From a virus, in IMG/VR virus record IMGVR_UViG_3300036853_000022, positions 1-24,601 of that record: a DNA stretch of 24,601 nucleotides; one strand, given 5' to 3'. The notes under the pieces were generated by a model. That model worked only from the letters and a program-made list of their open reading frames with translations, had not been told where the DNA came from and did no database searches. A program made the translations under genes and the position numbers. The number at the start of each line of letters is the position of its first letter. Positions within the stretch are counted from its first letter, which is position 1. Below are positions 1-24,601 of the stretch, piece after piece.

Positions 1-31
1 TTTCTCTCTAACCCATGAACCGGGGGATGCC

Positions 32-304
32 GTGTCTACTCAACGCGACGACCTCGAGACATTGCGCGTCGGTCTGCTCGCCGCGTTCGCGACGGCCGAC
101 GACTCGGTGAAGGCTCAGATCGCCGGTCAGCTCCGCGCGGTGGTGAAGGATCTCGCCGCGCTCGGCGGGACCGTGGAAGAGGTGTCACCGGCCGATGAAA
201 TCGCTGCTCGACGTACGGCTCGGCGTGCAGGTGCCGCAGATCGTGCGGACACCACCCGACGTGGTCAGCCTCGACGCCGCGGAGGAAGCAATCGCACTGG
301 CTGA
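32..304 (+). CDS. Putative terminase small subunit-like protein
   Basis: A 90-aa protein begins at a GTG with a GGGGG run about 6 bases upstream. The first ~60 residues look helical and charged, with a long helix around LRAVVKDLAALGG, then the motif PADEIAARRTARR. Small actinophage proteins just before TerL, often annotated as terminase small subunit, have this pattern of a helical body followed by an Arg/Ala-rich tail. Such a protein would recognise DNA and regulate the packaging ATPase. The last ~36 codons overlap the start of the terminase gene, and this Arg-rich tail may be partly dictated by the overlapping frame. The assignment rests on position and general shape. No helix-turn-helix is obvious, so a generic conserved phage protein is the alternative. 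Confidence 0.55.
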   Translation: MSTQRDDLETLRVGLLAAFATADDSVKAQIAGQLRAVVKDLAALGGTVEEVSPADEIAARRTARRAGAADRADTTRRGQPRRRGGSNRTG

Positions 305-1649
305 CTCTTACGGCGTTGCGGACGGTCATCCGCTCGACGAGTCGCAGAAGTTCACGCTTCGTACCGCGATGGGTGAACGTGCCGACGGTTCGTGGGCGGC
401 GGCCACGTTCGGTGATTTCGAGCCTCGCCAGTCAGGCAAGAACGACGCTCTCGCCGCTCGGGAGCTCTACGGGATCATTTCGGGCGAGCGGCTGATCATC
501 CACACTGCTCACGAGTTCCCGACGGCCAACGAGTCGTTCCTCCGCTTCGCTGCCCTGTTCGAGAATTGGGACGACCTGCGTAAGCGGGTGCGCCGAATCT
601 TCTACGGGAACGGCGCGCAGGGCATCGACTTCCGTTCCGGGCAGCGCATCCTGTACAAGACCCGTACCGGCGGGTCTGGTCGTGGCTTCGCGAAGGCTGA
701 TCTGGTCGTCTATGACGAGGCGCAGCATTTGAAGGCTGAGCATGTCGCGGCGTCGGGTCCGGCCCGGTTGGTGAACCCGAATGCACAGGCGTGGTATCTC
801 GGTTCGGGTGGGCTCGGCTGGTCGGCGAATGCACGCCGGTTGCGTCGCCGGGCGTTGACTGGCGAGGGCAGCCCCCGTTTCGGGTACGTCGAACACACCG
901 CGGAGCGTTTGACGGTGGCCGGCGACCGGATCATCTCGGAACGTCCGCCTGATGTCCTTGACCGCGACGAGTGGGCACTGGCCCATCCGGCGTACGGACA
1001 TCGGATCACGGACGAGTCGTTGCTGTCGTTGTACGACGAGCTCGGCTCCGAACAGTTCGCCCGTGAGTGTTTGTGTGTGTGGGACCCCGAAGAAGGCGAC
1101 GACGGCGATCTGATCCCCGAATGGCCGTCGTTGGCGGACCCGAGCTCGTCGATCGCTTCGCATCACTGCATCGCGCTCGATGTCTCACCGGATCGGCGTT
1201 GGTCATGTTTCGGTGCCGCTGGTCGTCGGGAGGATGGCCGCTTACACGTCGAGGCGTGGGAACACCGCCCAGGCACCAAGTGGGTGCTCGAGGTGGCCCA
1301 AGCATCATGGAATTTGCGCCATATCCCGATCCGCATTCAGTCAGGGTCGCCGGCGGGCGCGTTCATCGCTCCGCTACAAGAGCATGGCGTCGAGGTGATC
1401 GAAGTCTCAGGCTCCGACCATGCCCAGGCGCTTGGGCAACTCCTCGACGCCTGCGCGAACGACGACCTCCGCCATCTCGGTGGTGTGTCGTTGAACGCGG
1501 CAGCCAAGGGAGCTGTAGTCCGCACGGCTGGTGACTCCGATGTTCTGGGTCGCCGCACGTCGAAGGTGGACATAACGCCGCTTGTTGCGGTGACGTTGGC
1601 GCTTGGTGGGGTGCCTAGCGCGGGTGGCGGTATGACCTTCGCTTTCTGA
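195..1649 (+). CDS. Terminase large subunit (TerL)
   Basis: A 484-aa packaging ATPase/nuclease that pumps DNA into the prohead at the portal vertex. The Walker A-like P-loop is PRQSGKND at residues 77-84 and the Walker B segment is LVVYDEAQ at about 170-177, with catalytic E175. RLIIHTAHEF follows the P-loop, as is common in actinophage terminases. The C-terminal half has the acidic residues expected of an RNase H-like nuclease: D329 in ALDVSPD, E353 in HVEAWEH and D459 in KVDITPL. Length is typical of the family. The ATG at 195 gives an N-terminus like related TerLs, but its SD is weak, with a GGAAGAGG about 12 bases upstream. The start overlaps the upstream small gene by 110 nt, suggesting coupled translation. 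Confidence 0.93.
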   Translation: MKSLLDVRLGVQVPQIVRTPPDVVSLDAAEEAIALADSYGVADGHPLDESQKFTLRTAMGERADGSWAAATFGDFEPRQSGKNDALAARELYGIISGERLIIHTAHEFPTANESFLRFAALFENWDDLRKRVRRIFYGNGAQGIDFRSGQRILYKTRTGGSGRGFAKADLVVYDEAQHLKAEHVAASGPARLVNPNAQAWYLGSGGLGWSANARRLRRRALTGEGSPRFGYVEHTAERLTVAGDRIISERPPDVLDRDEWALAHPAYGHRITDESLLSLYDELGSEQFARECLCVWDPEEGDDGDLIPEWPSLADPSSSIASHHCIALDVSPDRRWSCFGAAGRREDGRLHVEAWEHRPGTKWVLEVAQASWNLRHIPIRIQSGSPAGAFIAPLQEHGVEVIEVSGSDHAQALGQLLDACANDDLRHLGGVSLNAAAKGAVVRTAGDSDVLGRRTSKVDITPLVAVTLALGGVPSAGGGMTFAF

Positions 1650-1663
1650 CAAGGGACGTGCGC

Positions 1664-1807
1664 ATGAAGCAGCTCATTGCGAACGCCCTCCAAGGCGCGG
1701 GTGCTATCGGTGTGACATTGGCGGCCGCGTTCGTGAACCCGGTCCTCGGCCTGTTCGTCGGTTCGGTGCTGGCGGTCGTCGCCGGTGTCGCCATGGAACG
1801 GTCCTGA
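1664..1807 (+). CDS. Small membrane protein between terminase and portal
   Basis: A 47-aa ORF starts at ATG 1664, 14 bases after the terminase stop, with AAGGGACG upstream as a weak SD. After the short basic start MKQLIANAL it is almost wholly hydrophobic and Gly/Ala/Val-rich, enough for one long or two short membrane segments, ending MERS. Its stop overlaps the portal start as TGATG, so it is translationally placed in the packaging operon. Tiny hydrophobic proteins at this position recur in actinophages. Their role is unknown, and none is claimed here. Confidence 0.7.
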   Translation: MKQLIANALQGAGAIGVTLAAAFVNPVLGLFVGSVLAVVAGVAMERS

Positions 1808-2988
1808 TGGGCCTTGTCCGGGCGTTCGCCCGTCAACCCGCGCCCGTCGAAGAGCGTACGTGGCAGTCGTGGTGGAATCTGGCCGGCGCGCCCGGGTTGA
1901 TCTCGTCGGCTGTGTACGGGGCGGTCGACGTCGAGCAGGCGCTCCGCAACGCGGCGTCGTGGGCGTGCATGGATGTGCTTGCCGATGGCATCGGTCGGGT
2001 GCCGTTCGACGTGGTTCGCGCCGGCGCCGCGCAGATACCGAACGTGATTCTTCGGCCGTCGGGCGTCGTCCGGACCGATGTATGGCGGAATCAGCTCGGC
2101 TGGTCGATGGTGACCGACGGCAACGCCTTCGGGCAGATCACGTCGTTCACGACGCAGGCTTTCCCGAACACGATCGAGCTCCTCAACCCGTACGATGTGC
2201 GGGAACGCAAAGTCGAGAAGGGCATCCCGCAGGTCACGGTCGACAACGAGGTTCACAAGTTGTGGCCGTTCGGCGACGTGTGGCACGTACCGGGCCGGGT
2301 TGTCCTGCCGGGCTGCCCGTTCGGTTTGTCGCCGGTGGCGTACGCCGCGAAGACGATCGGGACGTCGCTCGCCGCGGAGGACTTCTCGAGCCAGTTCTTC
2401 ACTGACGGTGGTCACCCGTCGTCGATCATCTACTCAGCGAAGGATCTGACACAGCAGCAAGCGCAAGGGATCAAGGACTCGTTCCGGCGCGCGACCGCCG
2501 GGAACCGTGAGCCGGCGGTGATGGGCGCCGATCTGAAGTACGAACAGATCCAAATCAGCCCTTCCGATTCGCAGTTCATCGATCTGATGCGGTTCGAGGT
2601 GGAGCAGGCGTGCCGGTTCTGGCGGGTGCCACCGTCGATGGTGTACGGCGCGGTCTCCGGCGAGTCGATCACCTACGCCAACGTGACCGAAGCAGACGTC
2701 AACTATCTGAAGCATTCGCTCGACGGCTACTACGTCCGGGTCGAGTACGCCCTAACCGAGATCGTGCCCCGCCCGCTGGCCGTCAAGTTGAACCGCAACG
2801 CCATCCTGCGGGCCGACCCGAAGTCACGGTTCGAGGCGTACGCCGTGAACTTGGCCAACCGGACGACGACCGTCAACGAGGTCCGGGCGCTCGAGGACCA
2901 ACCCAGCTTCGGGCCTGAGTTCGATGTGCCGGGCATCCCGCCGTTCGCGGCGCCGGCCCCGTCTGTGATCTTGCCGTCGGAACCGTAG
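1807..2988 (+). CDS. Portal protein (HK97-type)
   Basis: A 393-aa protein of the phage portal family. It forms the ring at the capsid vertex through which TerL packages DNA and to which the connector proteins attach. Features include the N-terminal ALRNAASWACMDVLADGIGR helix, the central GCPFGLSPVAYAAKTIG segment and the C-terminal FWRVPPSMVYG followed by the long helix ending in ALTEIVPRPL. These match the order seen in HK97-type portals, and the length is normal. ATG 1807 overlaps the preceding stop (TGATG). The stop at 2986-2988 abuts the protease ATG directly. Confidence 0.93.
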   Translation: MGLVRAFARQPAPVEERTWQSWWNLAGAPGLISSAVYGAVDVEQALRNAASWACMDVLADGIGRVPFDVVRAGAAQIPNVILRPSGVVRTDVWRNQLGWSMVTDGNAFGQITSFTTQAFPNTIELLNPYDVRERKVEKGIPQVTVDNEVHKLWPFGDVWHVPGRVVLPGCPFGLSPVAYAAKTIGTSLAAEDFSSQFFTDGGHPSSIIYSAKDLTQQQAQGIKDSFRRATAGNREPAVMGADLKYEQIQISPSDSQFIDLMRFEVEQACRFWRVPPSMVYGAVSGESITYANVTEADVNYLKHSLDGYYVRVEYALTEIVPRPLAVKLNRNAILRADPKSRFEAYAVNLANRTTTVNEVRALEDQPSFGPEFDVPGIPPFAAPAPSVILPSEP

Positions 2989-4050
2989 ATGCCTTGGCAC
3001 ATCGCCAACGGCGGCGGCTCCTGTCCGGCGTCGAAACCGTGGGCGGTCATCAAAGACAGCGACGGCTCCACTGCGGGCTGCCACCCAACGAAAGCGGCCG
3101 CGGCGAAACAGCTGGCGGCCCTGTACGCGAACGAGGACAGCATGAGCTCCACCATGTATGTCGGCGAGAAAGGCCCGGAGCGGTTCGTCTCTACGGCCGC
3201 GCCGGTCGACAATCTGGTACGCGCACTGTTCGGCCCCGAGTCGGCCGAGCTCCGCGCCCAGGCTGACACCGAAGGCGACGGCGGCACCCTGTTCGGGCAC
3301 TTCGCTGTGTTCGACACATGGACCGAAATCAACTCTGCGTGGGAAGGCAACTTCCTTGAGCGGATCGCACCCGGTGCGTTCGCTGAGACGATCAGAGCGC
3401 GCGGCGACCAGATCAAGGTGCTGTACGACCACGGCCAAGACCCGCAGCTCGGCAACAAGCCGCTCGGTTCGATCGATGTCCTACGCGAGGACACCAAAGG
3501 CGCGTACTACGAAGTCAGCCTTCTCCGCGGCGCGGATGGCACGCTCGTGCCGTACAACCGGGATTTCATCATGCCGGCCGCGAAGGCTGGGCTGCTTGGT
3601 GCGTCGTTCCGGTTCAAGGTGACCGGTGAGTCGTGGGTCGACCCTGAGAAGTCCACGGCCAAGAACCCGGCACGGCTCTCGGAGCGCACCATCGAGGCGC
3701 TCGACCTCTACGAGTTCGGCCCGGTCACCTTCCCTGCCTATGAGGCCGCCACGGCGGCGGTCCGATGCGGCACCGACAGGTTCCTCGATTCGGTGGTCAG
3801 TGATCCCCGCTTCGCTGCTCGCTTGATTGAGCGCGTCGGGATCAAGACCGTCGAACAGATCATCGCCGGCATCCCGGCGCAAAGCGTGGAGAGGGCAGCC
3901 GACGGCTCCCCCGACACAACGCAGGCCACGAGTGCAGCGGCCGACGGCCCGCAGACGTGGAGTCCCGACGAGCATCGAATCATGCGGCACAAGCAAAGCA
4001 CCGTGGAGTTCGACGCTCACCTCGCACGTCTACATCAGGAGACAAGATGA
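2989..4050 (+). CDS. Prohead maturation protease (HK97 / U35 type) with N-terminal extension
   Basis: A 353-aa serine protease that cleaves the scaffold and capsid N-terminus inside the prohead. The protease domain runs from about residue 95 to 260. The catalytic His is H148 in VLYDHGQD and the nucleophile is S206 in GLLGASFRF, the two hallmark motifs of the family. The first ~49 residues form a separate small module (AVIKDSDGS, GCHPTKAAA, LYANE) found at the front of some phage head proteins. Residues 58-68, VGEKGPERFVS, match a tape-measure motif in the same genome (see findings). An internal ATG at 3142 with GAGGA 4 bases upstream could give a form lacking the N-terminal module. The C-terminal ~90 residues are low-complexity and acidic. 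The stop overlaps the capsid start (ATGA). Confidence 0.92.
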   Translation: MPWHIANGGGSCPASKPWAVIKDSDGSTAGCHPTKAAAAKQLAALYANEDSMSSTMYVGEKGPERFVSTAAPVDNLVRALFGPESAELRAQADTEGDGGTLFGHFAVFDTWTEINSAWEGNFLERIAPGAFAETIRARGDQIKVLYDHGQDPQLGNKPLGSIDVLREDTKGAYYEVSLLRGADGTLVPYNRDFIMPAAKAGLLGASFRFKVTGESWVDPEKSTAKNPARLSERTIEALDLYEFGPVTFPAYEAATAAVRCGTDRFLDSVVSDPRFAARLIERVGIKTVEQIIAGIPAQSVERAADGSPDTTQATSAAADGPQTWSPDEHRIMRHKQSTVEFDAHLARLHQETR

Positions 4051-5429
4051 ATCCGCTGGACTACGTCCTCGAGAGGATGAAGGAAATCAAGCCGCGCTAT
4101 GACGAGCTCGGCACCAAAGACAAGCTCGAAGGTGATGAGAACACCGGTGAGCGCGCCGAGTACAACGGCCTGCGCAACGAGTGGGACTCCCTCGAGGAGC
4201 GCCGCAAGGATCTCCAGGAACGTCAAGACCGGGCGCTGGCCGCCGGCTCCGTGAACTTCAACACGGTCCGCACCGAGAACCCGTTCAACGTCGAGCTCCG
4301 CAACCTTGACCCCGGCCAGTCGTTGAGTCATGGCCGTCGAGCCATCGACGCCATGTCGGCGAAGTTCCGTACCGACGACGAAGCCGACCAGATGTCGCGG
4401 CTCATCGAGCGCGGCGGTGGCGTCGGCGAAATCGCGGCACGGCTCGCCGTGACGACCGGTTCAGACGAGTACCGTGAAGCGTTCCTCGGCTACCTCACCG
4501 GGAAGCACGCCTACGACGCGAAGCTTCTCGACCGGGCCAACGCCGAGTACCGCGCGTTTACCTCCGGCACCGGTGCCACCGGTGGGTTCATGGTGCCGCT
4601 TTACATGGACCCGAGTTTCTCGATTACGGGCGCCGGGGCGTGGAACCCGATCCGTGATGTTGCGAACGTCAAGCAGATTTCGACGCTCGTCTACAACGGT
4701 TCGAACGTCGCCCAGGGCGTCGCCGAGCTCCTCGGTGAAAACGCGGCGTTCGCTGACAAGGCGCCGGCCGTCGCGCAGATCCAGATCCCGACGTACAAGA
4801 TCGGTGCCTACATCCCGGCGTCGTTCGAGGCGTTCGAGGATATCGACCGGCTCGGGCAGGACATGCAGGAGTGGTTCGCCGACGCTAAGAACAACTACGA
4901 AGGGACGCAGTTCGCGACGGGTTCCGGCTCAGCTCCGCACGGCGTCGTCACCGACGTCACGGCGGTCACCGCTTCGCGTGTCGCTCCGGCGACCGGCGGT
5001 ACGTTCGTGGTCGGCGACCTCTACAAGCTGCACGCCGCGCTGCCTGCCCGGTATCGGCATCGTGCCGAGACGACGGCGTGGATGATGTCCGTGAACATCA
5101 TCGACACGGTTCGCCAATTTGCGACATCCAATAACTATCACGCGTTCCTCACGGATCTCTCCAACGGCCAGCCTCCCCGGCTGCTCGGCGATCCGCTCAT
5201 CGAGGCGTCGACGATGGCGACGACGGTTACGACCGGCCAGAACATCGCCTTGTATGGCGACTTCCGGCAGTTCTACATCATCGACCGGGTCGGCATGTCG
5301 GTGGAGTTCATCCCCAACGTCTTCGATCAGGCGACCGGCCGGCCGTCGGGTACGAGGGCTTGGCTGATGCACTGGCGTGTTGGGTCGGGTGTGGCCGACG
5401 CCAACGCGTTCCGGGTTCTGCTCTTGTAG
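4047..5429 (+). CDS. Major capsid protein (HK97 fold)
   Basis: A 460-aa shell protein. I take ATG 4047, overlapping the protease stop as ATGA. Upstream in-frame starts would run into the protease gene. Residues 1-110 are highly charged and helical (YVLERMKEIKPRYDEL, EERRKDLQERQDR), like the delta/scaffold domain removed by the prohead protease. The HK97-fold part begins near residue 145 and contains FTSGTGATGGFMVP, the IPTYKIGAYIPASFEAFEDI segment typical of the P-domain and spine helix, and a C-terminal FEIRVGMSVEFI-like strand region. The cleavage site cannot be fixed from sequence. A strong hairpin follows the gene. Confidence 0.93.
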   Translation: MNPLDYVLERMKEIKPRYDELGTKDKLEGDENTGERAEYNGLRNEWDSLEERRKDLQERQDRALAAGSVNFNTVRTENPFNVELRNLDPGQSLSHGRRAIDAMSAKFRTDDEADQMSRLIERGGGVGEIAARLAVTTGSDEYREAFLGYLTGKHAYDAKLLDRANAEYRAFTSGTGATGGFMVPLYMDPSFSITGAGAWNPIRDVANVKQISTLVYNGSNVAQGVAELLGENAAFADKAPAVAQIQIPTYKIGAYIPASFEAFEDIDRLGQDMQEWFADAKNNYEGTQFATGSGSAPHGVVTDVTAVTASRVAPATGGTFVVGDLYKLHAALPARYRHRAETTAWMMSVNIIDTVRQFATSNNYHAFLTDLSNGQPPRLLGDPLIEASTMATTVTTGQNIALYGDFRQFYIIDRVGMSVEFIPNVFDQATGRPSGTRAWLMHWRVGSGVADANAFRVLLL

Positions 5430-5461
5430 CACTCGACATTCAGTCATTCCATGTCTGAGTG
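5430..5461 (+). other. Possible imperfect hairpin directly after the capsid stop
   Basis: CACTC (5430-5434) and ACAT (5436-5439) can pair with ATGT (5451-5454) and GAGTG (5457-5461), separated by a small internal loop and an 11-nt apical loop. It begins immediately after the capsid stop codon. It may protect the 3' end of the capsid message or may be chance. Confidence 0.3.
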
Positions 5462-5480
5462 TCACGAACCCGGGAAATAC

Positions 5481-5516
5481 TCTCCCCGCGGGCCGGCCCA
5501 TCGGTCCGCGGGGGGA
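5481..5516 (+). terminator. GC-rich hairpin after capsid gene (partial terminator or mRNA stabiliser)
   Basis: TCTCCCCGCGG (5481-5491) pairs with CCGCGGGGGGA (5506-5516) over 11 bp with one G-T wobble. CCG/CGG inside the loop can extend it. No T-tract follows, so it is not a classical intrinsic terminator. A partial terminator or RNA end-stabiliser after the most highly needed product is the likeliest role. Downstream head and tail genes must still be transcribed, which argues against full termination. Confidence 0.5.
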
Positions 5517-5548
5517 ACCCCACAATGCGAACCCACGAAAGGATCAAC

Positions 5549-5998
5549 ATGCCCGAGACCGTCACCCCAACCCCGGCACCGAAGGCGACCCCGACGGGTA
5601 CCAAGGCAACGAAGGAAGCCGAACGGCAACGCAAGGCAACCGTCGACGGGTTCAAGTCGGCGTTGAACGACGCACAGTCCGAGGTGGCCGATGCGTTCGG
5701 CGATGTCAAGAAGGTGGTCGACGCCGGCGAGGAAGTCAACCTCACACCGCTCATGGCAGCGATCGACGATCTGACCGCCGCGGTCGGCGACATCACCGCG
5801 CACGGTGCCCGGAACTCGTTCCTGTCGAACGAGGACAGCAAGGCGCTCCGCGACGCACAGAACGAGTTGACCCAAGCGTTCTCGGATCTGCGTACGCAGC
5901 TCGAGTTTCCGAGCATGGCGACTGACCTGACGCAGCTGTCGACGACGATCGACAACATGAATGCGGCGATCTCCGGCGTCGCCTCCGCGAAGCCCTGA
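5549..5998 (+). CDS. Helical protein with internal duplication, unknown function
   Basis: A 149-aa protein. I chose ATG 5549 because GAAAGGA lies 5 bases upstream. An ATG at 5525 would add eight residues. After a Pro/Thr/Lys-rich N-terminus (~25 residues) it contains two related halves. The first starts ALNDAQSEVADAFGDV and the second ALRDAQNELTQAFSDL, each followed by a second predicted helix (LMAAIDDLTAAVGDIT and LSTTIDNMNAAISGVA). This looks like a tandem helical hairpin and is probably coiled-coil. It sits just after the capsid gene, where decoration, scaffold-like or head-completion proteins are often found, but I do not recognise a family. Confidence 0.8.
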   Translation: MPETVTPTPAPKATPTGTKATKEAERQRKATVDGFKSALNDAQSEVADAFGDVKKVVDAGEEVNLTPLMAAIDDLTAAVGDITAHGARNSFLSNEDSKALRDAQNELTQAFSDLRTQLEFPSMATDLTQLSTTIDNMNAAISGVASAKP

Positions 5999-6001
5999 GC
6001 C

Positions 6002-6286
6002 GTGGCGAAGCGCGCTAGGCAGTCGTTCGCGTTCAGCGTCGGCGACATGATCCAGGTCGTCTCCGAGGACGACGAGTACGACGACGATCATCCGTTCGTG
6101 AAGGCACGGCCGGACATGTTCGTCGACATCCAGGACAACCCGCACCGCATCAAGGCCCCGTCGGCTCAACCTCTCCGGCCTCCGGTGGAGCAGGCGACGG
6201 CGGCGCCGGGTGAGGTGCGGCGCGGGCCGGGTCGGCCTCGGAAGACGGAGGTGTATCGGCCACCTACGCCACGGCCAAAGAAGTGA
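6002..6286 (+). CDS. Small protein with AT-hook-like C-terminus
   Basis: A 94-aa protein starts at GTG 6002, 3 bases after the previous stop. The N-terminal 20 residues are basic (MAKRARQSFAF), the middle is very acidic (SEDDEYDDDHPFVKARPDMF) and the C-terminus has GPGRPRK, resembling the AT-hook core GRP flanked by basic residues. Short proteins with the HPxVKARPxxF segment are common beside capsid genes of actinophages, with unknown role. DNA contact at the head is conceivable but unproven. The stop overlaps the next GTG. Confidence 0.75.
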   Translation: MAKRARQSFAFSVGDMIQVVSEDDEYDDDHPFVKARPDMFVDIQDNPHRIKAPSAQPLRPPVEQATAAPGEVRRGPGRPRKTEVYRPPTPRPKK

Positions 6287-7020
6287 GCGTCCTGGTCGGG
6301 TTCTGCCACCGGTCTGACAGCATCGCTCCGCAGTTCCGCCGCTGCCTCACCATGGTCCTGATGCGGGACGCGGTGCGTACCCGTCAGGTCGTCGGCGAGC
6401 TCGACCAGGAATCCTCAGCGAACATCTCGACCGCCCGCTGCCAGATCGTCTCGGATTTCCTCGCCCACCGAGGAAAGCCCGATTGGCTGTGGATGATCGA
6501 CAGCGACATGACGTTCGGGGATCACATCCTCGAACGGCTACTCGCGACCGCCGACCCCAAAGCACGGCCGATCGTGGGAGGGTTGTGTTTTGGGGTTCGG
6601 CCCGTCAAGATCGACGGCGTCGAACGGTTCAACGACTGTCTCGCCACACCACTCGAGTTGTTCCCGACCGTCTACACGTTCGGTGAGACCGGAATGATCC
6701 ACTGGTCTGACTACCCGCGGGACAGTGTTGTGCCGGTCGGTTCGACAGGCGCCGCATGCATACTGATCCACCGGTCAGTATTGGCCGACAAGCGGTGGCG
6801 GGAAGACGGGCATCCGCTGCCATGGTTCCGAGAGTCGGTGCTCTACGGCAAGGTCTGCTCCGAGGACCACTTCTTCTGCATCCGGGCCGGGAAGTTCGGC
6901 TACCCGATCCACCTTGACACGGCCGCCAAGACGGGCCATGTGAAGACGTTTGTAGCGGACGAAGATCTGTACCTGGCGCAGCGTGCCGCCTACGCCGAGC
7001 AATTCGAGGTGAACGCATGA
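6283..7020 (+). CDS. Glycosyltransferase, GT-A fold (GT2-like)
   Basis: A 245-aa protein starting at GTG 6283 inside GTGA. A GT-A nucleotide-sugar transferase is suggested by the N-terminal ISTARCQIVSDFL region, the DxD-type metal site D73-S74-D75 in WMIDSDMTFG, and the downstream GSTGAACILIHRSVL and SEDHFFCIRAGKFGY segments. Phage glycosyltransferases of this type have SExxFC-like acceptor-side motifs at a similar place. It would transfer a sugar to a protein or DNA acceptor in the host cytoplasm. Lying between the capsid and connector genes and coupled to a methyltransferase, a virion protein is the simplest target, though this is inference. Donor and acceptor cannot be read from the sequence. 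Confidence 0.85.
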   Translation: MSVLVGFCHRSDSIAPQFRRCLTMVLMRDAVRTRQVVGELDQESSANISTARCQIVSDFLAHRGKPDWLWMIDSDMTFGDHILERLLATADPKARPIVGGLCFGVRPVKIDGVERFNDCLATPLELFPTVYTFGETGMIHWSDYPRDSVVPVGSTGAACILIHRSVLADKRWREDGHPLPWFRESVLYGKVCSEDHFFCIRAGKFGYPIHLDTAAKTGHVKTFVADEDLYLAQRAAYAEQFEVNA

Positions 7021-7586
7021 AGGTGAACCTCGGATGTGGGCGCCGCGCGCTACCCGGATGGGTGAACGTCGACTGTGTCCCGCTGCCCGGCGTCGACGTC
7101 GTGGCCAACCTCGACGACCCCGAGAAGGTCACGCTGCCATGGCCCGACGATTCGGTCGACGAGTTCGTGATGATCCACGCGCTCGAACACCTCCACTACC
7201 CGCTGCCGCTCATGGCCGAACTGTGGAGGGCCGCGAAGCCCGGGGCGACCATGGACATCGCCTGCCCGTACGGCTCATCTGATGATGCGTGGGAAGACCC
7301 GACGCATGTGCGCGCCATGTTCCTACGGTCCTTCGACTACTTCGGCCAACCCTTCTACCATCGAGCCGACTACGGATTTCGGGGTGACTGGGCGATCGAC
7401 GTCCTGACGCTCGACCTGCCGGCGCTCTACACCGGTGTGCCGAACGAGGAGATCATGCGAGACGTGATGATCCTCCGCAACGTCGTCACCCAAATCATTG
7501 CCCGGCTCCACGCCGTGAAACCAGCGCGCGAGCCCCGCCAAGAACTCATCGAACCACCCAACGTCCAGTTCCGGATTGTGCCGTGA
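7017..7586 (+). CDS. SAM-dependent methyltransferase (class I)
   Basis: A 189-aa protein overlapping the glycosyltransferase by ATGA. Motif I for S-adenosylmethionine binding is VNLGCG at residues 3-8. VNVD at 17-20 is the acidic end of strand 2, and HALEHLHY at 54-61 is the post-motif seen in Methyltransf_11-like enzymes (HxxEH). The N-terminus is very short, so the Rossmann core starts at once. The C-terminal third is less typical (Pro/Arg-rich). The coupled position suggests it methylates the sugar added by the upstream transferase or the same acceptor. A free-standing methylase of small or nucleic-acid substrates cannot be excluded. Confidence 0.85.
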   Translation: MKVNLGCGRRALPGWVNVDCVPLPGVDVVANLDDPEKVTLPWPDDSVDEFVMIHALEHLHYPLPLMAELWRAAKPGATMDIACPYGSSDDAWEDPTHVRAMFLRSFDYFGQPFYHRADYGFRGDWAIDVLTLDLPALYTGVPNEEIMRDVMILRNVVTQIIARLHAVKPAREPRQELIEPPNVQFRIVP

Positions 7587-8188
7587 CGGTTACGAACGGC
7601 TACTGCACGGTCCCGGAAGCGAAACAGTGGGTTGGGCTGACCGACAGCCTCGATGACTCGCTGCTCGAGGACATCATCACCGCGGCCTCCCGCTGGATCG
7701 ACGAGTACTGCGGCCGCCAGTTCTGGTCGAGCACGGCCGGCACCGCCCGCGTGTTCGACAGCTACGACCGCTACAGCGTCGAGATCGGCGCCTACTCGGC
7801 CGTGACCCTGGTGAAGACTGACGACAATCAGGACGGCGTCTTCGAGACGACGTGGTCGGCGTCGGACTACCAGCTTCTGCCGCTCGACGTCTCCTCGCCT
7901 GAACCGCAGGCGTACACCGAGATCCGGGCGATCAGCACCCGTACGTTCCCGATCCGCTACCCGTTCGGCCGGCTCGGCCTCGTGCAGGTGACCGGCACAC
8001 CGGGCGAGGCGGCGGTGCCGTCGGCTGTCAACTTGGCGTGTCGGATGCAGACGTCGCGCATGCTCCAGCGCCGCAAATCCCCCGAGGGTGTCGCGGGTTG
8101 GGGCGAGTTCGGTGTCGTACGCATCGGCCAGGTCGACAACGACGTGGCGGCTCTGCTTGCTCCCTACCGCATTCCTGCCATCGCATGA
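7583..8188 (+). CDS. Head-tail connector (gp6-like adaptor)
   Basis: A 201-aa protein with GTG start in GTGA. The N-terminus YCTVPEAKQWVGL, then DSLLEDIITAASRWIDEYC, is the signature of phage head-tail connectors of the gp6/Phage_connect type: a short domain binding beneath the portal, with residues chelated by aromatic and Arg groups (YCGRQFW). The middle is beta-rich (TLVKTDDNQDG) and the C-terminus helical (LACRMQTSRMLQRRKS). It would form the ring joining portal and tail. The stop overlaps the next start by ATGA. Confidence 0.8.
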   Translation: MTVTNGYCTVPEAKQWVGLTDSLDDSLLEDIITAASRWIDEYCGRQFWSSTAGTARVFDSYDRYSVEIGAYSAVTLVKTDDNQDGVFETTWSASDYQLLPLDVSSPEPQAYTEIRAISTRTFPIRYPFGRLGLVQVTGTPGEAAVPSAVNLACRMQTSRMLQRRKSPEGVAGWGEFGVVRIGQVDNDVAALLAPYRIPAIA

Positions 8189-8601
8189 CTGCGGTCCGCC
8201 TCGTCGACATCATCGAGGGGCTCGAATCCCAGCTTCGCTCAATCGACGGGCTGCGTGTCTTCGACCATGTACCCGGTGCCGCCGACTATCCGGCCGCGCT
8301 GATCCTTCCACCCGACATCGACTACCGACGCGCGATGGCCAAAGGATTCGTTCGCCTCGAACTCGAGGTTGTCGTGCTCGTCTCGGCGGTCGTCGACCGC
8401 ATGCAACGCGACCTCTTCGAATACCTCGACTGGACCGGCCCGAAGTCGATCGTCGCTGCGGTCGATAACGACAAGACGCTCGGCATCCCCGGGATCAACG
8501 CCGTTGCGATGTCATGCCGGCAGCTCGGCCTCGAAGAGATCGCCGGTTACAACGCGTGGGGCGGCGCCGTCCGCTTCCTCATTGGTTCCACCGCGTCCTA
8601 G
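8185..8601 (+). CDS. Head-tail connector / tail terminator-like protein
   Basis: A 138-aa protein. ATG 8185 is set by the ATGA overlap with the connector. Features are IIEGLESQLRSIDGLRVFDH, YPAALILPP, LELEVVVLVSA and the end VRFLIGS. This helix plus beta-sandwich pattern is typical of the small proteins that complete the neck or cap the tail tube in actinophage siphoviruses. No catalytic motif is present. The exact choice between neck protein and tail terminator rests on position. Confidence 0.7.
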   Translation: MTAVRLVDIIEGLESQLRSIDGLRVFDHVPGAADYPAALILPPDIDYRRAMAKGFVRLELEVVVLVSAVVDRMQRDLFEYLDWTGPKSIVAAVDNDKTLGIPGINAVAMSCRQLGLEEIAGYNAWGGAVRFLIGSTAS

Positions 8602-8612
8602 GAGGACACTGA

Positions 8613-8966
8613 ATGGCCACCCTTACAACTCAGTCGATCTCGCGCGTCGGGATCACGCCTACCTATGCGGCGGTGGCCGGTGGTGGTGATGCATGCGAGG
8701 TCGGCGATGACATCTTCCTCCACTTCAAGAACACGAACGCGGCGACATGCACCGTGACGCTGGCGATCCCGTCCGGGGCGTCCGGCTACCCGAACGTGGC
8801 CTACACGAACCCGGCGATCATCATCCCGGCGACAACCGGCGACAAGATGATCGGCCCGATCTCCGCCGGCCTGTTCAAAGACCCGACAACCGGGCTGTGC
8901 ACGATCACGTACTCCGGCACGTCGACGAACACGACCGTTGCTTGCGTGAAGTTGCAAGCACCATGA
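8613..8966 (+). CDS. Small beta-rich virion-type protein
   Basis: A 117-aa protein at ATG 8613 behind a strong SD (AGGAGGA, about 6 bases away). It is Thr/Ala/Gly-rich and beta-strand-like throughout: FLHFKNTNAATCTVTLAIPS, PAIIIPATTGD and CTITYSG. Actinophages often carry proteins of this size and style (FLHxKNxx) next to the tail-tube gene. They are thought to be virion surface components. Three Cys residues are present. I cannot say whether it decorates the head or the tail. Confidence 0.7.
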   Translation: MATLTTQSISRVGITPTYAAVAGGGDACEVGDDIFLHFKNTNAATCTVTLAIPSGASGYPNVAYTNPAIIIPATTGDKMIGPISAGLFKDPTTGLCTITYSGTSTNTTVACVKLQAP

Positions 8967-9298
8967 CGAACACCTACCGGGCTTTGACGAAACCAGCCGA
9001 AGCCGCCTACGGCACCGGCGTCCTCGAACTCGACCTGAGCGTCGCCGACGAACAAGACGCCCTTGGTTCCGGGCTGCTCGAGTTGGTGCCTCGCACCTAC
9101 CGGGTCGTCTCCGACAACTACGTCCACCCGCAAGGCGAAACGTTCGAAGAGGCGTTCCTCATCGAGAACGAAGCCGCACTCATCGCGGGTGGCCACATCG
9201 AACGGGTCGAGACACCCACCAAGCGCGCGTCGAAGCCCGTAGCGAAGACCACCGCCAAGCGGGCCACCAAGTCCACCGCCAAGAAAGCCAAGGAGTAA
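8963..9298 (+). CDS. Small protein with Lys/Ala-rich histone H1-like tail
   Basis: A 111-aa protein. ATG 8963 is fixed by ATGA overlap with the preceding stop. Residues 1-80 are ordinary, with LVPRTYRVVSDNYVHP and ENEAALIAGGHIERVET near the end of the folded part. Residues 83-111 are a repetitive Lys/Thr/Ala tail (KPVAKTTAKRATKSTAKK) resembling histone H1 C-termini. Related proteins near phage tail genes have the folded part, and the tail is the variable element. The tail could bind nucleic acid or anionic surfaces, but I claim no function. Confidence 0.7.
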   Translation: MTNTYRALTKPAEAAYGTGVLELDLSVADEQDALGSGLLELVPRTYRVVSDNYVHPQGETFEEAFLIENEAALIAGGHIERVETPTKRASKPVAKTTAKRATKSTAKKAKE

Positions 9299-9301
9299 CC
9301 C

Positions 9302-9721
9302 GTGGCCATCTTCACCCTCACCGATGCGTTCATCAGCATCAACGGCGTCACGCTGTCCGACCACTCGAATCAGGTGACGGTCACGGACACCCGCGACGAG
9401 AAGGACATCACCTGTTTCGGCGCGACGTCGAAGGCGATCATGAAGGGTTTGGGCGACGCGACGATCTCCGTGACGATCTTCCAGGACTTCGCGGCCGGCA
9501 AGACACACGCCACCCTGCAGCCGCTCATCGGGTCGACCACCCCGGTCACCATCGAAGTGCGAGCCACCAGCGGCGCTCGAGCGCCTACGAATCCGGCGGC
9601 GCTCATGTCTGCACTGCTGATGAACTACTCCATGCTCGACGGTGCGGTTGGTGAACCGACGGAGATTCAGGCTGAGTTCCGGAACGCAAGCCAAACCGGT
9701 TTGACTTACCCGACGGCCTAG
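9302..9721 (+). CDS. Major tail tube protein
   Basis: A 139-aa protein starting at GTG 9302 with AAGGAG 6 bases upstream, the SD overlapping the previous stop. The sequence follows the actinophage major tail protein pattern: AFISINGVTLSDHSNQVTV, TRDEKDITCFGATSKAIMKG, GLGDATISVTIFQDFAAGK, and a C-terminal DGAVGEPTEIQAEFRNASQT. These are the beta-sandwich strands of a tail-tube monomer that stacks as hexameric rings around the tape measure. Confidence 0.9.
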   Translation: MAIFTLTDAFISINGVTLSDHSNQVTVTDTRDEKDITCFGATSKAIMKGLGDATISVTIFQDFAAGKTHATLQPLIGSTTPVTIEVRATSGARAPTNPAALMSALLMNYSMLDGAVGEPTEIQAEFRNASQTGLTYPTA

Positions 9722-9727
9722 CGCGCG

Positions 9728-10186
9728 ATGCCCGGCGGTGCCCCGTTCGTCATCGTTGGCGGCCTGAAGGTCGGCGCGTCGGCAGGCACCGCGGTGGATG
9801 TGAGCGGTGTGGTGGCGTCGTTCCGTTTCCAATGTGACCGTGATCTCGTGCCGATCCCTCCGACGTTGGCGTCGACGGTGCGGTCCACACGGGTCGGGTT
9901 CGCCGACTGGACGGTCGAGCTCGTCTACTTCTCGAATCCTGACGCCACGTCGGCGACACTCCTGACCCGCCAGTTCATAGCGGCGGTGGCGGACCTCGCG
10001 GCGTCGCCACCCGGTTCGCTCTACTACGAAGGCACGTTCAAAGCTGGGCCAGTGTCGACGGCGAACCCGAAGTGGTCGGGGCGGTTTCTGGTGACGGGTG
10101 TTGGCTACGGCGGTGGCGTCGGAGAGGTGAGTTCGGATACGGAGACATTCCCGCTCACCGCGGCGCCGACCGAGGTGTACGTCTGA
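9728..10186 (+). CDS. Second tail tube-like / tail virion protein
   Basis: A 152-aa beta-rich protein at ATG 9728, 6 bases after the previous stop. There is no strong SD, so it is probably coupled. Segments such as VDVSGVVASFRFQCDRD, ADWTVELVYFSN and GSLYYEGTFKAGPV resemble the strand pattern of tube proteins. Its length and neighbour suggest a paralogous tube, tail-cap or tail-completion protein. A domain search would be needed to tell these apart. The stop is coupled to the next gene by TGATG. Confidence 0.65.
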   Translation: MPGGAPFVIVGGLKVGASAGTAVDVSGVVASFRFQCDRDLVPIPPTLASTVRSTRVGFADWTVELVYFSNPDATSATLLTRQFIAAVADLAASPPGSLYYEGTFKAGPVSTANPKWSGRFLVTGVGYGGGVGEVSSDTETFPLTAAPTEVYV

Positions 10187-10656
10187 TGGGTGTTTCGACG
10201 TCGATGGCTGAGGTCGCCGCGAAGGTCGACCGTCTACAGGGACAGTTCGACGGCCGCGCGCTGGCAGCCATCACACACCGGGTCGGGGCGCGTGCGGTGC
10301 CGATCGCCGCGAACGCGGTCGACCCGAAGAGCCTCTCTCATTGGGGACGTGGACGCAGCAGAGGCGGCAAGGTGGGCGCCAAGCTCCGCGACCAGGCGGG
10401 CAGCGAAGTCGCGATCGTCCCGACGGTGCCGCCCTTGGCCGCGTTGCTTGAGCTCGGTTCATACAAGGCGGGTGGTACATGGAAGGCGCCGCGTCGGCGT
10501 GGAGCTGCTCGCCGCAAGCGGGGGTCGGTCGGCACCTACCAACGAGCCAACGTCCCGGCCCGTGGCGCATGGCGGAAGACCTACGGGCCCGTCGAGCGTG
10601 CGGTACCACGGTTCGTCGATGAAGAGGTGCAGCGCGCGATTCGAGGTGTCTTCTGA
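10186..10656 (+). CDS. Basic HK97 gp10-like protein
   Basis: A 156-aa protein starting at ATG 10186 in TGATG. An upstream in-frame extension exists but lies inside the preceding gene. It is strongly basic with Arg/Lys-rich stretches (KAPRRRGAARRKRG). The C-terminal PARGAWRKTYGPVERA and helix FVDEEVQRAIRGVF match the layout of gp10-like neck or tail-completion proteins of actinophages. The family normally links head and tail, yet here it sits directly before the tape measure, the place usually taken by tail-assembly chaperones. Confidence in the gene is high and in the family moderate. Confidence 0.6.
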   Translation: MGVSTSMAEVAAKVDRLQGQFDGRALAAITHRVGARAVPIAANAVDPKSLSHWGRGRSRGGKVGAKLRDQAGSEVAIVPTVPPLAALLELGSYKAGGTWKAPRRRGAARRKRGSVGTYQRANVPARGAWRKTYGPVERAVPRFVDEEVQRAIRGVF

Positions 10657-12527
10657 TGGCTGGCTTCACCGAACAAGTTCGCATCCTGATCGACGTCGTC
10701 TCGGATAAGGCGGCCTCCTCGCTCGGTCAGTTGAAGACGAAGATCGGTGAGGCCGAGGGCGGCTTCGGGAAGCTGAAGGCCGCGGGTAGCGGAGCCTTCG
10801 ACATGATCGCCCAGGCCGGCCCCGTGGCGCTGGCCGGCGTGGCGACGGCCGTGGCGACGTTCGCCGCGAAGTCGATCGCCAAGTTCCAAGACACAGCGAT
10901 CGCCGCCGACAAGTTCTCGAAGGCCACCGGGCTCGGCGTTGAGGAGGCGTCACGCTGGATCGAGGTCGCCAGCGACGTCGGCATTGGTGCCGAGACGGTA
11001 CAGACCGCGTTCGGCAAGATGGAGAAGGCGATCGCGGCGAACCGTGCCGCGTTCGGCGATCTGGTCGTCACCGCTAAAGACGGGTCGGTCGACCTCAACG
11101 CGACGTTCCTCAACGTCATCGAACACCTCCAAGGCATCAAGGACCCGCTCGAACGTGCCAACGAGGCCAGCAAGCTGTTCGGCCGCGGCTTCCAAGGCAT
11201 GGCCGAACTCTTGGGTACGTCGGCCGACCAGCTACGCACGAAGCTCGCCGCGGTATCCGACGAGCAGGCGATCAACCCGGAGGAGGCGCAGCGGGCGCTC
11301 GAGGCCCGGGATGCGTTCAAGAACTTCGAAGACGAAATCGACCGGGTGCAAATCGCGATCGGGCAGTACCTCATCCCGGTTGTCGCCGCCGGTGCCGAGG
11401 GCCTCACGTTCATCATCCAAACGATCCACGACACGGTCGGCGCGCTCGACGAGCTACGCGCTAAGACCGGTGGCGAGAACTCGCCGTTCATGGGTTGGGG
11501 TGACATCCTCGCCCAAGCCAAGTACCACGCCGACGTCCTCATCGGCGCGTTCCACGAGTTGACCGGGACCGCCCCAGAGTTCGAACCCGTCGAGGAACGG
11601 CTCCGCAGCATCAACGAAGGTTTGACCGGGCTCATCACTGGGCCGGCACCGCAGATGGGTCCGATTATCTCGGAGTCGGCTTACGCGGCGCTTCAAGGTG
11701 TCGAAGCGTTGAACGCTGGAATCATCAGCCTCAACAACACCGAACTCGCCAACGTGTCGGCGACGTTCGCTGTGCACGCCGCACAACAGGCAGTCGTCGA
11801 AGCTTTCAAGGCGGCCGATGAGGCCGGGCAGGACACAAGCAAGACGGCGCTCGAACAACAGATCGCCTACGACAAGGCGGCGCAAGCCGCAATCAACCTC
11901 GCGGACAAGAACCGGAAGCAAGCCGAAGCGGCGGGCGGTGCGGAGGCCGGTAACCAGGCGTTCATCGACACCCTCAACTATCTGGCGTCCACGGCGAGTC
12001 CGAACGTGAAGGCGGCGCTCGACGGTGTCATCTCCAAGCTGAAGACGACCGGCGACCAGAAACCGAACCCGACCGTCACCATCAACAACCAGACCGACGG
12101 TCCGATCACCGGCATCCGCGGCAAGTTGACCGCGCTCGACTCGACGCACGCGACGCCGTCCGTCGGCATCAACGACCAGACGGCCGGGCCGCTCGCCGCC
12201 ATCCACGCGCGCCTCGCGGCGCTCGCCAACGCAGGGCGCCAGTTGACGGTTTCAATCCCGCACGCCGCTGGCGGTCCAGTCGCCCCCGGTGTGCAATACC
12301 TCGTCGGCGAGAAGGGTCCCGAGTTGTTCGTCTCGAAGGACGCCGGTGCGATCGTCCCCGCCGACCAGACACGCCGAATGATGTCGGCTTCAGGTTCGGC
12401 CACCAGCGCGCCACGCTCCACCGGGACGAGTGGGACGACCATCATCAACAACTTCCCGGCTGGCACCGATCCGACGATGGTGGTCGCGGCACAGAAGCGA
12501 TACCTGGCGCGTAACGGCTCGCGATGA
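10656..12527 (+). CDS. Tape measure protein
   Basis: A 623-aa protein, TGATG-coupled to the preceding gene. It is Ala-rich and mostly helical, with a hydrophobic segment around residues 45-75 (PVALAGVATAVATFAAK), as tape measures have. Residues ~470-530 carry two related repeats (INNQTDGPITGIRGKLTAL and INDQTAGPLAAIHARLAAL). The C-terminal signature GGPVAPGVQYLVGEKGPELF, with GAIVPADQ after it, is typical of tape measures. It fixes tail length and is ejected with the DNA. A protein of this size implies a tail of moderate length, around a hundred nanometres on the usual length rule. No lytic domain is seen in it. Confidence 0.92.
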   Translation: MAGFTEQVRILIDVVSDKAASSLGQLKTKIGEAEGGFGKLKAAGSGAFDMIAQAGPVALAGVATAVATFAAKSIAKFQDTAIAADKFSKATGLGVEEASRWIEVASDVGIGAETVQTAFGKMEKAIAANRAAFGDLVVTAKDGSVDLNATFLNVIEHLQGIKDPLERANEASKLFGRGFQGMAELLGTSADQLRTKLAAVSDEQAINPEEAQRALEARDAFKNFEDEIDRVQIAIGQYLIPVVAAGAEGLTFIIQTIHDTVGALDELRAKTGGENSPFMGWGDILAQAKYHADVLIGAFHELTGTAPEFEPVEERLRSINEGLTGLITGPAPQMGPIISESAYAALQGVEALNAGIISLNNTELANVSATFAVHAAQQAVVEAFKAADEAGQDTSKTALEQQIAYDKAAQAAINLADKNRKQAEAAGGAEAGNQAFIDTLNYLASTASPNVKAALDGVISKLKTTGDQKPNPTVTINNQTDGPITGIRGKLTALDSTHATPSVGINDQTAGPLAAIHARLAALANAGRQLTVSIPHAAGGPVAPGVQYLVGEKGPELFVSKDAGAIVPADQTRRMMSASGSATSAPRSTGTSGTTIINNFPAGTDPTMVVAAQKRYLARNGSR

Positions 12528-14512
12528 CCGAGGCGCTCCACCTCGGGACGGGGCCGTTCGACGTGTCGGCCGGCACGTCACTCCCGACGACGTACCCGAC
12601 CGGCTATGTGGCGGTGGCCGGCGACGTCGCCTACCTCAACTTGCAGCAGGTCGCCGGGAACGGTGCTGTCACCACACCCACCGGATACACCCTCCTGCTG
12701 CGCACACAGCGCACCACTACCCATGTGATGCACACCTACCGCCGGGTGCTCGCGAACGGCGACGCAGCACCCACGGTGACGATCCCGGCGGCACAGACCG
12801 CGGCGTCGACCCTTTCGATTTGGCGGAACCTGTCGGCCACCCCTGAGGACGTGGCGATCGTCGCGGCGACGGACACCGCGTCGTCGTTCACGGGTCCCGA
12901 TGTGGGAGACACGGTCACCCCGGCGGCGCCGATCATGACATTGGTGAGTGCGAAGAACGCGCCGACGGGTGGCGTCCTCCTACAGGACGACTCAACGATT
13001 TCGCCGTTCAAAATGTTCGAAGGTTCGAACTACATCTCGGTTGGTGCCTCCACAGCTGGTGTGTTCCACCCGAACATGCTGACCACACAGACCGACGCGA
13101 ACCGTACCCACGACTTCGGGTTCTTCGGTTCGTTCACGGCTGGCGGCGGGTGGATCGGCCACGCCATCGCGCTCCGCCCCTCGGACCCGGCGGCGGTACC
13201 TGTGGCCCGTGACCTTCGGGCGTCGATGCGGCAGCAGACCATGCGTTCGTTTGGGCAGCGATGCGCGCAGCTCGACACGACCTACCAAGTCAAGTTCTCG
13301 GTGCAGGTACTCAACACCGTCGACGCCGGTGGTGGCACCTGGTCGTCGGGTGCCGACGGCGACTTCTGGAACCTTGGCGCGTGGGGTGGCCCCGGCCGCT
13401 GGCAGGACATGACGTCACGTATCCGTGGTGTCACATGGACACAGGGTGCCGATCAGCCAGGCGACCGGCCCCGGGTCGGCACCGCGACCATCGACTTGGA
13501 GAACGCGGCCGGTGACCTTTCGCCGTGGGCGACAACCGGTGGGTTCCTCGAGAACGGTGTCTCGTGGTTCCGGGCCGGGGCGATCATGCGGATCGCGAAC
13601 ACCTACCTCGACGCGACAGGCGACCAGCAGTCGCACACGAATTTCACGGGCCGCATCGAAGCGGTCGAAGATCACAACGCCGAAGGCGTCGACGCATGGG
13701 TAACCGTCCACTTGGTCGAGCTCATCGCCGACCTCGCCGCGTTCAACGGTCTCGAACAGACCGAGGTCGGGGCGGGCGAGACAGCGAACACCCGGGTCGT
13801 GCGACTCCTCGCTGATGCCGGGTGGCCGTTCGGCTACTGGATCGGTTCGATCCCCGGCACATGGTCGTCGGCGACGTTGCAGGCCACCACCCTCGCCGGG
13901 AACCGCATCGAGGAGCTGTACAAGACGGGCGACTCGGTGGGGACCTACATCTACAGCTATCCCGATGGCGGCATCCTCGTGAACAACCCGGACGCCGCGG
14001 GTGGCACGGCGATCACGTTCTCGAACAACCCGGCCGGCGCTGAGCGGCCCATCCCCGTCGATGGCTACACGCCGTACGCCGACAAGTCTCGGCTGCTGAA
14101 CACGGCGATCGGTGCGATCGTGGGTGGCACCGAACAATCCATTTCGGATGCCCTGTCTGTGTCGAAGTTCGGACGGATCGACTCCGGTAACGGCTGGCCG
14201 CGCCGCGACCTGATCTGCCAGTCAGAGGCGACGGTCGCCACGATCCTGCAGGCCGTCATCGATATGCACGCATGGGACGACAAAGGCATCTCTGCCGTCG
14301 AGGTCGACTGTGATCTTCAGCCGGCGACCCTGTATTCGAACATTTCGTTTCTTCAGGTGTTTCACAACGCGACCGCGCGGGTTCAGCATCCGTCCGGGCA
14401 AATCGAGACGCAGGTCGGTTACGTCGAAGGGTTCACGCATCGAGTCACGAACCCGGGCGGCGGCCAGCTGAAGTGGACGGCCACGATCAGTCTCGCGGCG
14501 TATCCGACCTGA
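12524..14512 (+). CDS. Large minor tail protein, adhesin-like N-terminal domain plus tail-tip domain
   Basis: A 662-aa protein coupled to the tape measure by ATGA. Residues 1-~205 form a beta-rich jelly-roll-type module (AGDVAYLNLQQVAGN, TPTGYTLLLRTQRT, HVMHTYRRVLANGD, FGSFTAGGGWIGHAIALRPS) like those on phage adhesins. A short linker (ARDLRASMRQQTMR) leads to residues ~250-662, which contain PRVGTATIDLENAAGDLSP and NFTGRIEAVEDH. This is the pattern of distal-tail or hub-like minor tail proteins in actinophages. The protein probably sits at the tail tip and contributes to host recognition. Individual subdomains need a structure search. Confidence 0.8.
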   Translation: MTEALHLGTGPFDVSAGTSLPTTYPTGYVAVAGDVAYLNLQQVAGNGAVTTPTGYTLLLRTQRTTTHVMHTYRRVLANGDAAPTVTIPAAQTAASTLSIWRNLSATPEDVAIVAATDTASSFTGPDVGDTVTPAAPIMTLVSAKNAPTGGVLLQDDSTISPFKMFEGSNYISVGASTAGVFHPNMLTTQTDANRTHDFGFFGSFTAGGGWIGHAIALRPSDPAAVPVARDLRASMRQQTMRSFGQRCAQLDTTYQVKFSVQVLNTVDAGGGTWSSGADGDFWNLGAWGGPGRWQDMTSRIRGVTWTQGADQPGDRPRVGTATIDLENAAGDLSPWATTGGFLENGVSWFRAGAIMRIANTYLDATGDQQSHTNFTGRIEAVEDHNAEGVDAWVTVHLVELIADLAAFNGLEQTEVGAGETANTRVVRLLADAGWPFGYWIGSIPGTWSSATLQATTLAGNRIEELYKTGDSVGTYIYSYPDGGILVNNPDAAGGTAITFSNNPAGAERPIPVDGYTPYADKSRLLNTAIGAIVGGTEQSISDALSVSKFGRIDSGNGWPRRDLICQSEATVATILQAVIDMHAWDDKGISAVEVDCDLQPATLYSNISFLQVFHNATARVQHPSGQIETQVGYVEGFTHRVTNPGGGQLKWTATISLAAYPT

Positions 14513-14533
14513 CCGCCCGGGGAGGGCCGATCT

Positions 14534-15166
14534 TTGACGACCTACCCTAAGCCCGGCGCCATCGCGGATGTCATCGGTACCACCGGCCGCATCGAGGCGA
14601 CGTGGGGCAACGCCATCCGTGACCGGGTGGTCAACGAGTTCGCGACCACCGCCGACCGCGACTCGTTCTTCACTGCACCGTGGGAAGGCGCCTGTGCGTA
14701 CGTCACGTTGACGCACACCCTCTACATTTACCAAGGCGTCGGCTGGGCAGCGTTCGATTGCAAACCGCAGCTCTGGACGCCGGTACTGACGCAAGGTGTC
14801 ACCGTGTCCGCGACGGTCACCCGTGCCACCTATGTGCGTGCGGGTGGCCGGGTACACGGTGAGGTGCGGCTCGACATCACCAGCTCGGGTACCGCGCTCG
14901 TCGTCATCGCCGTGAACCTGCCCGCCGCGTTGACCGCCGCCGGTTCCGGCATCTACGGCGTCGGGCAAGGCGTGCTCTACGACTCCTCCACCGGTGTCGT
15001 CTATCCGTTCATTGCGTCCACGACCGCCACGACCGTCATGCAGTTCATGGGCACCGCCTCGAACAGGCAAGTCACAGAATACCTGGGCACGTCGACGTCG
15101 GACTTCGCTCTTGCTGTCGCGTCGTCGGATGCGATCGTCTTCTCGTTTCAATACGACCTCGCATGA
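14534..15166 (+). CDS. Tail fibre / tip protein
   Basis: A 210-aa protein starting at TTG 14534, with GGGGAGG about 10 bases upstream and no better ATG or GTG nearby. The N-terminus (KPGAIADVIGTTGRIEATWG, then NAIRDRVVNEFATTADRDSF) and the short AYVTLTHTLYIYQGVGWA element are typical of phage fibre bases. The C-terminal ~120 residues are a beta domain (WTPVLTQGVTVSATV, YVRAGGRVHGEVRLDI) found at fibre tips. The role is likely receptor contact. The TTG start implies modest expression. Confidence 0.75.
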   Translation: MTTYPKPGAIADVIGTTGRIEATWGNAIRDRVVNEFATTADRDSFFTAPWEGACAYVTLTHTLYIYQGVGWAAFDCKPQLWTPVLTQGVTVSATVTRATYVRAGGRVHGEVRLDITSSGTALVVIAVNLPAALTAAGSGIYGVGQGVLYDSSTGVVYPFIASTTATTVMQFMGTASNRQVTEYLGTSTSDFALAVASSDAIVFSFQYDLA

Positions 15167-15873
15167 CCGGCCGCGCCGCCCACCTCGCCTACCGGCTTCA
15201 CCTCTTCGACGCCGTCGTCGCCACCCGCCCGACCGTGTTCGACTATTCGTTCTGGCGGCCCGACCCGCACGCGCTGAAGGCCGCGGGGATCGTCGGTGTG
15301 CAGCGCTACCTGACCACGACGAGCTCGGCGAAGAGGATCACGAAACCCGAATACGACGCGCTCCACGCCGCCGGCCTCGCCGTGCTCCTCGGCTTCGAAG
15401 ATGCGTCGACATCATGGCAGGGCGGCAGACAAGCCGGCCTCATACACGGTCGGGCGGCACGCGCGCAGGCCCGAGCGCTCGGCCATCCAGACTCTCGGCC
15501 GATCGCCTTCGCTATCGACTCCGGGGACCAGGTGAACAACGTGGGTACCGCTGTCGCCTACGTGAGCGGTTGTGTCGACGGGTCGGGCACCGGCCGTCAG
15601 ATGGTGTACGCCGGCACGAACGTCATTGAAGCCTGCTGGCACGCCGACCTGATAACCGGCGGTTGGCAACCCGCGGCGGCCTCATGGTCCCAGGTCCCGT
15701 CGAACCATGTCGTGCTCAAGCAGCTCACCTCGAAGTCGTTCCCGCAGTTCCCACCGTCCGCCTACGACGAAAACCTTGTGCTCGCGGCCGACTGGGGGCA
15801 GTGGCCGATCGGCGGGTTCGTACCCGAACCGCCGTTCACCGTCGCCGACGCCAACCTGATTTGGGGTGTGTGA
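15163..15873 (+). CDS. Endolysin-type hydrolase, DUF1906 (Rv2525c-like glycoside hydrolase-like)
   Basis: A 236-aa protein coupled by ATGA. The (beta/alpha)-barrel signature of DUF1906 is seen as FDYSFWRPDPHALKAAG (D27), VGVQRYLTT, LGFEDAS (E79) and PIAFAIDSGD (D119), acidic residues at strand ends as in GH25-like enzymes. It would cleave the glycan backbone of host peptidoglycan at lysis or entry. No signal peptide or separate binding domain is evident, so release would need a holin. The C-terminus ends soon after the catalytic domain. It is the first of two adjacent wall enzymes. Confidence 0.85.
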   Translation: MTGRAAHLAYRLHLFDAVVATRPTVFDYSFWRPDPHALKAAGIVGVQRYLTTTSSAKRITKPEYDALHAAGLAVLLGFEDASTSWQGGRQAGLIHGRAARAQARALGHPDSRPIAFAIDSGDQVNNVGTAVAYVSGCVDGSGTGRQMVYAGTNVIEACWHADLITGGWQPAAASWSQVPSNHVVLKQLTSKSFPQFPPSAYDENLVLAADWGQWPIGGFVPEPPFTVADANLIWGV

Positions 15874-16778
15874 ATGTGGCGCTCCCGTACCTCCACTTCC
15901 CTGCCAGTCTGAGCGGGATCGCGAACGGGCAGCTACCCAACTCACAGCTGATGGTGATCGCCGGGATCGGCGGTTTCCAGTTGCAGGCCGCCCGGGCTTT
16001 ACGTGCCCTCGCCGTCGCTGCTCTACATGACGGGATCAACGTCGCGTCGGTCGGCGCCTACCGGTCGTACGCCGCGCAAGTCACCTTGTTCCTGCAGCGT
16101 TACACGACGGTCCCGCAGCCAGGGCAACGCACCGAAGTGTTCAACGGTGTCCGCTACTGGCTGAAGCCAGGGGCAGCAGGTGCCGCCCTACCGGGCACCT
16201 CAAACCACGGGTGGGGTCTCGCCTCCGACATGGCGATCCGGTTGCCGAGCGGACAGGTCGTGTCGCTCGAGGTGGACCCTGACTCGTCGGGGCCGGCCAC
16301 GACCTTGTGGGATTGGTTGAACATCCACGGCCGTACCTACGGCTGGTCGTGGGGTGAAGCCGTTTCGGAGCGGTGGCATTGGGTTTACATCGAAGGTGAC
16401 GCCATCCCGGCGGCGGTCCTCAAGTTCGAAAACGCAGATCCTCCAAAGGAGGACGACATGGCTCTATCCACTCAGGAGGCGCAATCTGTGTGGGACGCCC
16501 CGAAGATCACGTCGCTGCTCGACGGTCAGCAGTACCCGCCGGCTCTGTTCATCCAACACATCCACCAGGATGCGATCACTGCCGTCGGCACCGCGGATCA
16601 GGCCCGCATCCAGGCGACACAAGCGAACGATGCGGCAACGAAGAACACTGCGATCGTTACCGAGCTGACCGTCGCAGTCCGCGACCTCCAGACGACGATG
16701 GACGCGATCCTGGCGGCGCTCCACGGCGGTGAGATCAACGTGGCGGGCACCGTCCACATCGTGGTCCCCGACTCGTGA
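15870..16778 (+). CDS. M15 (VanY/D-Ala-D-Ala carboxypeptidase-type) peptidase with C-terminal module
   Basis: A 302-aa protein. I chose GTG 15870 (GTGA with the previous stop), since the open frame upstream lies inside the DUF1906 gene. The zinc site fits M15: SNHGWGLASD (H113, D120) and ERWHWVY (E167, H170). It would cut peptide bonds of peptidoglycan stems. Residues 197-302 are a different, Ala/Thr-rich helical module (WDAPKITSLLDGQQYPPALF, then IVTELTVAVRDLQTTMDAIL) that looks like an oligomerising coiled coil. An internal start with its own SD marks this module (next entries). Together with the DUF1906 enzyme it gives glycan and peptide cleavage. Confidence 0.88.
   Translation: MNVALPYLHFPASLSGIANGQLPNSQLMVIAGIGGFQLQAARALRALAVAALHDGINVASVGAYRSYAAQVTLFLQRYTTVPQPGQRTEVFNGVRYWLKPGAAGAALPGTSNHGWGLASDMAIRLPSGQVVSLEVDPDSSGPATTLWDWLNIHGRTYGWSWGEAVSERWHWVYIEGDAIPAAVLKFENADPPKEDDMALSTQEAQSVWDAPKITSLLDGQQYPPALFIQHIHQDAITAVGTADQARIQATQANDAATKNTAIVTELTVAVRDLQTTMDAILAALHGGEINVAGTVHIVVPDS
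16439..16453 (+). promoter_or_regulatory. Ribosome-binding site inside a perfect hairpin, within the M15 gene
   Basis: AAAGGAGG (16445-16452) is one of the best SDs in the window and stands 5 bases before an in-frame ATG at 16458. The bases TCCTCC (16439-16444) just upstream are the exact complement of GGAGGA (16448-16453), leaving an AAA loop. In RNA this 6-bp stem would hide the SD. Translation by ribosomes from the upstream start would melt it. This is visible in the sequence, while regulation is inference. Confidence 0.6.
16458..16778 (+). CDS. Internal-start product: C-terminal module of the M15 enzyme alone
   Basis: A 106-aa in-frame product from ATG 16458 (residue 197 of the long form), with AAAGGAGG 5 bases before it. 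It contains the whole C-terminal module and none of the peptidase residues. Some Gram-positive phage endolysins are known to make a full-length chain plus a C-terminal chain from an internal start, the two assembling into an active oligomer. The same layout is seen here. The domain boundary coincides with the start (KEDDM), which supports real use. Whether it is made is not shown by sequence. Confidence 0.5.
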   Translation: MALSTQEAQSVWDAPKITSLLDGQQYPPALFIQHIHQDAITAVGTADQARIQATQANDAATKNTAIVTELTVAVRDLQTTMDAILAALHGGEINVAGTVHIVVPDS

Positions 16779-16855
16779 TCTGGGATCTCTGGCACTGCTG
16801 GTGTGACAGGTATCAGCGGCTGATCGCCTATCTGTTCGGCGAACTCGACGACTGA
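16775..16855 (+). CDS. 26-aa peptide ORF (GTGA-coupled)
   Basis: GTG 16775 overlaps the M15 stop. The product MIWDLWHCWCDRYQRLIAYL plus FGELDD is rich in Trp, Cys and Leu and amphipathic. It abuts the next ORF's ATG with no gap. The coupling pattern is the same as for surrounding genes, which supports it, but it is too short to assign. It may only serve to carry ribosomes across the interval. Confidence 0.4.
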   Translation: MIWDLWHCWCDRYQRLIAYLFGELDD

Positions 16856-17068
16856 ATGACTGTGGTCATCGTGGCGGGCGCGTTCGGGATCGCCATGTTT
16901 TATGTCGGGATGCTCTTTGGATATTGGGCGCATGGAGGTGGAGGGCATGAGCGGCGAGACGGAGGAGCGGCCGTCCGGGTGGACCGTAGACACACTCCGC
17001 GTGCACCTCGAGCGGCTGATAAACGAGCAGAGCAAGTACAGCGACGAACGGTTCCGGGCGGCAGATAA
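16856..17068 (+). CDS. Small single-span membrane protein overlapping the next gene
   Basis: A 70-aa ORF starts at ATG 16856, immediately after the previous stop. Residues 2-25 are a strong membrane segment (VVIVAGAFGIAMFYVGMLFG). The rest is Arg/Gly-rich and lies in a second frame over the start of the downstream coiled-coil gene (122-nt overlap). The membrane part lies entirely before the overlap, and a small membrane protein in a lysis region is plausible. The Arg-rich tail may just be the alternate reading of its neighbour, so the call is tentative. Confidence 0.5.
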   Translation: MTVVIVAGAFGIAMFYVGMLFGYWAHGGGGHERRDGGAAVRVDRRHTPRAPRAADKRAEQVQRRTVPGGR

Positions 17069-17378
17069 GGCCGTCGAAGCGGCGCTCCTCGCCGCTGAGA
17101 AAGCCGTCAACAAAGCGGAGACGGCAGCCGCGCGGCGGTTCGAGGCCGTCAACGAGTTCCGTGGGCAGCTCGCCGATCAGGCCGCGACGCTCATGCCACG
17201 CAACGAAGCCGAGACTCGCATCAACGCGATGTCCGAAAAGTTGAACGACCTTTCGGCACGGGTCGACAAGTCGGCCGGTGCAGCACGGGGCGGGCAACTC
17301 GCGATCGGGTACGTCATCACGGCTGTGACTGTGGTCATCGCGATCGGCGGTGTGCTGATCGCTCTTCTCGCTCACTAG
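16947..17378 (+). CDS. Coiled-coil protein with C-terminal membrane anchor
   Basis: A 143-aa protein. ATG 16947 is preferred because GGAGG stands 8 bases upstream. ATGs at 16902 and 16932 are alternatives. Residues ~15-105 are charged helix (VHLERLINEQSKYSDERFRA, KAVEAALLAAEKAVNKAE, RFEAVNEFRGQLADQ). The phrase ADQAATLMPRNEAE is characteristic of a widespread phage family found near lysis genes. Residues ~117-140 are a membrane span (YVITAVTVVIAIGGVLIALL). A tail-anchored coiled coil such as this could act with the holin or as an envelope spacer. Its role is not established. Confidence 0.85.
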   Translation: MSGETEERPSGWTVDTLRVHLERLINEQSKYSDERFRAADKAVEAALLAAEKAVNKAETAAARRFEAVNEFRGQLADQAATLMPRNEAETRINAMSEKLNDLSARVDKSAGAARGGQLAIGYVITAVTVVIAIGGVLIALLAH

Positions 17379-17389
17379 GGGGTTGGGTC

Positions 17390-17950
17390 ATGCGGGCAGC
17401 GATCGGGGCGGCACTCGTTGGGATCGTCGTCGGTGCGTTCGTGTTCATGGTCGGCCTCTCCGGCATCGGGAAGGTCGACCAGCACAGCGACCCGCCGCCA
17501 CCACAAGTGACCGACACGTTCGAACAGATCACCGTGCCACGGCCGCGGGTCGTCACGACAGCACCGAGGGCGACAACGACGACCTACCCGCCGGTCGTGA
17601 CGTTGCCGAATGATTCAATCATTCCATCATCGACTCCGCCGCCCGTGCTCGCTGTCGGCGACACACCACGACCCCGGTTCCGCATGGGTAGCACCGCGAC
17701 CACCATCCCGGTACGGCTCATCGACCCTCTCGTTGTCCGTGTGGTGCGCACCACGACAACGGTCACCCCGTCGTCGGTGGAGACACCGACACAAACCATG
17801 GCGGGGTCGACGGATCCACCCGCGACGTCGGCCCCGCCACCCACCGATCCGCCACCCACCGATCCGCCGCCGACGGACCCGCCGGAGACGACCACCATCC
17901 CACCCTCGACCGATCCGCCACCGACGGACCCGGCGCCACCTACGACCTGA
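17390..17950 (+). CDS. Membrane-anchored Pro/Thr-rich protein
   Basis: A 186-aa protein at ATG 17390. A single N-terminal span (AAIGAALVGIVVGAFVFMVG) is followed by about 160 residues rich in Pro and Thr, ending in PPTDP repeats. With an uncleaved anchor the Pro/Thr part would lie outside the membrane and could extend through the cell wall. It lies inside the lysis region between two other envelope proteins. A spanin-like or wall-spanning spacer is a possibility, but spanins are chiefly known for Gram-negative hosts. I do not recognise the family. Confidence 0.75.
   Translation: MRAAIGAALVGIVVGAFVFMVGLSGIGKVDQHSDPPPPQVTDTFEQITVPRPRVVTTAPRATTTTYPPVVTLPNDSIIPSSTPPPVLAVGDTPRPRFRMGSTATTIPVRLIDPLVVRVVRTTTTVTPSSVETPTQTMAGSTDPPATSAPPPTDPPPTDPPPTDPPETTTIPPSTDPPPTDPAPPTT
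17837..17881 (+). repeat. Tandem 15-bp repeat encoding PPTDP
   Basis: Three in-frame 15-bp units at 17837-17851, 17852-17866 and 17867-17881. The first two are identical (CCACCCACCGATCCG) and the third differs at synonymous sites. A diverged copy follows near 17921-17935. Such units expand and shrink easily by slippage. Confidence 0.85.
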
Positions 17951-17959
17951 GGAGTTCTT

Positions 17960-18319
17960 TTGCGATACGTCCTTGCCCTTCTCGTTGTCGCGCTCGGCGT
18001 CACCGTTGGCGGCCGCGCTAGCGCCGTCGACGGGTTCTCCCAGCCGACCTACTCCCCGAACTCGAACCCGACGATCCACCAAACCGAAGCGTGTAGCGGT
18101 CTGAACGGCACGGTGTGCTCGAGGTGGGTGCGGCAGGGCGGCACCTACATGCAAGGCCCACATTCGCAGATGGACGCGGAGACGCCGCTCATCGCGATCA
18201 AGTGCTCAAACGGTGCGCGGGTCTCCGGTGTCTGGAACTGGATGGCCATCTTCAACGAGAACACGACGGGCCACGAGTTCTGCGAGTTCGGTAGCCCCGA
18301 CTTCTGGCGCCGGTCCTGA
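17960..18319 (+). CDS. Secreted four-cysteine protein, unknown function
   Basis: A 119-aa protein starting at TTG 17960 with GAGGAG 5 bases upstream, the SD overlapping the previous stop. A classical signal peptide is visible: MRYVL, a hydrophobic core LLVVALGVTVGG, and a cleavage site RASA near residue 22. The mature part holds four Cys (in EACSG, TVCSRW, IKCSNG and EFCEFG), which could form two disulfides outside the cell. GVWNWMAIFNEN is the most distinctive segment. Secreted by the infected cell, it may act at the wall or on neighbouring phages or cells. No family was recognised. Confidence 0.75.
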   Translation: MRYVLALLVVALGVTVGGRASAVDGFSQPTYSPNSNPTIHQTEACSGLNGTVCSRWVRQGGTYMQGPHSQMDAETPLIAIKCSNGARVSGVWNWMAIFNENTTGHEFCEFGSPDFWRRS

Positions 18320-18345
18320 CCCATCCGACCTACCAAGGGAGAAGC

Positions 18346-18573
18346 ATGTTCACGAAGCAATGGCTGATCGACGTAGCCGAACGGACCTTCTGGACGTTCG
18401 TCGAGACGTTCCTGTCGATCGTCCTCGTCGCGGGCGTCGCGAATTGGGACATCTCGACGCTACGGGCCGCTGGCCTGTCCGCGCTCGCCGCCGCGCTCGC
18501 CGTCGTCAAGGGTGCCATCGCATCGGCCCGCGCCGGCACCATCTCACCCGCCTCGACAGCGAAGCCCGCGTGA
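18346..18573 (+). CDS. Holin (r1t type)
   Basis: A 75-aa membrane protein at ATG 18346 with AAGGGAG 4 bases upstream. The pattern FTKQWLIDVAERTFWTFVET, then NWDISTLRAAGLSALAAALA and VVKG, is the phage_r1t_holin layout: a short N-terminal amphipathic region, two hydrophobic spans and a polar C-terminus. It would accumulate in the cytoplasmic membrane and open holes that release the two wall hydrolases. It is TGATG-coupled to the next membrane protein. Confidence 0.85.
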   Translation: MFTKQWLIDVAERTFWTFVETFLSIVLVAGVANWDISTLRAAGLSALAAALAVVKGAIASARAGTISPASTAKPA

Positions 18574-18743
18574 TGTTCGCCGAACTGTTCACCAGCAACC
18601 GTGACCTAGCGCAGGTCGTGCTACTCGTCGGCGTGATCGTCGGTGTCCTCGGCACGATCATGTTCGCCGCCGGCAAGGCATGGGCGAGCGCGCTGCACTG
18701 CGCGTGCGCCAGCTGCGTCGCGCTCGGGCTGCTCCTCCTCTGA
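18573..18743 (+). CDS. Small two-span membrane protein (possible holin partner)
   Basis: A 56-aa protein with ATG 18573 in TGATG after the holin. It has one hydrophobic stretch at LAQVVLLVGVIVGVLGTIMF and a second at WASALHCACASCVALGLLLL, separated by a short turn. The second span contains three Cys. A second holin, antiholin or pinholin is the usual thought for such a gene directly after a holin, but the sequence alone cannot assign it. Confidence 0.75.
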   Translation: MFAELFTSNRDLAQVVLLVGVIVGVLGTIMFAAGKAWASALHCACASCVALGLLLL

Positions 18744-18808
18744 TGGGCCTCATCGTCCTCCTCGTCGTCGTCATCCTCGTGATCATCATCGTGAAGGCGG
18801 TCGTGTGA
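18743..18808 (+). CDS. 21-aa single-span membrane peptide
   Basis: ATG 18743 in TGATG. The product is MGLIVLLVVVILVIIIVKAV plus one Val, almost pure Leu/Ile/Val with a single Lys near the end. It ends in another TGATG with the next gene. Both ends being coupled and the sequence being a perfect membrane span argue that it is a real miniature gene, although it is short enough for chance to matter. Confidence 0.55.
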   Translation: MGLIVLLVVVILVIIIVKAVV

Positions 18809-18963
18809 TGGACGTACACGCCGACCAGATAGCCGAAGCGTGGATCGAGGCGACCGTCTACCGGGCTGACGGCACCGTCGAACACCTCGGCGTCCTCGAC
18901 TCCTACAAGCGTCCATGGTGGCGCACGTTGCTACGAAAGGTGACCCCATGGCGACCGTCATAA
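18808..18963 (+). CDS. Small cytoplasmic protein, unknown
   Basis: A 51-aa protein with ATG 18808 in TGATG. ATVYRADGTVEHLGVLDSYK is a short element that recurs in small actinophage proteins of unknown role (VxRADGTVExLG). The C-terminus is basic and Trp-rich (PWWRTLLRKVTPWRPS), possibly membrane-associating. It overlaps the next gene's start by 16 nt. Confidence 0.65.
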   Translation: MDVHADQIAEAWIEATVYRADGTVEHLGVLDSYKRPWWRTLLRKVTPWRPS

Positions 18964-19343
18964 CGAACGTCGGGCAAGCGATCCCGCCCAACCGCATGCT
19001 CGGCGCGGGCACCGAACCGCTCAACGTCGGTTGGGGTACCGGCGCGGGCACCGCCGCCGTCGGCGACACAACCCTCTTCACTGAGGTGGCGGTCGACCTG
19101 ACGACGACGACCGGATCACGTACGGCGGGCACCTCGTCGCGTGTCACGACCACACAGACGAACGACACGTATCAGGTCGTCGCCACCCGCACCGCGACCG
19201 GCGCCGGCACCGTCACGAACGCTGGCCTATGGGACAACGTGACGATCGCCTCCGGCACCCTCTACCTGAAAGGCGACTTCGTCGGCATCGGCCTCGCCTC
19301 CGGCGACAGCATCGCCTTCACCGTGAAGGTGAAATTCAGTTGA
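18948..19343 (+). CDS. Beta-rich virion/fibre-type protein
   Basis: A 131-aa protein. ATG 18948 has GAAAGG 7 bases upstream. An ATG at 18915 is possible but lacks an SD. The order TNVGQAIPPNRMLGAGTEPL, GWGTGAGTAAVGDTTLFTE, TQTNDTYQVVATRTATG, VTNAGLWDN, LYLKGDFVGIGLASGDSIAF matches a phage family of short beta proteins found among tail-fibre genes. It probably forms part of the adsorption apparatus. It starts inside the last gene of the membrane cluster. Confidence 0.75.
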   Translation: MATVITNVGQAIPPNRMLGAGTEPLNVGWGTGAGTAAVGDTTLFTEVAVDLTTTTGSRTAGTSSRVTTTQTNDTYQVVATRTATGAGTVTNAGLWDNVTIASGTLYLKGDFVGIGLASGDSIAFTVKVKFS

Positions 19344-19362
19344 GTCGCGGAGAGGTTAGCTA

Positions 19363-19911
19363 ATGCCGTACATCGGTCCTGTTCTGCCTATGGGGATCGC
19401 CGCTGGGCCAGCGGTCACAACCCCCGCGTCGCTCACCGATGCCACACCGCTACCGGCAGGTGAGATCCCCGCGCACTGGTTGACGCCGGGCGCGATGATC
19501 TACACGACGGTCGTCGGGAAGTACACGTCGACCGGTACGCCAGGCACGTTGACGATCGGCTACTACCTCGCGAAACCAGCGGTGGCGATCGCGTCGGCGG
19601 TGCTGGTGTGTGCGTCGGCGGCGCTCGTGCCGCTGGCATCCCAGACGAACAACACCTTCCACTGCCACTATGAGGTCCAATGCCTGTCGGTCGGCGCCGG
19701 TGGTGCGAGCATCGGCCAGGTTGCCGGTTCCGGCCGTGTCTACGGTCTTGTGTCGACAACGACGGTCGCGTTGATCCCGGCTACCGCCCCGTTCACCGCC
19801 GTGTCAATTGACACGACTTCGAACCAACGCATCCTGCTTGGGCTCACCCCGTCGGTCACTACCGGGTCAGTGACGATCATGTCGATGGCGTCCCGCCTCG
19901 AGACCACGTAG
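19363..19911 (+). CDS. Beta-rich virion-type protein
   Basis: A 182-aa protein at ATG 19363 with GGAGAGG about 8 bases upstream. Almost all predicted strands: AMIYTTVVGKYTSTGTPGTL, TIGYYLAKP, FHCHYEVQCLSVG and QRILLGLTPSV. The pattern of a short N-terminal proline-rich start and a long sandwich is like small virion proteins near tail fibres. Several Cys residues are present. No enzyme motif is seen, and the function is inferred from neighbours only. Confidence 0.65.
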   Translation: MPYIGPVLPMGIAAGPAVTTPASLTDATPLPAGEIPAHWLTPGAMIYTTVVGKYTSTGTPGTLTIGYYLAKPAVAIASAVLVCASAALVPLASQTNNTFHCHYEVQCLSVGAGGASIGQVAGSGRVYGLVSTTTVALIPATAPFTAVSIDTTSNQRILLGLTPSVTTGSVTIMSMASRLETT

Positions 19912-19915
19912 CGAT

Positions 19916-20104
19916 GTGGCGCTCCTCTCCCCTTTCCTCTGGAAGGTAGAGGCCGGGCAGACATGGAACCAGATCGCGAACGCGCTGCACATCCCTGTCG
20001 CCGATCTCCTCCGCGCCAATGACATAGCGCCGACCGGGTCGGTTGGATCGAACACGCCGCGTGCCGGTCGTGTGATCCTCCTCCCTTTAGGAGTAGCGGG
20101 ATGA
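19916..20104 (+). CDS. Stand-alone LysM-domain protein
   Basis: A 62-aa protein starting at GTG 19916. An ATG at 19914 is out of frame. One LysM domain fills it: VEAGQTWNQIANALHIPV, DLLRANDIA, and the closing GRVILLP. LysM binds N-acetylglucosamine of peptidoglycan. It has no catalytic domain or signal peptide. Lying among fibre genes it could be a wall-binding part of the tail tip or a peptide that assembles with a neighbour. Small LysM-like proteins also occur in tail-completion roles (as in some phage tail adaptor proteins). Confidence 0.8.
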   Translation: MALLSPFLWKVEAGQTWNQIANALHIPVADLLRANDIAPTGSVGSNTPRAGRVILLPLGVAG

Positions 20105-20586
20105 CCATTGTCGCGACCGTCCCGTTCACTTTGAACAGCGGCACCCGGACCTTCGGCCCGTTCACGATTCCCGATGCGATCAAGTCGGTCCGCGGTTCGG
20201 TTGCCCCGTGGACCGGGCAGGGCAAGCTGAGTCTGTCGATCGAAATGTCGCTTGACGGTGGCGCCACATGGCGGCCGGTCTGTTCGATCAGCGAGGCAGG
20301 CCCGGCCACGTTCAAAGCGAATGACGGTCTGTGGCTCCGCTTCGACGGGCTGTGGCGGTTGTGCCAATGCGGCGAGGTGTACATCCCTGGGCATCCGGCG
20401 AACGCCGCCGGTCTCCTCGTCCACTCGTCGCATGCCTTCCAAGACATCCGCGGCCTCCCGCAATCCGCGATCACGTTCCACAACCCTGACTTGACGCCGG
20501 CCACCGGCCAGCCGCTACGACAGGTCCGCCTGACCGCCGTCGCAACCGGGAACATAAACTCGACGTTCACTGCTGAAGTGACATGA
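20101..20586 (+). CDS. Beta-sandwich virion-type protein
   Basis: A 161-aa protein with ATG 20101 overlapping the LysM stop (ATGA), GGAG upstream. TFGPFTIPDAI, LSLSIEMSLDGGATWRPV and a Cys pair in RLCQCGEVYI resemble carbohydrate-binding or Ig-like fibre proteins (the SLDGGATW turn is common in phage sandwich domains). It probably belongs with the adsorption genes. No family named. Confidence 0.7.
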   Translation: MTIVATVPFTLNSGTRTFGPFTIPDAIKSVRGSVAPWTGQGKLSLSIEMSLDGGATWRPVCSISEAGPATFKANDGLWLRFDGLWRLCQCGEVYIPGHPANAAGLLVHSSHAFQDIRGLPQSAITFHNPDLTPATGQPLRQVRLTAVATGNINSTFTAEVT

Positions 20587-20587
20587 C

Positions 20588-22462
20588 ATGGCGCTCGCGG
20601 TAGCGCAGGTCGTCGGCAACGCCAGCACCACCGGCGGTGTCTCGGTGGCCGTCACGTTCGGTTCGGCGACGACCGCCGGTTCGCTCATCGCGGCGTTCAA
20701 CCCGACATACGACACGTCGGGCGCCGCGGTCGCCGGTGACGTCACCGACAACAAGTCGAACACCTACTCGCTTTGCACCCCTCATCTGTTCGGTGGTGTG
20801 AACGCCACCGGTGTCTCCGCCTACTACAACAACGCCGGCACCCGTGGCGCGACGCACACGGTCACCCTCAACCTTGTCAACAGTGCATCGAACACCTCCA
20901 ACCTGGCGCTCGCTGAGGTCACCGGCCAAGACTCGTCGACGCCGTTCGATACGACGACGGGCGCGACCGCCAACGACGGCACCTCGCCGTTCACGGTCAC
21001 CGCCGCCGCCGCGATCTCCGGGAACCAGATCGCTTTCTACGCCTGTTCGATTGACACGGGCGGCATAAACGCATGGACGAACCCGGCCGGCTACACCGAC
21101 GTCGCCAAACTCGACCTCGGCACACAGGACCTTGTTTCGCTTGTCTGCTACAAGATCAACGAGACGGGCACCCCGGCACCGGCGGCGTCGAACGCTGACA
21201 CGGTCGGCGCGGGTAGCGCGCGGCAGCTCTTCGTTACGTTCAAAGAGTCGGGCGGTACTCCCGCTCCTGACCCCACGATCGGTGACTGGCGGCGCCTCGG
21301 CCTGTGGACCCGCCCCGGGGCGAAACCCGCCCAGATACGAGCGGGTGCCCAGCGGCCTCTGCCCCGCCCGATCTACGGGCCGTCCGCGGTAGGGCCGTCC
21401 ACCTTCCTACAAGACATCACCGTCGACCAATTCCAGACCCCGACGATCGCCCGGGCGGTCACGCACATCGTGCCGACGGTCACGCAGACACAAACGCCGA
21501 CCGTCGCCAAGGCCGTTACGCACACGGTGCCAACCGCCACGCAGGTGCAGACCCCGACGATCGTGAAAAGTGTTGGGAAACCGCTGGCGCTCGTCACACA
21601 GGTGCAGACACCGACGCTCGCCATGTCGAAGGCGTTCGGTCGGGTGCTCACAGTCACCCAAGTTCAGACCGTGTCGATGGTCCGCCAGGTCGGCAAGGTG
21701 ATGTCGGCGACACAGGTGCAGACCCGCACCCTCGTCAAGTCCGCCGGCAAGGTGCTCACCGCCACCGAGCTCCAAACCCCGACGATCATCCGGTCAGTCG
21801 GCAAGCTCCTCTCGGCGACACAGGTGCAGACCGCGACGCTCGTCGCGTCGAAGGCGTTCCTGCGGACCCTGAGCGCGACGCAGGTGCAGACCGTCAGCAT
21901 GGTCCGCTCGGTCGGCAAGGTCATCACCCGGACACAGACACAAACCCCGACGCTCGTCCGCCAGGTCGGCAAGCTGCTCAGCCTCGTGCAGACACAGACC
22001 GTGTCGATCACGAAGAGCATCGCCAAGACGTTTACGGCGGTCGAGCTCCAAACCCCGACGCTGCTCGCCAGCAAAGCGTTCCTCCGCGCGTTGAACGCCA
22101 CACAGACACAGACGGCGACGATGGTGCGGTCCGTCGGCAAGGTGCTCACCCGCACACAGACGCAGACACCGGTGATGGCGCGTTCCATCGGCAAGCTGCT
22201 CACCGCGACGCAGACACAGACGATCACGATCACGAAGGCGATCGGCAAGACCCTCGCGGCCGTCCAGTCGCAGCTGGCTTCGCTCGTCGCACAGTTCATC
22301 ACCGGTGGTGCGCTGCCACCGTCGCTCGCTGCCGCTGCCATCTACTACCGGGCGGCGGTCGTCGAGTACTTCCGTCCAGCCGTGGCCCGCCTCTGGCGAC
22401 GAGCGCCCGATGAGAGCGGCCGCCCTGCCCCTGACCGCCGCAACCGACCAGGAGCACCATGA
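20588..22462 (+). CDS. Long repeat-containing tail fibre protein
   Basis: A 624-aa protein. Residues 1-~220 form a beta-rich adhesin module (VTDNKSNTYSL, ATHTVTLNLVNSASNTSNLA, AEVTGQDSSTPFD, NPAGYTDVAKLDL). A Pro-rich linker (PAPDPTIGDWRRLGLWTRPG) follows, then residues ~276-570 hold about 16 repeats of 18-20 residues built on T-Q-x-Q-T-x-T (next entry). The basic C-terminus includes EYFRPAVARLWRR. It is probably an elongated fibre: the N-terminal module may bind either host or tail, and the repeats form the shaft. The N-terminal module resembles in style the first domain of the 662-aa minor tail protein. Confidence 0.8.
   Translation: MALAVAQVVGNASTTGGVSVAVTFGSATTAGSLIAAFNPTYDTSGAAVAGDVTDNKSNTYSLCTPHLFGGVNATGVSAYYNNAGTRGATHTVTLNLVNSASNTSNLALAEVTGQDSSTPFDTTTGATANDGTSPFTVTAAAAISGNQIAFYACSIDTGGINAWTNPAGYTDVAKLDLGTQDLVSLVCYKINETGTPAPAASNADTVGAGSARQLFVTFKESGGTPAPDPTIGDWRRLGLWTRPGAKPAQIRAGAQRPLPRPIYGPSAVGPSTFLQDITVDQFQTPTIARAVTHIVPTVTQTQTPTVAKAVTHTVPTATQVQTPTIVKSVGKPLALVTQVQTPTLAMSKAFGRVLTVTQVQTVSMVRQVGKVMSATQVQTRTLVKSAGKVLTATELQTPTIIRSVGKLLSATQVQTATLVASKAFLRTLSATQVQTVSMVRSVGKVITRTQTQTPTLVRQVGKLLSLVQTQTVSITKSIAKTFTAVELQTPTLLASKAFLRALNATQTQTATMVRSVGKVLTRTQTQTPVMARSIGKLLTATQTQTITITKAIGKTLAAVQSQLASLVAQFITGGALPPSLAAAAIYYRAAVVEYFRPAVARLWRRAPDESGRPAPDRRNRPGAP
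21413..22300 (+). repeat. Sixteen-unit 54-60 bp tandem repeat with higher-order period
   Basis: The encoded unit is approximately ATQxQTxTLVRSxGKxL(S/T), usually 18 residues. Units 4, 8 and 12 are longer (20 residues) because of a SKAF insertion, so a super-repeat of four units is superimposed: three normal and one SKAF unit. Units 5/9 (QVQTVSMVRxVGKV) and 8/12 (xSKAFLRxL) are the closest pairs. The DNA has diverged far more than the protein, so the repeats are old and selected at protein level. Confidence 0.9.
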
Positions 22463-22818
22463 CCGTCTACTACGCCGACAAAGAGTTCCCCGGCCAGCCG
22501 TTCACGCTGTACGACTCCGACCATGTGACGGTCGTGCCGCTCGTCACCGGCGGATGGACCGGCAAGGTCGAGATCATCCGGGTCGACAACGAACACCTGG
22601 TGGTCACACAGACCACCGACATCGTCCTCTCGAACACGGCCCCGAACTTCACCCGCACGAAGTGGGCCGCCGCGACGCTCGCAGCAATCGTCGCCGACAT
22701 GGGCACCGAAACGACCGTCGAATACAAAGAGCACCCAGTCATCACGGTGGGTGGCGCCGACGAAGGCATCGGTACCGGCGACCCTGTCATCCACACCTTC
22801 AAGAAGGTGCCCGTATGA
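22459..22818 (+). CDS. Small protein of unknown function
   Basis: A 119-aa protein with ATG 22459 overlapping the fibre stop (ATGA), AGGAG upstream. It opens MTVYYADKEFPGQPFTLYD and has two segments that read as beta-strands (KVEIIRVDNEHLVVTQ, ETTVEYKEHPVITVG) and a helix (TRTKWAAATLAAIVADM). Conserved phage proteins near fibre genes look like this, but I cannot name a family. It could be a fibre chaperone. Confidence 0.65.
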   Translation: MTVYYADKEFPGQPFTLYDSDHVTVVPLVTGGWTGKVEIIRVDNEHLVVTQTTDIVLSNTAPNFTRTKWAAATLAAIVADMGTETTVEYKEHPVITVGGADEGIGTGDPVIHTFKKVPV

Positions 22819-23156
22819 CCGGGTTTGTGTGGGTGTATCCGGCCGTTGTCGATCACGTCTACGACGGCGACACGATCTACATGACCATCGACCAAGGGTT
22901 CCACCACCACCTCGGTGCGCCTGGCGACCCGATCCGCTGCCGGGTGATCGGGATCAATGCTCCCGAGATGGACACCCCCGAAGGCGTCGCCGCCCGTGAC
23001 TTCGCCATGACGCTCCTCGCTCCCGCCATGCCCGTCATCTTCACCTCGAGGAAGCTCGACCAGTACGGCCGGCCGCTCGGTGACATCACCTTGCCGGGCG
23101 GTCGGGACTTCGGCCGGACCATGCTCGAGGCAGGCCACGCGGTGGTCTACTCCTAG
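22815..23156 (+). CDS. Staphylococcal nuclease-like (SNase/thermonuclease) protein
   Basis: A 113-aa protein, ATGA-coupled. The family motifs VYDGDT (D17, D19), RVIGINAPE (R43, E51) and QYGR (R86) match the R-E-R active site and calcium-site acids of staphylococcal nuclease. The usual Asp in the VDTPE motif is Asn48 here, a change also common in phage members. It is shorter than the secreted enzyme and has no signal peptide. It would cut DNA or RNA in the cell, perhaps to free nucleotides or aid host DNA breakdown. It is the last gene before the terminator. Confidence 0.85.
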   Translation: MTGFVWVYPAVVDHVYDGDTIYMTIDQGFHHHLGAPGDPIRCRVIGINAPEMDTPEGVAARDFAMTLLAPAMPVIFTSRKLDQYGRPLGDITLPGGRDFGRTMLEAGHAVVYS

Positions 23157-23159
23157 CTC

Positions 23160-23205
23160 GTGGCGGCGGCTGGTGCCGCATGGTCGAGCCAACGGCCGCC
23201 GCCAC
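23160..23205 (+). other. GC-rich hairpin after the late operon
   Basis: GTGGCGGCGGC (23160-23170) and GCCGCCGCCAC (23195-23205) form a perfect 11-bp stem around a 24-nt loop, starting 4 bases after the nuclease stop. It has no T-tract. It probably protects the transcript end or acts with the second hairpin. Confidence 0.45.
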
Positions 23206-23229
23206 CCCGAATGGTGGGGACCACGTATC

Positions 23230-23280
23230 GAGCCCACCCTCCGCGCCACCCCCTTTCGGGCGCGTGAGGGTGGGCTCTTT
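23230..23280 (+). terminator. Rho-independent terminator of the late operon
   Basis: GAGCCCACCCT (23230-23240) pairs perfectly with AGGGTGGGCTC (23267-23277). An inner CGCGCC/GGCGCG stem (23242-23247 with 23259-23264) stacks inside. TTTGCG follows, a short T run as in many high-GC actinobacterial terminators. It separates the structural operon from the promoter-driven small genes. Confidence 0.75.
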
Positions 23281-23290
23281 GCGTTGCGGC

Positions 23291-23312
23291 GGAAAGAATC
23301 TTAGGGATTTCC
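23291..23312 (+). promoter_or_regulatory. Possible operator: GGAAA-N12-TTTCC upstream of promoter 1
   Basis: Inverted GGAAA (23291-23295) and TTTCC (23308-23312) flank a 12-bp centre, just upstream of promoter 1. The same element with an 11-bp centre is at 23695-23715 before promoter 2. Conservation of the arms despite divergence of the centre suggests a protein-binding site, though chance remains possible. Confidence 0.4.
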
Positions 23313-23322
23313 ACCCGGCGCC

Positions 23323-23351
23323 TTGACAGGAGTAAGCGCCGGGTGCATAAT
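23323..23351 (+). promoter_or_regulatory. Promoter 1 (sigma-70-like) for leaderless gene at 23358
   Basis: TTGACA at 23323-23328 and CATAAT at 23346-23351, separated by exactly 17 bp. With normal geometry +1 falls on A 23358, the first base of the downstream ATG, so the transcript would be leaderless. The -35 box is flanked by perfect 10-bp inverted arms CACCCGGCGC (23312-23321) and GCGCCGGGTG (23336-23345), a possible operator overlapping the promoter. Confidence 0.8.
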
Positions 23352-23357
23352 GCTTAC

Positions 23358-23498
23358 ATGACGACACGAGCCATCCTCCTCAAGACCAGCCCCGGCGTTT
23401 GGTATGTCCGCTACGAGTCGGACCTTCGCCTAGTCGGCCCCTTCTCCACCAAGAAGGCCGCTCAGGTTGCGGTTGACCGGGCGAACGGTACCCAGTGA
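23358..23498 (+). CDS. Small leaderless protein (DUF2188-like shape)
   Basis: A 46-aa protein (ATG 23358, on the predicted +1). GVWYVRYESDLRLVGPFSTK then a helix KKAAQVAVDRANG, that is strand-strand-strand-helix with a W-Y-V and F-S-T-K core. This resembles DUF2188-like small domains of unknown function. It has the same look as the products at 23763 and 24124. TGATG-coupled to the next gene. Confidence 0.75.
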   Translation: MTTRAILLKTSPGVWYVRYESDLRLVGPFSTKKAAQVAVDRANGTQ

Positions 23499-23686
23499 TG
23501 GAGCGACCAGAGTGGGTCCCAGCAGACGAGCCAATACCCAACCTCGCGCTGAGCGATCCGCTGGAGGTGGTAGTGGCAGGAGCCATTTCCACCCTGCCGC
23601 CTTTCGCTGCGTATCACCCAGCATGGGCACTACCTCACGCCCAACGAGCGGTAGCCGCTGTCATGGAATGGGAGCCAGATCAATGA
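23498..23686 (+). CDS. Small protein of unknown function
   Basis: A 62-aa protein with ATG 23498 in TGATG. EWVPADEPIPNLALSDP is followed by a helix-like VVVAGAISTLPPF and HAQRAVAAVMEWEPDQ. No family recognised. It may be carried only by coupling, since no SD stands before it. Its end lies 41 bases before promoter 2. Confidence 0.6.
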   Translation: MERPEWVPADEPIPNLALSDPLEVVVAGAISTLPPFAAYHPAWALPHAQRAVAAVMEWEPDQ

Positions 23687-23727
23687 CCACCCGCGGAAAG
23701 ATTCCCAAGATTTCCACCGGGTGGGTA

Positions 23728-23756
23728 TTGACAGGAGTTAGCGCCGGGTGCATAAT
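23728..23756 (+). promoter_or_regulatory. Promoter 2, duplicate of promoter 1
   Basis: TTGACA at 23728-23733, 17-bp spacer and CATAAT at 23751-23756. From TTGACA through ATGACGACA (44 bp, 23728-23771) it differs from promoter 1 (23323-23366) by one base. +1 again falls on the A of an ATG (23763). The left arm of the inverted repeat has changed to CCACCGGGTGG, so the flanking operator is not intact here. Confidence 0.8.
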
Positions 23757-23762
23757 GCTTAC

Positions 23763-23951
23763 ATGACGACAACGCACCTCAGCCGAATCAGCCGGGGCCT
23801 TCATGGCGCCAACATCAACGGGCATCTCGTCCTGGTCGCCGGTCACAAGGGCGAGTGGGTCGTGAGCGTGGACGGCGAGACCCTCGGAACCTGCGAGTCC
23901 CTGGTCGACGCCGAAGTCACCGCCGAGCTTCATGTGATGGTGACGGCATGA
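23763..23951 (+). CDS. Small leaderless protein (DUF2188-like shape)
   Basis: A 62-aa protein starting at ATG 23763, the predicted +1 of promoter 2. The GTG at 23748 lies inside the promoter and is unlikely. HLVLVAGHKGEWVVSVDGET and a helix VDAEVTAELHVM follow the strand-strand-helix pattern of the 23358 product. Ends with ATGA to the next gene. Confidence 0.75.
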   Translation: MTTTHLSRISRGLHGANINGHLVLVAGHKGEWVVSVDGETLGTCESLVDAEVTAELHVMVTA

Positions 23952-24127
23952 CGGCCTGGCCCTTCACCCCCGACGACGTCATCCACGTCGGCCAGACCGT
24001 CGACACCTGGGGCAGAGTGACCGTCGCCTTCCGCCGCGGCTCCCTCGTCCAAGTCGCCCGGGTCGACGCCACCCCCGCCGCATCCATCATCGACCGAGCA
24101 GTCAACGCAGTGAGGAGCGCAAGGTGA
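23948..24127 (+). CDS. Small protein of unknown function
   Basis: A 59-aa protein; ATG 23948 is set by ATGA. DVIHVGQTVDTWGRVTVAFR forms the body and the last ~13 residues IIDRAVNAVRSAR are encoded by a 36-bp element repeated exactly 301 bp downstream. GTGA couples to the next gene. It looks like a beta-strand domain with a helical basic tail. Family unknown. Confidence 0.65.
   Translation: MTAWPFTPDDVIHVGQTVDTWGRVTVAFRRGSLVQVARVDATPAASIIDRAVNAVRSAR
24086..24121 (+). repeat. 36-bp direct repeat, copy 1
   Basis: An exact 36-bp repeat of 24387-24422, beginning ATCATCGACCGAGCAGTC. It codes for the C-terminus IIDRAVNAVRSA and includes GTGAGGAGCG, the SD of the next gene. The two copies bracket the two small genes at 24124-24428. 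Confidence 0.95.
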
Positions 24128-24258
24128 AGTACGAGCTGGTCTACTCACCCGATGACGGCGGCTGGTACGCCTCGGAGTTCCCGAGCGGCCGAACGACCGC
24201 CGTCTACCGCTCGAAGTCGGAAGCCAGGGAGTCAGCCGAAGCAGGTAACTGGGAATGA
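24124..24258 (+). CDS. Small protein (DUF2188-like shape)
   Basis: A 44-aa protein with GTG 24124 in GTGA, GAGGAG in the repeat 6 bases upstream. KYELVYSPDDGGWYASEFPS, then VYRSKSEARESAEAGN. Strand-strand-strand-helix again, with the W-Y core of the two leaderless proteins. Ends ATGA. Confidence 0.65.
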   Translation: MKYELVYSPDDGGWYASEFPSGRTTAVYRSKSEARESAEAGNWE

Positions 24259-24428
24259 CCGGCCCCGAACCGACACCGGGTGCGATGCCCGAGCTTTGTC
24301 GAGTACCCACCGATGGTGGCGACGCTCAACACCCAGTGCCATGCGGCATGTACTTACCGTGCCCAAAACACCAATGGTCGCCTGGGATCATCGACCGAGC
24401 AGTCAACGCAGTGAGGAGCGCACGATGA
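24255..24428 (+). CDS. Small Cys/His protein, C-terminus shared with upstream gene
   Basis: A 57-aa protein starting at ATG 24255 in ATGA. Three Cys and His residues (ELCRVP, VPCGMY, LPCPKHQW) with the order C-x14-C-x5-C-x2-H could form a zinc site, though not a named finger. The last 13 residues, IIDRAVNAVRSAR, are the same as in the 23948 product because both end in the 36-bp repeat. This suggests recombination of gene bodies onto a shared tail. Coupled to the next gene by ATGA. Confidence 0.6.
   Translation: MTGPEPTPGAMPELCRVPTDGGDAQHPVPCGMYLPCPKHQWSPGIIDRAVNAVRSAR
24387..24422 (+). repeat. 36-bp direct repeat, copy 2
   Basis: Identical to 24086-24121, encoding the end of the 24255 gene and the SD for the gene at 24425. 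Confidence 0.95.
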
Positions 24429-24601
24429 AGACCACCGTTCAAGTCCCCCCGCGGTTCTACGACGACCACGTCGTGCGCGGGTTGCCGGCAGGCAAGGTGC
24501 TGTACCGGGCCAAGCGTTACGTCCGAGTCCAGATGACGGCCGATGAGCTGGCCGAGCTGCTGAGTGATGCGCAGCACTACGCGACGGAGGATGCCTTCGG
24601 G
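24425..24601 (+). CDS. Small protein, cut by window end
   Basis: 59 codons are visible from ATG 24425 and the frame is open at the window edge. MKTTVQVPPRFYDDHVVRGL, then YVRVQMTADELAELLSDAQH. The last part is a helix that reads like the end of a short domain. Family unknown; incomplete. Confidence 0.6.
   Translation, partial: MKTTVQVPPRFYDDHVVRGLPAGKVLYRAKRYVRVQMTADELAELLSDAQHYATEDAFG

Follow-up and report, generated by a model that had tools for sequence, protein, structure and literature searches.

An M15/VanY-type endolysin gene, carried on a viral record from IMG/VR (24,601 bases, the window), contains an in-frame internal start at the border between the peptidase and its C-terminal tail. 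This start is likely to be functional and to make the product a Type II internal-start endolysin of an actinophage-like virus. The gene probably makes both the whole enzyme and a free tail, a two-chain arrangement that is a trick already known among phage lysins. The features of the gene, with the evidence for each in parentheses, are as follows.

15876..16778, + strand: M15/VanY-type endolysin gene, long form (PF02557 VanY, E 8.5e-15; M15 fold neighbours; motif residues)
15876..16433, + strand: catalytic M15 domain, residues 1 to ~186 (pLDDT profile)
16439..16444, + strand: TCCTCC, perfect complement of the Shine-Dalgarno (SD) core, the anti-SD (letters; absent from 20 other junctions)
16445..16452, + strand: internal SD, SD1, AAAGGAGG (duplex with the 16S tail)
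16458..16778, + strand: internal ORF from ATG 16458, predicted 106-aa C-terminal chain, a helical module without family match (initiation score, predicted structure)
16475..16479, + strand: second GGAGG, SD2, alternative partner of TCCTCC (duplex -10.3 kcal/mol)
16488..16490, + strand: GTG, weaker second internal start candidate, 96-aa chain (second-best initiation score in the gene)

The long form ends at the stop codon 16776-16778 and comprises 300 aa when read from GTG 15876; the 302 aa of the original prediction are obtained from GTG 15870, and the length of 106 aa given for the predicted C-terminal chain agrees with the reading frame. A single ORF is predicted to combine an N-terminal VanY domain, whose PF02557 match spans residues 37-172, with a 106-residue helical C-terminal tail. 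The SxHxxGxxxD ... ExWH motif of M15/VanY enzymes is complete, with H111, D118, E165 and H168 invariant among 26 aligned sequences, as are S109 and W167 (alignment A6), and the fold neighbours and solved relatives of the domain include LdcB, VanY, VanXY, Ply500 and LysB4. In the AlphaFold model most 10-residue blocks of the catalytic part have a pLDDT of 91-97 up to residue 180 and residues 181-190 score 84, after which confidence drops to about 50 from residue 191, placing the border at approximately residue 195, the internal Met. The tail is modelled as three low-confidence helices (about 50-70 pLDDT) followed by a disordered end; it has no Pfam match, and its PHROG matches are all weak (E 0.04-0.07).

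Directly upstream, 15163-15873 encodes an Rv2525c-like glycoside-hydrolase (PF08924, E 1.3e-17; PHROG lysis/endolysin), so that two lysin-type genes adjoin. The next gene downstream, 16947-17378, shows an SD duplex stronger than any other seen (-14.3); its product, a long helix that is hydrophobic at its C-terminus, is possibly a holin or spanin partner. A small protein encoded at 18346-18573 gives a weak match to the r1t holin family (PF16945, E 8.7e-05, bit score below the cut-off), and, by eye, the gene that follows the M15 gene of viral locus L006 resembles this r1t-type holin-like protein. Elsewhere in the window, 17390-17950 encodes a protein rich in Pro and Thr in which DPPPTDPP is repeated (17834-17883, 15-bp unit), and 20588-22462 a protein of 624 aa in which TATQVQTPTLVKSVGK-like units recur, with tandem arrays at 21434-21563 and 22099-22221. 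Judged by eye, the gene at 20101-20586, which lies over 3 kb downstream of the M15 gene, is of a similar kind to the small gene that follows the M15 gene in MW202803 (L003, 3631-3972).

The letters on which the original prediction was based are all exact: TCCTCC at 16439-16444 is followed by AAA (16445-16447) and GGAGGA (16448-16453), with the in-frame ATG at 16458. SD1 is predicted to pair with the 16S tail at -11.8 kcal/mol and is separated by a 5-nt spacer, ACGAC (16453-16457), from ATG 16458-16460, which lies in frame with the VanY ORF and opens a coding region of 16458-16775, plus stop. SD2 lies 8 nt before the in-frame GTG 16488. By a simplified RBS-calculator-like initiation score, written for this analysis to count mRNA structure and rough in its absolute values, ATG 16458 outranks every other in-frame start of the gene, as well as 15 further gene starts in the window. 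The ATG sits in the linker, where model confidence falls between the two folded parts; this position, together with the top score and the same-border starts in relatives described below, supports the claim of an internal start at the peptidase/tail border. When the window was tested alone against synonymous recodings that keep the peptide, the result fell short of significance (p 0.38), because KEDDM can hardly be encoded without creating an SD.

Close relatives of the full protein or of its tail were absent from the viral contigs and phage records, homologues of the tail were found in none of the collections searched, and comparison of the tail with all ORFs of an early set of relatives gave nothing significant. 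Conservation was therefore tested on M15 relatives gathered from viral contigs by profile search, plus further loci from tail-profile searches; a scan of genome contigs returned mainly distant bacterial VanY genes, which were left out of the counts. The C-terminal tails of these relatives are interchangeable, being absent, of PG_binding or LysM type, or drawn from a range of orphan modules. A start was counted as strong when the SD duplex before its ATG or GTG reached -8 kcal/mol or better, and the border was taken as the stretch 18-30 codons beyond the WH motif. Strong in-frame starts at the border were present in 11 of the 13 viral M15 genes with tails other than PG_binding or LysM, the window included, vs none of the 24 with PG_binding or LysM tails (Fisher 9e-8), in a test that was framed after the pattern had been seen, with tail classes set by regular expression, and in which a single clade holds 10 of the 13 orphan-tail genes, though with mostly unrelated tails, the tree requiring about four label changes. 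Within these 13 genes the frequency of strong in-frame starts was 11/15 at the junction, 3/45 in the catalytic body and 1/46 in the tail, compared with 1/26 for out-of-frame junction starts and 1.6% for 13-codon windows of the body. The start falls at the same residue in two pairs of related tails whose linkers differ (L006/L099, 54% identical, and L086/L087, 71%), although the SD is weak in L087, as it is in L249, and the synonymous-recoding null gave a combined p of 0.02. Eight M15 endolysins of cultured Curtobacterium and Clavibacter phages likewise have an ATG at the border, the SD being good in Pize (-10.3), Grotle (-8.6) and Shrew (-7.5) and its strength falling through SunnyD (-5.4) and CN1A (-4.2) to Ayka (-1.1). 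As the tails are mostly unrelated, comparison of the sequences indicates that the border start recurs while the tail changes.

The original prediction went further in holding that the SD is locked by its adjacent anti-SD, which would hide it until ribosomes translating the long form melt the hairpin and would thereby fix the ratio of the two chains. Taken alone, the 19-mer does fold to -8.2 kcal/mol (z -3.1), a stability reached by only 1 of 200 shuffles, and given the peptide DPPKED the anti-SD requires just two synonymous codons, both rare here, GAT (22% of Asp) and CCT (9% of Pro). The energy needed to open the SD is also high relative to synonymous recodings with 20-nt flanks (p 0.016), and together with the rare codons this hints at a non-random local fold, a hint weakened by the rise to p 0.105 with 40-nt flanks. 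In RNAs from 76 nt to the whole gene, however, the anti-SD:SD1 helix has an ensemble probability of only 0.42-0.47, because TCCTCC pairs as well with the second GGAGG (16475), at 0.49-0.53 over the same range. The SD is no more buried than that of relatives, its unpaired probability of 0.38 comparing with 0.15-0.88 at 20 other junctions that lack a perfect six-base anti-SD, and the cost of opening it lies within the span of such costs at the window's ordinary gene starts. Pairing of the SD with rRNA (about -11.6) is moreover stronger than the hairpin (-8.2), so that ATG 16458 still scores strongest among the starts tested. The perfect anti-SD is unique to the window, with none at the 20 other junction sites, which rules out the hairpin as a conserved element. 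Coupling through an SD-sequestering hairpin is not supported: SD2 competes, so that sequestration of SD1 does not dominate the predicted folds, and the structure is not kept in relatives; nor is a chain ratio tied to long-form translation supported. The hairpin is at most a modest influence, reflecting chance or a mild damper on initiation and not a lock, and the lock itself is very unlikely. A role for TCCTCC as a shared switch arm is also highly improbable: its pairing with SD1 would mask ATG 16458, whereas pairing with SD2 would mask GTG 16488. The two pairings are nearly equal in predicted probability, and if such a switch existed, ribosome passage or the stage of RNA folding would choose among two C-terminal chains and the long chain.

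Two further readings concern the start and the gene themselves. The tail may once have been a separate small gene, with an SD and ATG that linger from a recent fusion, or from SD-like KED/EED linkers, and at which initiation is incidental. Related catalytic domains do carry swapped tails, several of which begin with Met at the border, and the recoding nulls indicate that a linker with many Glu, Lys and Gly residues raises SD likeness by itself. Against this, the start is kept between the diverged L006 and L099 tails with their different linkers, strong starts are almost confined to the gene's own reading frame, and stand-alone copies of the tails were not found: the A3 tail search returned three loci, two of them those from which A3 was built, the A4 search one locus, the L086 record, and the L261 and L106 tails had no stand-alone copies in phages. 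A fusion remnant appears unlikely. It is more doubtful still that the gene encodes a virion-associated or housekeeping M15 peptidase in which the internal start has some other role, a reading raised by the PHROG search, in which the long form best matched a tape-measure profile that includes an M15-like stretch. The adjoining Rv2525c-like lysis-type gene, the r1t-type holin-like gene downstream and the annotation of related genes as endolysins all speak instead for an endolysin.

For a functional internal start there are close parallels, in line with the statement of the original prediction that such starts yield a C-terminal chain in several endolysins of Gram-positive phages. By definition, a Type II iTSS lies after the last catalytic domain and before the C-terminal module, which is thereby made on its own in addition to the full enzyme (PMC12203907), and precedents include CTP1L, CS74L and CD27L of clostridial phages (PMC4777826); LysIME-EF1 is cited as a further example in PMC12203907. 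The linker SDs described for CTP1L are of the GGAGG or AAGGGGG type, and their ablation abolishes the short chain and alters the oligomer (PMC4777826). These four enzymes resemble the gene in the window in having an in-frame SD and ATG or GTG in the linker between the catalytic and C-terminal parts and hence an expected short C-terminal chain, whereas the present enzyme, known here from sequence, is an M15 peptidase with an orphan helical tail outside the recognised wall-binding families. LysP7951, a streptococcal example, utilizes a gene-internal start to produce full-length and C-terminal chains that multimerise (PMC9430671). Among actinobacterial phages, the endolysin gene of Clavibacter phage CMP1 has been remarked to contain a second ATG, in frame and with a possible SD four nt before it (PMC3111421), where, as here, a C-terminal chain is predicted. 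Compared by description, the CMP1 chain is 166 aa long and holds the binding domain (PMC3111421), vs 106 aa in the window, and the remark mentions no anti-SD. In mycobacteriophage Ms6 (lysA384/lysA241), likewise, the lysin gene encloses a second ORF in the same frame, which has an SD of its own, TGGAGGT, and is proven to be translated (PMC3111421), although it is of Type I, the short form retaining a catalytic domain, unlike the tail-only chain predicted here. The PhaLP survey predicted in-frame starts in about half of Gram-positive endolysins by a method that also called starts in 15% of portal genes (PMC9430671). The word 'hairpin' is absent from the main text of PMC9430671, PMC4777826, PMC3111421 and PMC12203907, the first of which mentions no secondary structure in its main text either, and nothing on RNA structure near such internal starts was found in the open-licence literature.

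By analogy with these systems, ribosomes starting at GTG 15876 (or 15870) would synthesize the full M15 peptidase with its tail, while those loading at AAAGGAGG and ATG 16458 would synthesize the 106-aa tail alone. The free tail would then most likely join the tail of the full-length enzyme and supply it with further units for binding or oligomerisation, on the pattern of CTP1L and LysIME-EF1; we infer in this way that the 106-aa chain is produced, co-assembles with the enzyme and binds the wall.

The M15 endolysins of uncultured, actinophage-like viruses may accordingly be added to the two-polypeptide lysins. The pattern in relatives suggests the rule that, in M15 endolysins, tails other than the standard peptidoglycan binders come with a translation start of their own, which would allow a tail to be swapped and yet still be made as a free subunit. 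Such a rule would bear on the question of why lysins so often contain internal starts, and on the way in which enzymes of this kind should be expressed for study.
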